Assembly (NCBI RefSeq): GCF_030539665.1
Contig: NZ_JAUNXR010000002.1
Span: 1-64,000 of the forward strand
Direction: 5' to 3'
Source: Methanobrevibacter sp.
Lineage (GTDB): Archaea; Methanobacteriota; Methanobacteria; Methanobacteriales; Methanobacteriaceae
DNA length: 64,000 nucleotides
Part shown: in pieces, positions 1 through 64,000 of the stretch
Numbering within the stretch: position 1 is the stretch's first letter
Layout: the number at the start of each line of letters is the position of its first letter
Translations under genes and position numbers: made by a program
The notes under the pieces: model-generated
The model's input: only the letters and a program-made list of their open reading frames with translations
Databases searched by the model: none
What the model was told of the DNA's origin: nothing

Positions 1-36
1 CCAATAGCAGTAGCATCTGCCAGGATCAAACAGAAT
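1..36 (-). rRNA. 16S rRNA, 5' end only (runs off left edge)
   Basis: Read on the minus strand, the first bases match the universal archaeal 16S start: TTTGATCCTGGCAG followed by a CTACTGCTATTGG block. Only about 36 bases of the molecule are inside the window; the gene continues to the left. One base in the CAGATGC stretch differs from the more usual CAGAGGC. The exact mature 5' end is inferred from the consensus. Confidence 0.9.
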
Positions 37-360
37 TGAATAGCAGAATAATACTTAAAATATTGAAGTACGCTAAAAAAATATAGACAGGTAATACACA
101 AAATTTGAAAATCAAATTTCACCACATCTACAAAACCAACATCATACCTAAAAAAATTAGGTACTCATTCAAGAATATAATATAACAAAAGAAGTTGCAG
201 TTAAACAACTATTTTTGAAATAAATATGATTTAATAAATTATTGCTACATGTGGAAAAGCAACCATCATTGCAAATTGTAATAAATACATTGTACTTAGG
301 TCATCGCCAAAAAACACATAGCACATCTAATAGAGAGAGATATAATGTTAACAAATTCAA
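37..360 (-). promoter_or_regulatory. rRNA operon leader and promoter region
   Basis: This AT-rich stretch lies directly upstream of 16S rRNA on the minus strand and has no credible gene. It should hold the rRNA promoter(s) and the 5' strand of the pre-16S processing stem, whose partner is outside the window. A TATA-like run (minus-strand TTATATTATATTC) lies near 177-190, and a short inverted repeat with ACCTAA/TTAGGT arms near 146-166. Which TATA element is used cannot be decided from sequence alone. Confidence 0.35.
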
Positions 361-644
361 TTAAAAAATATTGCAAAAATGATTAAAAAAATTAAAAATG
401 AACGAGATTAACATATTTAAATTAAATAAAAATTTAAAATTAATATTATCATGAATAGAGAACATATATTCAAATAAAATAACGTTTTTGAAAATAATAT
501 TAACTGGCCGAACAACCGAAATTACAGTAATAAAAAAAATAGTTTTTGTATTAATAGTAAAAAATGGGATTAAATCAAATAGAATTATGAAACCGAAGAA
601 ACAGTAATATATAAAATTTTCTATTAAATTCAAATGCAAATTCC

Positions 645-679
645 TTTATATATGCCTAATATAATATATTAATGGTGAT
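645..679 (+). promoter_or_regulatory. mer promoter and ribosome binding site
   Basis: A perfect archaeal box A, TTTATATA, sits at 645-652, so transcription should start around 674. GGTGAT at 674-679 is the ribosome binding site for the ATG at 685. The leader would be only about 10 nt long. Confidence 0.7.
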
Positions 680-681
680 AA

Positions 682-1650
<969 letters not shown>

Positions 1651-1654
1651 GCAA

Positions 1655-1682
1655 TTTACTTCTTTCTTTTTTTTCTTTTTTT
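1655..1682 (+). terminator. poly-T terminator after mer
   Basis: Two long runs of T broken by single C bases follow the mer stop codon without a hairpin, the usual archaeal termination signal. Confidence 0.6.
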
Positions 1683-1763
1683 AAAATAAATTTTACAATA
1701 ATATTATACAACACTATTTTTAAACAAAATTTTTAATTATACTAACTGCTCAATATATTATTA

Positions 1764-2846
1764 ATGGAAATTGAAAATTTAACAAAAGATATAAGACAAA
1801 GATCATTTGATAGGAAAAAAGATAAAACACCCGATCAAGTGGCTGCCAGTTGGTATAATGATGACCTTACATATGACGGTGTAAAAAAAACCTTATTTTT
1901 GATATTGCCAACACCTGGCTGTTCCTGGGCTCTTGGAGATGCCGGAGGATGTACAATGTGCAGTTATGTTTCAGACTGTACATTAGAAGCTATTGATAGT
2001 AATGACATCATTAGAATATTTAATGAGCATCTGGAGAGATTCCCTTTAGATGAGGAAGATGAAATAGCAGTGAAATTATTCGCTTCAGGTAGTTTCTTAA
2101 ATCCCCACGAACTTCCAAAAGATGCCCGTGATGAAATTCTAAAAACCTTGGTTGAAATGGGCAATGTTAAAGAAATCATTGTTGAATCACGTCCGGAATA
2201 TGTCAACGAAACATTTCTAGATGAAATAGCTGACATTATTGGAGATACATTATTTGAAGTCAGCATTGGTCTTGAAACCTCTAATGACGAAACCCGTCTG
2301 AATAAAATCAACAAGGGTTTTACAGCCAAAGATTTTGAAGAAGCGGTTAATTTGATTCATAAATTAAGAGATGAAAAGAATTATAATTTTAAAGCAAAGG
2401 CATATGTTTTTGTTAAGCCTATCTTTTTAAGCGAGAAGGAGGCAATTGATGAAGCAATAGCTACTGCAGAATATTGCGATGGCATTGATGTTGACAGATT
2501 GTCCTTTTGTCCTGCAACCATACATGGCGGGACGTTGATTGAAAGATTATGGAGACAAGGAGCATATCAACCGCCTTGGATTTGGAGTGCTGTTGAAATA
2601 ATAAATACCGTTCGTGAAAATATGGATATTCCTGCACTTTTAGACACTTCAGGTTTTGGTTCTAGAAGAGGGCCTTATAATTGTAAAAAATGCAATAAGG
2701 AATTGAAACATTTGATTATTGATTCTAATCTAAATCAATCAATTATTGAATATGACTGTGAATGTAAGGATTCATGGTTGGCTGATGTGAACAATTCCAA
2801 TATGAATTTTTCAAAAACCTTTAATAAACATATTCCACTATATTAA
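1764..2846 (+). CDS. Archaeosine biosynthesis radical SAM enzyme (RaSEA)
   Basis: Radical SAM protein of the archaeal family that works with ArcS to turn the lysine adduct of preQ0 at tRNA position 15 into archaeosine. At 360 residues it has the family's unusual cluster motif: Cys53, Cys63 and Cys66 (C-X9-C-X2-C within PGCSWALGDAGGCTMC). Later blocks fit the family: FASGSFLNPHE, ESRPEYV, EVSIGLETS, and FVKPIFLSEKEA. A C-terminal cysteine cluster (CKKCN, then CECK) may bind zinc. The ATG at 1764 has no Shine-Dalgarno match, so the mRNA may be leaderless. Family assignment is strong; activity is inferred. Confidence 0.85.
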   Translation: MEIENLTKDIRQRSFDRKKDKTPDQVAASWYNDDLTYDGVKKTLFLILPTPGCSWALGDAGGCTMCSYVSDCTLEAIDSNDIIRIFNEHLERFPLDEEDEIAVKLFASGSFLNPHELPKDARDEILKTLVEMGNVKEIIVESRPEYVNETFLDEIADIIGDTLFEVSIGLETSNDETRLNKINKGFTAKDFEEAVNLIHKLRDEKNYNFKAKAYVFVKPIFLSEKEAIDEAIATAEYCDGIDVDRLSFCPATIHGGTLIERLWRQGAYQPPWIWSAVEIINTVRENMDIPALLDTSGFGSRRGPYNCKKCNKELKHLIIDSNLNQSIIEYDCECKDSWLADVNNSNMNFSKTFNKHIPLY

Positions 2847-2876
2847 TAATACAAAAAAGATGGGAGGGAAAATATA

Positions 2877-3359
2877 ATGAGAAATAGATTTATAGGTTTG
2901 CTTGCGATTATCTTAGGACTTATCATTATTGCATTTCCAATGCTTGGAATAATAAGTACAAGTGCCTTATTTGGATTGTCTACACTTTTAATATCAATTA
3001 TAGTGATAATGATTGGTGTTTCAATAATGGATTATAACAAATTCGGAGCGATTCTTGATTATTTCCTTGGAATCGTCATGCTGATTATTAGTTTAATAAT
3101 TATATTCAATCCACATTATTTTGCATTCCTTGCAGCGATTATGCTGTATTTGGCTGGAATCTTTATAATGATTATAGGACTTGTAACACTTATCAACAAC
3201 CGCCATGCAAGATACGGTTTTTACATTGGTGTTGCAGGAATCGTATTGGGAATTATTTACATTATAATTGGAACATATGTTTCAGATCCGTATGTTCTTG
3301 GAATTTTGATTGGAATCTGGTTATTGATAACCGGTATATTAAAACTTATAGATGGTTAA
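2877..3359 (+). CDS. DUF308-family small membrane protein
   Basis: A 160-residue, very hydrophobic protein with about five to six membrane segments arranged as repeated hairpins, with alternating Ile/Leu/Gly-rich helices and short loops. This is the pattern of DUF308/HdeD-like membrane proteins, whose role is unknown in archaea. GGGAGG at 2862-2867 gives a strong ribosome site for the ATG. It lies 30 nt after the archaeosine enzyme and 27 nt before the nucleotidyltransferase, so the three may be co-transcribed, but no functional link is evident. Confidence 0.7.
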   Translation: MRNRFIGLLAIILGLIIIAFPMLGIISTSALFGLSTLLISIIVIMIGVSIMDYNKFGAILDYFLGIVMLIISLIIIFNPHYFAFLAAIMLYLAGIFIMIIGLVTLINNRHARYGFYIGVAGIVLGIIYIIIGTYVSDPYVLGILIGIWLLITGILKLIDG

Positions 3360-3386
3360 CACCATCAACTTTTTTTAGGTGATTAA

Positions 3387-4649
3387 ATGATTGCTATAAG
3401 TGCTGATTTTGATCCTGTCCATATAGGCCATGAAAAATTGATAAAAGAAGGTCGCAAAATAGCTGATGAAAAGGATACTGAATTGGCTGTTTACTTGAAT
3501 AAGGGCTATAGTGCAAATCATGCTCCTTTTTTTCTTGATTATGAATCACGTCGGGAAATCGTTTTAGAATTGGGTGCTGACAAGGTAATTCCTTTTGAAG
3601 GTTTGCATCACCGCCTTATTTTGTCTTATAGCGTTACTATAAGACTTTCCAAAATGATTGACGATGGGGTCACTGATTACATTACTGCAGCGAATATTCC
3701 TCTTGAGGAAATAGCTAAAAAAGCCGACAAATTTGTTAAACAGGGGAATTTTGTTGGAATGCCAAAAAATTATCCCAACAGAAATGAAATTCGATGGTAT
3801 GCCATAAATGAATTTTTAGGTTCCAAACTCGATTTCCATGTTATAAAAGAAGTTTCCAAGGGAGGGAAAGTCTCCGGACGTGCAATAAGACAATCAATCC
3901 TTGAGAATGACTTGAGATTAACAGGGAAAGTGCGTTCAGTAATTCCAAAGATCACCGCAGAGGTCTTGGAACGTGAAATTGCTCTGGGAAAGGTTCCTGG
4001 CCAGAGAAATTATGGTGAGATTTATAAAACATTGAACACTTCATCAAGGGGAAATCTTTCTAAAATTGCCTACCTTACAAGCAATGCGATTAATGAAATT
4101 ATTAAAAAAAGGGTTTATAGAGATAGTGAAACTATTTGGGCTGCTTTTAGAAAGGCGAATTATGGTCCTGTAATGACTCGCCTAGCAATTAGCGCCATTG
4201 AGGAGGGGGTTACTAAAAAGGAAGTTATGGATTTGATGAAAGGCTATGAGGAAAAAGGCGTTATTCCCCCTAACCAGAATGTGGAGCATGTTATAAATCG
4301 TGCATGGTACGTTGCAAACAGTGATTTGGATTCCAGTAAGGCCAATGAGAAATTTAGATCAGGAAATATAAAAGTGGATGCTCCTTTGACCATTTATGCT
4401 GGCCTGAATCTTACAAAATTTGAAGCCAAAATAATGAAATCCGGTGAAAATGCAGATGTCTATGTTGATAAGAATGGAAAGGTGTCTGTCCAGATGAAGA
4501 TTGACGGTAAAAAAATTAAGACAAATCTTAGATTGCCTTCAAACGAAGTGACATACATTAGATATATTCTTGATTCAAACTTCATTCCCCTTAAAGGAAC
4601 CACTGAAAAAGTAAATAATAGCTATAAAATTAAATTAGAGATTGGATAA
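3387..4649 (+). CDS. HxGH-motif nucleotidyltransferase with long C-terminal extension
   Basis: The first ~180 residues form a cytidylyltransferase-like Rossmann domain: DFDPVHIGH carries the HxGH motif at residues 12-15, and SGRAIRQ at 163-169 resembles the second nucleotide-binding motif of these enzymes. Its layout recalls TmcAL (YlbM), which modifies tRNA-Met. Residues ~180-420 are a mostly helical then beta-rich extension I do not recognise. Substrate unknown. The ribosome site AGGTGAT precedes the ATG by four bases. The 3' end overlaps the convergent dehydrogenase gene by 15 nt. Confidence 0.65.
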   Translation: MIAISADFDPVHIGHEKLIKEGRKIADEKDTELAVYLNKGYSANHAPFFLDYESRREIVLELGADKVIPFEGLHHRLILSYSVTIRLSKMIDDGVTDYITAANIPLEEIAKKADKFVKQGNFVGMPKNYPNRNEIRWYAINEFLGSKLDFHVIKEVSKGGKVSGRAIRQSILENDLRLTGKVRSVIPKITAEVLEREIALGKVPGQRNYGEIYKTLNTSSRGNLSKIAYLTSNAINEIIKKRVYRDSETIWAAFRKANYGPVMTRLAISAIEEGVTKKEVMDLMKGYEEKGVIPPNQNVEHVINRAWYVANSDLDSSKANEKFRSGNIKVDAPLTIYAGLNLTKFEAKIMKSGENADVYVDKNGKVSVQMKIDGKKIKTNLRLPSNEVTYIRYILDSNFIPLKGTTEKVNNSYKIKLEIG

Positions 4650-5363
4650 TTTTTTAAGAGTTGCTTCACTCATCTCCATTGAGTGTCCTTTGAAATAATC
4701 CAATATTTCCAACATTTCTTCTTCTTTTCTTTTTGGATTGTTTTTTGTGTTTTTAATTCTGGATATTGCTAATTTTTTAAAGTTTTCACCTTCGCTAAGT
4801 GATATGGTATCCAAAAGCTCTTCTTCAAGATTTAATTTCTCTGCAATTTCCATGGTTTCTATTAAAGCTGCAGATACTGATTTTGTATAAATGCTTCTGA
4901 GCAATTTGAGTTTTGAAGCATCCCCAATATTGTCCGAGATTATTTCGATTGGCAGATAATTGCTTAGGAATTCTAACTGCCTTGACTTTTCTCCGGACAA
5001 GTATATTCTGAAGTCGTTGTTGATTCCCCCAATGATTGATGAGTCTACAAAATTATTTGTAACCTTTTTGATTTCCCCTACTGTTTTTGGTGAAATGTTG
5101 TTCAAATCCAAATATATGCCGTCACATAATCTCCCGTATTTTTCAGCTGTTTTAAGGGCGTTGCTTGGGGAATTTGCAGATATTAATATATCTGAGTTTA
5201 TGGCCACTTGTTCAAAGTTGTCCAAAACTTCAGCATCGGATTTGTCTATATTGAAGATGGTGTTTCTAGACCTTCCCTCCTTTGAGGTCAATAATGTTTC
5301 ATTCTTAAGAATCTCCGCCAATTTTCTGTTAACTTCGCCAAAACCAATAAACCCTATTTTCAT
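4635..5363 (-). CDS. NAD(P)-binding dehydrogenase, 6-phosphogluconate/beta-hydroxyacid dehydrogenase-like
   Basis: The 242-residue protein opens with a dinucleotide-binding fold (MKIGFIGFGEVN, GxxGxG at residues 4-9) and has a helical C-terminal half of the kind described for putative phosphogluconate dehydrogenases (DUF1932-like). The substrate cannot be read from the sequence. Its ATG overlaps the ccdA stop codon (ATGA), so the two are probably translationally coupled, although no redox link to CcdA is obvious. The 3' end overlaps the convergent nucleotidyltransferase gene. Confidence 0.65.
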   Translation of the reverse strand: MKIGFIGFGEVNRKLAEILKNETLLTSKEGRSRNTIFNIDKSDAEVLDNFEQVAINSDILISANSPSNALKTAEKYGRLCDGIYLDLNNISPKTVGEIKKVTNNFVDSSIIGGINNDFRIYLSGEKSRQLEFLSNYLPIEIISDNIGDASKLKLLRSIYTKSVSAALIETMEIAEKLNLEEELLDTISLSEGENFKKLAISRIKNTKNNPKRKEEEMLEILDYFKGHSMEMSEATLKKLSNL

Positions 5364-5977
5364 AAAATAACTCCATTAGCCGTTAAAAACATGTATGCTG
5401 CTCCAACAATAAACAGAATGCCGCTTATTTTTCTTATATGCTCAGAGCCTTCAATAAAATTTTCAAGATTGATCTTAGATATTATAAAACTTAAAATCAA
5501 TAATGACACTCCAAAACCTAAGCCATATAGAATAATATTGAAACTTATGTATAAAAAATTTGCAGTTGTAATAAGTACTGACACCAAAGAGATCAGGTAT
5601 CCTCCATAACATGGAGCCCATGCAATGGAAGTTAGAATTCCTAAAGCAAAGGAGCCTAAAATACCGTCCGATGACATGTTCTTAAAACTTAAGTTGAAAG
5701 ATTTGTTGAAAACGAATAGGAACCCCACGATTAACAGAACAATAGCTGCAAAAATTCTCAGATAAAACACATAGCTGTAAAACATTACAGTGAATAGTCC
5801 TGCTATAAATATTAAAGTTGTAAACACTGAAAACAATCCAATTACAAATGCGATTATTTCCTTATTGCCTTTGTTTTTAAGGGTAAATCCGAATAATATT
5901 GGTAGAACTGGAATTATGCATGGAGAAATTATTGATATGAAACCTGTTAAAAAAGAAATATAAGGAATAAAATCCAT
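5360..5977 (-). CDS. ccdA: CcdA/DsbD-type thiol:disulfide membrane transporter
   Basis: A 205-residue membrane protein with about six helices that moves reducing equivalents from cytoplasmic thioredoxin across the membrane. The two conserved cysteines are present: Cys20 in SPCIIPVLP of the first helix and Cys123 in WAPCYGG of the fourth. The partner, a membrane-anchored thioredoxin, is encoded 12 nt upstream in the same direction. Together they would keep exported cysteines reduced. Length is normal for the short CcdA form. Confidence 0.88.
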   Translation of the reverse strand: MDFIPYISFLTGFISIISPCIIPVLPILFGFTLKNKGNKEIIAFVIGLFSVFTTLIFIAGLFTVMFYSYVFYLRIFAAIVLLIVGFLFVFNKSFNLSFKNMSSDGILGSFALGILTSIAWAPCYGGYLISLVSVLITTANFLYISFNIILYGLGFGVSLLILSFIISKINLENFIEGSEHIRKISGILFIVGAAYMFLTANGVIL

Positions 5978-5989
5978 TGTTATTCCTCA

Positions 5990-6415
5990 TCAAATATATT
6001 CAAGAAGTTCTGCTGGGCCGTAATAACCATTAAGTCTAGCTTTTTCTGTACCATTGCTATCTAAAAGAACTATAACTGGAGTTGCGACAGCATGATAAGC
6101 ATTTGCCACATCAGGTTGTTTGTCAATATCGACAACTGCAGTTACATAATATTTGTTAATCTTTTCGATTACCTTTTCATCACTCAATGTATCTGACTTT
6201 AGCTTATCGCACCATGTACAGGTATCACTAGTGAAAAGTACAAAAACATCCTTATTTTGTGCATCTGCAATTTCTTCAGCTTCAGTTATATTATTAGTGG
6301 AATTAATGTTAGTTGATTCCATCTCAAGATTTTCACTACCCATTACCAATAAAAGAGCAGTTCCTACTATAGCTATAACAATTATAATAAGAGCTACTTT
6401 AATTCCTTTTTTCAT
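5990..6415 (-). CDS. Membrane-anchored thioredoxin-fold protein
   Basis: The 141-residue protein has an N-terminal membrane anchor (residues ~5-27), a Thr/Asn-rich linker with possible glycosylation sites, and a thioredoxin fold with the active site C66-T-W-C69 and the cis-proline segment VATPVIV. The domain should face outward and receive electrons from the adjacent CcdA. It is the first gene of the trx-ccdA-dehydrogenase run. It belongs to the one-domain thioredoxin-like group, not to the classical cytoplasmic thioredoxins. Confidence 0.82.
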   Translation of the reverse strand: MKKGIKVALIIIVIAIVGTALLLVMGSENLEMESTNINSTNNITEAEEIADAQNKDVFVLFTSDTCTWCDKLKSDTLSDEKVIEKINKYYVTAVVDIDKQPDVANAYHAVATPVIVLLDSNGTEKARLNGYYGPAELLEYI

Positions 6416-6450
6416 AGTTAAATAATTAGTTTACTAGTATATAAATTATT

Positions 6451-7314
6451 TTAATGATTTTTGAGCAATACCATATCCTGCAAATCCACACCCATATCCT
6501 TGGATATTGCATGACACTTTGAGCATAATAAAAAGTACAATTCCTTATCCGAGGTGTCAATTTCAGTCAAACCCTCATAATTGCCCATTCCCTTGGAGAT
6601 TATGAATTTGTGATCATTGAAAATCTTCCTGAAATCATCAGAAATTTCACTATCAACATATCCTACAGTTCCTGCACCAATTTCCACAATATCCCCATAT
6701 TTGTCAAGCCCAACAGCCAATGCATCCTCCATGCAGGCATCATTTAAAATTGGTTCTGATTTGACGGCAATTGTAATGTCTAAACCATATGACTTGAGTT
6801 TTTCAAGAAGCAACTTGTCAAAAACAATTTCTCCTGTGTTGTCCACCAAATATAACAACTTATCATGTTTTTTAGCTGACTGTTCCAGACTTTCAACATG
6901 ATTGATTTTCAACTGTTTTTGAAGGGCATTATTAATAAGCTCATCGATGTCCGTGTTTAATGTGAAGGCTCCAAAATCCAATATATTTCCTATGATAGCT
7001 ATCTTAACATAATTTTCCAATGAGTCCTCTTCTTCAATTATCGTTTTGACCTGTGGCAGATATTTCAATGCTATCTTATTTCCTAAAACTTTTTCTTTTT
7101 TGTATGGGTCCTTGCATCCGGTTCTTTCTTTTATTATTTTATGAATTGTGGAACCTGTTTTATTGGAGTTTGTATTTGTTGAGAAATTACCTGCTAAAAA
7201 ATTGAAAATTTCGTTGAAAATTTCTATTTTAAGTTCACTGTTATCAGTAGCCAAATCAAGAGCTTCTCCGGCCTGCCTTAAAAAGCATGGTCCGCATTCA
7301 TGACTAATCTTCAA
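6451..7314 (-). CDS. DUF89 / ARMT1-like damage-control phosphatase family protein
   Basis: The 287-residue protein matches the archaeal DUF89 family: a CGPC pair at residues 7-10, an internal LVDNTGEIVFDKLL block with the conserved Asp/Asn metal site, EPILNDA, and KGMGNYEGL near the end. Family members are metal-dependent phosphatases thought to remove damaged sugar-phosphate or nucleotide by-products; the substrate here is unknown. The start is a TTG at 7314, eight bases after GGAGG, and that GGAGG is made by the two final Gly codons of the upstream sulfur-carrier gene. It is the last gene of the overlapping run. Confidence 0.8.
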   Translation of the reverse strand: MKISHECGPCFLRQAGEALDLATDNSELKIEIFNEIFNFLAGNFSTNTNSNKTGSTIHKIIKERTGCKDPYKKEKVLGNKIALKYLPQVKTIIEEEDSLENYVKIAIIGNILDFGAFTLNTDIDELINNALQKQLKINHVESLEQSAKKHDKLLYLVDNTGEIVFDKLLLEKLKSYGLDITIAVKSEPILNDACMEDALAVGLDKYGDIVEIGAGTVGYVDSEISDDFRKIFNDHKFIISKGMGNYEGLTEIDTSDKELYFLLCSKCHAISKDMGVDLQDMVLLKNH

Positions 7315-7318
7315 TTTT

Positions 7319-7522
7319 TTATCCTCCGTAGATTATTTGGATTAATTGAATTTCATCATCATTCTTGATCTCTGTTTCTTCTATAACCAATTCGCCGTTT
7401 TGTTTGCATACTAATGATTGGCTGGATAATTCCAAATCATTTAATAAATCTTTAATTGTGTAATTTTCTGAAGACAATTCCCTTGACTCGTCGATGTCTT
7501 TATATTTTAAATTGAATTTCAT
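7319..7522 (-). CDS. Ubiquitin-like sulfur carrier (MoaD/ThiS/SAMP type)
   Basis: A 67-residue protein ending in Gly-Gly, with the beta-grasp pattern of MoaD/ThiS proteins (FNLKYKD, LLNDLELS, VIEETEIKNDDEIQLIQIIYGG). The C-terminal thiocarboxylate would donate sulfur to the NcsA/TtuA enzyme encoded immediately upstream. The true start is the ATG at 7522, overlapping the ncsA stop by one base (TAATG); a longer frame back to 7564 exists but would overlap ncsA by more and lacks a ribosome site. Possible alternative roles in molybdopterin or protein conjugation cannot be excluded. Confidence 0.85.
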   Translation of the reverse strand: MKFNLKYKDIDESRELSSENYTIKDLLNDLELSSQSLVCKQNGELVIEETEIKNDDEIQLIQIIYGG

Positions 7523-8460
7523 TAAATAACCTCTAATTCCTTTAAAAATGTGCATTTTCTGCATAGTTCATTAGCTGAAGGTTCACCGCATACGCTGCAC
7601 CTTCTTAGCTTGAATTCTTTTTTGAATTCATCCCCAATAGCTTCCTTTACCTTGTCGTATCCCCTTAAGGTAGAGTATTTTATTGTTGGGTGATTTTCAG
7701 ACAGCTGATTGATTAGGTCTGAAACTTCTTTTCTAAAAGACTGTTGTGCGTATGGGCAACCTGCAAAATGAACTTCCAAATCCTTTGCAACAGCATATAA
7801 ACCTATTTCACGTTCTGGAACTTCACGTAAAGGTTTGATTTTAACTGTGAATTCTTTTGCCTTTGATTCTGTTTTTGGTCCAAATTTGGAAATGTTGTCA
7901 GTGTTTCCTTCCAAATAGTTCATCATTATTCCCTGAACTTCATCATCTAAATTATGGCCCATAGCTATTTTTGTTGCCCCCATTTCACGTGCGGTCTTAT
8001 TTATGATGTCTCTTCTGAAAACACCGCAATAGGTACATGACCCTCTATGATTGTCTCTTTCCATTATTTCGTCAAGAGTTATTCCATATTCGTCTTTAAT
8101 GGCTACAACCTTATGTTCAATTCCTAACCTTTCAGCATGCCTAATAGCTATGTCAATACCGTCCTGACGATAGTTATCGATTCCCTCATCAACAGTTACT
8201 GCACATAGGTCGATAATATGCCTTCTCCTATAATCATCCAATATCTCTAAAAGAGTAACACTATCCTTTCCACCTGAAAGGGCCACTAAAACTTTATCTC
8301 CCTTTTCTAAAAGCTTTTCTTTTTTAATGGTTTTGCTAACCTTTTTTTCGACAGATTTGATGAAACAGTCCTTACATAAAAATTGTCCGGATTCTTCTTT
8401 TTTAATAATTACATGAGGATTACCGCATTTGGTACAATTCAATATTAATTCCTCCTTCAT
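7522..8460 (-). CDS. ncsA: tRNA 2-thiouridine synthetase, NcsA/TtuA family
   Basis: PP-loop ATPase that adenylates tRNA wobble uridine or position 54 uridine for thiolation. Seen: N-terminal zinc ribbon (C9, C12, C29, C32), P-loop SGGKDS at 62-67, the three cysteines of the catalytic 4Fe-4S site (C142 and C145 in CTYC, C235 in AGCPYAQ), and a C-terminal zinc ribbon (CSVCGE...CRKC). Length 312 is typical. ATG at 8460 overlaps the VWA stop (ATGA). GGAGG lies inside the first codons and could also serve a TTG start at 8442, giving MNCTKCG, so two starts are possible. Confidence 0.88.
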   Translation of the reverse strand: MKEELILNCTKCGNPHVIIKKEESGQFLCKDCFIKSVEKKVSKTIKKEKLLEKGDKVLVALSGGKDSVTLLEILDDYRRRHIIDLCAVTVDEGIDNYRQDGIDIAIRHAERLGIEHKVVAIKDEYGITLDEIMERDNHRGSCTYCGVFRRDIINKTAREMGATKIAMGHNLDDEVQGIMMNYLEGNTDNISKFGPKTESKAKEFTVKIKPLREVPEREIGLYAVAKDLEVHFAGCPYAQQSFRKEVSDLINQLSENHPTIKYSTLRGYDKVKEAIGDEFKKEFKLRRCSVCGEPSANELCRKCTFLKELEVI

Positions 8461-9620
8461 AACGATTCTACAAATTGAGCTAACTGATTTAATGTATTAA
8501 CTTCATATACATGTGCACCTACATCTTCATAAAGAGAGACGCAGCTATCTACAACATCCCATTTATATCTATCTTCAGGATTCAATATAATAACTTTCTT
8601 TGATAGTTGAACCATTTCCTCTACAAATTGAACGCTGGCTTGCTTTCCATCCACTTTTGGTCCTGCCCAATCCCTACAATCGGTTAGCATTATCACATAT
8701 GATTTGTTGTTTAGATCAGCCACTTTTATAAAATCTTCAAATGCAGTATACATGTTTGAGGTTCCGTGAACCATCATGTTCCTTATTCTCAAATCCTTTA
8801 CTTTAACAAATGCATTTAACATTTGGTCTTCAGACAATGCTTCAGTGGTTTCTATTACCTTATTGTCAAATTCAAATGTTCTTGAATTTTTAAAAGCTGA
8901 TTTGCAGGAGTACATAAGCATGAAAAACCAACTACTAATCCATTCGCATGATCCACTAATATCATTTAGAAAGAGATGTTGATTTTTACGATTTCTTGGT
9001 TTTGCCTTAATCAGATTGACAGGAGTTCCACCATACCTCATATTGGAGCGTATCGTCCTCCTCATATCTATTTTATTGGAATTGGCTTTTAGGTTTCTTC
9101 TGGAACGTTTATTAGCTATTTTTCTACCTAATCTTTGACAGATTTCAAGCATACGAGGATCAAAACGATTCAATTTAGTTAAATCAGTATTCATCAATTC
9201 CCCTTCACGTTCCAATTGATCAATTTCTTCAAGCAATGGCTTGCCTGCCAATTCCTTAAGCATCTTATTATTTAACTTTTCTTTTTTGAATGCTTTAGAT
9301 CTATTGTCTGTCTTTTTAATAACATACTTATTTGATTTGGGGCCATCACCGGAGTACGCTTTTCCCCTATCCTCAATTACCTTTGACTCTTCAGAACCAA
9401 ACTGCTTTTTGAAAATGCCGTCAAATATCCTATTGAATTTTGCCAAGTCATATTTATCCTTAATATAAATGGCCCTTAAAGCTGTTTTTAAAGTATTCTT
9501 ACCAATATCTGGATTTTTATAGATATCTGCAGCATCTTTTGTGCTTCTAACACTAACAGGTATTCCTGCCTCTCTTAATTGATTGGACAATTCAATTATT
9601 TTGTCAACCATAATAATCAT
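8457..9620 (-). CDS. CoxE-like VWA-domain protein
   Basis: A 387-residue protein with a lysine/arginine-rich N-terminal half and a C-terminal von Willebrand A fold. The metal-ion site begins with DISGS at residues 220-224 (DxSxS), followed by the later VHGTSNM and LTDCRDW segments expected for the rest of the MIDAS. Such proteins pair with MoxR ATPases in metal-cofactor insertion or complex remodelling. It overlaps the MoxR gene by 4 nt and ncsA by 4 nt. The ATG at 9620 is favoured by the coupling overlap; a second ATG at 9611 is possible. Confidence 0.8.
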
Positions 9621-10468
9621 TTATTGAAAAATTCCTTAAGAACTCTTTTCTTATCGCTTTCTGTTTTGATAACAACACCAATACTATCTTCCAAAGCCTG
9701 TTCCATGCTTTCCTCTTTCAGATTCATTGCAGATTTAACCCAGTCAACAGTTCCCCTAACAGAAGGTTTTTTCATTAGATTAAGATTACGAATGTTTTGA
9801 ACTAGATTAACAATCCTATTAACCTCTTCAGGATTTGCATTTGGCACTTTTGAAAGAACAATATCCATTTCACGGGAAGGTGTTGGATATGGGATATATA
9901 AGAACAAACATCTGTCCTTAGTTTCATCAAGAAGAGACCTCTGAGAATTAGATGTTAGAATAACAATCAAGTCGTTTTCCAAGTCAAAAGTTCCCAAGTC
10001 ATTAACGGTTATTTGTTTTTCTCCTAAAGCCTGCAACAGAAAACTTTCAACTTCCTCATCAGCCTTATCTATTTCATCAATCAGCAATACTGATGGTTTA
10101 TCGTTTAGAAATGCTTCAAGCAAAGGCCTTTTGATGAAATATTGGTCCTGGAATATTTCACCTTCACCCTCATGGTTTATACGGGCAGCTTCTAGATGCA
10201 GCAATTGCTTTTGGTAATTCCATTCACCAACAATCTGTTCAAATGTTATTCCTTCATAACATTGTATTCTAAAGAAATCCCTATCAAATGCCTTTGCAAC
10301 AACTTTTGCAAGTTCTGTTTTTCCTACCCCCGGTGGGCCTTCAATTAACATTGGCTTACCTAAAATTAAAGATAAATATAATGTGGTTGAAATTTCATTA
10401 TTTGAAACATAATTATTATCTATTAATATTTTATCAATGTCAGTAATTCTTAAACTTTCACTAGTCAA
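9617..10468 (-). CDS. MoxR-family AAA+ ATPase
   Basis: A 283-residue AAA+ protein with Walker A GPPGVGKT at 44-51, Walker [11 protein letters not shown] near 129-137, sensor 1 TSNS and a helical lid. MoxR ATPases act as chaperones with VWA partners, and the partner gene overlaps its stop codon. The start is TTG at 10468, seven bases after GGAGG (10476-10481 on the plus strand as cctccc); no ATG fits. It is the first gene of the MoxR-VWA-NcsA-carrier-DUF89 run, whose tight overlaps suggest a single transcript. Confidence 0.85.
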
Positions 10469-10579
10469 TTAAAAACCTCCCAATGTTATTAATTGATATA
10501 ACTACTAATATAAAATTAACTTTAAAGTTTAAATATTATATAATATTAACTAATTTATACTATTAAAGGAGGAATTGAG

Positions 10580-10837
10580 ATGGAAAATAAAAAAATAATA
10601 GTATGCATACTGGCAGTGATTGCCGTGATTATAGTTGCGTATGTCGGATACATGTTCATGCAAAATGACAACAGCGACGACATCAGCACAACTGGAAAAA
10701 ACATTTCAACAATAAATGAATCAGACCCTAATGGGACAAATAATGAAATAAGCACCAACTATGTCGACTATCAAAGTTATGAAAATGATTATGGAGGAAG
10801 TCAGGCATCCTCAAGCGGTTCAACAAGTTCCCCATAA
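10580..10837 (+). CDS. Small membrane-anchored protein of unknown function
   Basis: An 85-residue protein with one N-terminal membrane helix (residues ~5-27) and a polar tail rich in Ser, Asn, Thr, Asp and Tyr, probably outside the cell. No family recognised. AAAGGAGGAATTGAG ahead of the ATG is an excellent ribosome site, and a poly-T stop follows, so it is likely a real single-gene unit. Similar small anchored proteins with Ser/Thr-rich tails are common in Methanobrevibacter. Confidence 0.7.
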   Translation: MENKKIIVCILAVIAVIIVAYVGYMFMQNDNSDDISTTGKNISTINESDPNGTNNEISTNYVDYQSYENDYGGSQASSSGSTSSP

Positions 10838-10858
10838 TCCCTTTTTTCTTTTTTTATT
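10838..10858 (+). terminator. poly-T terminator
   Basis: T runs (TTTTTTC then seven T and more) directly follow the small membrane protein gene, between it and the convergent DHPS-like gene. Confidence 0.5.
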
Positions 10859-12436
10859 TTAAAACAGGTCAAAATCCTGAACATAATCCTTTCTTGTATT
10901 CATAGCTATTTCCGCTTTTTCGAGTTCTGCACCCAAATATGCGGCATGTTCAAGTTTTGTAACTAGATCCTTTTTAATAATTTCATCATAGATTTCTTTG
11001 GCTGTTTTTCCTTCAAATACCAAATCAGGAGCGTTTTTCTTGAAGTGAACTACGATAATCTTGCTATTTTCTACAGATGTGCCGTAATCGATCACTATCT
11101 TAAAGCTTCCTGCAACATCTCTGGAAAACTTAATGGGTTCCCCAGGAGTTATTAGCTCCAAATCTTCAATATCCGGAAGAGGTGTTTGTAATTTCTTATG
11201 CTTGTCCTTAAATTCAACCAGATTTATCCCCAAATCTTTTGGAATCGATCCCCTGTTCTTTGCCAAAAACATCATTTTACTGGCTACTGCCAATTCATGG
11301 ACACTTCCTCTTGTTTTTCCACTTTCTTCAGGAGTGAACAATACGCTAACGCCCAATTCCATGCCTATTCCTGCAAGCAATACATTTACCCCTCCTGAAT
11401 CTGCATCCATCAATTCTGTTACATTTCCGACACCGAAAAACATAGGGGCAGGATTTATCTTATGGAAATCATCACATGCAATTATGGATTCAACTATGCT
11501 GGAACTATTTACAGGATCCAAAATCATGTCTGCAATATATGTTAACCCTTCTGTCTTTTCAATTAACTCCTCCATCAATTCAACCCTTTCCTGAGGTGTT
11601 TTTGGGGTAATTCCTTTAGAAAAATTTGTTGGAAGCAATACTGCTGGAACATCATATTCCTTAAGGGTGTCAATAACTTTGCTGTAGTTTCCTAAATCAA
11701 GGCTCAGTACCAAGTCGATTCCATGTTCACAAGCTACCTTTATTTCTTTTGAATTTAATGTATCGATACTTAATGGTCTATCTCCTACAATTGGCCTTAG
11801 AGTTTCTATCAAATCAGGAATCCTGTCTGAATAATCCTCTCCTGCAGCCATTCCTATATCAATCATGTCGGCACCGGAATCTACGAAAAACTGGCATTTT
11901 TTTATTAGTTCTTCCTTGGATAAAAATGGAGCATTTGCAATTTCTGCAAGTACCCTCATTGGGAAATCCTCCCCTACAGGCAAATTTTTAACAAGAATGT
12001 TGTTTGGTTTTTTAAGAAGCTCTTCCCTCAATTTTTCATCGTTTTCAAAATCGTCTATGAATTTCAATGCTTCCTTTCTTTTTTCTTCTTCAATTAATTT
12101 ATCTGCAGGTTTAGATGTAGATAGCTCAATTGATTCCAGTAAGTTTAAAACCATTGCCAAATCTGCACCATCAGTTGACCCTTTAAATGTAGGGATTTGC
12201 AATGCTTCTGTAATTTCGTCAGTGTCTTTTTTAATTAAACCAGGTACTAAAATTAGATCAATATTGTCCAACTCATTTTCAAAATTATTCCTTACTTCCT
12301 TTATGATTTGATTTGGAGTTAAAAATGCAGCTACTTGAGTATCTGCAACATGCACAATTACATCCTCATCAACATCGGACACTACATCACTAATCAAAGG
12401 ATAAGCCAAATTCCCAGTTATAATTAAAACCTTCAT
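10859..12436 (-). CDS. Dihydropteroate synthase-like protein (methanogen family)
   Basis: A 525-residue protein: an N-terminal archaeal domain (MKVLIITGNLAYPLI..., ~150 residues), then a TIM barrel resembling dihydropteroate synthase (SGADMIDIGMAAGEDYSDRI, RPLSIDTLNS, ILDPVNSSSI, FFGVGNVTE), and a C-terminal extension. Methanogens lack folate, so a role in the pterin part of tetrahydromethanopterin is often proposed for this family, but it is unproven. The reading frame opens at a GTG (12445), yet the AGGTG ribosome site overlaps that codon and sits six bases from the ATG at 12436, which I prefer. Confidence 0.78.
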   Translation of the reverse strand: MKVLIITGNLAYPLISDVVSDVDEDVIVHVADTQVAAFLTPNQIIKEVRNNFENELDNIDLILVPGLIKKDTDEITEALQIPTFKGSTDGADLAMVLNLLESIELSTSKPADKLIEEEKRKEALKFIDDFENDEKLREELLKKPNNILVKNLPVGEDFPMRVLAEIANAPFLSKEELIKKCQFFVDSGADMIDIGMAAGEDYSDRIPDLIETLRPIVGDRPLSIDTLNSKEIKVACEHGIDLVLSLDLGNYSKVIDTLKEYDVPAVLLPTNFSKGITPKTPQERVELMEELIEKTEGLTYIADMILDPVNSSSIVESIIACDDFHKINPAPMFFGVGNVTELMDADSGGVNVLLAGIGMELGVSVLFTPEESGKTRGSVHELAVASKMMFLAKNRGSIPKDLGINLVEFKDKHKKLQTPLPDIEDLELITPGEPIKFSRDVAGSFKIVIDYGTSVENSKIIVVHFKKNAPDLVFEGKTAKEIYDEIIKKDLVTKLEHAAYLGAELEKAEIAMNTRKDYVQDFDLF

Positions 12437-12646
12437 TAAAAACACCTGTAAAAATAATATATAGAATATTTTACTTCTAATATATATTTATATTTATATT
12501 GTACTATTTTGCAAAATGAACAGAGTAATAGAACCAATCAAGAAATAGCCAAAATTCTGTCAATTAAATTAAAATTTTAATAAAAAAAATTAAAATAAAA
12601 ATATCAAAACAGGCAATTTCCATAAAAATTGTACAAATAACAAAGA

Positions 12647-12695
12647 TTTATATATTTTGTAATTTATAATGATTATACATGATAAACTATGGAGG
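12647..12695 (+). promoter_or_regulatory. por operon promoter and ribosome binding site
   Basis: Box A TTTATATA at 12647-12654 and GGAGG at 12691-12695 precede the porC ATG. The 210 bases upstream are AT-rich, non-coding and shared with the divergent DHPS-like gene. Confidence 0.7.
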
Positions 12696-12702
12696 AAACT
12701 AA

Positions 12703-13227
12703 ATGATTGAGATTCGTTTTCACGGGCGTGGTGGACAAGGATCAGTAACAGCTGCTGAAATTTTGGCTAAAGCAGCATTTAAAGACGGAAAATATGTCCA
12801 AGCATTCCCATTTTTTGGAGTTGAACGTAGAGGAGCTCCAGTTATGGCTTTTACAAGAATTGACGATAAGCCAATTGATATAAGATATCAAATCTACAAC
12901 CCTGACTATGTATTAGTTCTTGACGATGGATTAATGAGTGTAGTAGACGTTTTTTCAGGAGCAAAAGAAAATACCGAAGTAATTATTAATATTGCAACCG
13001 AATTTGAAAAAGAAATGAATGTGGCAATACACACAATTGATGCAACAGGAATTGCATTGGATAATTTAGGCCGTAATATTGTTAACACAATTATTTTAGG
13101 TTATTTTGCTAAAAAAACTCAAGTAGTAAGTATTGATTCACTAATTGAAGTGATAAAAGAAACATTCCCTGGAAAAGTTGGAGAATTAAATGCAAAAGCT
13201 ACCAAAATAGCTTATGATATGGGATAA
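12703..13227 (+). CDS. porC: Pyruvate:ferredoxin oxidoreductase, gamma subunit (PorC)
   Basis: First gene of a six-gene unit that makes pyruvate from acetyl-CoA and CO2 with reduced ferredoxin, the entry to biosynthesis in this autotrophic lineage. The 174-residue sequence starts [25 protein letters not shown], the hallmark of 2-oxoacid oxidoreductase gamma domains, and continues with [13 protein letters not shown]. Strong promoter and GGAGG upstream. It is followed at 20 nt by porD. The order C-D-A-B-E-F is the one known from hydrogenotrophic methanogens. Confidence 0.95.
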
Positions 13228-13247
13228 AATAATAAAGGTGGATTATA

Positions 13248-13493
13248 ATGGCAGTATCTATCGGATGTGTAATAAAAACACCAGGAAGTAGTAGAAACAA
13301 TAAAACAGGAAGTTGGAGAACATTCAAACCAATTCTTGATAAAGAAAAATGTATTAATTGTAATAATTGCGTAATATTTTGTCCTGATTCATCAGTAAAC
13401 TTTGAACATGACATTGATTATGATTACTGCAAAGGCTGTGGAATTTGTGCAAATGAATGTCCAGTAGTTGCAATTGAAATGGTAAAAGAATAA
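13248..13493 (+). CDS. porD: Pyruvate:ferredoxin oxidoreductase, delta (ferredoxin) subunit (PorD)
   Basis: An 81-residue 2x[4Fe-4S] ferredoxin subunit with the motifs [14 protein letters not shown] and [13 protein letters not shown]. It carries electrons between the PorAB catalytic site and external ferredoxin. N-terminal segment ([25 protein letters not shown]) is typical of PorD, not of free ferredoxins. AGGTGG ahead of the ATG. Positioned between porC and porA as in other methanogens. Confidence 0.95.
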
Positions 13494-13508
13494 TAAAGAG
13501 GGAAAAAT

Positions 13509-14654
13509 ATGAAAAGAGAAGTTATGACAGCTAACAAAGCAGTAGCCGAAGCTGTTAAATTAGCTAAACCACAAGTAATTCCTGTTTATCCAATTACTCC
13601 ACAAACAACTATTTCAGAATATTTAGCACAATTTGTCGCAGATGAAGAAATTGATGCAAAATACGTAAAAGTTGAATCAGAGCACAGTGCAATAAGTGCA
13701 GCTGTTGGAGCAAGTGGTGCAGGTGTAAGAGTATTTACAGCTACATCCTCACAAGGATTAATGTTAATGCATGAAATTTTATTTGCTGCTGCAGGTATGA
13801 GAACACCTATCGTATTAGCAGATGCAAACAGAGCAATTTCAGCACCATTGAACATTTGGAACGACCAGCAAGATTCAATCTCACAGAGAGATGCAGGCTG
13901 GTTGCAAATATATGTTGAAAATGCACAGGAAGCATTGGATACAACATTGATGGCATTTAAAATTTCTGAAAATCCAAAAGTATTGTTGCCTTCAATGGTA
14001 TGTTTAGATGGATTTATTTTAACCCATACAGTAGAACCAGTTGAAATTCCAGAACAAGAAAAAGTAGATCAGTTCTTACCTCCATATAAACCTGAACATT
14101 CCTACTTAGACCCAAATGAACCAATGTCAGTTGGAACTTTAGCAGACCCTGATTATTATCTTGAAGCAAGATATGCGATGTCAGTAGCTATGAAAGAATC
14201 ACTTCCAATAATCGAAGAAACCTGCAAAGAATTTGCAGAAATATTTGGAAGAGAATATGGATTGATTGACCCATACAAATGTGAAGATGCTGAAATCATA
14301 TTTGTTGCTATGGGATCCATGTGTAGTACTATCAGAGTAATGGTTGATGAATTAAGAGAAAAAGGTGAAAAAGTAGGTTTACTTAAAATAAGAGCTTACA
14401 GACCATTCCCTGTAGAAGCTATTGATGAAGCAGTTAAAAACTGTGATAAACTAGCAGTACTCGATAAAAACATCAGCTTTGGAATTGGTGGAGCATTATT
14501 TGCTGACGTTAAAGCAAAAATACACAAGGACGCTTATGGATTTATCGTAGGATTAGGTGGAAGAGATATCACACCTGAAGCTATTATGGAAGTTTATGAA
14601 AAAACCAAAAACCCTGAAAGAGAGGTTACTTGGATAGGACTTAAGGAGGAATAA
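13509..14654 (+). CDS. porA: Pyruvate:ferredoxin oxidoreductase, alpha subunit (PorA)
   Basis: The 381-residue alpha subunit contributes the first pyrimidine-binding thiamine-diphosphate domain and the transketolase C-terminal-like domain. Recognisable blocks: [26 protein letters not shown]-like start, [35 protein letters not shown], and later [11 protein letters not shown]. Catalysis needs PorB, whose gene begins two bases after this stop. Cytoplasmic. Length is normal. Confidence 0.95.
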
Positions 14655-14656
14655 AA

Positions 14657-15523
14657 ATGGAGATACCTAAAGAAGAATTATTAGCACCAGGTCACAGAGG
14701 TTGTGCTGGTTGTGGAGCTTCTATCGGAGTAAGATTAGCTCTAAAAGCATTAGGTAAAAATACTGTTGCAATTTCAGCAACCGGTTGTCTTGAAGTAATG
14801 ACAACTCCTTATCCAGAAACTGCATGGGAAATCCCATGGATTCATGTTGCTTTTGAAAACGCAGGTGCTGTTGCATCAGGTGTAGAAAGCGCATTGAGAA
14901 TACAAGGAAAAGATGATGTAAATGTTGTTGCATTCGGAGGAGACGGAGGAACTGTAGATATCGGTTTACAATCCCTTTCAGGTGCAATGGAAAGAGGACA
15001 TAATTTTACATACATCTGTTACGATAACGAAGCTTATATGAACACCGGTATTCAAAGAAGTGGAGCAACCCCTTACGGAGCTACCACAACAACTTCACCA
15101 AAAGGAAAAGACAGTTTCGGTGAAGACAAACCTAAGAAAAACATGCCAATGATTATGGCTGCTCATGGAATACCATATGTAGCTACTGCTTCAATTGCAT
15201 ACCCTGAAGACTTTATGAAAAAAGTTAAAAAAGCAGCGGAAATTGATGGACCTGCATATATACATTTAAACCAGCCATGTACCACAGGTTGGGGTTATGA
15301 TTCATCAAAAACCATTGAAATGGGTAGATTGGCTGTTGAAACTGGATCATGGATATTATATGAAATCGAAAATGGTGAATTTAATATCACATACAGACCA
15401 ACAGAAAGAAAACCAGTAGCAGAATACTTAAAACCACAAAAAAGATTCAGACATCTTGATGATGAACATATTGAAAAAATACAAGAATTTGTTGATAAAG
15501 AATGTGCAGAATTAGGATTATAG
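14657..15523 (+). CDS. porB: Pyruvate:ferredoxin oxidoreductase, beta subunit (PorB)
   Basis: The 288-residue beta subunit binds the thiamine diphosphate diphosphate group: GDGGTVDIG followed ~25 residues later by [10 protein letters not shown] is the ThDP motif, and CAGCGAS near the N-terminus plus further cysteines (including CTTGWGYD) ligate the proximal [4Fe-4S] cluster. AAGGAGGAATAAAA precedes its ATG. Part of the porCDABEF unit. Confidence 0.95.
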
Positions 15524-15535
15524 GGAGGAAGTACA

Positions 15536-16033
15536 TTGAAAAAAATTACTGTAAATAGAGAATTATGTGATGGTTGTCTTGATTGTCAACGTGCATGCGA
15601 ATCTCTTCACGAATCCTCCAGAATAACAATCTTAGAGTACGATTCTTCATTCTACCCAATTGTATGTCAACAATGTGAAGGACAGCCTTGTTCACAAATC
15701 TGCCCTGTAGATGCAATGACCAATCTTGATGTAGATAGCGAAAAATGTATTTCCTGCGGTTTATGCAGTATGGTTTGTCCCTTTGGAGCGATTACCATCA
15801 CTCCTGACACTGCTGAGAAATGTAATCGCTGTGCAGATAGAGAAGAAGGTCCTGCCTGTGTTCAAGCATGTTCAAAAAGAGCAATATCAATTGTTGATAC
15901 CGATAAAATCAAACTTAACAAACAACAAGAATATATTGCAAAACTTGCTGGAAACAGCGAAAGTAAAGCTAATAAGAATAGCTTTGTAAATGTAATTACA
16001 GCTATGGGTAGATCTAAAAAAGTTTTAGAATAA
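15536..16033 (+). CDS. porE: Por-associated polyferredoxin PorE
   Basis: A 165-residue protein with four cysteine clusters of [4Fe-4S] type (CDGCLDCQRAC, CQQCEGQPCSQIC, CISCGLCSMVC, CNRCADREEGPACVQAC). It belongs to the DMSO-reductase-B-like ferredoxin group found downstream of porAB in methanogens, where PorE and PorF carry electrons to Por during pyruvate synthesis. The start is TTG (15536), eight bases after GGGAGG (15523-15528), which overlaps the porB stop. Confidence 0.9.
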   Translation: MKKITVNRELCDGCLDCQRACESLHESSRITILEYDSSFYPIVCQQCEGQPCSQICPVDAMTNLDVDSEKCISCGLCSMVCPFGAITITPDTAEKCNRCADREEGPACVQACSKRAISIVDTDKIKLNKQQEYIAKLAGNSESKANKNSFVNVITAMGRSKKVLE

Positions 16034-16045
16034 TGAGGTGTTAAA

Positions 16046-16474
16046 ATGGATGATTTAATATTAACTCCTGAAGAATGCGTAGATTGTATGAAATGTGAAC
16101 GTAACTGTCCACAAAATTCAATTCATGTAGTTGACAGTGTTCCATTATTCTGTATGCATTGTAATCCAGCTAAAGCTCCATGTTTACTTAAATGTCCTGA
16201 AGGAGCTATAGAAGCTCTTGGTGGAGCCATTGTTATCAACCAGGAAAAATGTATTGGTTGTGGAATATGTGAAAACGCATGTCCAATCGGAGCAATCAAC
16301 ATCGATGGAGCTGGAAATGTTCACAAATGTAACCTTTGCATCGATCAAGATGAAAAACAATGCGTAGCAAATTGTCCTACTGGAGCTTTAAAAGACGACG
16401 CAAAAGAACAAGTTAATGAAAAACAACAAAAGTTAGCTAAAGAATTTAATAAAGTTAAAGAGTTATTAAAATAG
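16046..16474 (+). CDS. porF: Por-associated polyferredoxin PorF
   Basis: A 142-residue relative of PorE with repeated cysteine clusters (CVDCMKCERNC, CMHCNPAKAPCLLKC, CIGCGICENAC, CNLCIDQDEKQCVANC). Proposed partner of PorE in delivering electrons to pyruvate oxidoreductase. AGGTGTTAAAATG provides the ribosome site. It closes the operon; a T-rich run follows the stop. Confidence 0.9.
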   Translation: MDDLILTPEECVDCMKCERNCPQNSIHVVDSVPLFCMHCNPAKAPCLLKCPEGAIEALGGAIVINQEKCIGCGICENACPIGAINIDGAGNVHKCNLCIDQDEKQCVANCPTGALKDDAKEQVNEKQQKLAKEFNKVKELLK

Positions 16475-16478
16475 CTAT

Positions 16479-16500
16479 CTTTTCTTTTTTTATTTTATTT
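16479..16500 (+). terminator. poly-T terminator of the por operon
   Basis: A TCTTTTCTTTTTTTATTTTATTT run just after the porF stop, without a hairpin. Confidence 0.55.
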
Positions 16501-16558
16501 CACGAAAAGTGATTTTTTAAATAATAATTTATTAAAAAAAGAAAGGAAAATTGATTTC

Positions 16559-16966
16559 CTAATAATATTTAACATATTTTGAAAGATCTTGAGTTTCACT
16601 ACCAAGTATTATCCAATATCCATTACCGTTATCATAAGCTGTTATGTTTCCGTCAATATAACAAGTAATGTCATTAATTGTTTTTTCTTCTAATCCGTCT
16701 GAATTGGACATTGACTTATCAGAAATTGCCACAGTTATTATTTCCTCATCATCATTTTGATATATATTGATCTCTGTGGTATTGTCCTTACTCATCTTAA
16801 AATCAACAAATGTGAAGTTGTTTTTTGCAAATTCAGCATCTATATTGTCATACATCTTATCCATGGAACTTGTAGAAACTGCCAATGCACTGCTAGCAAA
16901 AATACCTGAAATAGCTACAACAATTCCAAAAAGTAAAGCATACTTGTAAACTAATTTTTTATTCAA
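16559..16966 (-). CDS. Secreted protein of unknown function
   Basis: A 135-residue protein with a classical signal peptide (KK at the start, hydrophobic core to about residue 27, ending SSALAVS). The mature ~105 residues show alternating beta-strand character and no recognised domain, with one cysteine. Start codon is TTG at 16966, seven bases after GGAGG. It stands alone, convergent with the por operon and divergent from fumarate hydratase alpha. Possibly an exported surface or periplasm-like protein; function unknown. Confidence 0.65.
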   Translation of the reverse strand: MNKKLVYKYALLFGIVVAISGIFASSALAVSTSSMDKMYDNIDAEFAKNNFTFVDFKMSKDNTTEINIYQNDDEEIITVAISDKSMSNSDGLEEKTINDITCYIDGNITAYDNGNGYWIILGSETQDLSKYVKYY

Positions 16967-17095
16967 AAATATTCCTCCAATAATATGTAGTTTAATATCT
17001 GTTTATTGAATTATTAAAATTTTAGCAATCCCAAAATATATATTATCATTTTAATAAACTCATTAATAATATAAAAAGGGAGAAGGGGGATTTAT

Positions 17096-17938
17096 TTGAT
17101 TACAAAAGATAAAATAAAGGAAACAGTATATGAACTATACAAGGATGCTGTTATTAATTTTCATGACGATATGAAATGCTCATTAGAACATGCTCTTAAA
17201 AATGAAGAAAATGAGTTGGCAATATTAAATATTGAAGCTATATTGAAAAATATTGAAATAGCTAAAGAAAAAGAAATTCCGATGTGTCAAGATACTGGTT
17301 TGCCTGTGGTTTTTGTTAAATTAGGTAATGTTGAAGTTGAAAACCTTAGGGAAGGAATCGAAGAGGGAATTAAAAAGGCAACAGAAGAGGTTCCCATTAG
17401 ACCAAACATTGTGGATCCCATAACACGTGAAAACACAAATGTCAATGTTGGAGTTCTTATACCTCCTATTGATATCGAACTTATTGATGACGATTACTTG
17501 GAAATTACAATTTTGCCTAAGGGATTCGGTTCTGAAAACAACAACAAACTCAAAATGGCATTGCCTGCTGAAGGAATTGAAGGAATCAAAGACTTTGTTG
17601 TCGAAACAGTATTGTCCGCAAAAGGAAAACCATGCCCTCCAACTGTAGTGGGCGTAGGTGTTGGTGGAACTTCCGACATGGCATTGAAGCTAGGTAAAAA
17701 AGCTTTGATGGAAGAAATCGGTAAAAGAAATGAAGATCCTGTTTTAGCTAAATTGGAAGAAGAAATAATGGAAGAAATAAACAATTCCGGAATCGGACCG
17801 ATGGGCCTTGGTGGAAAAACAACAACACTGGACGTAAAAATATTAAAGGCAGATACACACACCGCAGGACTCCCTATTGGAGTTTGTATCCAATGCTGGG
17901 CAAATAGATTTGCAACTGCAAAAATTTACGATGAATAA
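17096..17938 (+). CDS. fumA: Fumarate hydratase class I, alpha subunit
   Basis: Forms the catalytic N-terminal part of the oxygen-sensitive [4Fe-4S] hydratase that interconverts fumarate and malate in the incomplete reductive citric-acid pathway. Cluster cysteines are visible in PMCQDTG, in [16 protein letters not shown] and in [10 protein letters not shown]; the [12 protein letters not shown] block is also typical. The 280-residue length fits the alpha subunit of the two-subunit archaeal form; the beta subunit is not in this window. Start is TTG (17096) after AAGGGGGA. Tartrate dehydratase alpha is a close relative and cannot be fully excluded. Confidence 0.85.
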
Positions 17939-17940
17939 AA

Positions 17941-17972
17941 AAGGATAACATAAATTTATCCTTCTCTTTTTA
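17941..17972 (+). terminator. Hairpin plus T-run terminator
   Basis: AAGGATAA (17941-17948) pairs with TTATCCTT (17956-17963), followed by CTCTTTTT. It overlaps the end of the fumarate hydratase alpha transcript. Confidence 0.65.
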
Positions 17973-18015
17973 AATTTTCATGCTAAAAACTCTTAAAAAA
18001 AGGAAAAGATATGAA

Positions 18016-18900
18016 TTATCTAAAGGTACGTGGAGTTGTAGACCTTGGAATATTATTATGAAACTCAAGAGCAATATCCGCAATTTCTACAGATGTATTC
18101 CCTATTCCTTTAAATGCTTTAACTACCCTAAATAAATAAATAAAATAATTGGAACGTTCCTTTTCATCAAATGGATTTTCAGCCATACGAGTAGCTATCA
18201 AATTTATTGCCTTACTTTGAAGAATTTGCAGTGACTCTTCCATATCCATAATTTCGTCTTTTGAATCAGTTTTTCCATCTAAAAAAGCAATCATTGAAGA
18301 GCGAATCATTTTTTGAGATTTCTTATACATTTTAGTTAAATATTTAAGAATATCCTCCTCAATCTCATAAACATCATTAATAACGAACTTTGCAATATGA
18401 CCGCAATAATCCCCAATTCTTTCCAATTCATATGCAACCTCATTATAAAGGACTGATTTTGAAAATTCGGAATTTTGATTTATGCTAGCGATTGTTTCAA
18501 CAGAAGTCTTTACTTTTTCAACCATGTTGTTGGTAATAAAATCCATTTCAAGGGCCTCATTAGCCTTAACTTCATCATGTTCCAAAAGAGCGTTAAATGA
18601 ACACTCCAACTGATTATGAACATGTTTTACCATATTTCTGACCATGTCATTTACAAATATGTTACCGGCACTATCTTCACGGGAAATATTGCCCCCGTAA
18701 GACTCCAAAAACTTTTCATAGCTTTTTAAATCAAGAATATATCCTCTTTTAACTGTTCCATCTTCAACAAGAGGCTTTAATAGCTGAGTAACATATCTTC
18801 TTGTGATGCCCAATTTTTCAGCTATCTCTTCCTGAGTAGATGGATTTTCATGTAAAATCAAATCTAAAATATCCTTTAGTGTCCTATCCCTTTTACTCAT
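18016..18900 (-). CDS. PhoU-like regulator with N-terminal winged helix
   Basis: Residues ~1-70 form a winged-helix DNA-binding domain (TQEEIAEKLGITRRYVTQLLKPL), followed by two PhoU-type helical repeats with the metal-binding E/D-rich patches (ELERIGDYCGHIA and a matching C-terminal half). Such proteins are proposed to link phosphate status to transcription in methanogens. The ATG at 18900 (MSKRDR) has GAGGT six bases upstream and is preferred; an earlier ATG at 18924 has only a weak site. No phosphate transporter genes are adjacent. Confidence 0.75.
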   Translation of the reverse strand: MSKRDRTLKDILDLILHENPSTQEEIAEKLGITRRYVTQLLKPLVEDGTVKRGYILDLKSYEKFLESYGGNISREDSAGNIFVNDMVRNMVKHVHNQLECSFNALLEHDEVKANEALEMDFITNNMVEKVKTSVETIASINQNSEFSKSVLYNEVAYELERIGDYCGHIAKFVINDVYEIEEDILKYLTKMYKKSQKMIRSSMIAFLDGKTDSKDEIMDMEESLQILQSKAINLIATRMAENPFDEKERSNYFIYLFRVVKAFKGIGNTSVEIADIALEFHNNIPRSTTPRTFR

Positions 18901-18931
18901 ACCCGTACCTCTATTGAAAAACATTTACCAA

Positions 18932-19921
18932 CTAATATCTTTTTCTTCTATTTTCATTGTTTAGAGGATTTCTCCTTGGTGCTGGAATTCTATCCTCATT
19001 AATATCTATGTTTGGACCTTTGCCTTTAAAATTATTGTTTTTAGGAGCCCTCATTCCTGATTGGTTTTGGGATTCCCCATAATAATTCCTTGGAGCGTTT
19101 GGTTTTCTCCCATGATACGAATTATCTTCATAGTTCCTGCGAATTCTATTATTTGGAATATAATCCTCTTCAAAGTCATTGTAATGATTAGTTCTTCTTG
19201 AAGGAACCTCCCTCAGTGAAAGATCATCCAAATCATCATATTGTAATTTGGAATTTCTAACTTTGAACCGTTTTACATCTTCTTTTCCAAAATTATCACC
19301 ATTGGAATTTTTAAACTCCTTATGGATTACAGAAGCATTCTTAAGGATCAACAGAATAACTGCAACCAGAAGTAAAAATGCAAATACTTCAATTGAGAAA
19401 TCAAAGTGGCGGAATATTCCATCATACAATTGTGAAAAGAATGTGTTTGAATCTACAAATCCTCTGGCCAAGAATATCAAACCTATGAATGCTACCAACA
19501 GACCATATGACTTTTTAACAATGTTTGGTCTGATAATAAACGGATAAACACCCATTACAACAAGTGCAAATCCTAATATCCTATATAAATTATTGTCAAC
19601 AGCACCTTGAATTTTAAGATAAGCATTTAAGAAAGTTCCTGGAAGATACCCCCATTGAGATAAAAATGCCGCAAGCAACAATAGCTGAATAAAAGCAATA
19701 ACTATCAATGGAAATACATAGGCTATTTCATATTCAAAATTGAAACTGAATGTTCTTTTAGTTCTTTGAGTTACAGGTTTTTCCAATATTTCTGATAAAA
19801 CATTGTAAAGTACAGAAGAAAGCACTGAACCTAGAATAGTTCCTGTTACTCCTAAAAATGCTGTAGTAATAGCTACAAAAGCAGAAATACATGCAACTAA
19901 TACTATCTTAGCATGATTCAA
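18932..19921 (-). CDS. Membrane protein with long basic, disordered tail
   Basis: A 329-residue protein with about six membrane segments in the first ~200 residues, then a ~130-residue polar tail rich in Asn, Arg, Tyr, Lys and Pro (GRKPNAPRNYYGES, PAPRRNP, NNENRRKRY) that looks disordered and would bind nucleic acid or an acidic surface. No family recognised. The start is a TTG at 19921 after AAGGTGA. It precedes the PhoU-like gene by about 30 nt and may be co-transcribed. Confidence 0.6.
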   Translation of the reverse strand: MNHAKIVLVACISAFVAITTAFLGVTGTILGSVLSSVLYNVLSEILEKPVTQRTKRTFSFNFEYEIAYVFPLIVIAFIQLLLLAAFLSQWGYLPGTFLNAYLKIQGAVDNNLYRILGFALVVMGVYPFIIRPNIVKKSYGLLVAFIGLIFLARGFVDSNTFFSQLYDGIFRHFDFSIEVFAFLLLVAVILLILKNASVIHKEFKNSNGDNFGKEDVKRFKVRNSKLQYDDLDDLSLREVPSRRTNHYNDFEEDYIPNNRIRRNYEDNSYHGRKPNAPRNYYGESQNQSGMRAPKNNNFKGKGPNIDINEDRIPAPRRNPLNNENRRKRY

Positions 19922-20016
19922 AATTTCACCTTCTAATAATTTATTGAAGAAAAAAATAGAAATAAAAATTTCTAATATTTATATATTAGAAATAAGTTTA
20001 ATTTATAGTTTTAATT

Positions 20017-21519
20017 TTATACAAGATTCAAAGCATTTGGAATATTGCCTAAAATTTTATTACTGATACCCGGAACGGTAGAAGTAATAATTGATTGATC
20101 TGTGGATGCAGCTGCCTGTTTATCATTTTCAGCAGCAATAATAGTTGCATCTAAACAACTTTGCAAGTTTTCGACAGTGGTTCTTTGAATCCATGGATCA
20201 ACATCGGAAATAACAATTTCGTCAACCTGCTTATCGATTTCGTTAGCTATTACCCATGAAATAAATCTTCCGCCCAACAACGCAACGGAGTTCCCATCAA
20301 CACTATTGACAATATCCTCCAAAGTGTGTTTTATCACAAGTTCCTTGTACATTTTGGAACTGGTTAATGTTGCCCAATGAGCGTCACCAACAGTATAAGC
20401 GCCTATTTTTTTAGGATAAATGTTTTCAGGGCCTGCAATCTTAACAGCAGTGGTTAATGCCAAAAGTTCCTCTCTTTGAACAGGTACCCTGGTATGGGTT
20501 GCCTTGATTTCTTCGCTCATTATCTGAATAACTCTAGGAAGACCGAATTTTCCACGTCTTGCAGTTCCAGGTTCATATCCGCACATATATCCATGGTGAT
20601 TTCCAGGGAACCCTGAAATAATCATATTTAGACCTGTACGTAGACCTGCCCTACATTCGGATTCATAAGCACCATTTGTAGCTACCACCTTACCCGGAGC
20701 TAAAATTCTAGCTGCTGCAATAGCCTTACAATATGCCTCAATTGTATTTTCCGCCCTGTTGAAAGGTCCTCCTTCAACTACAAAAATATCCGCACCAAGT
20801 TCTAATGATTTTTCAAAACCTGTGATTACTTCATCGTAACCATCACCAACGAACATTATTGATTCCAAACCTTTGCCGTATTTTTTAGCTAAGTTTGCCA
20901 CATCCTTTGCTTCCCTTAAAGGTGCAGCATGACCTTCACCAGTTTGTTCACTAGTAACATTTACAGCAACTGAAGAGGATAATTTGACCCAATCTTCCTT
21001 ATCAGGGGTTTCCAATTTTTCCTTATCGATTAGTCTTTCATGAATTCTTCCCCTTGGACATTCTGTAAATGCAGGTCCTTTGTTATAGCATTCCCCTCCA
21101 CATCTTACAATGTTTTTTGGGAATTTCATAGGTCCGTTTTCACCAAAATGATCCAAGTCAAGAGGAACATCTACTGCATCATAAACCTTTTGCATTACTT
21201 CAATTCCTCTCATATCATAGTTTTCTCCGATATCAGAGAATGCATAAGCACATATGTGGATTGGAGCACCGATCATATTTGCTAGACGACAATTACCAAG
21301 CAAATCCTTTAATTCTAAATCTGAAGCACAGGTTCCTACAACAATTTCTGTTAAATCACAACCTAATGGGAATCTTTTAAATTGCATTCCAAGAGCCATT
21401 GTTTCTTCTAATGATAACTGAGATATTGCATCTACAACTTCGGTTACATCTTTTTTTGATTTTGAAATTTCAATAGCTGCATCGTCATCATAAACTGCCC
21501 TTTTTATTAAATCATACAT
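20017..21519 (-). CDS. DUF2193 protein beside hmd, probable HcgG
   Basis: A 500-residue methanogen protein of the DUF2193 type. It has many cysteines in its first third (FPLGCD, GTCAS, GNCRL, HICAYAF, VRCGGECYNKG, TECPRG), a TIM-barrel-like middle with GGPFNRAENT, and a C-terminal segment resembling a Rossmann methyltransferase (VALLGGRFISW, ISDVDPWIQRTTVENLQ). It is divergent from hmd. Of the seven hmd co-occurring proteins, A-F are encoded on the other side of hmd and only HcgG is missing, so I infer this gene supplies HcgG. Start ATG follows AGGTGATTAG. Confidence 0.65.
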   Translation of the reverse strand: MYDLIKRAVYDDDAAIEISKSKKDVTEVVDAISQLSLEETMALGMQFKRFPLGCDLTEIVVGTCASDLELKDLLGNCRLANMIGAPIHICAYAFSDIGENYDMRGIEVMQKVYDAVDVPLDLDHFGENGPMKFPKNIVRCGGECYNKGPAFTECPRGRIHERLIDKEKLETPDKEDWVKLSSSVAVNVTSEQTGEGHAAPLREAKDVANLAKKYGKGLESIMFVGDGYDEVITGFEKSLELGADIFVVEGGPFNRAENTIEAYCKAIAAARILAPGKVVATNGAYESECRAGLRTGLNMIISGFPGNHHGYMCGYEPGTARRGKFGLPRVIQIMSEEIKATHTRVPVQREELLALTTAVKIAGPENIYPKKIGAYTVGDAHWATLTSSKMYKELVIKHTLEDIVNSVDGNSVALLGGRFISWVIANEIDKQVDEIVISDVDPWIQRTTVENLQSCLDATIIAAENDKQAAASTDQSIITSTVPGISNKILGNIPNALNLV

Positions 21520-21688
21520 CTAATCACCTAATTTAAAATTTAATTATAATATTAACTCATTAGCTTATAAATTTATTTGTATGAATAAAATAATTTATCA
21601 TTTACTAACTTTATAACAGCGCGATAAGAATATTTTAAAGATTTCTAATTAAATTATCTAAAAATTTATATAGTAAAGAAAAATAGAA

Positions 21689-21702
21689 TAGTAATATTAC
21701 TA
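21689..21702. promoter_or_regulatory. Palindrome in the hmd upstream region
   Basis: The 14-base perfect palindrome TAGTAATATTACTA lies in the 325-nt gene-free stretch 21520-21844 between the DUF2193 gene and hmd. It is a candidate regulator site; AT-rich sequence makes chance palindromes fairly likely. The rest of the stretch holds candidate TATA elements (for example TTTTAAATA near 21771) but no gene. Confidence 0.35.
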
Positions 21703-21844
21703 CATTATTTAAAAATAGAAAATTATACTATTTTCATTATTGACATTAATATAGCCATATTAATTAACATTTTAAATAATTAGTATAGTTATTTTAAAAA
21801 AAATAACTCAAAAAAAAATATATATTTTTTAGGAGACATTAAAA

Positions 21845-22864
21845 ATGAAAGTAGCAATTTTAGGAGCAGGATGTTACAGAACTCATGCTGCAAGTGGTAT
21901 TACAAACTTCGCAAGAGCTTGTGAAGTAGCTGAACAAACTGGAAACCCAAAAATAGCAATGACTCACTCCACTATCGAAATGGGTGCAGAATTATTAAAC
22001 CTCTGTGACGAAGTAAGTGAAGTAGTTGTAGCTGACCCAGTATTTGATAACGACTTTGTTGTAATTGACGAATTCGACCCAGAAGAAGTTATCAAAGCTC
22101 ACAAAATGAACGAACCTGAAACTGTAATGCCAGCTATCAGAGAAGCTGTAAACAAAAAAGCTGAATCCACTCCAAAACCACCAAAAGGTGCTATTCACTT
22201 CGTACACCCAGAAGATTTAGGAATGAAAGTAACTACCGACGATGCTGAAGCAGTAGCTGACGCTGATTGGATCATGTCCTGGTTACCAGAAGGTGGTATG
22301 CAAAAAGCTATCATCGAAAAATTCGCTGACAACATCAACGAAGGTACCATCATTACTCACGCATGTACCATTCCAACCACTGACTTCAAAGCAATCTTCG
22401 ATGACCTTGGAGTAGACGTAAACGTAAGTTCCTACCACCCAGGTGCAGTACCTGAAATGAAAGGACAAGTATACGTTGGTGAAGGATACGCAGATGTAGA
22501 TTCCATCACTTTATTACAAAGATTAGGTGAACAAGCAAGAGGAGCAGCTTTCACATTACCTGCAAACTTATTAGGACCTGTATGTGATATGTGTTCAGCA
22601 TTAACCGCAATTACCTACGCAGGTATCTTAGCATACAGAGACACTGTAACTCAAATTTTAGGTGCACCAGCTGGATTTGCACAAAACATGGCAAAAGAAT
22701 CCTTAACTCAAATTACCGATCTCATGACCACCGCTGGTATTGACAAAATGGATGACGAATTAAACCCAGGTGCATTATTAGGTACCGCAGACTCAATGAA
22801 CTTCGGTCCATTATCTGACATCGTACCAACCATTTTAGCAAACTTAGAAAAAAGATCTGAATAA
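21845..22864 (+). CDS. hmd: [Fe]-hydrogenase, H2-forming methylenetetrahydromethanopterin dehydrogenase (Hmd)
   Basis: Metal-sulfur-cluster-free hydrogenase that transfers hydride from H2 to methenyl-H4MPT using the iron-guanylylpyridinol cofactor; important when nickel is scarce. The 339-residue protein begins MKVAILGAGCYRTH with the catalytic His14, and Cys174 in THACTIPT is the iron ligand (Cys176 in the Methanocaldococcus enzyme). The C-terminal helical dimerisation part (CDMCSALTAITYAG) is intact. AGGAGAC precedes the ATG. Strong codon bias like mer suggests high expression. Followed by a hairpin terminator, then the hcg genes. Confidence 0.97.
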   Translation: MKVAILGAGCYRTHAASGITNFARACEVAEQTGNPKIAMTHSTIEMGAELLNLCDEVSEVVVADPVFDNDFVVIDEFDPEEVIKAHKMNEPETVMPAIREAVNKKAESTPKPPKGAIHFVHPEDLGMKVTTDDAEAVADADWIMSWLPEGGMQKAIIEKFADNINEGTIITHACTIPTTDFKAIFDDLGVDVNVSSYHPGAVPEMKGQVYVGEGYADVDSITLLQRLGEQARGAAFTLPANLLGPVCDMCSALTAITYAGILAYRDTVTQILGAPAGFAQNMAKESLTQITDLMTTAGIDKMDDELNPGALLGTADSMNFGPLSDIVPTILANLEKRSE

Positions 22865-22878
22865 GTAAGCTGAAATAC

Positions 22879-22922
22879 AATAAGTTTGTTGATTTTAATT
22901 AATCAACATAAACTTATTTTTT
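22879..22922 (+). terminator. Hairpin terminator after hmd
   Basis: AATAAGTTTGTTGATT (22879-22894) pairs with AATCAACATAAACTTATT (22901-22918) with one bulge, followed by a T-run. It separates strongly expressed hmd from the hcg genes. Confidence 0.7.
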
Positions 22923-23004
22923 AATAATTAATCCAAAGTTAGCTATTAAAAAATAAGTTTAACTGATTTTATAAAAACTCTAATTCTTTATAGATGGTGT
23001 TAAC

Positions 23005-24003
23005 TTGATTGAAAATATTTTAAAAAAAGCAGAAAACGAAAAAAAATTAACTGATGATGAATTCTTAACATTATTTTCAATTGATGAGCCAGAAAACTTA
23101 AAAAAATTATATCAGACTGCAGTCAATATCAGGAACAATCATTCAAAAATAATTAAATTAACATCAACGGTCCACATTACCAACAAATGTCAGGTGCAAC
23201 CTAGATGCAAATACTGTGGATTTGCTGTTAACACTTCCAGAGACGGATATTACAATGCTTTTTATAAAAGTGATGAGGAAATCTATAAAGCAGTCAAATC
23301 TATTGAAGAAGCACGTATCCCTCGTGTAAGCTGTTCTGGAGGCCATGGTTATAAAGGAAAGCAGGCAGTGCATGCTGCAGAAATTGTAAAAGGAGATACT
23401 GAACTGGAAATTCTTGTAAATGTTGGTGCTGACTTAACTGAGAAATCAATAAACAGATTAGCTGAATTAAATGCCGATACAGTTTGTTGTAATCTTGAAA
23501 CTACAAATGAAGAGGTTTTCAACTATGTTAAACCTGGGGAAACTTTAGAAGATAGGGTAAATGTATGTGAAATGGTATCCGATGCAGGTATCGAATTGTC
23601 TTCAGGTTTGTTGTTAGGTCTTGGTGAATCAAACGAAGACCGCCTAGAACATTTAAGATTCCTTAATAATTTTAAAACATTAGGAGAAATTCCAATTATG
23701 GGCTTTAACCCATACAATGACACTCCAATGGAAAATCATCCTCCTTGTCCTTTGGATGATCAATTGAAAGTAGTCAGTATTGTAAGAATAATGTATCCTG
23801 AAATAAGAATTACTGTTCCGACACCTACAATCGGACCAAAAAATGTAGAATATTCTTTAAATGCAGGTGCAAGTAATTTAGCTACTGTAATAGCAGACAA
23901 TTATCCATTGGAAGTAAAAGGAGTTGGTTCTCCAACTTACGGAAACTTGAGTGAAGTTGTTTCCGTTATTGAAAGTTTAGGACTTTATCCACAATACCTA
24001 TAA
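23005..24003 (+). CDS. hcgA: FeGP cofactor biosynthesis radical SAM enzyme HcgA
   Basis: Radical SAM protein of the biotin-synthase-like group that makes the pyridinol precursor of the [Fe]-hydrogenase cofactor. The cluster motif is the unusual C-X5-C-X2-C (C62, C68, C71 in CQVQPRCKYC), characteristic of HcgA. Further blocks: SCSGGHGYKG, CCNLETTNEE, and SSGLLLGLGE. The start is TTG at 23005, five bases after GGTG. It begins the hcgABCD run directly downstream of hmd. Confidence 0.92.
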   Translation: MIENILKKAENEKKLTDDEFLTLFSIDEPENLKKLYQTAVNIRNNHSKIIKLTSTVHITNKCQVQPRCKYCGFAVNTSRDGYYNAFYKSDEEIYKAVKSIEEARIPRVSCSGGHGYKGKQAVHAAEIVKGDTELEILVNVGADLTEKSINRLAELNADTVCCNLETTNEEVFNYVKPGETLEDRVNVCEMVSDAGIELSSGLLLGLGESNEDRLEHLRFLNNFKTLGEIPIMGFNPYNDTPMENHPPCPLDDQLKVVSIVRIMYPEIRITVPTPTIGPKNVEYSLNAGASNLATVIADNYPLEVKGVGSPTYGNLSEVVSVIESLGLYPQYL

Positions 24004-24024
24004 TCTTTTTTTAAAGTGGTGAAA

Positions 24025-24504
24025 ATGGCATTCGAAAAGATAATTAAAAATGCTTATGAAGAATCAGAAAACGGTACTCGAAAAGGAGATACGTTTGAAG
24101 AGTTAGCGGCAATACAAAATTATATTAAAAATGCTGAAAAAATTTATATTCCAAATAAAAATGGAATTAAAGTCGATGTTTTAAATAGGGTTTTGAATGA
24201 ATATGGACTTCCTAATGCAGAAATACTTCAAATTAACACAAATGCTGCTGATGCCCATAGGATTCCTGCTTTAGGAAAAGCTTACATGGCCCTGGATCAA
24301 AGTGAAGCAGATTTAATAATTGCTAGAGGCCGTCTTGGAGTGCCTGGATCAGGATCACTCCTGTTATTTATGGACAATAAAGGAAGAATCCTAACTGCAG
24401 GAACTTCCCCATCACATGTTGTTCATGGAAAAAGCTTAGAGGAAGCTGTTGAAAGCGAAGCGAATGAAGCTTTGATAAAAATTGGTTTTAAAAAGGTTAA
24501 ATAA
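24025..24504 (+). CDS. hcgB: FeGP cofactor biosynthesis guanylyltransferase HcgB
   Basis: Attaches GMP from GTP to the 4-hydroxyl of the pyridinol precursor. The 159-residue protein has the expected blocks IQNYIKNAEKIYIPNKNG, NTNAADAHRIPALGKAYMALD and ARGRLGVPGSGS. The frame opens at GTG 24016, but GGTGA (24018-24022) is the ribosome site for the ATG at 24025. The stop overlaps the hcgC start by one base (TAATG). Confidence 0.92.
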   Translation: MAFEKIIKNAYEESENGTRKGDTFEELAAIQNYIKNAEKIYIPNKNGIKVDVLNRVLNEYGLPNAEILQINTNAADAHRIPALGKAYMALDQSEADLIIARGRLGVPGSGSLLLFMDNKGRILTAGTSPSHVVHGKSLEEAVESEANEALIKIGFKKVK

Positions 24505-25313
24505 TGACAGTCAATGATTTTGATACTGGAATAACTGATGAAGTATTTACAATTAAATCAACTATTAAGCTATTGGATATTTTTGATGAAATAATAGAAA
24601 AAAAGTCTGCAGTTTGTTATGACTGGGCGATTCAATTTGAAAAAACCGACAAGGTTGTTGTAATTGGAACTTATTTTACTGGAATTGGAATTGTCAAAAA
24701 ACTTTCCAAATATTTTGATGAAGTTTTACTAGTTGATATATATCCACACTTAGAAGAGTTTATAGATTCGCCAATAGGTGAAAGCATAAGCCAGGAAGAT
24801 AAAAGCAAAATTAAGTTTTCAAGTGATCTAAGCCTAATATATAGTGGAGATATTGTTATTGACACTACTGGTTTTGGAGGAATAAACGAAGAACAGTCTG
24901 CAAAGTTTGATGTTAAAGGTTTTCTCATAGAAGATCCTGTAGCTGAAGATAACGACAGGCTGTTAGAAAATAAGAATAACATTCACGAACGTTTAAGCCT
25001 TGTAAAAAGTCCTAAAAAAGCCATACTTAAAACCAAAGGTCTTGATACAAAAACATCAGGAACAATGACTTTAACCATCGGTGTTTTGACAAGCTCCATA
25101 AATAAAGCGTTATCTATTGAAGGTGTTCTTTATGCAGCTTGTGAAATGGGCTTTTTTGAAGAGCTTATTTTTAAAAAGAAAGACATCGTTGGATTTTTCC
25201 AAGCAGTAAGCAAAGAAGCTATGAAAATATCAACAATAAACCTGTTCGAATGTGATGAAATACTAAAAGAAGAGATAAGTGCTATCAATTCAGAAATTAT
25301 AATTCAAGATTAA
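24504..25313 (+). CDS. hcgC: FeGP cofactor biosynthesis pyridinol C3-methyltransferase HcgC
   Basis: SAM-dependent methyltransferase that adds the C3 methyl of the guanylylpyridinol. The 269-residue sequence has an NAD-like Rossmann centre (KVVVIGTYFTGIGIVKKLSKYFDEVLLVDIYPHLEEF) and IDTTGFGGINEEQ, followed by a helical C-terminal domain, as known for HcgC. It overlaps hcgB by one base and ends one base before hcgD, so translation is probably coupled. Confidence 0.9.
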   Translation: MTVNDFDTGITDEVFTIKSTIKLLDIFDEIIEKKSAVCYDWAIQFEKTDKVVVIGTYFTGIGIVKKLSKYFDEVLLVDIYPHLEEFIDSPIGESISQEDKSKIKFSSDLSLIYSGDIVIDTTGFGGINEEQSAKFDVKGFLIEDPVAEDNDRLLENKNNIHERLSLVKSPKKAILKTKGLDTKTSGTMTLTIGVLTSSINKALSIEGVLYAACEMGFFEELIFKKKDIVGFFQAVSKEAMKISTINLFECDEILKEEISAINSEIIIQD

Positions 25314-25314
25314 A

Positions 25315-25998
25315 ATGTTGTTAAAAGAACTTGAAACCCTGATTACATCACAAGTTTCTCCAAAATTAGCCATTCCAAATGATTTTATTGGATTTATGGA
25401 CGATTACGATACAAGCCAGAATATTGAAAACATTAAAATATTCATGGACATATACCCAAAATATGACAATGATCTTGAAAAAACTCTTATTTTAACACAC
25501 CATAAACCTCTTTTTACTCCAAAAACACCAACTTATGTTTTGCATTCAAATTGGGATGTCATAAATGGCGGGTCAAATGATGCATTGGCAAAATCCCTGG
25601 ATCTAAAAGTGGTTGACGTTTTTGATAAAAACTTGGGAATTGGCAGAATTTGCGAACCTGAAGATAAAAATAGCTTTTTAGATAATTTGAAGTCACGATT
25701 TAAGGAAATAAGAATGGTTGGAGAATTGAACAAATTAAACAGGATTGGAATAATATCTGGCTTCGGACTTAAAAATCCGAATTATGTTAGATTGGCTAAA
25801 GATAGAAATGTCGATACTTTGATATCCGGCGACTTGACTCAAGAAACTGCAGTTCTTGCAATTAATGAAGGAATATCCTTAATTGATTTGGGCCACCACA
25901 ACAGTGAAGTTCCAGGATTATTGAAACTTAAAGAACTTTTTAAAGATTGTAACTTGAATGTAGAAGTGGTAAACCAACCTCCATGGGAAAGTTTATAA
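25315..25998 (+). CDS. hcgD: HcgD, NIF3-like protein of FeGP cofactor synthesis
   Basis: A 227-residue NIF3-family protein thought to supply iron during FeGP cofactor assembly. Metal-site residues are visible in TLILTHHKPLF, in the middle, and in the C-terminal LIDLGHHNSEVPG. GSNDALAKSL and ISGDLTQE also match the family. Fourth gene of the hcgABCD block; about 50 nt with a TATA-like stretch separate it from hcgE, so hcgE may have its own promoter. Confidence 0.9.
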   Translation: MLLKELETLITSQVSPKLAIPNDFIGFMDDYDTSQNIENIKIFMDIYPKYDNDLEKTLILTHHKPLFTPKTPTYVLHSNWDVINGGSNDALAKSLDLKVVDVFDKNLGIGRICEPEDKNSFLDNLKSRFKEIRMVGELNKLNRIGIISGFGLKNPNYVRLAKDRNVDTLISGDLTQETAVLAINEGISLIDLGHHNSEVPGLLKLKELFKDCNLNVEVVNQPPWESL

Positions 25999-26052
25999 TA
26001 TATGATAATTTATATTATAATATTTATATAAGGTGTTATATTAGGTGAAACT

Positions 26053-26694
26053 ATGATTGATGAAATGGAAAGTAAAATGATTCCAAAAGGCAGAATAGAT
26101 TTAATTGGGTTCGGAAGACTCGGTTTAAGAACTGGAATTAATTTAATACAAGTCCACAGAGGAGGACCAGTAGAAATTGGGGCATTTGACGGTCAGAAAA
26201 TTTCAGGATCCGACATAATTTTTACATTGATGGGAGCTAAAGAAGGAGATTATAAAACAGACTTCTTTAAACAAATTTGTACACATGATAAAGATTATAG
26301 AAAAATAATCAGCATTCCGGAATATGTAAATGAAGATAACTTAGATTTAATAAAAGGAGATGTCGTGGTTATTGAAATTGCAGGAGGAAATACAATCCCC
26401 ACCGCAGCAAGCATAATAAAACACGTTCATTCCTATGGTGGAAAAACAATAGGAACCGCAGGAATATTTGGAATTGGTGACACAGAAGTTACAGCAAAGG
26501 ACATATCAGAGTTTGATGATTCAAATCCTGCAGTAAACGAGCTTAGAGCAGCTGGAATAACTGAAAACCATACAATTGTAACTACCAATAAATTCATTAG
26601 AGACATGGAACCTGTAACTCCTTATATGCTAGACAAGGTTGCAGAAAAAATTACAGAAATCTCTTTAAGAGAGCTAAACGATATTTATGATTAA
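26053..26694 (+). CDS. hcgE: HcgE, E1/ThiF-like adenylating enzyme of FeGP cofactor synthesis
   Basis: Activates the carboxylate of the guanylylpyridinol by adenylation. The 213-residue protein has a ThiF/E1-like Rossmann start (GRIDLIGFGRLGLRTGINLIQ...), the GAFDGQKISGSDI block and GGNTIPTAASI. A good AGGTGAAACT ribosome site precedes the ATG. Its last eight bases overlap the hcgF start, coupling the two proteins that act one after the other. Confidence 0.9.
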   Translation: MIDEMESKMIPKGRIDLIGFGRLGLRTGINLIQVHRGGPVEIGAFDGQKISGSDIIFTLMGAKEGDYKTDFFKQICTHDKDYRKIISIPEYVNEDNLDLIKGDVVVIEIAGGNTIPTAASIIKHVHSYGGKTIGTAGIFGIGDTEVTAKDISEFDDSNPAVNELRAAGITENHTIVTTNKFIRDMEPVTPYMLDKVAEKITEISLRELNDIYD

Positions 26695-27247
26695 GATAGC
26701 TACTGCAGAGTGTTTTACTCATGGAAAGATAGGGCGTGAAATCCATGCCCTTGCCCAAGATTACGAAGGTAACTTTGGACGAGATTACATCGAAAATCCA
26801 TTAGAATACGGAGATTTCGATTATAAAACACTTAGCGTTAATTGTAGTCTATTTATTCCAACAATTGAAGCTGTTCAGACAATTTTACAAGTCGAGAATC
26901 CTCCAGAACCAAAAGAGCTTATCAAAGGAATAAAAGTTTACAATGAAAAGCAGGATTTGGAGGTTTCCAAAATAATGGCTGAAGCCGTGAAAAAATTAAC
27001 CGGATGTGACATTGCCATCGGAACCACTGCAGGAATAGGTCGTGGTGGAATAACAATAATCAGCGACGATTTTGAAATTTCAACAACAAGCGACATTAAT
27101 GCTGATTTAAGAGAAAATAATAGTGAAAATCTTTTTTTACGACAGGAGTCTGGAATTGACAAAACATTGAAAATCCTTCTATTGGCTTTAAATGAAAAAT
27201 TTTCAGAAATTGAAAAAATAGAAAATACGAAACTAATTTTAAAATAA
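26687..27247 (+). CDS. hcgF: HcgF, thioester-forming protein of FeGP cofactor synthesis
   Basis: A 186-residue protein of the former UPF0254 family. Cys9 in MIKIATAECFTHG is the residue known to form a thioester with the guanylylpyridinol carboxylate, giving the activated acyl group that becomes the acyl-iron ligand. GTTAGIGRGGI also fits the family. It overlaps hcgE by eight bases. Last hcg gene of this run; two convergent tRNA genes follow. Confidence 0.92.
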   Translation: MIKIATAECFTHGKIGREIHALAQDYEGNFGRDYIENPLEYGDFDYKTLSVNCSLFIPTIEAVQTILQVENPPEPKELIKGIKVYNEKQDLEVSKIMAEAVKKLTGCDIAIGTTAGIGRGGITIISDDFEISTTSDINADLRENNSENLFLRQESGIDKTLKILLLALNEKFSEIEKIENTKLILK

Positions 27248-27260
27248 GTTAAAAAACGAG

Positions 27261-27333
27261 AGCCTTAGGGGGGATTCGAACCCCCGACTTCTACCTTACC
27301 AAGGTAGCGCTCTACCAGCTGAGCCACTAAGGC
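27261..27333 (-). tRNA. tRNA-Thr (GGT)
   Basis: Minus strand folds as a cloverleaf: acceptor GCCTTAG/CTAAGGC, D-arm with GGCTCAGCTGGTAGAGC, anticodon arm CTACC-TTGGTAA-GGTAG with anticodon GGT, and T-arm GGGGGTTCGAATCCCCC. Discriminator base U, as in archaeal tRNA-Thr. CCA is not encoded. Confidence 0.95.
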
Positions 27334-27357
27334 AAAATCGAGAAATAATTATAAAAT

Positions 27358-27444
<87 letters not shown>

Positions 27445-27590
27445 AAATAACAACAATATAATGTTGATTTTTATCTTATTTAAATATATCGGTTTAAATG
27501 GGAAAATATAAAAAACTACATAAATATTATAAACAATTAAACATAAATGTTAATATCATACTATAAAAAAATATTAATTGGTGAGGAAAT

Positions 27591-27770
27591 TTGATTAAAA
27601 TAGATTCTGAAGAATGTGCCGTTTGTAAAGATTGTATTGACGTATGTCCGGAAGAAGCAATAGAACAAAAAGTGTATAATATTGTCATTCATGCAGACAA
27701 ATGTACACAATGCGAAGAATGCATTGACGTATGTTCTGTTGGTGCTATATACAATGATGACGATGAATAA
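27591..27770 (+). CDS. Small 2x[4Fe-4S] ferredoxin
   Basis: A 59-residue protein with two classical cluster motifs, CAVCKDCIDVC and CTQCEECIDVC, each followed by the second-half P/S-x-A pattern, and an acidic tail (YNDDDE). Soluble electron carrier with low-potential clusters. Start is TTG at 27591 after GGTGAGGAAA; no ATG is in frame. A membrane protein gene follows after 11 nt and may be co-transcribed. Electron partner unknown. Confidence 0.88.
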   Translation: MIKIDSEECAVCKDCIDVCPEEAIEQKVYNIVIHADKCTQCEECIDVCSVGAIYNDDDE

Positions 27771-27781
27771 GGTTTGAAAAA

Positions 27782-28558
27782 ATGAAAAAACCAAAATTTA
27801 CATTTATTGATTATTTAATTATAATTATTGTAATTGTAGCTATTTTATTTGCATTTATGCATATAACATCCGATAATCAAAATGAGACAGAATCCTCTTC
27901 ATACGATTCGTCCACCTTAAATAAAATTGTTGAGAAATATCTTGGATATTATAACAAAGGAGAAATCGTCCATACAACCGTCGATGGTACAAACTCCAAA
28001 AACAATGAACATATTTCAGTTAAAGGAGAAATAATCTGGATGGATGATGAGCGAGGAAACTATGTTAAGGCCTTAGTAAAATCCGGGAATGAAACCTATT
28101 TGTGCGGATTATACAAGGATATTCCTGCAGCAGACATCTACATTGAAAAAATGTCCCTTGAAGTGGATGGATCAAAGTATTCAAATCTTACTGAATTTAC
28201 AATAAAAGCTAAAAACATTAGTTCAACAATGGATTTGAATAAAGGATTGGAAAATTATTCCAATTATGAAATCTCAACAGGCATTGCTGTTGATAACTTG
28301 GATAGCTTGAAATTCCAACAATTAAATAATGTGGAGTTTGAAAACGGCAGAGTCCCATTTAAGTTGACAGATATTGGAATATTCCAAAAATTAATGGTTG
28401 TTAGAGCTTCACCAGATGACATAACAACTGCAGACAATATTTTGGGAAATATAAACGGTGAAACCGAAAATATATTTCTTAGAGTTTATAACTGTACAGC
28501 AAATGAGCAGAAATTCATTGAAGATAACTTTGATGTAGTGAATGTTAAAACCTATTAA
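27782..28558 (+). CDS. Single-pass membrane-anchored protein of unknown function
   Basis: A 258-residue protein with an N-terminal membrane helix (residues ~8-27, FIDYLIIIIVIVAILFAF) and a ~230-residue exported domain rich in beta strands, with Asn-x-Ser/Thr sites. The start KPKFTFIDYLIIIIV resembles DUF4330-type anchored proteins, but I cannot confirm the family. AAGGT precedes its ATG. It lies between the small ferredoxin and a polysaccharide polymerase gene, so a role in envelope carbohydrate assembly is conceivable. Confidence 0.6.
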   Translation: MKKPKFTFIDYLIIIIVIVAILFAFMHITSDNQNETESSSYDSSTLNKIVEKYLGYYNKGEIVHTTVDGTNSKNNEHISVKGEIIWMDDERGNYVKALVKSGNETYLCGLYKDIPAADIYIEKMSLEVDGSKYSNLTEFTIKAKNISSTMDLNKGLENYSNYEISTGIAVDNLDSLKFQQLNNVEFENGRVPFKLTDIGIFQKLMVVRASPDDITTADNILGNINGETENIFLRVYNCTANEQKFIEDNFDVVNVKTY

Positions 28559-28569
28559 ATGGTAAAAAT

Positions 28570-29865
28570 ATGAGTTTAATATATTCAAAATTAACTGCAG
28601 TGTTAAATAAAATCACTTACGAATTTCGCAGGTCTTTTATTTTTACCACTATTTTTTCTATTTTAACTTTCATTGAAAAACAATGGGTAAATAGCTATTT
28701 TAAAAGTTTTTATCCATCCGAAAACTTTTTGGATTTTTTAAATAAAAATAAAATAATTAGAAATTATCTTTTCTCCCCATTAATCATTCTTTTTGTTTTT
28801 GCAATATTTCTGATTTTATCTTTAAACAGGCTTACGGATAGCCTAATCATGACTTTAATAATAGCTTTCGTATTCTTTTTTGTGGGAGCTGTTGTTTTAC
28901 CTCGTTTTTTTATTAGGAACTCTTCTAAAAAACCGGCATTGTCATTTAATGCAAAAGACATGTACAGCATTGGTTTTTGTTTAATCATATTGTCAATAGT
29001 GTTTTTCTTCATAAGCATTGCATCTGTTGGTGGAATTCCACTTTTAAAACCTTCAATCAGATATCTATTAAAACCTGCATTTACCATGCCCGTATTTTTA
29101 ATCATTCCTGGAATTTGCATTGTAGGAAGCGTTTATCTCCAATATTATAAAGAAAATAAGATTAGCAGATCCCAGATAAGATTTAGATTGTTGGTATTGA
29201 TTCTTATTAGCGGTGCATTGTTATTGGGTTTGGGTTATAGAACCCCTTTGCTTGCCGCTCTCCTCATCATGATAATAATGGGATATTATGGAAAGGTTTT
29301 GTCACCTTGGGAAGTTGTAATCGGAGCATTGATTGGTGTAGGAGCAATTATTGGAATCGGCTATTTCAGGTCAGTTAGTGAATATACTATAACTGCCACA
29401 AGCCCATTCTATGCATTGCAATCCAGAGCCGATTTTACATTGCATGTTCTTGATTTGCTGAATTACATTAGTGGGGACTTTGGATTGACAAAAGGATCAT
29501 TGTTAGCAAGCTCAATTCCCGGAAGTGAATTAGGACCTCGTATGATGATTGGAAAGTTAATTTCATGGAGAACAGAGGTTACTGTAACACCGACATTGAT
29601 TGGGCAGATGGTGGTTGACTTTGGACGTGTTGGAGTTGCTGTTGAAATGTGCATTCTCGGATTTATCTTGGGAATCGGATTTAAGATAATGAGAATGACC
29701 GACAATTATTTTTACATTGGCCTATACAGCCTGCTGTTAACATATTCAATACTTGGAGTGGAAACTGGAATTCTAGATATACAAGTATTGGGATATTTTG
29801 CAATAGCTATCCTAGTATATGCAATATATATTGTAAAAAATATTAAAAATGAGGAAAAAATATAG
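28570..29865 (+). CDS. Oligosaccharide repeat unit polymerase (Wzy-like) membrane protein
   Basis: A 431-residue membrane protein with roughly ten helices. The central loop region (GLGYRTPLLAALL, YFRSVSEYTI, and a large loop with LRSR-like residues followed by GSLLASSIPGSELGPRMMIGK) is that of the archaeal/bacterial oligosaccharide repeat polymerase family, which joins lipid-linked sugar repeats outside the membrane. Likely involved in surface polysaccharide. It starts 12 nt after the preceding membrane protein gene. Polymerases of this kind are variable, so the family call rests on topology and the PGS...G motif. Confidence 0.7.
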   Translation: MSLIYSKLTAVLNKITYEFRRSFIFTTIFSILTFIEKQWVNSYFKSFYPSENFLDFLNKNKIIRNYLFSPLIILFVFAIFLILSLNRLTDSLIMTLIIAFVFFFVGAVVLPRFFIRNSSKKPALSFNAKDMYSIGFCLIILSIVFFFISIASVGGIPLLKPSIRYLLKPAFTMPVFLIIPGICIVGSVYLQYYKENKISRSQIRFRLLVLILISGALLLGLGYRTPLLAALLIMIIMGYYGKVLSPWEVVIGALIGVGAIIGIGYFRSVSEYTITATSPFYALQSRADFTLHVLDLLNYISGDFGLTKGSLLASSIPGSELGPRMMIGKLISWRTEVTVTPTLIGQMVVDFGRVGVAVEMCILGFILGIGFKIMRMTDNYFYIGLYSLLLTYSILGVETGILDIQVLGYFAIAILVYAIYIVKNIKNEEKI

Positions 29866-29892
29866 GTTAAAAAAAACCTATACCCGTGTTTC

Positions 29893-29917
29893 AATATTAA
29901 ACCGAACGTTTAATATT
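29893..29917. repeat. Perfect inverted repeat downstream of the polymerase gene
   Basis: AATATTAAAC (29893-29902) and GTTTAATATT (29908-29917) are perfect arms around CGAAC. It may form the end of the polymerase transcript or be a protein-binding site in the intergenic region that also holds two DtxR-like palindromes. Confidence 0.55.
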
Positions 29918-30022
29918 CCTAATTTTTGGAGATTAACTCTAATTTATTAAACCAGAATTGTAGAAACTAATTTAATAATTGAGATTTCATATTTGACTAA
30001 TAATATAAAGAGGAGATAAATT

Positions 30023-30038
30023 TTTAGGCTTGCCTAAA
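30023..30038. promoter_or_regulatory. DtxR/IdeR-like metal-repressor palindrome 1
   Basis: TTTAGGCTTGCCTAAA has the TTAGG-N4/6-CCTAA pattern of DtxR-family iron- or manganese-dependent repressor sites. It lies between two convergent genes, not before any recognised gene. The match to the family consensus is from knowledge; binding is inferred. Confidence 0.55.
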
Positions 30039-30081
30039 TTTCATCACCAATTATACTATTAATCTTTATCATATATAAAGG

Positions 30082-30097
30082 TTTAGGTATGCCTAAA
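30082..30097. promoter_or_regulatory. DtxR/IdeR-like metal-repressor palindrome 2
   Basis: TTTAGGTATGCCTAAA, same arms as site 1, centre 59 bp away. A TATA-like CATATATAAAGG (30070-30081) abuts it, and on the minus strand CCTTTATATATG forms a box A pointing toward site 1. The site overlaps the last codons and stop of the methyltransferase-like gene. Confidence 0.55.
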
Positions 30098-30995
30098 TTT
30101 CTAAGATATTTTCAGACACAGTTTCCAACTTATCTTTAATATCAGAAACGTCAACATTAGGAAACGCATCAATAATAGCCAAATCTACATGGGGAACAGA
30201 TAAAGTTTCAATAGGTTCATTATAAATTTCATAACTATCTTCAGATATATTATTCAGTTTTAAATTAGTTTTAAGATTGATTATTGCTTGAGGATTGATA
30301 TCATTGAATATTACTTTTTTAAATCCATATTTTAATAAAAATATGCCAATCGCTCCAGATCCGCACATCCCATCTATTGCCAGATCAGTACCAATACCAG
30401 TATTTTCCAGATAGTTATAAAGCTTCAAAAGTTTACTTTCGGTTGTAGATGCAACTTCAATATGGGAATTTCTTTGATCCTTGCTGATAACAATTTTTTC
30501 AGGAATCAAAGTTCTTAAAACGTCAATCCTGTCACTTTTTCCTGCAAGCAATTTAAATTCAACCAAATCAGCATCCTTACTCAAAATTCCTATGGTTTCA
30601 GAACCGCTTCCCTTTAAGACTCCCTTTACTTCAGGAATTTCTTCAAATAATCGCTTTGCTACTGATTGGTTAAAATCAGGATGAATCAAAATCAATGCAT
30701 CCTCATTAATAAATTGAGGATTTAAAGAGCTATAACAAAATGCAGGCATTGGAATTGGAGAATTTCTGCGGAGAGTTGCTTTTTCAGAAACAATATTCTC
30801 CTCAATCATGATCTTTAATATATTGGCCATTACAACATCCAACGGACGTTTACCGCAAACGCATTTTAAAAAATCACCATTCAAATTATCATAATCCTCA
30901 TAATCAACAATTGGAGTGAATTTTTTAATTTGAATGTCCTGACAATTCTCACATTGATTTAAATTATCAATACTTTCCTGGACTTTATCTTTCAT
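30093..30995 (-). CDS. SAM-dependent methyltransferase-like protein with N-terminal cysteines
   Basis: A 300-residue protein. The C-terminal half holds a class I methyltransferase fold: LAIDGMCGSGAIGIFLLKYG is motif I and VIFNDINPQAI motif II, with LAIIDAFP at the motif IV position. The N-terminal half has CENC and KCVCGK, possibly a metal site. Substrate unknown; the IDAFP motif does not match the NPPY of N6 methylases. It may start leaderless, as no ribosome site is seen. It stands alone, divergent from the CpaF gene. Its nearness to the hcg cluster made me consider HcgG, but the DUF2193 gene fits better. Confidence 0.65.
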   Translation of the reverse strand: MKDKVQESIDNLNQCENCQDIQIKKFTPIVDYEDYDNLNGDFLKCVCGKRPLDVVMANILKIMIEENIVSEKATLRRNSPIPMPAFCYSSLNPQFINEDALILIHPDFNQSVAKRLFEEIPEVKGVLKGSGSETIGILSKDADLVEFKLLAGKSDRIDVLRTLIPEKIVISKDQRNSHIEVASTTESKLLKLYNYLENTGIGTDLAIDGMCGSGAIGIFLLKYGFKKVIFNDINPQAIINLKTNLKLNNISEDSYEIYNEPIETLSVPHVDLAIIDAFPNVDVSDIKDKLETVSENILEI

Positions 30996-31124
30996 AATTA
31001 TTAATAGAATTTAATGTTAATTAAATATTGCACCGTCTTTGTAAAAATCAGCTAAAAAACAATAAAAATTATATTAAACACTTCTATCAATCTAAAAAAT
31101 AATATAAAAGTTTTAGGTTAAATT

Positions 31125-32576
31125 ATGAATGAAACAAATACAAATAATCGATTTAAAATCAATAAGCAAGTTGTGCCACAATATAATGTAAGCCAGCAAA
31201 AATACAACGATAAGGAAAAAGTTCTTTTAAACGAACTTCGTGATAATTTAGTCGATATAGCAATATCATCTGGTGAAAATTTTCAGTTAAATAAAACAAA
31301 GTTGTTAAAAGACATTAAAGACTTTATATTTTTAAGACTTAATGTCGAAAGTATGAAAATAAAAATAGATGAAAGCTATTTAAATGAACTTTCAAGAAGG
31401 TTCCTGCAGGACCTTTTCGGCTATGGAAAAATAGATCCCTTAATAAGAGATGATGACCTGGAAGAAATAATGATAATCGGTACCAACAAGCCTGTCTTTG
31501 TATACCATAGAAAATATGGAATGATGAAAACGAATGTCATCTACAGAAACGAAAAAGAAATAGTTGACCTGATTGACTCGATAGCAAGACAAATCAACAG
31601 GAGAATAGATCAAGAAACACCAATCCTCGACGGAAGATTGGCAGACGGCTCTAGAGTAAATGCTACAATCCCACCAGTATCTGCAGACGGGCCTTCAGTA
31701 ACAATCCGTAAATTTAAGCAAGACCCGCTGACAATAATAGATTTGATAAACTCAAAAACAATATCCTCAGAATTAGCCGCCTTTTTATGGGTCTGTCTCG
31801 ACGGACTTGGAGTAAAGTCTGCAAATGCAATAATATCTGGAGGAACAAGCTCAGGGAAGACAACAACATTAAATGCATTGTCCACTTTCATAAATCCAAA
31901 AGAAAGAATAATTACAATTGAAGACACATTGGAACTTCAGATATATCACGAACATGTAATCAGAATGGAAACAAGACCTCCGAATATCGAAAATAGCGGA
32001 GAACTGACCATGGATGACCTTGTCAAGAATTCCTTAAGGCAGCGCCCAGATAAAATAATAGTTGGGGAAGTAAGAGGAAAGGAAGCCATAACTCTCTTTA
32101 CAGCATTGAATACAGGACATTCAGGAATAGGAACGCTCCATGCAAATGATGCTCGGGAAACAATAACAAGGTTAACCAACAAGCCAATGGACGTTCCAAA
32201 AATTATGGTCTCAGCAATTGACTTTATAATAATGCAAAATAGAATATACCAGCCAAATGGAGTTTCATATAGGCGAATAAGTGAAGTAGCAGAAATTGCA
32301 GGGGTTGAAGAAGGCACAATACAGTTAAACAAATTATTCCGCTGGAACCCTCAAAATGATGAAATAGAAAACGTAGGAATTGCAAGCAAAACCATTGCAA
32401 ACATCGCCAAGACAAGTGGAAAAAACATACAGCACATATATGATGAAATAAACACCAGAAAAATAATTTTAAATAAAATGGCATCATTAAACATTCGTAA
32501 AATAGAGGATGTGAATTCGATAATCAACAGTTACTATACTGACAAATATTCTGTTTTCGAACATTTGGAAATGTAA
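31125..32576 (+). CDS. CpaF/TadA-type secretion ATPase
   Basis: A 483-residue type II/IV secretion ATPase of the archaeal pilus/CpaF group. Seen: helical N-terminal part, the [11 protein letters not shown] block, Walker [10 protein letters not shown], the Asp box ([10 protein letters not shown]), Walker B ([12 protein letters not shown]) and His box ([12 protein letters not shown]). It would power pilus assembly or secretion with the membrane platform encoded just downstream. No prepilin or prepilin peptidase gene is nearby. The ribosome site before the ATG is weak (TTTTAGGTTAAATT). Confidence 0.88.
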
Positions 32577-32588
32577 GGAGGAGATACA

Positions 32589-33491
32589 ATATTCGATGAA
32601 ATATTTATATCAATTGGAAATTTTGCATTGATATTTTGCAGGAAGCTAAAAGATTTGAAGACCGAGAACAAAGTTGACAGCTACATATCCAACATTCGAA
32701 AACAGGAAAATGAAGAACTATTATTAAAACAGATAATGCTGAATGACGAGAAAAAATCAGACAACATCGAAAAAATAAGAGCATACGTAATCAACCACAT
32801 AAATTTCAAAATAATTTCAATAGCTTCATTATCGATAGTGGTAAGCGGACTTCTCCTTGGAATGGAGATTTCAGTGATTATGTTCATAACAATATTTTCA
32901 ATGCTGGGATTGATTTTGCATTATCCTAAACTAAATCAAAAAAGACAATACAACGATTTGAATATCGAGCTTCCCTATGCCTTAAGACACATGAGCACTG
33001 AATTAAAATCAGGTAAGGGATTGTATGACACACTAACAACAATAGCAAATTCGAATTACGGTTCATTGTCAAAAGAATTTGAAAGGGTTTTGGAAGAGAT
33101 AAAATATGGAAACAACAATGAAAAGGCCCTAATAAATATGGCTGACCGAATCAATTCGGAAGGGCTTACCAGAGCCATTCAACAAATAATAACAACACTA
33201 AGAATAGGAGGAAATCTAGCCAATAGCCTAAATATAATTGCTGAAGATATCTCCTTTGATATGCAGATCAAACTAAAAGAGTATTCTCAAAAATTAAACG
33301 GTTTTATATTAATATATACATTCATAGCTATTTTAGGACCAGTAATCTTATTAATAATGTTAATGGCTGCTTCAACAGTAATGGGCGACATTGTACCTGG
33401 AAATCTCATACTGATATTATATGTCTTCTTTTTCCCATTGGTTGTGATATTCCTAGGAGTAATAATACAAAAACTAGAACCTAAAATTTAA
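32589..33491 (+). CDS. TadC/GspF-type secretion platform membrane protein, probable ATA start
   Basis: Platform protein of the archaeal type IV-pilus-like machine: about 300 residues with membrane helices near residues 75-110 and at the C-terminus, and a cytoplasmic GspF domain between (YALRHMSTELKSGKGLYDTL, GGNLANSLNIIAEDIS). The frame has only a TTG (32628) as ordinary start, which lacks a ribosome site. A very strong GGAGGAG (32577-32583) lies six bases before an in-frame ATA at 32589, which would add IFDEIFISIGNFA. I take ATA as the start; this is an inference. Translationally close to the CpaF stop. Confidence 0.7.
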   Translation: MFDEIFISIGNFALIFCRKLKDLKTENKVDSYISNIRKQENEELLLKQIMLNDEKKSDNIEKIRAYVINHINFKIISIASLSIVVSGLLLGMEISVIMFITIFSMLGLILHYPKLNQKRQYNDLNIELPYALRHMSTELKSGKGLYDTLTTIANSNYGSLSKEFERVLEEIKYGNNNEKALINMADRINSEGLTRAIQQIITTLRIGGNLANSLNIIAEDISFDMQIKLKEYSQKLNGFILIYTFIAILGPVILLIMLMAASTVMGDIVPGNLILILYVFFFPLVVIFLGVIIQKLEPKI

Positions 33492-33510
33492 AAAAAAAGT
33501 AATAAATGGA

Positions 33511-34236
33511 TTATCCAAATAAATTGGAAAATCCTTTTGATGCTAATAAACCAACAAAGTCTCCTGCTGGTTCCATTACAATATTTCCTTTTGAGTATTG
33601 GTCAATTGCTGCTTGAACCATTTTTGCTTTCACATTAGGATTGTCTGCAGATTTAGCAATAGCTTTAACTAATTCCAATACTGCATCCCCTCTACTTTCA
33701 CCGTTTCCATATTGATCTTCACGAATAATATCAATACCACTTACATTTACTTTTTCACCATTTACGGTGACTGTTCCAGCAGAGCTTAAAATTGCATCCA
33801 ATGCTTGTGTATTAATTGCAACAACCGCATCGATAGGCTGTGTCATATTCATATTATGCTGTACAATTTCTTTTGCAAGTTCCATTGATCTTTTATTATC
33901 CTTTTCCCAAAATGAATCGTGAAGTAATAATTTTGATCCCGCACCTAAAGCTTGACCCTCCGCAGGTTCGGCTTCTGTAGGGTGAGTCATACCTCCTGGA
34001 TAGATAGCTGTGTAATTAACCAAAGAACCATTATCCAAATATACTAAAAATGCCATATCACAAGCCCCCATTCCAGGACGAACTTCACTTTCATCAATAG
34101 CACAAACCAAAATGGTCCTATTACCTTCATCCAATGTAGTATTATTACCTAAATAGAAAATTTGACCAATAATGGCAACAACACCAATAAGTATCACAAT
34201 AATAATTGCAATAAGAAGTTTGTTTCTTCTTTTCAT
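33511..34236 (-). CDS. DUF4012-like membrane-anchored protein
   Basis: A 241-residue protein with an N-terminal anchor (KRRNKLLIAIIIVILIGVVAIIG) and an exported domain of ~200 residues. The RTILVCAIDESEVRPGMGACDMAFLVYLDNGSLV and YPGGMTHPTEAEP segments resemble DUF4012 proteins, which are distantly related to LytR-type cell-envelope enzymes. Function unknown. The frame opens with a GTG at 34248, but GGAGG at 34242-34246 overlaps that and is five bases from the ATG at 34236, which I prefer. Confidence 0.65.
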   Translation of the reverse strand: MKRRNKLLIAIIIVILIGVVAIIGQIFYLGNNTTLDEGNRTILVCAIDESEVRPGMGACDMAFLVYLDNGSLVNYTAIYPGGMTHPTEAEPAEGQALGAGSKLLLHDSFWEKDNKRSMELAKEIVQHNMNMTQPIDAVVAINTQALDAILSSAGTVTVNGEKVNVSGIDIIREDQYGNGESRGDAVLELVKAIAKSADNPNVKAKMVQAAIDQYSKGNIVMEPAGDFVGLLASKGFSNLFG

Positions 34237-34325
34237 AAAAACCTCCACTTATATTCAACATGGAATAAAAATTTATTAATATAAACTATACTTTTTATAA
34301 TACTTAAATATTGTTAAATACCTAT

Positions 34326-35582
34326 TTAATTAAACATCTGAAAATAAATTGCAATAGCTGGAATGATTAATACACCCATCAAATGAGACTTTCCAACACC
34401 CAAATAATGTGGTAAAAGCCCCATAGCAGTTGACGTGATTAATAAAAGAGTTATGAAAAATATTGGACCCTTATAATAAAATACAAAAATATACAAAATT
34501 ACAATTTGCAAAACAATAACGGCAATTGAAAGTTTCCTGTAATCAATTCCGCCCATTAATTTTGAAAATGAGTCACCTAATTTCAAGCATATCACTAAAG
34601 AAATTGAAACGGATATCAGGGAAGCGAAAATAAAAATTAAAAGATGGTTGATGGAAAATTCAGCAACCAGATAAGACATGTAAACTGCAATTCCACTCCT
34701 TGGATTTCCAATCAGATAAATAGCTATTAAAGAGAATAAGCAATCGGAAGTGTTTAAACCTGCATTTGCAAGTAAGAAATTGGTGGTGTCATCATCCTCC
34801 CCCTTGCTGCCACTTGCACTTTGAGCTATAATACTTCCCTGTGCAGGGCCGAAACCCGGAAGAAATCCTAATATGGCCCCTGCAGTTCCCCCTGCAAAAA
34901 TGCTTTTCAGTTTGGAAAAATCAAGATTGAATTCGTAATCTTCATTTTGAGGAGGAATTGTGGAATTGTCATTTAAACTAAAAAGTATTGTACTTATTCC
35001 GAAAAGGCCTGAAAACATGCACATCATGGATATTCCTGATTGAATAGGTGTTTGAAATACAATCCAACCAAGCAAACCTGAAAGTATGAAAAGAAGAGAA
35101 GACCATAGAAACTTTTTGAATGTGTTTGTAAGCTTATAGATCAAATAAACTGACACTACTGAAAGAAGAATCCATGTATATGGCTTGGAAATATTCATTA
35201 AAAATGGTAAAACAATCGCAAATACAGGGAGCATTATTATAACCACGATGATTGCTCCAAAACCACCAATGGAAACTATTCTAATGGTTTCCTTGGCCCT
35301 ACCCTCCAAAACCATCCTATGACCCGGAAGTATGGAAACTGCAGTACCTTCCTCAGGAACTCCTAAAAGCATAGAGGGCACAAATTCTATTAAAGCATGA
35401 GCTATTGACATCCCAACCATCAATACGCAAAGAAATTCCGGAGATACGAAAAGCAGAAGAAAGGTTGATGATGCAAATAAGATTGCTCCTGCAGTGTTAA
35501 CATGGATTCCTGGAACCATTCCTGTCATGGTCCCTATCAAAATTCCTAAAAAACAAGCTATAACTAATTCTAACATAGCCAT
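34326..35582 (-). CDS. TctA/DUF112-type permease
   Basis: A 418-residue membrane protein of the tripartite tricarboxylate transporter TctA family in its stand-alone archaeal form (DUF112). The signature GTMTGMVPGIHVNTAGAILF and the second pseudo-repeat GAILGFLPGFGPAQGSIIAQSAS with its PGxxxA pattern are clear, with about ten membrane segments. No TctB or TctC partner is encoded nearby, as is normal for archaeal DUF112 proteins. Substrate unknown. Confidence 0.8.
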   Translation of the reverse strand: MAMLELVIACFLGILIGTMTGMVPGIHVNTAGAILFASSTFLLLFVSPEFLCVLMVGMSIAHALIEFVPSMLLGVPEEGTAVSILPGHRMVLEGRAKETIRIVSIGGFGAIIVVIIMLPVFAIVLPFLMNISKPYTWILLSVVSVYLIYKLTNTFKKFLWSSLLFILSGLLGWIVFQTPIQSGISMMCMFSGLFGISTILFSLNDNSTIPPQNEDYEFNLDFSKLKSIFAGGTAGAILGFLPGFGPAQGSIIAQSASGSKGEDDDTTNFLLANAGLNTSDCLFSLIAIYLIGNPRSGIAVYMSYLVAEFSINHLLIFIFASLISVSISLVICLKLGDSFSKLMGGIDYRKLSIAVIVLQIVILYIFVFYYKGPIFFITLLLITSTAMGLLPHYLGVGKSHLMGVLIIPAIAIYFQMFN

Positions 35583-35649
35583 TTGTTAATTAAGATAAAA
35601 TATAAAGTTTGTTTAAAGAAAAATAAGAAATTGAAATGAGCATATTAAA

Positions 35650-36858
35650 TTAGAGCTTCTCACCACAATTAGTACAGAACAATTCATCTCCCTTAATCTG
35701 TTTTCCACATTTAGGACAGTTTAATGAACTGAAATTTCCATCAACAGGAGTTCCACAACCTGTGCAAAACTTATCAGTGTTCTTTAAAGTTTTACCACAT
35801 TTTGAGCAAGTATTGCTACTTATTTCCAGTTGTTCCTTTAGATTAGAGCCACATTCAATGCAGAAACTTGAATCTTCGTCATTTGAAAAACCGCACTTCG
35901 GACAAATCTTTGAAGGTTTGGGAACCTTAACGTTTTCCAGACTGTTGCCGCAGTAAATGCAGAAATTATTACTATCATCGACCAGATTGCCGCATTTTGG
36001 ACATTTGACTTTATCTGAAGGTATCTGAACAACATCATCATTTTGAAAGGAGCCATCTCCCAAAACAGGAGTATTGTAAAAATCCTTACCGTTTTCAATT
36101 TCAATTATCAGCTCTTCCATTTTTGCTATCCTTTTGGAGTCTGCAGGATGAGTTGAAAAGAAATCATGCTCATTCCTATTTTGATTGCTTACCCTTGACC
36201 AAAAGTCAGGAACGCCTTCAATATCATAACCTGCCCAATGCATTATCATCATTCCCAATCTATCTGCTTCGAATTCATGATCGCGACCGAATGGTTTCAA
36301 TACTAATAATTCAGAACCTATATCTGCAACATTAGTTACTGCCCGAGTAAGAGCCGCAGCTTCCCCAAAGCCAAATAAACTCAAACCTATTGAACCGATT
36401 CGTGCAGCTGTCGTAATGCCATTTTTAGCCTTTCTTGCACTGACCTGTGTTCTTGAATGATCCAGCAATGCATGAGCCATTTCATGCCCCAATATTAAAG
36501 CCAAGTCATTCTCATCGTTAGCTGGGCCAAACATTCCGCTGTACATTACAATTTTCCCTCCAGGCATGCACCATGCATTTACTGTAGGGTCATTAACCAA
36601 ATGAAATTCCCATTCATAATAATCTTTAGTGTAATCTGACCTGCCAATGTTATTCAAAAATCTTTCAACCGCTTCGATTAAATTATTAGCAATTTCAGCA
36701 ACCAACAATCCCTCTTCAGTATTATCAATTAACTCGGAATTGTTAATAATCCTATAATATTCATTATAATGAGTATCCAAAAATTTGTCATCATTAACAA
36801 AATCCAAATGTTTCTTATTGGTGAAGGGATTTATGGCGCTCCTCTCATTCCTTGCCAT
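35650..36858 (-). CDS. M48-family zinc metalloprotease with four C-terminal zinc ribbons
   Basis: A 402-residue protein. The catalytic part has the zinc site HEMAH at residues 125-129 and a downstream EADRLGM glutamate region (DHEFEADRLG), as in M48 peptidases of the LoiP/Oma1 type. Residues ~280-402 carry four consecutive double-CxxC zinc ribbons (CPKCG...CIYCG, CPKCG...CIECG, CSKCG...CTGCG, CPKCG...CTNCG). There is no signal peptide or membrane helix, so it seems cytoplasmic. GAGGT precedes its ATG. It is downstream of a MarR regulator and may be in its unit. Confidence 0.82.
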   Translation of the reverse strand: MARNERSAINPFTNKKHLDFVNDDKFLDTHYNEYYRIINNSELIDNTEEGLLVAEIANNLIEAVERFLNNIGRSDYTKDYYEWEFHLVNDPTVNAWCMPGGKIVMYSGMFGPANDENDLALILGHEMAHALLDHSRTQVSARKAKNGITTAARIGSIGLSLFGFGEAAALTRAVTNVADIGSELLVLKPFGRDHEFEADRLGMMIMHWAGYDIEGVPDFWSRVSNQNRNEHDFFSTHPADSKRIAKMEELIIEIENGKDFYNTPVLGDGSFQNDDVVQIPSDKVKCPKCGNLVDDSNNFCIYCGNSLENVKVPKPSKICPKCGFSNDEDSSFCIECGSNLKEQLEISSNTCSKCGKTLKNTDKFCTGCGTPVDGNFSSLNCPKCGKQIKGDELFCTNCGEKL

Positions 36859-36912
36859 GATAAACCTCAGAAATATTTATTAATAATAATTTGTGTTTAT
36901 TTGATATTTATA

Positions 36913-37377
36913 TTATCCTAAAAACTTTTCACGATTATAAAATAATGATTTCAAAGCCAATTTCTCAAGCAAATCTTTCAATTCATCAATGTCCATATCC
37001 AGATCTTCACAAATCATTTCCTGCCATTCATTTTCTTTTTGTTGTAAAAATTCGGCAGTGTCGATTCCCTTTTGTGTCAGGGTGATTTTATAAGCTCTCT
37101 TATTGTTTTCATCAACTTCCCTTTTGATTAAACCGTTTTTCTCAAACTCTTTGAAAGCCCTGGAAACACCACTGCGATTCATTAAGCAAACCTTAGCTAT
37201 GTCCGATTGATTGAAATTGCCATTTTCATAAATATACATCAGCATATAGTATTGGCCCAAACTAATGTCTGTCTGTTTTAAAAATTGATTTAAATAATAA
37301 TCATGAGTTTTTAGAAGTGTTATAAAATGACATAATATAAATGGACTGTCCTCAACTATCTCCCTATAATCAATCAC
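36913..37377 (-). CDS. MarR-family transcriptional regulator
   Basis: A ~154-residue winged-helix regulator: helical dimerisation ends around a central DNA-binding domain (ISLGQYYMLMYIYENGNFNQSDIAKVCLMNRSGVSRAFKEFEKNGLIKRE, wing DENNKRAYKITLT). The frame continues upstream to 37452, but AGAGGT seven bases before the GTG at 37377 (VIDYREIVED) marks the likely start. The stretch in front contains a TATA box and a large inverted repeat, so it probably represses its own transcription. The M48 gene lies 54 nt downstream. Confidence 0.82.
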   Translation of the reverse strand: MIDYREIVEDSPFILCHFITLLKTHDYYLNQFLKQTDISLGQYYMLMYIYENGNFNQSDIAKVCLMNRSGVSRAFKEFEKNGLIKREVDENNKRAYKITLTQKGIDTAEFLQQKENEWQEMICEDLDMDIDELKDLLEKLALKSLFYNREKFLG

Positions 37378-37432
37378 GATAAAACCTCTTTTTATAATCT
37401 TGCTTATAAAATAATTAGTAAAAAAAGTATAT

Positions 37433-37454
37433 AAATGTTGCAAATGCAACATTT
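37433..37454. promoter_or_regulatory. MarR operator-like inverted repeat abutting a TATA box
   Basis: AAATGTTGCA (37433-37442) and TGCAACATTT (37445-37454) are perfect 10-base arms with spacer AA. The MarR gene's box A, minus-strand TTTATATA (37428-37435), overlaps the inner arm by three bases, ideal for autorepression. It also spans the stop codon of the upstream DUF2142 gene. Confidence 0.75.
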
Positions 37455-38985
37455 AATAGAAGTGCAAAATACACATCATAAGAACGCCTGCGGCAAAAAG
37501 GATTATTCCTGTAAAGACAAGATTGTCCATTTTATCCGTTTCTGGTTTTGGACTGTTAAATGCAAGTGGAACCAACGGCATTAACGGCAAAAAGTACCTT
37601 GCCTGCATTCCGCGAACCTTGCCTATGCCTACAGAACACCAGATCAAATAGATTAAGAAGAACATTCCGAAATAAAACAATATGAAAAATATAATCAATG
37701 CCTCTTTCTTATGCTTAGACAATTGTATTCTGGTAGGATAATAAATTGAAAACAATATAAAGAACACGAAATAACAGATATTGTACAATTGAAGTCCTTT
37801 AAAAGCACTAGTTCTATATTCGTAGAAATAATAACCATTTACGATGAAATTGTACAAACCTTCAAAGGCTTCCCCAAATATTTCTAAAATTCTCAAAGGA
37901 TTGTTGATTAAAAACATTGTTTGACCAACAATAGAAACGGTCGGTTTTGTAGAAACCGCAGACGGTGTTTGAGTAAACATAACATTCCCTTTAAAGATAA
38001 TGGCTGAAACAGCAAACAATAACAACAGATATGCTGCAAGCATTACCCAAGGATGCTTATAGCTCAAATTTTTCTTTGGAAGCAACAATATTATTAATGC
38101 AAAAATGATAAAAGGTGGTTTTATAAGCCCAATCAACAAACAACAGATGAAGAACATCAAAAGATCCTTGCTTCCAACCTTATTTTTATACATGTAAATG
38201 AAATATGCTGTTGCCAAAATTATGAATGCAAATATGAATGCATCATAGTTGGATGAGCTTAAGATCGGAATGATCAGCGGAGTAAGAGATACGAAAAACA
38301 ATTGCATTTTATAGACAGGTGTCTTCTTAATGGCAAATGAAACAATTGCAGCATAGAAAACAACATTGAAAATTCTTGAAAGCCAAACGGCCCAGATAAC
38401 ACCTAAATCTAAAATTTTAGCCAACAACACTCCAATAGCTGAGAAAACATATGTGTAAAATGGAGTTGTTGTTACCCTTAAAACATAATTTTCAGGCACT
38501 GAAGAAATAGGCGCCCAAGCCCTAGGGTTGTTTAGAAGAAGAGAACCTATGCCGCGCACATGAAACTTATATAAATCGAATATGTAATACAATAGCTTAT
38601 AATGAAATCCGTTTATGAAAACAGAACTCTTACTGCTGTCCATAACAAATAAGTTACCTCCAGCAACATGCAAAACACGAGCGAAATGAATATATTCATC
38701 CGGAATTGAAAATGGGGGCGCTATAAATGTCATCAAAACTCCAATAAACATGATTACGGCAAAAGCCACTTTATGAAGAGAATTCTTATTTTTAACAGAA
38801 AACAGAATAAGAAAACTGCCAAGAATAGCTATGCAAACAAAGGAAAAAATTTCAAAGTTTGGAAAATCTATGTTTCTTGGAGAAAGCATTGGAATAATAA
38901 AAACAAATAGGGCAACAATATACAATAAAACAAATCTCTTATTATCTAAAAGAAGCCCATAATATTCATTCAACAATCTATCCAT
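37453..38985 (-). CDS. DUF2142-family polytopic membrane protein
   Basis: A 510-residue protein with about twelve membrane helices. The first loop has PPFSIPDEYIHFARVLHVAGG, the acidic/His-containing signature of DUF2142, a group of GT-C-fold-like proteins often linked to surface polysaccharide synthesis. A conserved LMPLVPLAFN segment lies before the final helix. The extracellular loops (residues ~90-170) are long. No direct partner nearby. Its stop codon lies in the MarR operator. Confidence 0.75.
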   Translation of the reverse strand: MDRLLNEYYGLLLDNKRFVLLYIVALFVFIIPMLSPRNIDFPNFEIFSFVCIAILGSFLILFSVKNKNSLHKVAFAVIMFIGVLMTFIAPPFSIPDEYIHFARVLHVAGGNLFVMDSSKSSVFINGFHYKLLYYIFDLYKFHVRGIGSLLLNNPRAWAPISSVPENYVLRVTTTPFYTYVFSAIGVLLAKILDLGVIWAVWLSRIFNVVFYAAIVSFAIKKTPVYKMQLFFVSLTPLIIPILSSSNYDAFIFAFIILATAYFIYMYKNKVGSKDLLMFFICCLLIGLIKPPFIIFALIILLLPKKNLSYKHPWVMLAAYLLLLFAVSAIIFKGNVMFTQTPSAVSTKPTVSIVGQTMFLINNPLRILEIFGEAFEGLYNFIVNGYYFYEYRTSAFKGLQLYNICYFVFFILFSIYYPTRIQLSKHKKEALIIFFILFYFGMFFLIYLIWCSVGIGKVRGMQARYFLPLMPLVPLAFNSPKPETDKMDNLVFTGIILFAAGVLMMCILHFY

Positions 38986-39082
38986 ATTCTATATATTGCT
39001 TTTAACAATTTATAAATGTTAAATAGGAAACTTTTGATGAGGATTCCATAAATGGCTAAAACTTAAGAATGAATTGTTAAAG

Positions 39083-39562
39083 TTATAAAATTGAATCATC
39101 CAGAAGGATTCCCTCGTTTAACTTTTTGGCTGATGTGAAGGCATCGTAAATTGAATACAGCCACATTATAACAACAATAATCCAACCAACAATAAAAAGA
39201 ATCAATATGACACCAATTATCCAAATAACAAAAATTATCAAACCTTTTTTAGGTTGATTATTGTAAACCTGACCTATCCCCGGAACAATAGCTGAAAATA
39301 TTGCCGATTTTATGGGATTAACCTTTTCCACAACAATAACCTCTTTGTTTTCATCCAGATCAGCACCACACATGTCGCAAAATTTAGCCGAACTGTCAAC
39401 AGAACTGCCGCAGCTAGAACATTTATTAAACTTCACCATGCCATCGGACCCATTCTCAATTTTAGTTTCCACAGTTGGGGCTTCTTTATGAACAAGTTTA
39501 GTCCCACATTGACTGCAGAATTTTCCCATACCTTCAGTTCCACAATTAGAGCATTTGACCAT
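39083..39562 (-). CDS. Zinc-ribbon membrane protein
   Basis: A 159-residue protein with two zinc ribbons (CSNCG...CSQCG and CSSCG...CDMCG) followed by an acidic/Val linker and a TM2-like C-terminal part: SAIFSAIVPGIGQVYNNQPKKGLIIFVIWIIG then a second helix and YSIYDAFTSAKKLNEG. This pairing is common in Methanobacteriales; function unknown. The longer frame opens with TTG at 39577, but GGAG nine bases before the ATG at 39562 supports the shorter form. Divergent from a winged-helix gene across a clear inverted repeat. Confidence 0.75.
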   Translation of the reverse strand: MVKCSNCGTEGMGKFCSQCGTKLVHKEAPTVETKIENGSDGMVKFNKCSSCGSSVDSSAKFCDMCGADLDENKEVIVVEKVNPIKSAIFSAIVPGIGQVYNNQPKKGLIIFVIWIIGVILILFIVGWIIVVIMWLYSIYDAFTSAKKLNEGILLDDSIL

Positions 39563-39627
39563 TCTATTTTTCTCCAAATTTCTTTATTTAATAATTATGT
39601 GAAAAGCCACTAATAAAAATTGTTCAA

Positions 39628-39653
39628 TTATTGTTATTATATTATAACAATAA
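39628..39653. promoter_or_regulatory. Inverted repeat between divergent genes
   Basis: TTATTGTTAT (39628-39637) and ATAACAATAA (39644-39653) are perfect 10-base arms, spacer TATATT. It sits between the zinc-ribbon membrane protein and the winged-helix gene and is the natural operator candidate for that regulator. Confidence 0.6.
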
Positions 39654-39693
39654 GGCTATTAATAATTTAAATAGTATAATCAAAATTAATATT

Positions 39694-39954
39694 ATGGATG
39701 ATAAAACATTAATATTAACAGAATTTATTAAACAATCACCTAACAGAACAAAGGTATTAAAATCTATAGGAAATGATGTTTTAAAACCAACAGACATAAC
39801 CAACAAAACCAATATCCATATAAACAATGTAAGCAGGTCATTAAAGCAAATGAAAGAGAAAAATATTGTTTATCTTTTAAACCCTAATTCTAAAAAAGGT
39901 AGGTTATATAAACTTACTGAAGACGGTGTGAACGTCTTGAAAAATTTAAAATAA
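39694..39954 (+). CDS. Small winged-helix transcriptional regulator
   Basis: An 86-residue winged-helix protein (LKPTDITNKTNIHINNVSRSLKQMKEKNIVYLLNPNSKKGRLYKLTEDG), close to the ArsR/HTH_20-type helix-turn-helix with wing. The frame extends upstream to 39631 through AT-rich sequence, but the ATG at 39694 begins MDDKTLILTEF and lies ~26 nt after TTTAAATA, as for a leaderless transcript; no ribosome site exists. Likely controls itself and the divergent zinc-ribbon gene. Confidence 0.72.
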   Translation: MDDKTLILTEFIKQSPNRTKVLKSIGNDVLKPTDITNKTNIHINNVSRSLKQMKEKNIVYLLNPNSKKGRLYKLTEDGVNVLKNLK

Positions 39955-39970
39955 AAAAAAAGTAAGAAGA

Positions 39971-40240
39971 TTACATTAATCTTCTGGTATCTGTTATTTC
40001 TATACTAGCTACGTTGTCTAAGTTACCCATAGCTTCTTCAGTAGATTCTGTTCCACCTTCACCGTCTTCAATGATGAATACTAAATCTAAAGCTACTAAA
40101 CCAAATGCAATAGGTTCTTCTTTGATTTCATGGAACTCAGCGTCATCAGGCATTGCTGCTTCAATTGCTGCTTTAAGAGCATCTAAATCTACTTCTGGAC
40201 TTTCCGGCATGATTCTTAATGTTGCTACTACTTCTCCCAT
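39971..40240 (-). CDS. Elongation factor 1-beta (aEF-1beta)
   Basis: The 89-residue archaeal guanine-nucleotide exchange factor for EF-1alpha. MGEVVATLRIMPESPEVDLDALK and AFGLVALDLVFIIEDGEGG followed by the C-terminal VASIEITDTRRLM are typical. The frame opens at ATG 40246 (MTMGEV), but GGAG eight bases before the ATG at 40240 and the family N-terminus favour the latter. It lies 23 nt after a small zinc-ribbon gene, a pairing conserved in archaea. Confidence 0.93.
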   Translation of the reverse strand: MGEVVATLRIMPESPEVDLDALKAAIEAAMPDDAEFHEIKEEPIAFGLVALDLVFIIEDGEGGTESTEEAMGNLDNVASIEITDTRRLM

Positions 40241-40263
40241 TGTCATCTCTCCTTTAAAATTAT

Positions 40264-40425
40264 CTATGGACCTTCAAAACCACATTCACATTTGTAAGCG
40301 TGACCAAAGGTACGGCATTTTTCACATCTTGCGATTTTAGCACCACAAATAGGACATTCGAATTCTACGAAAGGTCCTGTTAATGGAATTTCTTGTTTAC
40401 ATGAAATACAGTCTACTTCTTTCAT
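40264..40425 (-). CDS. Small zinc-ribbon protein (HVO_2753-like)
   Basis: A 53-residue protein with eight cysteines forming two zinc ribbons: CISC, CPIC, CEKC and CEC, with the FVEFECPICGAKIARCEKCRTFGHAYKCECGFEGP core typical of the small archaeal zinc-finger protein upstream of aEF-1beta, thought to bind RNA. AAGGAGAATAATAAT precedes the ATG. It is downstream of the MfnE gene and upstream of the aEF-1beta gene in one minus-strand run. Confidence 0.85.
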   Translation of the reverse strand: MKEVDCISCKQEIPLTGPFVEFECPICGAKIARCEKCRTFGHAYKCECGFEGP

Positions 40426-40429
40426 ATTA

Positions 40430-41086
40430 TTATTCTCCTTTTATTTCAGTATAATCAAAATCGAAAGCACCTTCATCACCAATAAGGCTCAATACTCTTT
40501 CCGGATACTTCCCATTTACTATATAACAATCAGTCCCAAATTCTAATAGCAGTGAAGGTAACATTAAATCAATTGATGTCTCATCAAAAGTTAGCAAAGT
40601 TTTTGCATCAATCATGTCAATGAATTTAGCACCTTTCACAGAAGGTTCTTGGGTATATATACCATTTACATTTGTTACTATTAAAAGTTTTGCATTTAGA
40701 AGGTGTGAGACATAAGCTGCTATGGAATCTGAAGTGACTTCCCATGAACTTTCAAAGGGATCTTCTTCTTTTAAAATTCCAGAAGTTATCAAGATTGGTG
40801 TCAGGCCATTTTCCATTAAGTCATAGGCATCTTTTAAAGTTGTAGCTATTTCGGCAGTGTCCACCTTATCAGCAACAATTTTGGATACTATATCCATACA
40901 ATCAATAGCTGTCCAATGAGCAGTTTCATCAGACAAATTCAATTCTTCATCATATTTACGAACTAGATTAGCAAATTCTCCCCCTCCCAAAATAACAAGA
41001 GAGTTGGTTCCATTTAACTGCCTAATCAATTCTATTGCATGATTAGGGAATAAGCTTCCCCCAACCTTAATTACATTTTCTATAAT
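40430..41086 (-). CDS. mfnE: Amino-acid-kinase-family phosphate kinase, probable MfnE, non-ATG start
   Basis: Archaeal aspartokinase-like kinase, matching MfnE, which phosphorylates the aminomethylfuran phosphate of methanofuran synthesis. Family motifs KVGGSLFPN (residues 5-13), LVILGGGEFA, and VTSDSIAAYVSHLLNAKLLIVTNVNGIYT are present. No ATG, GTG or TTG lies before the KVGGS motif: a TTG at 41029 would delete it. GGAGGTGG (41091-41098) is four, seven or ten bases before in-frame ATT, ATT and ATA. I place the start at ATT 41086; the true codon is uncertain. Reading to a short form would lose the phosphate-binding loop. Confidence 0.7.
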   Translation of the reverse strand: MIENVIKVGGSLFPNHAIELIRQLNGTNSLVILGGGEFANLVRKYDEELNLSDETAHWTAIDCMDIVSKIVADKVDTAEIATTLKDAYDLMENGLTPILITSGILKEEDPFESSWEVTSDSIAAYVSHLLNAKLLIVTNVNGIYTQEPSVKGAKFIDMIDAKTLLTFDETSIDLMLPSLLLEFGTDCYIVNGKYPERVLSLIGDEGAFDFDYTEIKGE

Positions 41087-41165
41087 AATTCCACCTCCAA
41101 CAAATAATAACTATTTGACAAACCATCAAATAATTAAAAGTAGTTATCACCAAATAAGTTTAAAT

Positions 41166-41504
41166 TTACAAAAGCTTCAAATCCCCAGTGATTTTGTCAA
41201 TTATTTCATCTTCATCAGGACCAATAGCTAAAACGGTAGTGGTTGATGTAGGTATCTGAGTCTTTCCAGCATCAACTACCAAATAATGAGGAACCTTGTT
41301 AATGATGGCCAATTTTTTAAGCTCCAAGAGTTCCTCCAAAGAACCTACCTTACAAGTTACTTTTGCCATTCCTGAACGTTCCCACTCCTTAACCTTGATT
41401 GGATTAGCTCTTTTATAGGCTCCCAAACATCCATGACAGCACTGAGCAGCTATCTTTCCTTTTCCCATCTTTAAATCAGATCTTACAACCATAACTTGTT
41501 TCAT
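41166..41504 (-). CDS. pth2: Peptidyl-tRNA hydrolase, Pth2 type
   Basis: The 112-residue archaeal/eukaryotic Pth2, which frees tRNA from stalled peptidyl-tRNA. Conserved blocks: KQVMVVRSDLKMGKGKIAAQCCHG, WERSGMAKVTCKV, and VVDAGKTQIPTSTTTVLAIGP, including the catalytic Asp/Thr region. Length and start are normal. It is a single gene, divergent from ABCE1. Confidence 0.95.
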   Translation of the reverse strand: MKQVMVVRSDLKMGKGKIAAQCCHGCLGAYKRANPIKVKEWERSGMAKVTCKVGSLEELLELKKLAIINKVPHYLVVDAGKTQIPTSTTTVLAIGPDEDEIIDKITGDLKLL

Positions 41505-41611
41505 AAAACACCTACAATTATCAGTAATAATAGATTTCTACAACAGATATATTAAATATATTCCACAAATATAATAAATTAACTAGTTATTATTTTTTAT
41601 AAGGAGATAAG

Positions 41612-43390
41612 ATGAGTCGTATTTCTATATTAGATAAAGATAAATGTCAACCAAAGAAGTGTGATTATCTTTGTATCCATTACTGTCCAGGAGTTAGGAT
41701 GGAAGAAGATACAATAGTGGTTGATGAAGATACCAAAAAACCCTTAATTTCAGAACAGTTATGCCAAGGTTGCGGTATTTGTACGAACAGATGTCCGTTT
41801 GATGCCGTGACAATTATTAACTTACCAGAAGCGATTGGAGAACCTATCCACAGATTTGGTCAAAACCAGTTCGAACTGTTTGGTCTTCCAAGCCTGACTG
41901 AAGGACAGGTTTTAGGTCTTTTAGGACAGAACGGTATTGGAAAAAGTACAATCATGAGAATACTTTCTGGAGATTTAATTCCGAACTTTGGAAACTTTGA
42001 CGAAAAGCCTGAAAACTGGGATGATGTAATAGAACATTACAAAGGTTCAGCTCTTCAAAACTACTTCAAAGCACTTTCCGAAGGTAAAATAAAGACCGTA
42101 CTTAAACCACAAATGGTAGATCAACTTCCAAAGGTTGTAAAAGGAAAAGTAAGGGATTTGCTTACAAATGTGGATGAAAGAAACAAATTTGACTATGTTT
42201 GTAAAGAATTGGATCTTGAAAATGTTCTTGACAGGAAAATGGAGAACCTGTCTGGAGGAGAACTTCAAAGGGTAGCTATTGCAGCAACCGTATTAAGAGA
42301 AGGGGATTTCTACTACTTTGACGAACCGACCTCATGGTTGGATGTGTCTCAAAGACTCAATGCAGTGAAAGTAATCAGATCACTTGCAGAAGACGGCAAA
42401 TCAGTACTTGTAATCGAACACGATTTAGCTACACTTGATGCATTGTCCGACAATATCCACATATTATATGGTGAACCTGGAGGATACGGTGTTGTTTCAG
42501 GAAGAAAAGGAGTAAGGCTTGGAATTAATGCATACATAAATGGATTTTTAGCAGAGGAAAACATTAGAATCAGGAAAAATCCTATTGAATTTACAATAAG
42601 GCCCCCAACTGAAGAGGAAGATGGTGATGCCCTTGCAAGCTACAGTGACCTTGATAAAGACTATAAGGAGTTTAAATTGACTGTAGATGCAGGTGAAATA
42701 TATCATGACGAAATAGTGACTGCATTCGGTTCAAACGGTATTGGAAAAACAACATTTGCTAAAATACTGGCTGGAGTAAGCGAACCTACAACCGGAGAGA
42801 TTGATGAGGAAGTAATAATAGCTTACAAGCCACAATACATTGTTACAAACTTTGAAGGAACAGTTCAGGACTTTTTATACATGCATGCTCCAAGCTACGG
42901 ATCCAAAATCTTTGACAGCGAGATAATGAAGCCATTGCAATTAAACGATTTGCTTGAAAAGGAAGTTAAAACATTATCCGGAGGAGAACTTCAAAGATTG
43001 GCAATAGCTGCAACACTTTCAAAAGATGCTCAAATTTATCTGTTCGACGAACCAACAGCATTCCTAGATGTTGAGCAAAGGTTAGTGGCAGCACGTGTTA
43101 TCCGTAAAATTATCGAAAGTAGAAACGCAGCATCATTGATTGTTGATCACGATATTGTATTTATCGACTATATCTCCGACAGGGCAATGGTATTTGACGG
43201 AACACCAGGTATTGAAGGCCATGCATCAAAACCGACTGACTTAAGAACATCTATGAACAAATTCTTAGGAAATCTTAATGTAACCTTCAGAAGAGATAAA
43301 GAAACAAAAAGGCCAAGAGTCAACAAGCTTGACAGTTATCTTGACCGTGAACAAAAAGAGTTAGGAGAATATTATTATCTTACAGATTGA
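41612..43390 (+). CDS. Ribosome recycling ATPase ABCE1 (Rli1)
   Basis: The 592-residue ABCE1 splits ribosomes after termination. N-terminal two [4Fe-4S] clusters ([14 protein letters not shown] and [12 protein letters not shown]), then two ABC domains: Walker [10 protein letters not shown] with [11 protein letters not shown] and GSNGIGKTT with [11 protein letters not shown], each with the DEPTSWLD / DEPTAFLD Walker B. The hinge is intact. AAGGAGATAAG precedes the ATG. Essential archaeal factor; transcribed alone. Confidence 0.97.
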
Positions 43391-43768
43391 TTATAAATCT
43401 TTTAATTCTTTTAAAATTACTTCTTTTAATTTTTTAACAGCCAGTTCCCCATCTTCATCCAATCTAGCTGCATCGTTAGGATTTAAATCAAATTCTTTTA
43501 CTATTTTTTCAGCAGGAATATTCTTTACAACATCAATTCCCTTCTCTTCCAAAATTACGGAAGTACAATCATCTTCACAGCCACTAATGGATACAACATT
43601 CGCATCATTTAAAATTGGGCTGCATTGGTTTGGTTGTGCAGAGTATTCAGTAATACAAGCCGCTACAATATTGTCCTCATCCAAAGCCAATTCAACTGTT
43701 GCCGCCCTTACAACTAAACCTAAAGGACTTAATCCACTACAAGAAACTAAAGCTATTTTTTCACTCAT
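43391..43768 (-). CDS. DGC-domain putative zinc-binding protein
   Basis: A 125-residue protein with the DGC-type pattern: an N-terminal CSGLSPLGLVVRAATVELAL, a central NQCSPIL and a VVSISGCEDDCTSVILEEKG block with paired cysteines, then an acidic helical C-terminus. Proteins of this kind are considered zinc-binding with unknown role. The ATG at 43768 follows GAGGT by seven bases; the reading frame also opens at a GTG 43774. It is downstream of the Fe-S protein gene in the same direction. Confidence 0.7.
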   Translation of the reverse strand: MSEKIALVSCSGLSPLGLVVRAATVELALDEDNIVAACITEYSAQPNQCSPILNDANVVSISGCEDDCTSVILEEKGIDVVKNIPAEKIVKEFDLNPNDAARLDEDGELAVKKLKEVILKELKDL

Positions 43769-43773
43769 ACCCA

Positions 43774-44499
43774 CTACCTCTTTTTTTTCAATTTTTTAAA
43801 ATATTTTTCTTTAATTTTATCATAACCTTTTTTATAAAATGGACATTTAAGCATACAAACACTACAACCCTCATGATGGGCCAGACATACCTTTTTAATA
43901 ACTTTTTCATTTTCATCATAAGCGTCATGAGGACACTTCTTAATACAATTTCCACAATCCTTACAATAATCCTCCACCCAAAGCATTTCATTTTCATCCT
44001 TGAAAGGAAGATTGTCAATAGAAGTTGCTATTTGGAAAAATCCACTAGCCAATCCCTCTTTAAACAGACACATATTGCTTCTGAGAATAGCGCAATCATT
44101 AGATTGCATTGCAATTGCCCTTAAGCTTATCCTATCATCTAAAGGATGCAATATATTAGCCTCATAACCAGAACTTCTTAAAAAATCAGCCAATCTGTAA
44201 ATATCCCTACCGATATCCTGAAATTCGTCATCCAACAATATTGCTTTTTCTTTTGATTGCTTCATTTTAAGAATATCGTCAGAAATAATATAAATGAGAG
44301 TGATAACATTGTCAAAATCAATATCCCACTCTTTTTTAAATTCTTCTGAAAGTTTAGAGTACCTAATACCATCTACCCCAAAATCATGAGCCAAATCTTC
44401 AAATGACTTAAAGTCCTTAACACTTATTTCCCTTTTAGGATTTTTAGGATTTGCTACCTCATAGGCATCAGGAATTGGTTTATGGTATCTAAATCTCAT
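43774..44499 (-). CDS. Ferredoxin-domain protein resembling epoxyqueuosine reductase (QueG-like)
   Basis: A 241-residue protein whose C-terminal ~70 residues hold a 2x[4Fe-4S] arrangement (CKDCGNCIKKCPHDAYDE and CLAHHEGCSVCMLKCPF) after an N-terminal domain related to the epoxyqueuosine-reductase/reductive-dehalogenase N-terminal fold (LADFLRSSGYEANILHP). The cobalamin-binding region of true QueG is not evident, so the activity is unknown. Basic C-terminal tail (KKLKKKR). Located between an aminotransferase and the DGC gene in one run. Confidence 0.65.
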   Translation of the reverse strand: MRFRYHKPIPDAYEVANPKNPKREISVKDFKSFEDLAHDFGVDGIRYSKLSEEFKKEWDIDFDNVITLIYIISDDILKMKQSKEKAILLDDEFQDIGRDIYRLADFLRSSGYEANILHPLDDRISLRAIAMQSNDCAILRSNMCLFKEGLASGFFQIATSIDNLPFKDENEMLWVEDYCKDCGNCIKKCPHDAYDENEKVIKKVCLAHHEGCSVCMLKCPFYKKGYDKIKEKYFKKLKKKR

Positions 44500-44505
44500 A
44501 TCTCT

Positions 44506-45678
44506 CTAATTTTTTCTTAAAGCTTCAATGGCTTTCGGGAATTCTTCACAGAAAACTTCAATTTCGTTTGTTGGAATTGAATAACTTACACGCAAATATT
44601 TGTCTCCAAATAGTTTACTGGTGTATTCCCCTTCCCTTGTGAATATTTCTCTTTCAAGTAAGTACTCAGACAATTCCTTTGGATTGATTCCCGCTTCTGA
44701 AACATCAATAACCATCATGTTAGCGTCGGAAGGATATACTGGTAAGAATATGCCATCTATCTTATCTACAGTCTCTTTAATCAATTTCTGATTATGGAAT
44801 GTTATTTCACGGACTTCATCCATCCATTCGTCTTTGGTTTGAAGACCTTTGATAGCTCCATATTGGGCGATTATATTAACTCCCAAATCATTTACCACAA
44901 CATTTTTAATAGCTTCAATTATATAATCTGTTGAAATAACTGCACCAATCCTAACACCAGCCATTCCAAATATTTTGGAGAAGCTGTAAACGGTTAAAGT
45001 ATTTTCCGGAGCATAATCAGCAACCAAGAAATGTTCACGAGCAAAATCTTTGTATGTTACGTCATGCAAAAGATAGATATCGTTTTCAATAGCTATTTGG
45101 GCAAATTCCTTGATTTCATCTTCTGTATAGCAAACACCCAATGGATTAAGTGGATCGATTAATATAATCATTTTAGTGTTTTCGTCAAGATTTTCACGTA
45201 CAAGCTGAGGAGTCAATTTATAATCATTTTCCTCATTATAAATTGGAACGTACTTTACTTCATCGGCAAATCTATCTGCAAAAGTTCCAATAATCAAATA
45301 ACCAGGATCACAAGTAATTACATTGTCTTCAGGTTCCAATAAAGCATGCATACAAAGGTAAAGGGACTCTGTTGCACCTGCAGTCAAAAATACCTCAAAA
45401 TCTTCGAATCCTAAATCGTTTAATATTAATTTTTTAAGTTCTGAAAAACCTTCTGGAGGAGGATATTTACAATATTCCTTTTCTAAAACACAAGAAGCCA
45501 TAGCATCAGCTATAACATCACCGACCAAATGGTTTGTATTTTGACCCATCCAAATCATGTCTTTATCCATGAATACTGCTTCAAAGAAATCATTAGCTGA
45601 GTCATAACCTTTAGGGGGTTTCCTCTCAATTTTTTCATATCTTTTTATAGGCTTCATGCCTATTTTCTTTCCATCCAT
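44506..45678 (-). CDS. Class I/II PLP-dependent aminotransferase
   Basis: A 390-residue fold-type I aminotransferase. Seen: TAGATESLYLCMHALLEP, PGYLIIGTF, the IDPLNPLGVCYT loop (usually NPxNPxG), DVTYKDFA, and VYSFSKIFGMAGVRIGAVIS with the lysine that binds PLP. Substrate cannot be read; related methanogen enzymes act on aromatic or aspartate-family amino acids. A GTG start (45687) is possible, but the ATG at 45678 with GTGAT just ahead fits better. It precedes the Fe-S and DGC genes. Confidence 0.85.
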   Translation of the reverse strand: MDGKKIGMKPIKRYEKIERKPPKGYDSANDFFEAVFMDKDMIWMGQNTNHLVGDVIADAMASCVLEKEYCKYPPPEGFSELKKLILNDLGFEDFEVFLTAGATESLYLCMHALLEPEDNVITCDPGYLIIGTFADRFADEVKYVPIYNEENDYKLTPQLVRENLDENTKMIILIDPLNPLGVCYTEDEIKEFAQIAIENDIYLLHDVTYKDFAREHFLVADYAPENTLTVYSFSKIFGMAGVRIGAVISTDYIIEAIKNVVVNDLGVNIIAQYGAIKGLQTKDEWMDEVREITFHNQKLIKETVDKIDGIFLPVYPSDANMMVIDVSEAGINPKELSEYLLEREIFTREGEYTSKLFGDKYLRVSYSIPTNEIEVFCEEFPKAIEALRKN

Positions 45679-45793
45679 TTTTATCACATAAAAAAGTTAA
45701 TTTTATATTAAATTATATTTATTTAATTCCTTATTAATAAATTAATTGAACAATATTTAAATGAATTATTAATTTATTATTAATATAAAACAA

Positions 45794-46504
45794 TCAAATA
45801 ATTCCTTTTGAAGTAATTTTAAACTTGGCTGTTTTGCCTTCGGCCACATTCCTATGCCTTTTGATGGTGGCCATTCTCTCATGCAAATCATTGCATTTCT
45901 CTAACTGGATCATGGTTTTACTCCAATACTGTAGAATATCCCCACCTACAGGATTGATGCTCTTTTTACCATCATCATTAAAGGAATAAATCTGGTTGGT
46001 TAAAAATACTGCAATGTTGAACTTTCTAGCGATTTTTGATAAAATCCCCATCTGCTTACCTAACTCCTTATTTAACATGGAATATGGAGTGTCCTCCACA
46101 CGATAAAGCGCAACTGCAGAATCAAGAATTATCAAATCAACACCCTCATGATTTCTAGCTATCCATAGGTTCAATGTCTTTAAGGAATCTATTTGCTCTG
46201 TAAAATTAGTAGGTTCCAAAACAAAAATGTTTTTTGTTATTTCGGAAAAATCAGATTGGGCAATCTGTTTAATTCTGTCTAAAGATATTCCGCCTTCAGT
46301 GTCAATATAAATGGCCTTCTTACCATTTCTAGCCACATTGACTGCAAGAGATAATGCAATGTTACTTTTACCTGAACTTGGAGGTCCGAAAACCTGAGTT
46401 ATAGTACCCTTTTCAACCCCTCCCTCTAAAAGAACATCCAGTCTAGAGTTTGTTGGAATCTTACCATCATTATCAAAACTAGCTAAAGGCTTCATATATA
46501 TCAT
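45794..46504 (-). CDS. radB: DNA repair and recombination protein RadB
   Basis: A 236-residue RecA-fold paralogue of RadA found in euryarchaea: Walker A GPPSSGKSN near residue 42, IYIDTEGG, Walker B LIILDSAVALYR, and the FLTNQIYS loop; it lacks RadA's N-terminal helix-hairpin-helix domain. It binds DNA and modulates RadA. The start is the ATG at 46504; a second ATG at 46495 is possible, and no ribosome site is seen for either, with TATA-like sequence ~20 bases upstream. Confidence 0.92.
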   Translation of the reverse strand: MIYMKPLASFDNDGKIPTNSRLDVLLEGGVEKGTITQVFGPPSSGKSNIALSLAVNVARNGKKAIYIDTEGGISLDRIKQIAQSDFSEITKNIFVLEPTNFTEQIDSLKTLNLWIARNHEGVDLIILDSAVALYRVEDTPYSMLNKELGKQMGILSKIARKFNIAVFLTNQIYSFNDDGKKSINPVGGDILQYWSKTMIQLEKCNDLHERMATIKRHRNVAEGKTAKFKITSKGII

Positions 46505-46528
46505 TATGTAATTTAAAGATTATAAAAA

Positions 46529-47110
46529 TTAACGTTTAGTGAAAACAGGTTTATCCGATGTTAAATCTACAATGGTTGAAGGATTATTGTTTTCAAGCTC
46601 CCCAACGTCAATAACTAAATCCACATCAACATCCAATTGTTTTAAAATATCTTCAGGATTATTCAAGGTTTCTTCATTAGTTAAATTCGCACTTGTAGTA
46701 ATGATTGGGAATAAATTAGCCAGCTGACAAGCAATATTATAATCAGGAACCCTGACACCAACCTTGGTAAGGCCACCAGTAACTGTTCTTGGAACTACAG
46801 TTGTTTTGTTCAAAATAAATGTGTATGGCCCAGGCAAATATTTGTCGATGATCTTTTTATCCTCAACATCGACTTTAGCCACAATATCAATGGCCTTTTT
46901 TGAAGAAATTAAAATTGACAATGGCTTTAGGGGAGATCTGTTTTTAATCTGAAAAATCTTTTTAACAGCATTTCTATTGAAAATATTCGCTCCCAATCCG
47001 TAAACGGTATCAGTAGGATATAAGATAACCCCGCCATTAGCCATTACTTCAATAGCTTCCCCTATTATTGATTTATCGAAATTTTTTGTATCGGTCTTTA
47101 ATATTTTCAT
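46529..47110 (-). CDS. Threonylcarbamoyl-AMP synthase (Sua5/YrdC family)
   Basis: A 193-residue YrdC-domain protein that makes threonylcarbamoyl-AMP for t6A37 tRNA modification. Typical features: GGVILYPTDTVYGLGAN, KNRSPLKPLSIL, KYLPGPYTFIL, VGVRVPD, and TTSANLTNE. Archaeal short form without the C-terminal Sua5 domain. It lies 25 nt upstream of radB in the same direction and divergent from the archaetidylinositol phosphate synthase gene. Confidence 0.88.
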   Translation of the reverse strand: MKILKTDTKNFDKSIIGEAIEVMANGGVILYPTDTVYGLGANIFNRNAVKKIFQIKNRSPLKPLSILISSKKAIDIVAKVDVEDKKIIDKYLPGPYTFILNKTTVVPRTVTGGLTKVGVRVPDYNIACQLANLFPIITTSANLTNEETLNNPEDILKQLDVDVDLVIDVGELENNNPSTIVDLTSDKPVFTKR

Positions 47111-47156
47111 GAAACTACCTAAAAATTATATATGAATAACTTCTTTATATATACTT

Positions 47157-47723
47157 ATGCTTGAGAGTCTACGACCTTTTTTAACAAGAATTTTAAATCC
47201 AATCGCTGAAAAAATCAATATAAATCCAAATATCGTCACTTTGGTTTCTCCATTCATTGCGTTGCTTTCAGCCATTGCCTATGGAGAGAAAATAATACTT
47301 TTAGGTGCGACATTCATTCTTTTAAGCGGATTTTTAGATGTTGTGGATGGTGCAGTAGCTCGTTTTCATGGAAGAACCTCCAAATTCGGAGCTTTTCTTG
47401 ATTCAACAATTGACAGAATAGCTGATGGAATAATCTATATTGGAATAATCTTCGGAGGCTATTGCGACTGGTTTATAGGAATTCTTGCAATACATTCTGC
47501 ATTGACAATCAGCTATGTAAAAGCAAGAGCAGAATCACAAGGAGTAGAATGTAATGTTGGTATTGCAGAGCGTGCAGTTAGACTGATTATCCTAATGATT
47601 GGATCTGTTGTAGGATATCTAACGGCGCCAATCTATTTCACATACATAATCATATTTTTAGTGATCATATCATACATTACAGTTGTTCAAAGAGTTTATC
47701 ATGTATGGAGGCAGTTGAAATGA
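47157..47723 (+). CDS. Archaetidylinositol phosphate synthase (CDP-alcohol phosphatidyltransferase)
   Basis: A 188-residue membrane enzyme that joins CDP-archaeol with inositol phosphate. The CDP-alcohol phosphotransferase signature is complete (DVVDGAVARFHGRTSKFGAFLDSTIDR, D-x2-DG-x2-AR-x8-G-x3-D-x3-D), with about six helices. The sequence after the motif and family length fit the archaeal AIP synthase, though archaetidylglycerol synthase is a related alternative. No ribosome site before the ATG (leaderless?). Overlaps the DUF357 gene (ATGA). Confidence 0.85.
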   Translation: MLESLRPFLTRILNPIAEKININPNIVTLVSPFIALLSAIAYGEKIILLGATFILLSGFLDVVDGAVARFHGRTSKFGAFLDSTIDRIADGIIYIGIIFGGYCDWFIGILAIHSALTISYVKARAESQGVECNVGIAERAVRLIILMIGSVVGYLTAPIYFTYIIIFLVIISYITVVQRVYHVWRQLK

Positions 47724-47962
47724 GTAATCTAGAAAGTCCGGAAAAAATAGCCATAGACATTGCAAAATTAGAGAGAAACTTGAATCAGGTAGCCGACATT
47801 ACCTTTGAAAATGAAGAAAAGGAAGTTTATGATAGGGCAGTAGACTATATGAATGATTCCAAGTATTATTTGGAAAAAGAGGATTATAGAACTGCATTCG
47901 GCTGTATCGAATATAGCCATGGGCTTTTAGATGCCCTTCGTATGATTCATGGATTGATTTAA
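47720..47962 (+). CDS. DUF357-family small helical protein
   Basis: An 80-residue protein of two to three helices (KIAIDIAKLERNLNQVADI, EEKEVYDRAVDYMNDSKYYLEKEDYRTAFGCIEYSHGLLDALRMIHGLI), matching DUF357, an archaeal helical-bundle family of unknown function. GGAGG eight bases before the ATG at 47720 supports that start over the one at 47705. Its start codon overlaps the stop of the lipid synthase, so the two are coupled; DUF357 genes are often next to lipid or ribonuclease genes. Confidence 0.8.
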   Translation: MSNLESPEKIAIDIAKLERNLNQVADITFENEEKEVYDRAVDYMNDSKYYLEKEDYRTAFGCIEYSHGLLDALRMIHGLI

Positions 47963-47976
47963 AAAAAGAAAAGAGA

Positions 47977-48681
47977 CTAGTGAATTTTGATTTCACTGTC
48001 CAAAAGAGAATCATCAGCGTCGGCCTTGATCTTGCCGTCCAACACTTCAATGACCCTATCAGCCAATCTGGCAACATCCATATCATGAGTAACCATAATC
48101 AAAGTTACATTCTCTTCCTTATGGAGCTTGTTTAGCTGTTTTAAAATCTTGTTACTTGTTTTTGAATCCAATGACCCTGTTGGTTCGTCAGCCAAAATAA
48201 TGGATGGTTCATTAGCCAAGGCACGTGCAATAGCAACCCTTTGACGCTCACCACCGGACAACTGATTAGGAAGCATTTTAGCCTTATCCCCCAGTCCGAC
48301 AATATCCAATAAGTGAAGAGCCCTTTCACGCATCTTTTTTGAGCCCCATTTCTTGGTAAACATAGGAATCTCAACATTCTCAACAACTGACAAGTTTGGA
48401 ATCAAATTATGAAGCTGGAAAACAAAGCCTATCTTGTCAGCTCTAAACTCGTTTAATTTCTTATTGGATTCCAAATTATAGCCAGCAACAGAAATTGAAC
48501 CTGAATCTGGAGTATCAAGAGCACCCAACATGTTAAGAAGAGTGGATTTTCCAGAACCTGAAGGTCCGATAATAGATACAAACTCTCCTTCCTCGATTGT
48601 AAGATTAATGCCGTTTAAAGCCTTGATATTTCCGTCTTCATAAGTTTTAACCAAATCTTTAATTTCAACAATATTGCTCAT
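47977..48681 (-). CDS. MacB-type ABC transporter ATPase, copy 1
   Basis: A 234-residue ATP-binding subunit of the LolD/MacB group that powers an FtsX-like permease for efflux or lipoprotein work. Walker A GPSGSGKST, Q-loop, LSGGERQRVAIARAL, Walker B ILADEPTGSLD and H-loop VTHD are intact. AGGTG precedes the ATG at 48681. It is about 93% identical in amino acid sequence to the ATPase at 49891-50595. The cognate permease begins 9 nt upstream and overlaps. Confidence 0.92.
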   Translation of the reverse strand: MSNIVEIKDLVKTYEDGNIKALNGINLTIEEGEFVSIIGPSGSGKSTLLNMLGALDTPDSGSISVAGYNLESNKKLNEFRADKIGFVFQLHNLIPNLSVVENVEIPMFTKKWGSKKMRERALHLLDIVGLGDKAKMLPNQLSGGERQRVAIARALANEPSIILADEPTGSLDSKTSNKILKQLNKLHKEENVTLIMVTHDMDVARLADRVIEVLDGKIKADADDSLLDSEIKIH

Positions 48682-48690
48682 AGATAACAC

Positions 48691-49800
48691 CTACTCATAC
48701 CTCAAAGCTTCAGTCGGAGGCAATTTCATTGCTTTCATAGCAGGGAATATTCCACCAATTATTCCGACTGCAATGGCTATGATGAATGCCTGTGCAAATG
48801 TCTGTAATGTGAATATAGGAGTTATGCCAATCATTGGCCCTGCAATTGTAACAGCAACATATCCTATAATGGATCCTAGAATAGCTGATAAAATAGTAAT
48901 AACAAGAGATTCACCTACAATCATTAGTAAAATTCTTTTATTGGACCATCCTACTGCTTTTAAAACTCCAATTTCACGAGTTCTTTCAAATACTGACATC
49001 AGCATTGTATTGATAATGCCCAAACCACCAACAACGATAGCTAAAAGAGAAATCGCAAGAGATGCTGACTTTAACATATTCAACATGTCAGCCATTTGAT
49101 TCATTTCCATGACAGAAGACACTGTTGTAATATTTTCACCATATTTTTCATCTATCCTGTCTGCAACTTCTTTAGGGTCAGATTCCTTATCCACCACAAC
49201 ATAAACGTTACTTATGCTGCCCTCATCACCAGAAATCTCACCGACTTTTGAAATTGATGTGAAAGCACCCCCGTCACTTCCCTGATCACCTGATTCAAAG
49301 GTTCCCACTATTTCAAATTTTTCTCCATTAACAGAAACGGAATCCCCTATTGACAGATTCTTATTTTCAGCAAAAATTTTACCAACGACTATTTCAGATG
49401 AATTTTCCTTGAATATTCTTCCACTGGTTATTTCCATTTCTGCAGCATCGGTTGCATTTGCATTTATTCCTATCAACGTAAACATTGGATTTCCATCAAC
49501 GTTTGTAAGAGTTACATAAATAGGAAATGTGCTGTTTACTCCTTCTACTGATGCTATTATGCTGGTCCAGTTGGAACTGATCGTATTGGTTCCGTAGGCA
49601 GTGTTACCTGAATCTTTTCCAGTTACGGTAAAGTCGGCTCCACCTGCATGAATTGTGTCTTCAAAGGTACCAACAAGTCCATCAGTAATACCTCCAAGTG
49701 CTACGATTGTAGTTATTCCAATACAAATTCCCACAATAGCTAGAATAGCGCTTGTTTTCCTCCTGAAAGGATTTTTAAGAATTAACTTTAAAAACGACAT
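48691..49800 (-). CDS. MacB/FtsX-type ABC transporter permease, copy 1
   Basis: A 369-residue permease: one N-terminal membrane helix (KTSAILAIVGICIGITTIVALGG), a large extracytoplasmic domain (residues ~45-240), and three C-terminal helices with the coupling sequence INTMLMSVFERTREIGVLKAVGW, then FPAMKAMKLPPTEALRYE. Partner of the ATPase encoded just downstream. Its start has GGTGAAATTT. It is a paralogue of 50605-51738; the exported domain has diverged much more than the membrane parts. Confidence 0.9.
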   Translation of the reverse strand: MSFLKLILKNPFRRKTSAILAIVGICIGITTIVALGGITDGLVGTFEDTIHAGGADFTVTGKDSGNTAYGTNTISSNWTSIIASVEGVNSTFPIYVTLTNVDGNPMFTLIGINANATDAAEMEITSGRIFKENSSEIVVGKIFAENKNLSIGDSVSVNGEKFEIVGTFESGDQGSDGGAFTSISKVGEISGDEGSISNVYVVVDKESDPKEVADRIDEKYGENITTVSSVMEMNQMADMLNMLKSASLAISLLAIVVGGLGIINTMLMSVFERTREIGVLKAVGWSNKRILLMIVGESLVITILSAILGSIIGYVAVTIAGPMIGITPIFTLQTFAQAFIIAIAVGIIGGIFPAMKAMKLPPTEALRYE

Positions 49801-49890
49801 TTAAATTTCACCATTTTTTATAAAAACACGCAATATATAAAAATTATATGATATAAAATTTAAATGTTTTGAAAAAAAGAAAAAAAGAGA

Positions 49891-50595
49891 CTAGTGAATT
49901 TTGATTTCACTGTCCAAAAGAGAATCATCAGCGTCAGTCTTAATCTTGCCGTCCAACACTTCAATGACCCTATCAGCCAATCTAGCAACATCCATATCAT
50001 GAGTAACCATAATCAAAGTTACGTTTTCCTTTTTATGAAGTTCATTGAGCTGTTTTAAAATCTTGTTACTTGTTTTTGAATCAAGAGAACCTGTGGGCTC
50101 ATCAGCCAGAATGATTGAAGGCTCGTTAGCCAATGCACGTGCAATAGCTACCCTTTGACGCTCACCACCAGACAACTGGTTTGGCTTCATTTTGGCCTTA
50201 TCCTCCAGTCCAACAATATCCAACAAGTGAAGAGCCCTTTCACGCATCTTTTTTGAGCCCCATTTCTTGGTAAACATAGGAATCTCAACATTCTCAACAA
50301 CTGACAGGTTTGGAATCAAATTATGAAGCTGGAAAATGAAACCTATCTTGTCTCCCCTGAACTCATTTAATTTCTTGTTGGAAGTTAAATCGAAGCCGGC
50401 AACGTTAATGTATCCACTGTCAGGAACATCCAAAGCACCCAACATGTTTAAAAGAGTGGACTTGCCGGAACCTGAAGGCCCAATGATAGATACGAACTCA
50501 CCATCCTCAATAGTGAGGTGGATGCCGTTTAAAGCTTTGATATTTCCCTTTTCATATGTTTTAACCAAATCTTTAATCTCAACAATATTGCTCAT
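49891..50595 (-). CDS. MacB-type ABC transporter ATPase, copy 2
   Basis: A 234-residue ATPase with the same motifs as copy 1 (GPSGSGKST, LSGGERQRV, ADEPTGSLD). Only about 16 residues differ from copy 1. The stop codon, several following bases and much of the gene's nucleotide sequence are the same as in copy 1, showing a recent duplication or gene conversion. AGGTGATATAT precedes the ATG at 50595. Pairs with the permease at 50605-51738. Confidence 0.92.
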   Translation of the reverse strand: MSNIVEIKDLVKTYEKGNIKALNGIHLTIEDGEFVSIIGPSGSGKSTLLNMLGALDVPDSGYINVAGFDLTSNKKLNEFRGDKIGFIFQLHNLIPNLSVVENVEIPMFTKKWGSKKMRERALHLLDIVGLEDKAKMKPNQLSGGERQRVAIARALANEPSIILADEPTGSLDSKTSNKILKQLNELHKKENVTLIMVTHDMDVARLADRVIEVLDGKIKTDADDSLLDSEIKIH

Positions 50596-50604
50596 ATATA
50601 TCAC

Positions 50605-51738
50605 CTACTCATACCTCAAAGCTTCTGTCGGAGGCAAGCGGACAGCCTTGATAGCTGGATAGACCCCTCCGATTATACCGACGATTATAGCAATTGAAAA
50701 TGCCTCGACAATTGTTTGTGGTGTAAATATTGCACTCATTCCACCGAGAATGTTAAGGCTCATGAAGATTTCAACACCAATGATACCGACAATGGTACCT
50801 ACAATGGCTGCAGCAACTGTCAATACTATTGACTCTGCAATAATCATCATCAAAATCTTTTTATTGGACCAACCTACAGCCTTCAAAACACCAATTTCAC
50901 GAGTTCTTTCAAGAACAGACATGAGCATAGTGTTAATGATTCCAACACCACCGATTACAATAGCCAACAATGAAATACCGAATGAAACACCATGAAGCAT
51001 ATCAATCAAGTCTTTAGCCATCCCCAAGTCAGAAAGTGAGGAAATGACGGTTATGTTATCGTCATATTTATCCTCCAATGCATCTCCAACCTCTTCAGGC
51101 TCCATTTTAGGATCTACCTTAACAAAAATGGAAGATATGTTTCCCTCATCATCCATTAAATCCTGCATGTTGTCCAAAGTCATGAAATAACTCATATCCT
51201 GATTGGAATTACCTGATTCGAAAATTCCAACAACCTTGAATGTTTCATCTCCGATTGTTATCTCATCCCCGACAGTCACATTGTTTGTTTCGGCAGTTAC
51301 CTTACCTGCAATGATTTCCTTAGCATCGCTATCGGCGAAGATGTGGCCTTTTATTATATTCAATTCTGCAAACTTAACATCACTAGGATTTATTCCAACC
51401 AATGACATTATCTTGTTATCGTGTGGAATTGTACTTGAATATACTCCAACCGCTTCAGTGACTCCCTTTTCTTTTTTAATTTTATCAACCCAGCTTTCAT
51501 TTAGTTTCGTAGTTCCAAACATGGAGGATTGATCAGAAACGGAAGTGGAACTGGAACCTGTAATTGTAATGTCAGTACCTCCTGAATGAAGAGTATCCTC
51601 CGCACTAGCTATTAAACCATCAGTAATTCCACCAAGAGCAACAATAGTAGCAATGCCAATACCAATACCGACAATTGCCAGAAATGCCCTGGTCCTATTC
51701 CTAAATGGATTTTTTAAAATTAACGATAAAAATGACAT
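50605..51738 (-). CDS. MacB/FtsX-type ABC transporter permease, copy 2
   Basis: A 377-residue permease with the same plan as copy 1: N-terminal helix (RTRAFLAIVGIGIGIATIVALGG), large exported domain with more Ser/Thr and Asp-rich loops, and the conserved INTMLMSVLERTREIGVLKAVGWSNK segment and VYPAIKAVRLPPTEALRYE tail. The exported domains of the two copies are only partly alike, suggesting separate substrates. It begins the four-gene tandem block on the minus strand. Confidence 0.9.
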   Translation of the reverse strand: MSFLSLILKNPFRNRTRAFLAIVGIGIGIATIVALGGITDGLIASAEDTLHSGGTDITITGSSSTSVSDQSSMFGTTKLNESWVDKIKKEKGVTEAVGVYSSTIPHDNKIMSLVGINPSDVKFAELNIIKGHIFADSDAKEIIAGKVTAETNNVTVGDEITIGDETFKVVGIFESGNSNQDMSYFMTLDNMQDLMDDEGNISSIFVKVDPKMEPEEVGDALEDKYDDNITVISSLSDLGMAKDLIDMLHGVSFGISLLAIVIGGVGIINTMLMSVLERTREIGVLKAVGWSNKKILMMIIAESIVLTVAAAIVGTIVGIIGVEIFMSLNILGGMSAIFTPQTIVEAFSIAIIVGIIGGVYPAIKAVRLPPTEALRYE

Positions 51739-51909
51739 GACTAATAATATGTGAATATATTTATATAAATGTAATTATGTGTTAAAAAGAGCCAATAACG
51801 TATCAATAAGCATATTACATGCTGTTTGTTAAAAGAATTAAAAGAAATCAAATAGCAATAAATCGGCATTTGCCAATCTTAAAAAAATAAGAGATTAAAA
51901 AAATGTTAA

Positions 51910-52326
51910 TTATTCAAGACCGTCATTCAAGCCGTTGTTATTCTTATCCATCCAGGAATACTCCTCAGGATACTTTTCATACAATTTCTGATTTGCATAA
52001 TCTGACCCTGGGCTTGACTGATAGTATGGATTTTTTGCACAGCTTCTGCAAACTTTACCTTGAGTATAATCATCATTTGCTTCTGATGCTGATAGTGCTG
52101 CCCCACAAATGGCACAGTAGCCATATGCCCCACTATTCTTGCTTGAAGAACCTGAACTTATGTCTTCAGTTACATTTGTAATGTTCTCTGTAACGTTGGT
52201 CGTATTGTTGGCAACATTTGCGTTTTTAGATTCTGCATTGCCAGTTAAGATTACAAAAGAAGCGCATAAAGCCATAGCAATAACTATCACGGATATCAAA
52301 ATAGCAATGCCTGTTTTTTTATTCAT
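51910..52326 (-). CDS. Membrane-anchored zinc-ribbon protein of unknown function
   Basis: A 138-residue protein with an N-terminal anchor (KTGIAILISVIVIAMALCASFVIL), a Thr/Asn-rich linker with many glycosylation sites, and a zinc-ribbon-like part (CAICGAALSASEANDD...CRSCA). The C-terminus ends KNNNGLNDG, similar to a calcium-binding dockerin loop. Likely exposed at the cell surface. No family recognised and no clear ribosome site. Upstream of the tandem ABC permease genes in the same direction. Confidence 0.6.
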   Translation of the reverse strand: MNKKTGIAILISVIVIAMALCASFVILTGNAESKNANVANNTTNVTENITNVTEDISSGSSSKNSGAYGYCAICGAALSASEANDDYTQGKVCRSCAKNPYYQSSPGSDYANQKLYEKYPEEYSWMDKNNNGLNDGLE

Positions 52327-52367
52327 TATATCTTAAAAAAAAAGTTAAAAAGAATAATTAGTTAAAA

Positions 52368-53462
52368 TTATTCCATATCTTCAAATCTTTCTTCGAGTTT
52401 TTCCATTACACCAGGCAATGAAGTGTATTCCATTTCTTCAGCAGGTAATCTGTGAGGTTCAAATGGACCATGTCTTCTGATGTAACTTGCAATTAAAGCT
52501 GCTTCTTCTCTGGTAGGGTCGAAAGCAGGGTCATCGAACAAGTCTACAGGACCAATTAATTGACCATCAGCAACTTGGAAACCTAAACCAATTACTCTTG
52601 GAGGTCCGTCGAATCTGATCGGGTTTGCATCTTCTTCAGATACAGGCATTAAAGGACCGTTGTGAGATCCCCTCATCCATCCACTTACCATGTGAGGGAA
52701 TGCAAATGGTTCAACTACTTCACCGTTAGCTGGGAATCCTGATTGTGCTCTTACAATAGCTGCAGGGTCATCTTTACCTACATATTCTCCAGCCATTAAG
52801 TTTAATCTTTCAGTACTTATTGCAGCTGCAATTTCACCGTTTTTCTTCCATACTCTTTTAATTACGTATCTTCCAGTAGAACCAATTAAAGCAAGTAAAT
52901 CATACATTTCTTCAGGACAGTCTAAAATAACTTTTCTGTGTTCGATTACATCAAATACTTCGAATTTGAAACCATCGTGTAAACTTGGGTCAATAACAAG
53001 ACCTGCAGTGTTAAATGGATCTGCAAACATTTTGAAAATAGGCATGTTAAATGCACCAGGTTCGGTTTTATCACAGCAGAATACCAATACAGGATCACTT
53101 GGTCTTTCTTTGAATTCCATTTCAGCTACACCAGGACCCATACCTTTAATGTTTCCTGAGAAGGTATCAGATAATAAATCTTGACCTGCACCATATAACT
53201 TTAATTCACGTGCTCTTTCAGTAGCTTTCATAAAAGCGTTATAAGCTGTTTCGTGTACTTCTTGATTTTCTTCACCATTTTGGTGAGCCATTATCAAATC
53301 AATGTCGTCTCCACAACGGCTTATATAATAATCAGTTAAAATACCAGATTCTAAAGCATCGTTTAATACATCGTCACAAATATCCATTAACTCAGGATGA
53401 GCAACACAGTGTCCAGAAACACTTCCAATATCTGCTTTGATTACACTAATAGTTGTTTTCAT
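52368..53462 (-). CDS. Fructose 1,6-bisphosphate aldolase/phosphatase (bifunctional, archaeal)
   Basis: The bifunctional class V enzyme that makes fructose 6-phosphate in archaeal gluconeogenesis. The 364-residue protein carries the family blocks KTTISVIKADIGSVSGH, SRCGDDIDLIMAHQNG, GAGQDLLSDTFSGNIKGMGPGVAEM, and the metal-binding GEYVGKDDPAAIVR. AGGTG precedes the ATG at 53462; the TTG at 53468 is less suited. Strong codon bias suggests high expression. Transcribed alone. Confidence 0.95.
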   Translation of the reverse strand: MKTTISVIKADIGSVSGHCVAHPELMDICDDVLNDALESGILTDYYISRCGDDIDLIMAHQNGEENQEVHETAYNAFMKATERARELKLYGAGQDLLSDTFSGNIKGMGPGVAEMEFKERPSDPVLVFCCDKTEPGAFNMPIFKMFADPFNTAGLVIDPSLHDGFKFEVFDVIEHRKVILDCPEEMYDLLALIGSTGRYVIKRVWKKNGEIAAAISTERLNLMAGEYVGKDDPAAIVRAQSGFPANGEVVEPFAFPHMVSGWMRGSHNGPLMPVSEEDANPIRFDGPPRVIGLGFQVADGQLIGPVDLFDDPAFDPTREEAALIASYIRRHGPFEPHRLPAEEMEYTSLPGVMEKLEERFEDME

Positions 53463-53641
53463 TTTCAAAACACCTCAAAATTATTAGATTTCACTTGTAA
53501 GTGAATTATAAGCATTAACTATTGTAAAAATTTAAGATATAACTTAAAAATTTACTAGTTACTATACATTATTTATTTTTGATTTGTATAGTATTTAATT
53601 ATTATGTTTTAAAAGAATAATAAAAAAGAATTAAAATAAAA

Positions 53642-54793
53642 TTATTCTTTAGAAATATTATTGAAAGCCTCTTCTACTGCCTCCTTTTGATTCATTGAAT
53701 CTTTTGCTTCGTTTACCCTTTCAATATCCGCCTTGGTTTCAGGATACCTAGGAGCTGCATCGCAACCCCCATCGTCGACTTTGGATATCTCAAAGGTACC
53801 TATCTTTTCAGCTATCTTTTGAATTTCTGATTTGTCCAAACCAATCAAAGGACTCAATATAGGATATTCAGAGTCATTTCTAGTGGCCAATATGTTGGCA
53901 AGTGTCTGGGAAGCCACCTGGCCTACACTGCTACCATCAACAAGAGCCAAAGCCCCTGTTTTTTCTGCAAGCTTTGAAGCAACCTGATACATTCCTGATT
54001 TACATAGAACACAGGTCATTTTCTCAGGAGCATCATCTTTACATTTCTTTAAGTAATCTCCAAACTTAACAATTCTTTTCTGTATTGGAACGCCAGCAGC
54101 ATATACATTCAATGCATCAACCAAATCATCGAATTTTTCACGTGACTTTGGTTTGGTATAAGGTTCTGCATCAAAATGAAGGGCGATAACCTCACATCCC
54201 CTTTTCATCATCATATAAGTAGCTACAGGGGAATCTATTCCGCTTGATAACAATGATATTACCTTACCTTGAGTTCCTAAAGGCAAACCTCCAGGCCCTT
54301 CAACCTTTTCATGATAAATGAATGTTTCATTATCCCTTATTTCAACGTATATTGTTAATTCCGGATTTGTCAGGTCAACGGGACAACCCACCTTACGCAC
54401 CACCACGGCTCCACAATGACCAGCCATTTCCTGAGATGTGAAGTCATGATTTCCAACACGCCTGCATTTGATTGCAAATGTTGTTTCGGAGGTTAGAATT
54501 CCCCCTTCCAATAAAACATCAACATATTTTTCAAGTGTAGAATCAATATCCTCAGTATTGGTGTATGTTGTAACGGCAGGAGAATATGAAACAATACCGA
54601 ATATCTTATTTAATTTATTGAGTGTTTCTTCCATGTTTTTCGGATAAACATAGATTCTTCCCTGGCTCCTCTCAACTTCACAATCGCTGGCCGCCTTTAT
54701 GTTCTTTACCAGCTTTCTTTCAAATCTTGATCTTACCTTCGGACTTTTAAGACCGATTTCCCCATATCTGACAATTATTAAAGTATAATCCAC
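53642..54793 (-). CDS. thiI: tRNA 4-thiouridine synthase ThiI
   Basis: A 383-residue protein with an N-terminal ferredoxin-like domain and THUMP, then a PP-loop ATPase (SLLSSGIDSPVATYMMMKRG) and CVLCK. It thiolates U8 of tRNA (or contributes to thiazole). There is no rhodanese domain, as is usual in archaea, so the sulfur must come from elsewhere. Start is GTG at 54793 with AGGTGAT seven bases ahead. It follows the antiporter gene in the same direction. Confidence 0.92.
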   Translation of the reverse strand: MDYTLIIVRYGEIGLKSPKVRSRFERKLVKNIKAASDCEVERSQGRIYVYPKNMEETLNKLNKIFGIVSYSPAVTTYTNTEDIDSTLEKYVDVLLEGGILTSETTFAIKCRRVGNHDFTSQEMAGHCGAVVVRKVGCPVDLTNPELTIYVEIRDNETFIYHEKVEGPGGLPLGTQGKVISLLSSGIDSPVATYMMMKRGCEVIALHFDAEPYTKPKSREKFDDLVDALNVYAAGVPIQKRIVKFGDYLKKCKDDAPEKMTCVLCKSGMYQVASKLAEKTGALALVDGSSVGQVASQTLANILATRNDSEYPILSPLIGLDKSEIQKIAEKIGTFEISKVDDGGCDAAPRYPETKADIERVNEAKDSMNQKEAVEEAFNNISKE

Positions 54794-54801
54794 ATAATCA
54801 C

Positions 54802-55995
54802 CTAATTCAACAAATTTAAATGTTTAGCAACCACTTTCAGTGTGGAACCTTGGAGCAATACTGACATACAGGTGATAACCATAACCGTATTTAGCAATGT
54901 CATCGCATCAGGTATTTGTGCAACGAGCGGATAGAATGCAAATACGATAGGGATTGCACCTTTAACACCAGCCCATGAAATAAATGTCTTTGCCCTCATA
55001 TTCAGCTTAAACGGAGCCAATGTGATTAGAACGGCAATCGGCCTTGCGACAAATATCAAAACGATTGATATTATTAATGCAGGGACGAAAACTGTCAGCA
55101 ATTCTGAAGGATCTGTGAATGCCCCTAACAATATGAACATTATAATCTGCATAACCCAAGCAAATCCGTCGAAAAATGACAGCTGCAACTCTTTATATTT
55201 GATTTTACAGTTACCTATAATGATTCCAGCTATATATACTGCCAAGAATCCGTTTCCGCCAAAGTATTCTGTTATCGCATAGGATAAAATTGCTGCAGAC
55301 ACCAGCAAAACAGGATATAAACCTTCAATAGGCAATTTTAACCTTGCAAGAAATATTGAAAGTCCTTTTCCTAAAAGAGCACCTCCAATAAATCCTACAA
55401 CCAAGGATACTATGAACTGTATAACAATTTGCACCATTGAAGTTTGAGGGTGCAATATCAAGTGGATGATTGAAATTACAATAATATAAGCCATCGGATC
55501 GTTTGTACCACTCTCCAGTTCCAGAATATTGTCCAAATCGTACTTGATTTTCATGTTCTGAGTCCTGAAAATGGAAAATACGGCAGCAGCATCTGTAGAT
55601 GAAACTGTAGCTCCCAAAAGCAAGGACAACATCAAATCCATATTGAAAATATAATGTACGGACAATCCAACCACAATAAAGGTTATGAAAACCCCAACTG
55701 TAGACAATGAAATTCCTTCCTTCAAAACGGGCTTTATATGACCGAAACTAGTATCCAAACCACCAGAAAACATGATTGTTATAAGAGCAAAGATACTAAT
55801 CGATTGAACCAAGTTATAATTACTAATCGAATTCTGAACAAAACGTCCAGTATCCAAAAAAATTCCTAAAAATAAAAATACAACAAGTATTGGAACTCCA
55901 ATCTTTGAAGTGAACCTAGTGAACAGCACACTTGCAAAAAGAACCAAACCTGCTAATAATAATAAAAAATGTATATCCATCATTATACCAAGCAT
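54802..55995 (-). CDS. Na+/H+ antiporter, NhaP/CPA1 family
   Basis: A 397-residue antiporter with about 12 to 13 membrane helices. The conserved ion-binding region is LGATVSSTDAAAVFSIF with LELESGTNDPMAYIIV, as in NhaP/CvrA proteins. There is no C-terminal TrkA regulatory domain. Archaeal cells use it to set Na+/H+ gradients, central to methanogen energy balance. Two internal ATGs at 55983/55980 could also start; the first ATG lies ~25 nt after a TATA-like element. Confidence 0.85.
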   Translation of the reverse strand: MLGIMMDIHFLLLLAGLVLFASVLFTRFTSKIGVPILVVFLFLGIFLDTGRFVQNSISNYNLVQSISIFALITIMFSGGLDTSFGHIKPVLKEGISLSTVGVFITFIVVGLSVHYIFNMDLMLSLLLGATVSSTDAAAVFSIFRTQNMKIKYDLDNILELESGTNDPMAYIIVISIIHLILHPQTSMVQIVIQFIVSLVVGFIGGALLGKGLSIFLARLKLPIEGLYPVLLVSAAILSYAITEYFGGNGFLAVYIAGIIIGNCKIKYKELQLSFFDGFAWVMQIIMFILLGAFTDPSELLTVFVPALIISIVLIFVARPIAVLITLAPFKLNMRAKTFISWAGVKGAIPIVFAFYPLVAQIPDAMTLLNTVMVITCMSVLLQGSTLKVVAKHLNLLN

Positions 55996-56068
55996 ATATA
56001 TTAATGATATTATTTATATTTGGTATGATATATAATTTTTTGCAAAAAAAAATAAAAAAGGAAAACGA

Positions 56069-58783
56069 TTAGATTAAGCCAATAGCTGTCTCTAATGCTT
56101 CTTCCATTTTCTCCTTATTCGGACCTGCACCTTGTGCCAATGTCAAGCGGCCACCACCGCCACCACCAAGAAGTCCAGCTGCCTCCTTGATAATATCGTT
56201 TATTTTGATTCCATCATCAATAGCTTTTTGAGATGCAGCACCAACAATCTTACCGTCATTATTTCCAATGACTGCAACATCTGCCTTGTCATTGTCGGTG
56301 AAATCAGTGGCAATCTTTTGAAGTTCCTTGAAATCGGCATCGATTAGTTGTTTGATGACTCTCAAACCGTTGATCTCATCAACATCATCACTTAATGAAT
56401 TCATCTTGAGAGATGCGATTTCTGATTTTAGCTTATCGATTTCGTTTTTCTGAGCCTTCCATTCACTGAAGAACCTGTCACAGGTTTTAGGCAACTGTTC
56501 AGCCTCAACCTTGAATATTTCGGAACTTTTTGATAGAAGATCGTTTTCATGCTGTATGGAGTTGACTGCAGCAATACCTGCTGAGAAATCAATTCTTTCA
56601 ACACCATCCTGAACCCTTTCGGTCTTGTTGATCTTAATAGGTCCTATATCACCAGTTCTTGGAATATGAGTACCTGCACATGCCTGAACATCAATTCCAG
56701 GAACCTTAACAACACGAATTACTCTTCCAGGAACTATACCTCCCTGATAGAGTCTGAATCCGTAAAGCTGCTCTGCCTCATCCCTTGAATGGAACTGAAT
56801 ATCCAGCTCAATATTGTCCATTACAAATTCATTAGCTATTCTTTCAATTTCATTGATTTCTGATTGTGAAATTCTCTTATAATGAGACAAGTCAATCCTT
56901 GAACGTTGGATTCCTTTTTGTGCACCTGCTTGCCAAATATGATCTCCAAGAACTTCTTTTGCAGCAGCTACGATTAAGTGAGTGGCTGTGTGATGGCGTG
57001 CAAGAGTTATTCTCCTATCCCAATCAATAACCCCATTGATTTTCTTACCAATCAAGTCATTCAAGACATCTTCGGAGAAATCGTCATTGTCTGCAACGAC
57101 ATGGTGAAGAACCACATTGTTTACCTTTTCTGCATAGTCGATTTCATATTCCACATCATCATAAGATATTTTACCTATATCTGAAGGTTGACCTCCCCCT
57201 TCAGGATAGAATGTGGTTTTATCAAAGACCAAAGCCAATTTACCGTCTTTTTCAATAACATCCAAAACTTCAGCTTCAAATTCTTGTTGTTCGAAGTCTT
57301 GATAGAACAGCAATTCGGTTTCCGGACAATCAAAGTTAAACAAGTCTTTTTTAGCAACCTTGTCTTTTTCATGTTCATTTGCAACAAGTGTAAAGAAATT
57401 ATCAGGAACATTAACTGTGAAGTTCATTGATTTTCCAATCTCTTCAACTGTTTCTGGAGGAATTCCATTTGCATCGTAAACCTCAATAAGTTTTTCCAAA
57501 GGCATTTCTTCCACATTGTCTTTTTTAAGCTTTTTAATTAGTCTGGAAACTATACTTCTTCCTTTTTTAATAGTGGTTTGATACCTTTCCTCTTCTAGAG
57601 ATATGATGTTCATGATATGATCTTTAGATTCTTCAATTTCAGGATAAAACTTGGTTAAAAATTCCAGCTGAATCTCCATTACTTCAGCTAAAGATTCTTT
57701 CATGTTAAGCTCTTTCATGAATCTAATGGTTCTTCTTAAAACCAAACGAGCCAAATAACCTTCTTTTACATTGGATGGAATAATACCGTCAGCCAACATG
57801 AATGCAAGACAACGAGTATGATCAGCTATGATGTAAATTGCTTCCATAGGTTCGGCTGACTCTAGAAGTTCCTCCAAGGAAATTCCTAAACTATCTGCAA
57901 CCTGTTGACGCAACTCTTTGATGTCCCCAATATCTTCAATATCCATCATTCCTGCAATTTCCGCATTACGTGAAAGAATTTCGGTGTTTAGTTTAACGTC
58001 GGTCAATTCCATCAGCTTATTAACAACAGGTGCAAAACAGGCGTCATATGCAGTAGGAGTTCCTTGACTGATCCATGCGATTCTTTCAAGCCCATAACCT
58101 GTATCAACTACCTTGATTGGAATTTCTTTTTTGTCACCGTTTTCAAGGGTTTCATATTGTATGAAAACCAAAGTGGCCAATTCCACTCCTCTAACGCAGA
58201 CTTCATAACAAGGTCCTTCATTACCTCCTCCGCTCCACCAGGATTTGATGAAGGTAATTTCCTTAGTGTCCATTCCGATATATTTGAAGAACTCGTGACA
58301 GAGCCTTATTGTTTCATCTTCCCAGTAAATAAACTCGTCTTCCGTATTGATAACTGTATGTGACCCCATTGTAAAACATGTCATGTGCCTACCTGTTCTT
58401 CCAACGTTGTCCACATCGTTCAAACGAACGGAAGGTTGAGCTACTTCAAGAGGATTAGCAGGAGGTTTTACTAAACCAGATGTTACCCATGGTTGGAAAC
58501 AGAAAATGGAAGCTCCTACTAAAAATACGTCATCTCTCCATCTTTTTGCTAAAATTGGATAACGTGATATATGAGTATGGCCTTCTTTTTCTAAAAATTC
58601 TCTAAAAACTTGTTGGATTTCATAAAGAGTGTAAGGCTTATCAGTTGCAGGATTTCCAATAAATGAATACTCATCACAAGGAGCATCACCACAAGTGTTC
58701 CTATCAATCTGAGAATAAAACTCCTGTCCACAAGTTTCACACTTTTGAAGTTTATATCCTAATTTTTCAAATATTTCTACCAT
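56069..58783 (-). CDS. alaS: Alanyl-tRNA synthetase
   Basis: A 904-residue archaeal-type AlaRS: N-terminal zinc-binding segment (CETCGQEF, CGDAPC), class II catalytic core (RYPILAKRWRDDVFLVGAS..., HMTCFTMGSH), editing domain with HHTATH and CAGTHIPRTGD, and the C-Ala domain ending in a glycine-rich GGGGGGRLTLAQG. Archaea have this extended N-terminus. It is a single gene; a ~613-nt gene-poor stretch precedes it. Confidence 0.97.
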   Translation of the reverse strand: MVEIFEKLGYKLQKCETCGQEFYSQIDRNTCGDAPCDEYSFIGNPATDKPYTLYEIQQVFREFLEKEGHTHISRYPILAKRWRDDVFLVGASIFCFQPWVTSGLVKPPANPLEVAQPSVRLNDVDNVGRTGRHMTCFTMGSHTVINTEDEFIYWEDETIRLCHEFFKYIGMDTKEITFIKSWWSGGGNEGPCYEVCVRGVELATLVFIQYETLENGDKKEIPIKVVDTGYGLERIAWISQGTPTAYDACFAPVVNKLMELTDVKLNTEILSRNAEIAGMMDIEDIGDIKELRQQVADSLGISLEELLESAEPMEAIYIIADHTRCLAFMLADGIIPSNVKEGYLARLVLRRTIRFMKELNMKESLAEVMEIQLEFLTKFYPEIEESKDHIMNIISLEEERYQTTIKKGRSIVSRLIKKLKKDNVEEMPLEKLIEVYDANGIPPETVEEIGKSMNFTVNVPDNFFTLVANEHEKDKVAKKDLFNFDCPETELLFYQDFEQQEFEAEVLDVIEKDGKLALVFDKTTFYPEGGGQPSDIGKISYDDVEYEIDYAEKVNNVVLHHVVADNDDFSEDVLNDLIGKKINGVIDWDRRITLARHHTATHLIVAAAKEVLGDHIWQAGAQKGIQRSRIDLSHYKRISQSEINEIERIANEFVMDNIELDIQFHSRDEAEQLYGFRLYQGGIVPGRVIRVVKVPGIDVQACAGTHIPRTGDIGPIKINKTERVQDGVERIDFSAGIAAVNSIQHENDLLSKSSEIFKVEAEQLPKTCDRFFSEWKAQKNEIDKLKSEIASLKMNSLSDDVDEINGLRVIKQLIDADFKELQKIATDFTDNDKADVAVIGNNDGKIVGAASQKAIDDGIKINDIIKEAAGLLGGGGGGRLTLAQGAGPNKEKMEEALETAIGLI

Positions 58784-58848
58784 AATATCAGCTTAAAAAA
58801 GTAAATCATTATAATATTTATTTTCAACAATAATAATATTTACTAGTT

Positions 58849-58956
58849 TTATATGTAATTATCAAACAGCCCATAATAAGTATTTCTACCTCTCCCTAAC
58901 TTTTTAATTAGATTCTTGTCGTTGAGCTTCTTTAAGTAAACATAAGATGATTCCAT
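58849..58956 (-). pseudogene. Winged-helix fragment (remnant)
   Basis: A 35-codon frame reading SSYVYLKKLNDKNLIKKLGRGRNTYYGLF looks like the C-terminal half of a winged-helix regulator (recognition helix and wing) with no N-terminal part. Sequence upstream is broken by stops. Probably a decayed gene in the stretch 58784-59396, which otherwise holds repeat copies and no intact gene. Confidence 0.45.
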
Positions 58957-59177
58957 ATTTCAAATTCATAGTCCTCCCTCATTCAATAAAATAATTTTTC
59001 CCGAAATATCAAGCTATTCCATTTATGGTAATGAAAGGGTAATGATTAATTTGAAAAAATAGCTAAAAACTCTTAAAAACTAAAAATAATGCTTAGAAAT
59101 CCATATTTTAAAATAGATTCTAGGAATGATTAAGCTGAAAATATGCGAAAATAAGGTAATGAAAGGGCAATTATTAA

Positions 59178-59220
59178 AAAAAAAGTTCAAAAATTAATAA
59201 TTCCTCCAATATTCATAAGT
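59178..59220. repeat. Direct repeat copy A left of the ClC gene
   Basis: Bases 59178-59220 match 60751-60793 at about 38 of 43 positions, including a run of 25 identical bases (starting AAAAAAAGTTCAAAAATT). The copies lie on either side of the ClC-type channel gene in the same orientation. A GGTAATGAAAGGG motif also occurs twice near 59024-59047 and 59153-59176. Confidence 0.6.
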
Positions 59221-59328
59221 GAAATTTCTAATGTGGCAGCACATCCCAACTCCATTAATTTTTCCAATCTGCCATCTTTTGAAGCTCCCATTAATTATTG
59301 ATATTGATGTATTAAGAACTTTGATCAT
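59194..59328 (-). pseudogene. Possible insertion-sequence transposase C-terminal remnant, copy A
   Basis: A 44-residue frame ends NFTYEYWRNY. A second broken copy at about 60767-60811 (minus) ends TFACWRNY, and the sequences after both stop codons are nearly identical over ~40 bases. Paired remnants with shared ends are what degenerate mobile elements leave. The transposase identity is inferred from the pattern, not from a recognised motif. Confidence 0.35.
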
Positions 59329-59396
59329 GAGGCTTTACCCATCAAATTCAAGTATATGAATATATTTATTATCCTAAAATACCAAAATAATCAATA

Positions 59397-60626
59397 ATGA
59401 ACATTATTAGAAAAAATTTAACATATTACTCCGGCTGTTTTTTAATGGGCTGTATTTTTGCGATAATCGTATGGTTATTTTTGAAAACTATGAATATTGG
59501 AACAAATCTTTTATGGAATATTCTTCCCAATTTCTCAGGTTTAAAAATATATCCAATTATAACATGTTTGATTGGAGGATTGATTTTAGGCTTAGTTAAA
59601 ATGAAATATGGCGAAACAATTTACGAAATGGATGTTTTGATTAAAAAAGTCAAAAACAAGGAAAAACTAAAAAGCGAAAATATTATTGTCATATTCATAA
59701 GTGCATTGATTCCCATAATTTTTGGAGGAAGCATTGGTCCTGAAGCAGGGTTATGCTGTATTATAATAATTCTTTGTATTTGGATAAGCAAGTACATGGC
59801 CTTCTTTAACAAAAATGTTTATGAAATTTGTGATGCAGGTATAAATTCTGTTTTCACTTTAATATTTTTAGCACCATTGTATGGTCTGGTGGCACCTATA
59901 GAAAATGAAATAAATACCAAAAAGAAAATGTATAGTAATTTAATATGTATCTTTGGAGCTTTGCTTGTGTTTTATGCGTTGGGTCAGATTTTTGGCTTAT
60001 CCGGAGGTTTTCCTCATGTTGAAAACTACAATATAACCAATTTTGAAAGAATGATGGCAATACCAATGGCCATTATCGGATCAGCATTTGGAATCATCTA
60101 TCTATTTTTTGATAAATTCACATTGAAATTATTTGAAAAGATTAGTTTTAAATATGATATTTTAGTTACCTGTTTGATTGGAGGATTGATATTGGGCATT
60201 TGCGGTACTTTTTTACCACTGACACTTTTCTCAGGACAGGAAAATATGGAAATCATTTTACAAACATATGCAAGTTACACACCGCTCCTCTTAATCGTAA
60301 TCGGCCTGATAAAATTGCTTCTAACCAATATCTGCATTAAATCCGGATGGAAAGGAGGGCCATTTTTCCCAGTGATATTTTCTGGAATCATTATAGGGTG
60401 TGGATTGTCATTATTATTTAATGTAAACGTAGGATTTTCCGTGGCCATCATAGTTGCTTCCATGTTAGGCGTTTTGATGAAAAAACCAATAGCTGTTGCA
60501 TTGTTATTGCTTTTATGTTTTGATTTGTCAATAATACCTTGGTTAATTGCAGCTTCATTTATAGGAACAATCATTCCAACAGATAAGCTGAATTTAACAA
60601 CAAAAGACTTTGAAAATTCTGTATAA
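59397..60626 (+). CDS. ClC-type chloride channel/antiporter
   Basis: A 409-residue membrane protein with about ten helices and ClC features: GGSIGPEAGLCC in the first selectivity segment and SGWKGGPFFPVIFSG in the last. The usual gating glutamate (GREGP) is replaced by isoleucine (GSIGP), with the nearby Glu two residues later (GPEAG). This suggests a different coupling. No ribosome site; the ATG may be near a leaderless start (TATATTT at ~59358). Flanked by direct repeats, so it may have been inserted. Confidence 0.7.
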   Translation: MNIIRKNLTYYSGCFLMGCIFAIIVWLFLKTMNIGTNLLWNILPNFSGLKIYPIITCLIGGLILGLVKMKYGETIYEMDVLIKKVKNKEKLKSENIIVIFISALIPIIFGGSIGPEAGLCCIIIILCIWISKYMAFFNKNVYEICDAGINSVFTLIFLAPLYGLVAPIENEINTKKKMYSNLICIFGALLVFYALGQIFGLSGGFPHVENYNITNFERMMAIPMAIIGSAFGIIYLFFDKFTLKLFEKISFKYDILVTCLIGGLILGICGTFLPLTLFSGQENMEIILQTYASYTPLLLIVIGLIKLLLTNICIKSGWKGGPFFPVIFSGIIIGCGLSLLFNVNVGFSVAIIVASMLGVLMKKPIAVALLLLLCFDLSIIPWLIAASFIGTIIPTDKLNLTTKDFENSV

Positions 60627-60750
60627 GAAAATAAAATTTCTGTTTTCTAAATTTATTTTTATTATTTTTTAGCATTTCTAATTTAAAAAAAAGAAAATCA
60701 GCGAATGGGCAATTTTTTAACTGAAAATGAAATAGACCCCCTACAGGGTT

Positions 60751-60793
60751 AAAAAAAGTTCAAAAATTAATAATTTCTCCAACATGCAAAAGT
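60751..60793. repeat. Direct repeat copy B right of the ClC gene
   Basis: Second copy of the ~43-base repeat seen at 59178-59220. Upstream in this copy is a GC-rich CCCCCTACAGGG motif (60737-60748) absent from copy A. The adjoining minus-strand frame ends in TFACWRNY. The stretch 60627-60877 otherwise holds no gene. Confidence 0.6.
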
Positions 60794-60841
60794 CAGTAAA
60801 AAATAGTTGTTATAAAAATAGTTGTTTGTTAAAATAAGATC

Positions 60842-60883
60842 CAAAAAAAGTAAGAAAGATAAGGTGGGATAGAAAATCTATCC
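60842..60883 (-). terminator. Terminator of the ribosomal stalk operon
   Basis: GGATAGA (60867-60873) and TCTATCC (60877-60883) form a stem around three A bases, and on the minus strand a pyrimidine-rich run ending in seven T (60843-60849) follows. The stem overlaps the stop codon of the P1/L12 gene. Confidence 0.6.
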
Positions 60884-61171
60884 GAATAAAGCACCTAAAC
60901 CAGCTGCTGCTTCTTCTTCAGCTGCTTCTTCGTCTTCTTCTTCCTCTTCTTCAGCTGCTGCTTCTACTGGAGCTGCTGCTACAGGAGCTGCTGCCATTGC
61001 AGTAGTTTCCATTGCTTCTTCGATGTCTACATCTTCTAAAGCTGCGATTAATGCTTTGATTCTAGCATCATCTGCGTCGATACCTGCTGCTTCTATAATA
61101 CTCTTAACATTTTCTTCATTAATGTCTTTGTCTGCGCTGTGTAAAATCATTGCCGCATATATGTATTCCAT
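60878..61171 (-). CDS. rpl12: Ribosomal protein P1 (L12), stalk subunit
   Basis: The 97-residue archaeal stalk protein: helical N-terminus ([30 protein letters not shown]), an Ala-rich hinge, an acidic Glu/Asp run, and the C-terminal GLGALFG that recruits elongation factors. GGTGATAAC precedes the ATG. Last gene of the Spt5-L11-L1-P0-P1 operon. Its 3' end is very similar at DNA level to the P0 gene's end, as both encode the same acidic tail. Confidence 0.95.
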
Positions 61172-61250
61172 GTTATCACCATTTATTTTGTAATGAAATT
61201 TAATTTTTTATTAAATTATTGTTAGTTTTAAAAAATTTTAAATTTTAATT

Positions 61251-62264
61251 TTATCCGAATAAAGCACCTAATCCCATAGCTGCTTCTTCTTCTGCATTTT
61301 CTTCTTCCTCTTCTTCTTCCACTTCATCAACAGTTTCATCTTCTTCTACAACTGCAACGGTAGCTGCAGCAGCATTAGATAATTTTTCTGCTAATTCATC
61401 GTCTAAAGCTCCTTCAGTATCAGCAACAAGGTTTGCTAATGCTAACATTTTTGCTTGTGCTAAACCAATTAATGGTTCTGAAGTTTCTGAGGTTGCATAA
61501 GCACTTTCCATAGCAACGTTGAATGCTTTGGTGTATGCATTTGAGATAATTGCAGATATTGTTTCCTCTGTAGGTATTGCTGCATATACAGATATGTTGA
61601 ATGCTTTTGTAAATGCATCTTGAACCTTAGCTATGGTTTCTTCCTCATCGATTGCGAGTACATCAGAGGTGTAAATAGCTCCGTCTTCATATACTGCTTT
61701 TAAATCTATACCTACTTCCATTGGGTTAATATCCATTCTGCTTAAAGTACTAGCTACTTTAGCGGATACTTCTTCACCTGCTTTAACAAGTACGGTTTCT
61801 TTTGAAACTACAATTTTACCTTTGTCAATTTTAGCAGGAATACCCACTTGTTGTAATTCTCCTAAAAATGGACCTGGTTCAAATCCAGTGTCCCCTTCTG
61901 GAATAACAATATCATCAACTGCAATGGATCCTGGTTTTGCAGGAGCTGCAGTTTTGCTGTCTTCCAAGATTTTGTATAATCTGAAAGGATTCATTTCAGT
62001 TGCAATGATAGCAACTTGACCATCCATATAATCGGATAAATCAGTGATATCGTTTTTATCAGAATTACAATCTTCAAGTGCTAAATCAATAAGATTTTTC
62101 TTAGACATTCTTATAACAGCTTTTCCTAAGAGAGATTTTCTCATTTCTTGGAGCTGTTTTGCTGGAATGTTTAATAAGTCGACAATTCCAACAACATCAT
62201 AAGAGTCTATTAACCCTTTGAGTTCACTAACTTCTTCTTTTTTCCATTCAGCAACATGAGCCAT
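61251..62264 (-). CDS. rplP0: Ribosomal protein P0 (L10), stalk base
   Basis: The 337-residue archaeal L10/P0 anchors the P1 dimers. N-terminal RNA-binding domain ([40 protein letters not shown]), an insertion domain, helical P1-binding spine, and the acidic tail ending MGLGALFG. Starts directly after the L1 stop. Length typical. Confidence 0.95.
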
Positions 62265-62903
62265 CTAGATCACCCTCACAGTTGGACCCATAGTTGTTTT
62301 AATAAACATGGATTTTATTTGACTTCTTCCTTTATCTAATTGGCGGTCTAAGACAGTAAGAACAGTTTCAATATTTTCAGCTATCTCTTCATCGGTCATA
62401 TCTTGACTTCCAACAATTACTTGGATAGAAGGTTGTTGTTTAATACCTACTTTAATGGTATTTTGTAACCTTTCTAAAAGTGGATCTAATTTGATACTAG
62501 CTGGCACTGGTTTTGGCATTTTATTACGTGGACCAAGAACTGGACCTAAAAATCTACCAACAAGTGGCATCATATCAGCTTGAGCTACAAAGAAATCAAC
62601 AGAGTTTGCTGCACGTTTTGCTGCTTTTCTGTCTTTTCCTAAAGCTTCTAAATCCTCTTTGTTTAATACAAGATCGACACCAGCGTTTTTAGCTTGAACA
62701 ATGAGTTCCCCATCAGCAATGACTCCGATTTTTACTTCTTTGCCACGGCCATTAGGAAGAGTAACTTCCTCATTAAACCTATTTTCTGGTTTTTTGACAT
62801 CTAAGTCACGGACATTAATAATAGCATCCATAGACTGTGTGAAGTTCCTCGGCTTTGACTCTTCTTTTGCCTTCTTCACCGCTTCTATTACATCTTGTGT
62901 CAT
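62265..62903 (-). CDS. rpl1: Ribosomal protein L1
   Basis: A 212-residue L1: [19 protein letters not shown] start, [17 protein letters not shown], and [23 protein letters not shown]. It binds the L1 stalk of 23S rRNA and, in other methanogens, its own mRNA. GGGGGAT five bases before the ATG at 62903 fixes the start; the frame itself opens earlier at TTG 62921. Begins the L1-P0-P1 part of the operon, 168 nt after the L11 stop. Confidence 0.95.
62822..62903 (-). promoter_or_regulatory. Candidate L1 autoregulatory RNA structure within the start of L1
   Basis: Early L1 codons (GGTGAAGAAGG... then CCGAGGAACTTCAC) use AAG, GCG, CCG and AGG, unlike the AAA, CCA and AGA used in the rest of this gene. 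GTGAAG (62874-62879 minus) can pair with CTTCAC (62839-62844 minus). In Methanococcus L1 represses its own mRNA through a 23S-like structure ~30 nt into the ORF; this could be the same. Confidence 0.45.
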
Positions 62904-63071
62904 ATTATCCCCCATGAACAATTGTTCATTGGTTAATTGGTTTCATGAGTATCTACTTAAGAAAAAATCTTTTTCGATTGCATGAATAAAAACAGTATAT
63001 CAATTATAATTATGAATTATAACATCATATACACTGTGTATAAATTTAATTCTATTCTATACTAATGATAT

Positions 63072-63554
63072 TCATTCTACTAAAATATCATCATATACTC
63101 CAGCATCTACATCTTTTTGTGCATCTCTTGGGTCTTTACCGTCAACAGAAAGTCCCATACTTACACAAGTTCCCATAACCTCTTTAACTCCAGCTTTGTA
63201 ATCGTTAGCAAGTAAAGAATCGAATTTCATTCTTGCGATTTTTAAAGCTTTGTCAATCGGTAAATCATTAACAATGTCTAAACCTGGTTCATGGGAAGCT
63301 TTTTCTATGCCTAATTCTTCCATAATAAGTGATGTAGTTGGTGGTGTACCAATTTCGACTTCGAATTCTTTGGTATCACGATCAATACTAATTTTTACAG
63401 GAACTTTCATACCTGCGAAATCAGCACTTTTATTGTTGATTTCTTCAACAACTTGCATCATATTAATACCGAAAGGTCCTAATGCTGGGCCTAATGGAGT
63501 TCCAGCAGTTGCGCTTCCACCTTCGATAAGAACTTCGACTGTATCTTTAGCCAT
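63072..63554 (-). CDS. rpl11: Ribosomal protein L11
   Basis: A 160-residue archaeal L11: [34 protein letters not shown] with the proline-rich translation-factor region, and the RNA-binding C-terminal half ([30 protein letters not shown]). It starts one base inside the Spt5 stop (TAATG), so they are coupled. Part of the GTPase-associated centre. Confidence 0.96.
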
Positions 63555-64000
63555 TAGTCAGCCTCCTTTTGTATGATTCTAATTTGATCAGCTTTTACAG
63601 TAACCGGAATAGGTACTGCTGCTTCTATTAACTCGAGAACTACTTCTTCACGTGATTCATCTATACGAACCACTTTAGCTTTTTCTCCTTTGAAAGGACC
63701 TGAAATAAGTTCAACAATACTCCTTTCTTTAATTGAAGAAATAATAGGTTCTGGTTTTAAGAATCTTTTTGCCTCTTCAAAGGTAATTCCATGTTTACCT
63801 TCAACAACCCCTCTTAAATGTTGAACTTTAAGATTCGGATTTCTTAAATCAATTTTTGTTGAAGATTCAACTAAGATGTACCCTTTTAAAGATTCAGGGG
63901 CAAGGATTGATGAAATACCAACACCATCTAGGTGAGCTTTACGAGCTAATAACCTAGCTACATTCTTTTCTTGACCAGCAGATGTCTTAAGAGCGTATAT
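63554..64000 (-). CDS. spt5: Transcription elongation factor Spt5 (NusG), partial
   Basis: Open at the right edge; the in-window 148 codons start [22 protein letters not shown] (the initiator Met is just outside) and end at TAA 63554. The NGN domain is followed by a KOW domain with [21 protein letters not shown]. Archaeal Spt5 binds RNA polymerase with Spt4. It leads into L11 in the usual secE-spt5-L11 order. Confidence 0.94.

Follow-up and report, generated by a model that had tools for sequence, protein, structure and literature searches.

A candidate metal-repressor-controlled small RNA gene, member of a structured RNA family in Methanobrevibacter

Two palindromic operators in the gap between convergent genes of Methanobrevibacter frame a promoter that very probably belongs to a small non-coding RNA gene under the control of a metal repressor. 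The locus lies in a 64-kb stretch of DNA, referred to here as the window, and is best explained as a whole, with good though incomplete confidence, by a metal-repressed (probably iron-repressed) small RNA that would act like IsrR, FsrA or RyhB. The functional part of this reading, an iron-sparing action through base-pairing, stands at about even chances. The original prediction described the operators as an orphan pair and offered three readings of them: a metal-controlled small RNA transcribed from the minus strand and starting near 30050, a relic promoter of a lost transporter, and an antisense promoter. The first is strongly supported by a genus-wide family of structured RNAs that lie behind the same operator pair. 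The term ‘orphan’ does not apply, because the small-RNA reading is supported and the relic and antisense readings are not: the operators frame the promoter of a recurrent small-RNA gene.

The operator TTTAGG-N4-CCTAAA occurs exactly twice in the window, at the predicted positions around a TATA-like element and 59 bp apart from start to start (Table 1), against 0.008-0.010 exact matches expected per 64 kb under Markov models of order 1-3. With up to two mismatches there are 10 matches against 4.8 expected, and the two at the locus are the only exact ones. On the minus strand the order of elements is upstream operator (op1), TATA box TTTATATA, ∼41 nt, and downstream operator (op2), the layout found at feoB in the same genome. 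The sequence of op2 also forms a hairpin in the RNA. From this promoter a candidate standalone RNA of ∼190 nt would run from ∼30047 to ∼29855. Both flanking genes point inwards, as originally described, with no credible open reading frame (ORF) between them that could be regulated; op1 overlaps the stop codon of the methyltransferase-like gene and the terminator-like hairpin that of the polymerase-like gene. The former was considered as Trm1 and rejected, its profiles supporting only a class I methyltransferase.

Table 1. Features of the small-RNA locus and its neighbours (window coordinates)
Feature	Position	Strand	Basis
Oligosaccharide-polymerase-like gene (PF01901, TIGR04370)	28570-29865	+	profile matches
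Terminator-like hairpin TATAGGTTTTTTTTAACCTATA then TTTTTT	29855..29882	-	sequence; same hairpin in G025 and G009
Small-RNA body, model R1 match	29870..30010	-	47.3 bits; E=2.3e-5 in window
Hairpin AATATTAAAC-GTTCG-GTTTAATATT	29893..29917	-	predicted fold and relatives
Predicted largely unpaired C-rich TTAATCTCCAAAAA	29923..29936	-	sequence and predicted fold
Hairpin H2, TTATTAAATTAG-loop-CTGGTTTAATAA	29944..29978	-	helix 1 of R1, covaries in family
AATCTC, counterpart of the family's conserved CAATCTCCAAAA	29981..29986	-	covariance-model alignment
op2, downstream operator TTTAGG-N4-CCTAAA	30023..30038	no strand	exact match; ∼10 nt inside transcript
Inferred RNA 5' end GGTGATGAA	30040..30048	-	TATA spacing, ∼31 nt from TATA start
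TATA box TTTATATA, small-RNA promoter	30072..30079	-	sequence; present in three-genome alignment
op1, upstream operator TTTAGG-N4-CCTAAA	30082..30097	no strand	exact match; 2 bp from TATA box
Methyltransferase-like gene	30093-30995	-	profile matches

The same operator recurs in front of known metal genes. In the 1.62-Mb genome there are 10 exact copies, against 0.20-0.25 expected (Markov order 1-3), and a scan for the motif before feo genes, as the original prediction had proposed, found exact sites preceding both feoA and feoB. At feoB an exact pair, 52 bp apart, surrounds a TATA box, with one further exact site upstream; the pair at feoA is 22 bp apart, and the start of a heavy-metal P-type ATPase operon carries two exact operators, 21 bp apart (G000 C7:9713-9749; L018:6714-6750). 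Known metal genes thus do match the motif. With up to one mismatch the genome holds 19 sites, no more than the 23 of a reversed control pattern, so that only exact or paired sites carry weight; sites with one mismatch that precede copA, the dtxR-like gene and the second feoB are only suggestive, because the control pattern is equally frequent. Three further arrangements were observed: the operators of the ATPase operon also adjoin a divergent gene (9852+), an exact operator lies between divergent lysA-like and NUDIX-like genes (G000 C2:228202-228217; L017:6203), and the region G000 C1:140963-145650 holds two adjacent FeoB genes and a separate FeoA gene, several with operator sites of their own.

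A search with PF02742 found a single DtxR-family repressor gene in the genome, at L025:2941-3642, carrying both PF01325 and PF02742; the protein scores slightly better with MntR than with DtxR models, below the cut-off of both. The predicted controlling metal is most likely Fe(II), and could be Mn or another metal.

Evidence for an RNA product comes from the genus. A set of 21 RNA bodies, taken from other genomes and starting downstream of op2, was used to build a covariance model (R1), so that both the operators and the window were excluded. The model matches 63 of the 67 genomes of the genus, including all 37 of good quality, and a search of the family (139 genomes in 17 genera), run with strict filters, gave zero matches in any of the remaining 16 genera. 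The copy number of the RNA gene ranges from one to five per genome. Among 92 held-out hits, an operator pair lies upstream of 72 and a single site upstream of 16, leaving four with none (one of them at a contig end); the corresponding count of pairs in control stretches is 0/6,509. Exact pairs alone number 12, in 10 of the 67 genomes (reversed control, 0), and many others came to light when the interval was used as a DNA query and neighbourhoods were inspected; these pairs, with their sites ∼70 bp apart, lie in intergenic gaps and are in some cases arranged in tandem.

The promoters of the family are built to a common plan. The operators upstream of held-out hits are spaced by 67-73 bp, 82 of 83 operator-pair promoters contain a TATA box, the gap from op1 to the TATA box is 12-13 bp in most, and the distance from TATA start to op2 start is 40-43 bp, which places op2 ∼11 nt inside the transcript. 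A GTGATG-like sequence recurs at the inferred 5'-end position. Behind most operator pairs comes similar sequence, with the conserved CAAUCUCCAAAA segment, the hairpins UAUUAAAUUAG-UUUUCCACAAUUUU-CUAAUUUAAUA, GGAAAAUU-AUCUGCCA-AAUUUUCC and UUGGUGUUUAA-CUCUCCUC-UUAAACACCAA, and a U-tract. The structure comprises three to four stem-loops with conserved C-rich unpaired segments. In the family helices 99% of cells are paired, and there are 97 both-side changes compared with 28.4 in shuffles, in an alignment fitted to the model and therefore favouring structure; an earlier count on a MAFFT alignment also contained both-side changes. Pairing falls to 33-46% when the helix partner is slid. The third hairpin is likewise enriched (at least 7 bp in 84%, against 24% of shuffled flanks), the fold of a canonical member has z=-6.8, and the C-rich motifs have an unpaired value of 0.90-0.98, compared with 0.51 overall.

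Judged from its sequence, the copy in the window ranks as one of the most diverged in this family. In the whole genome R1 matches this interval alone (E=5.8e-4); the score of 47 bits is at the weak end, against 68-147 for most listed hits, the operator spacing of 59 bp is shorter than the usual 67-73 bp, and the copy folds with z=-3.0. The weak score and the shorter spacing count against the small-RNA reading. Neither the window interval nor four canonical loci match Rfam 15.

In the mechanism that we infer, which covers repressor binding, the identity of the metal, transcription, action in trans and targets, plentiful metal (most likely Fe(II)) would lead the single DtxR-family repressor to bind op1 and op2 and shut the promoter, as it would at feoA and feoB. 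When metal is short, the RNA would be made from ∼30047 to the T-rich hairpin at ∼29855 and, by analogy with known systems, would pair with ribosome-binding regions of mRNAs in an iron-sparing response whose targets would be iron-rich proteins. Pairing of this kind is the most likely mode of action because the family has three to four stem-loops with conserved C-rich unpaired segments; in the window copy, TTAATCTCCAAAAA is complementary to a Shine-Dalgarno-like sequence.

An alternative, rated unlikely, is that the metal-controlled RNA titrates a protein in the manner of CsrB, or acts as a sponge, instead of pairing with mRNAs. The several hairpins with repeated CUCUCC-type loops would suit such a role, as would the outcome of the exact-seed search, in which TTTTGGAGATTGT, the reverse complement of the conserved segment, gave no convincing target in mRNA start regions of the 67 genomes. 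Apart from the small-RNA genes, most of its matches fall within conserved coding sequence or on the opposite strand of such sequence; none sits at a convincing ribosome-binding site, and the excess over the reversed pattern is therefore no evidence of targets. A duplex scan against the start regions of 70 window genes returned AU-rich pairings and nothing convincing (top -28.9, 1% control -24.5). Both outcomes count against the proposed pairing with mRNAs. Speaking weakly against titration, the loops differ by subgroup (CUCUCCUC or CGUCGG), which is more usual for pairing RNAs, and no candidate protein to be titrated is known.

The aligned interval in relatives bears on whether the promoter makes anything at all. 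In the two nearest relatives (G025 and G009), in which the flanking protein shares only 74-76% identity, the operators, TATA box, downstream hairpins and terminator are retained. Of the operators, op2 is conserved in both and op1 in G025, with one arm changed in G009; a C-G pair of the window hairpin that encloses GTTCG is T-A in G009. Helix H2 is missing from G009, where R1 detects no match, and G025 reaches only 21 bits. The loss of H2 together with the weak window score suggests that this lineage may be drifting. Such divergence, and the lack of a downstream ORF, would fit operators and a TATA box left behind by a lost metal transporter and now without product, a reading that is nevertheless very unlikely: promoter, operators and RNA are conserved jointly despite the divergence of the flanking protein, the RNA body belongs by its R1 match to a family whose helices covary across the genus, and neither of the two relatives contains the remnant of a transporter.

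The position of the gene between two stop codons, one overlapped by op1 and the other by the terminator, could instead point to an antisense or interference device that acts on the methyltransferase-like or polymerase-like neighbour and not in trans. Most family members do abut a convergent gene (67 of 95 R1 hits, at a median distance of 23 nt), an arrangement that also means that the family RNA is not a leader. The neighbour itself, though, varies from member to member (FeoB, a DUF4012 gene, a T2SSE partner and others; 18 hits have feoB in divergent orientation at no more than 900 nt), and the RNA reaches the 3' end of the convergent gene and goes no further. A dedicated antisense promoter, as the original prediction had entertained, is thereby made highly improbable.

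In favour of an RNA that leads or encodes a tiny peptide under metal regulation, GGTGATG at the locus opens a frame, originally given as seven codons and in fact six and a stop (M-K-F-R-Q-A-stop), and in a sister element, type B, a Cys-rich peptide of ∼37 aa follows. The family has no conserved ORF: the three frames are evenly represented among the body lengths, half of the members are without an ATG-started ORF of 5 aa, and in many the ATG is absent or directly followed by a stop. A peptide product is accordingly given very little credence, and the short ORF (MKFRQA) was rejected as the product, neither its ATG nor its frame being conserved across the family. A mobile or repeat (MITE-like) element carrying a promoter is hardly credible: the one to five copies per genome include tandem arrays by feoB with a period of ∼300-330 bp (four units at L097:3980-5017 in G002, three at L098:3786-4488 in G007), but compensatory helix changes, conserved unpaired motifs and a conserved promoter-to-RNA spacing are not those of such an element, and terminal repeats were not noticed.

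Metal-repressor-controlled iron-sparing sRNAs are well known in bacteria; we know of no archaeal member of the FsrA/RyhB/PrrF type. A search of the open-access literature found none in archaea, where an earlier report may have been missed. FsrA (Bacillus) and RyhB/PrrF (Gram-negatives) resemble the RNA proposed here as trans-acting iron-sparing sRNAs under a metal repressor, and differ in being controlled by Fur and in using Hfq or Fbp as helpers. The Methanobrevibacter RNA has its operators in common with feoA and feoB and may, like RyhB, PrrF, FsrA and IsrR, be controlled by an iron-responsive repressor; as homologues they find no backing, since there is no match to a described RNA family (Rfam 15). 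In FsrA, a C-rich motif acts on Shine-Dalgarno sequences (PMC9410917). IsrR of staphylococci is a bacterial RNA with Fur and a bacterial promoter, whereas a DtxR-family protein is predicted here; it is a single gene, compared with one to five copies, no relation was found through Rfam, and its function has been shown experimentally, while the Methanobrevibacter RNA is known from sequence analysis (PMC9410917). Within the methanogens, a parallel by description is sRNA154 of Methanosarcina mazei, an intergenic sRNA with two stem-loops, induced by nutrient starvation, in which a loop masks a ribosome-binding site (reviewed in PMC5867862); starvation induction is proposed here, and sRNA154 differs in its nitrogen control and belongs to a different order. 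The regulatory side resembles DtxR/MntR systems in that one regulator gene carries both DtxR-family domains and a palindromic operator precedes feoA and feoB, and departs from them in the non-coding RNA gene as a predicted target. To our knowledge, the known targets of DtxR/MntR repressors are protein genes.

A second operator-controlled RNA, type B, was observed alongside the family described above (type A). It has a conserved 3' hairpin, CATATAACTACTCTC..GAAATTAAATATG..CATATTTAATTTC, and is found at G000 C1:140457-140860 (L016:7458-7860), L097:4933, L098:4404, L105:10207, L136:1832 and other loci. Mostly it is followed by the Cys-rich peptide, which ends in FFFGCNCH or FFFGCCK and has no Pfam or NCBIfam match; type B with the peptide occurs in 36 of the 139 family genomes, in this genus only. 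All 28 scored type-B loci have at least one operator upstream, and 20 have a pair. Seven type-A RNAs (L152, L157, L159, L145, L148, L107 and L173) carry the type-B 3' hairpin just past their U-tract, which suggests modular assembly. That Methanobrevibacter has a multicopy DtxR-controlled iron-sparing sRNA, apparently the first in Archaea, coupled to type B and its Cys-rich peptide, is a tentative proposal that we consider somewhat doubtful; if true, an RNA and a micropeptide would be turned on together, as one module, when metal is short.

The RNA would be among the rare small RNAs of archaea for which the sequence allows the controlling regulator to be named, and the family, conserved, multicopy and with an unmistakable promoter, makes the proposal directly testable. 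Iron-sulfur enzymes abound in methanogens, and a starvation RNA that reduced their synthesis would therefore tie iron supply in the gut to methane production.
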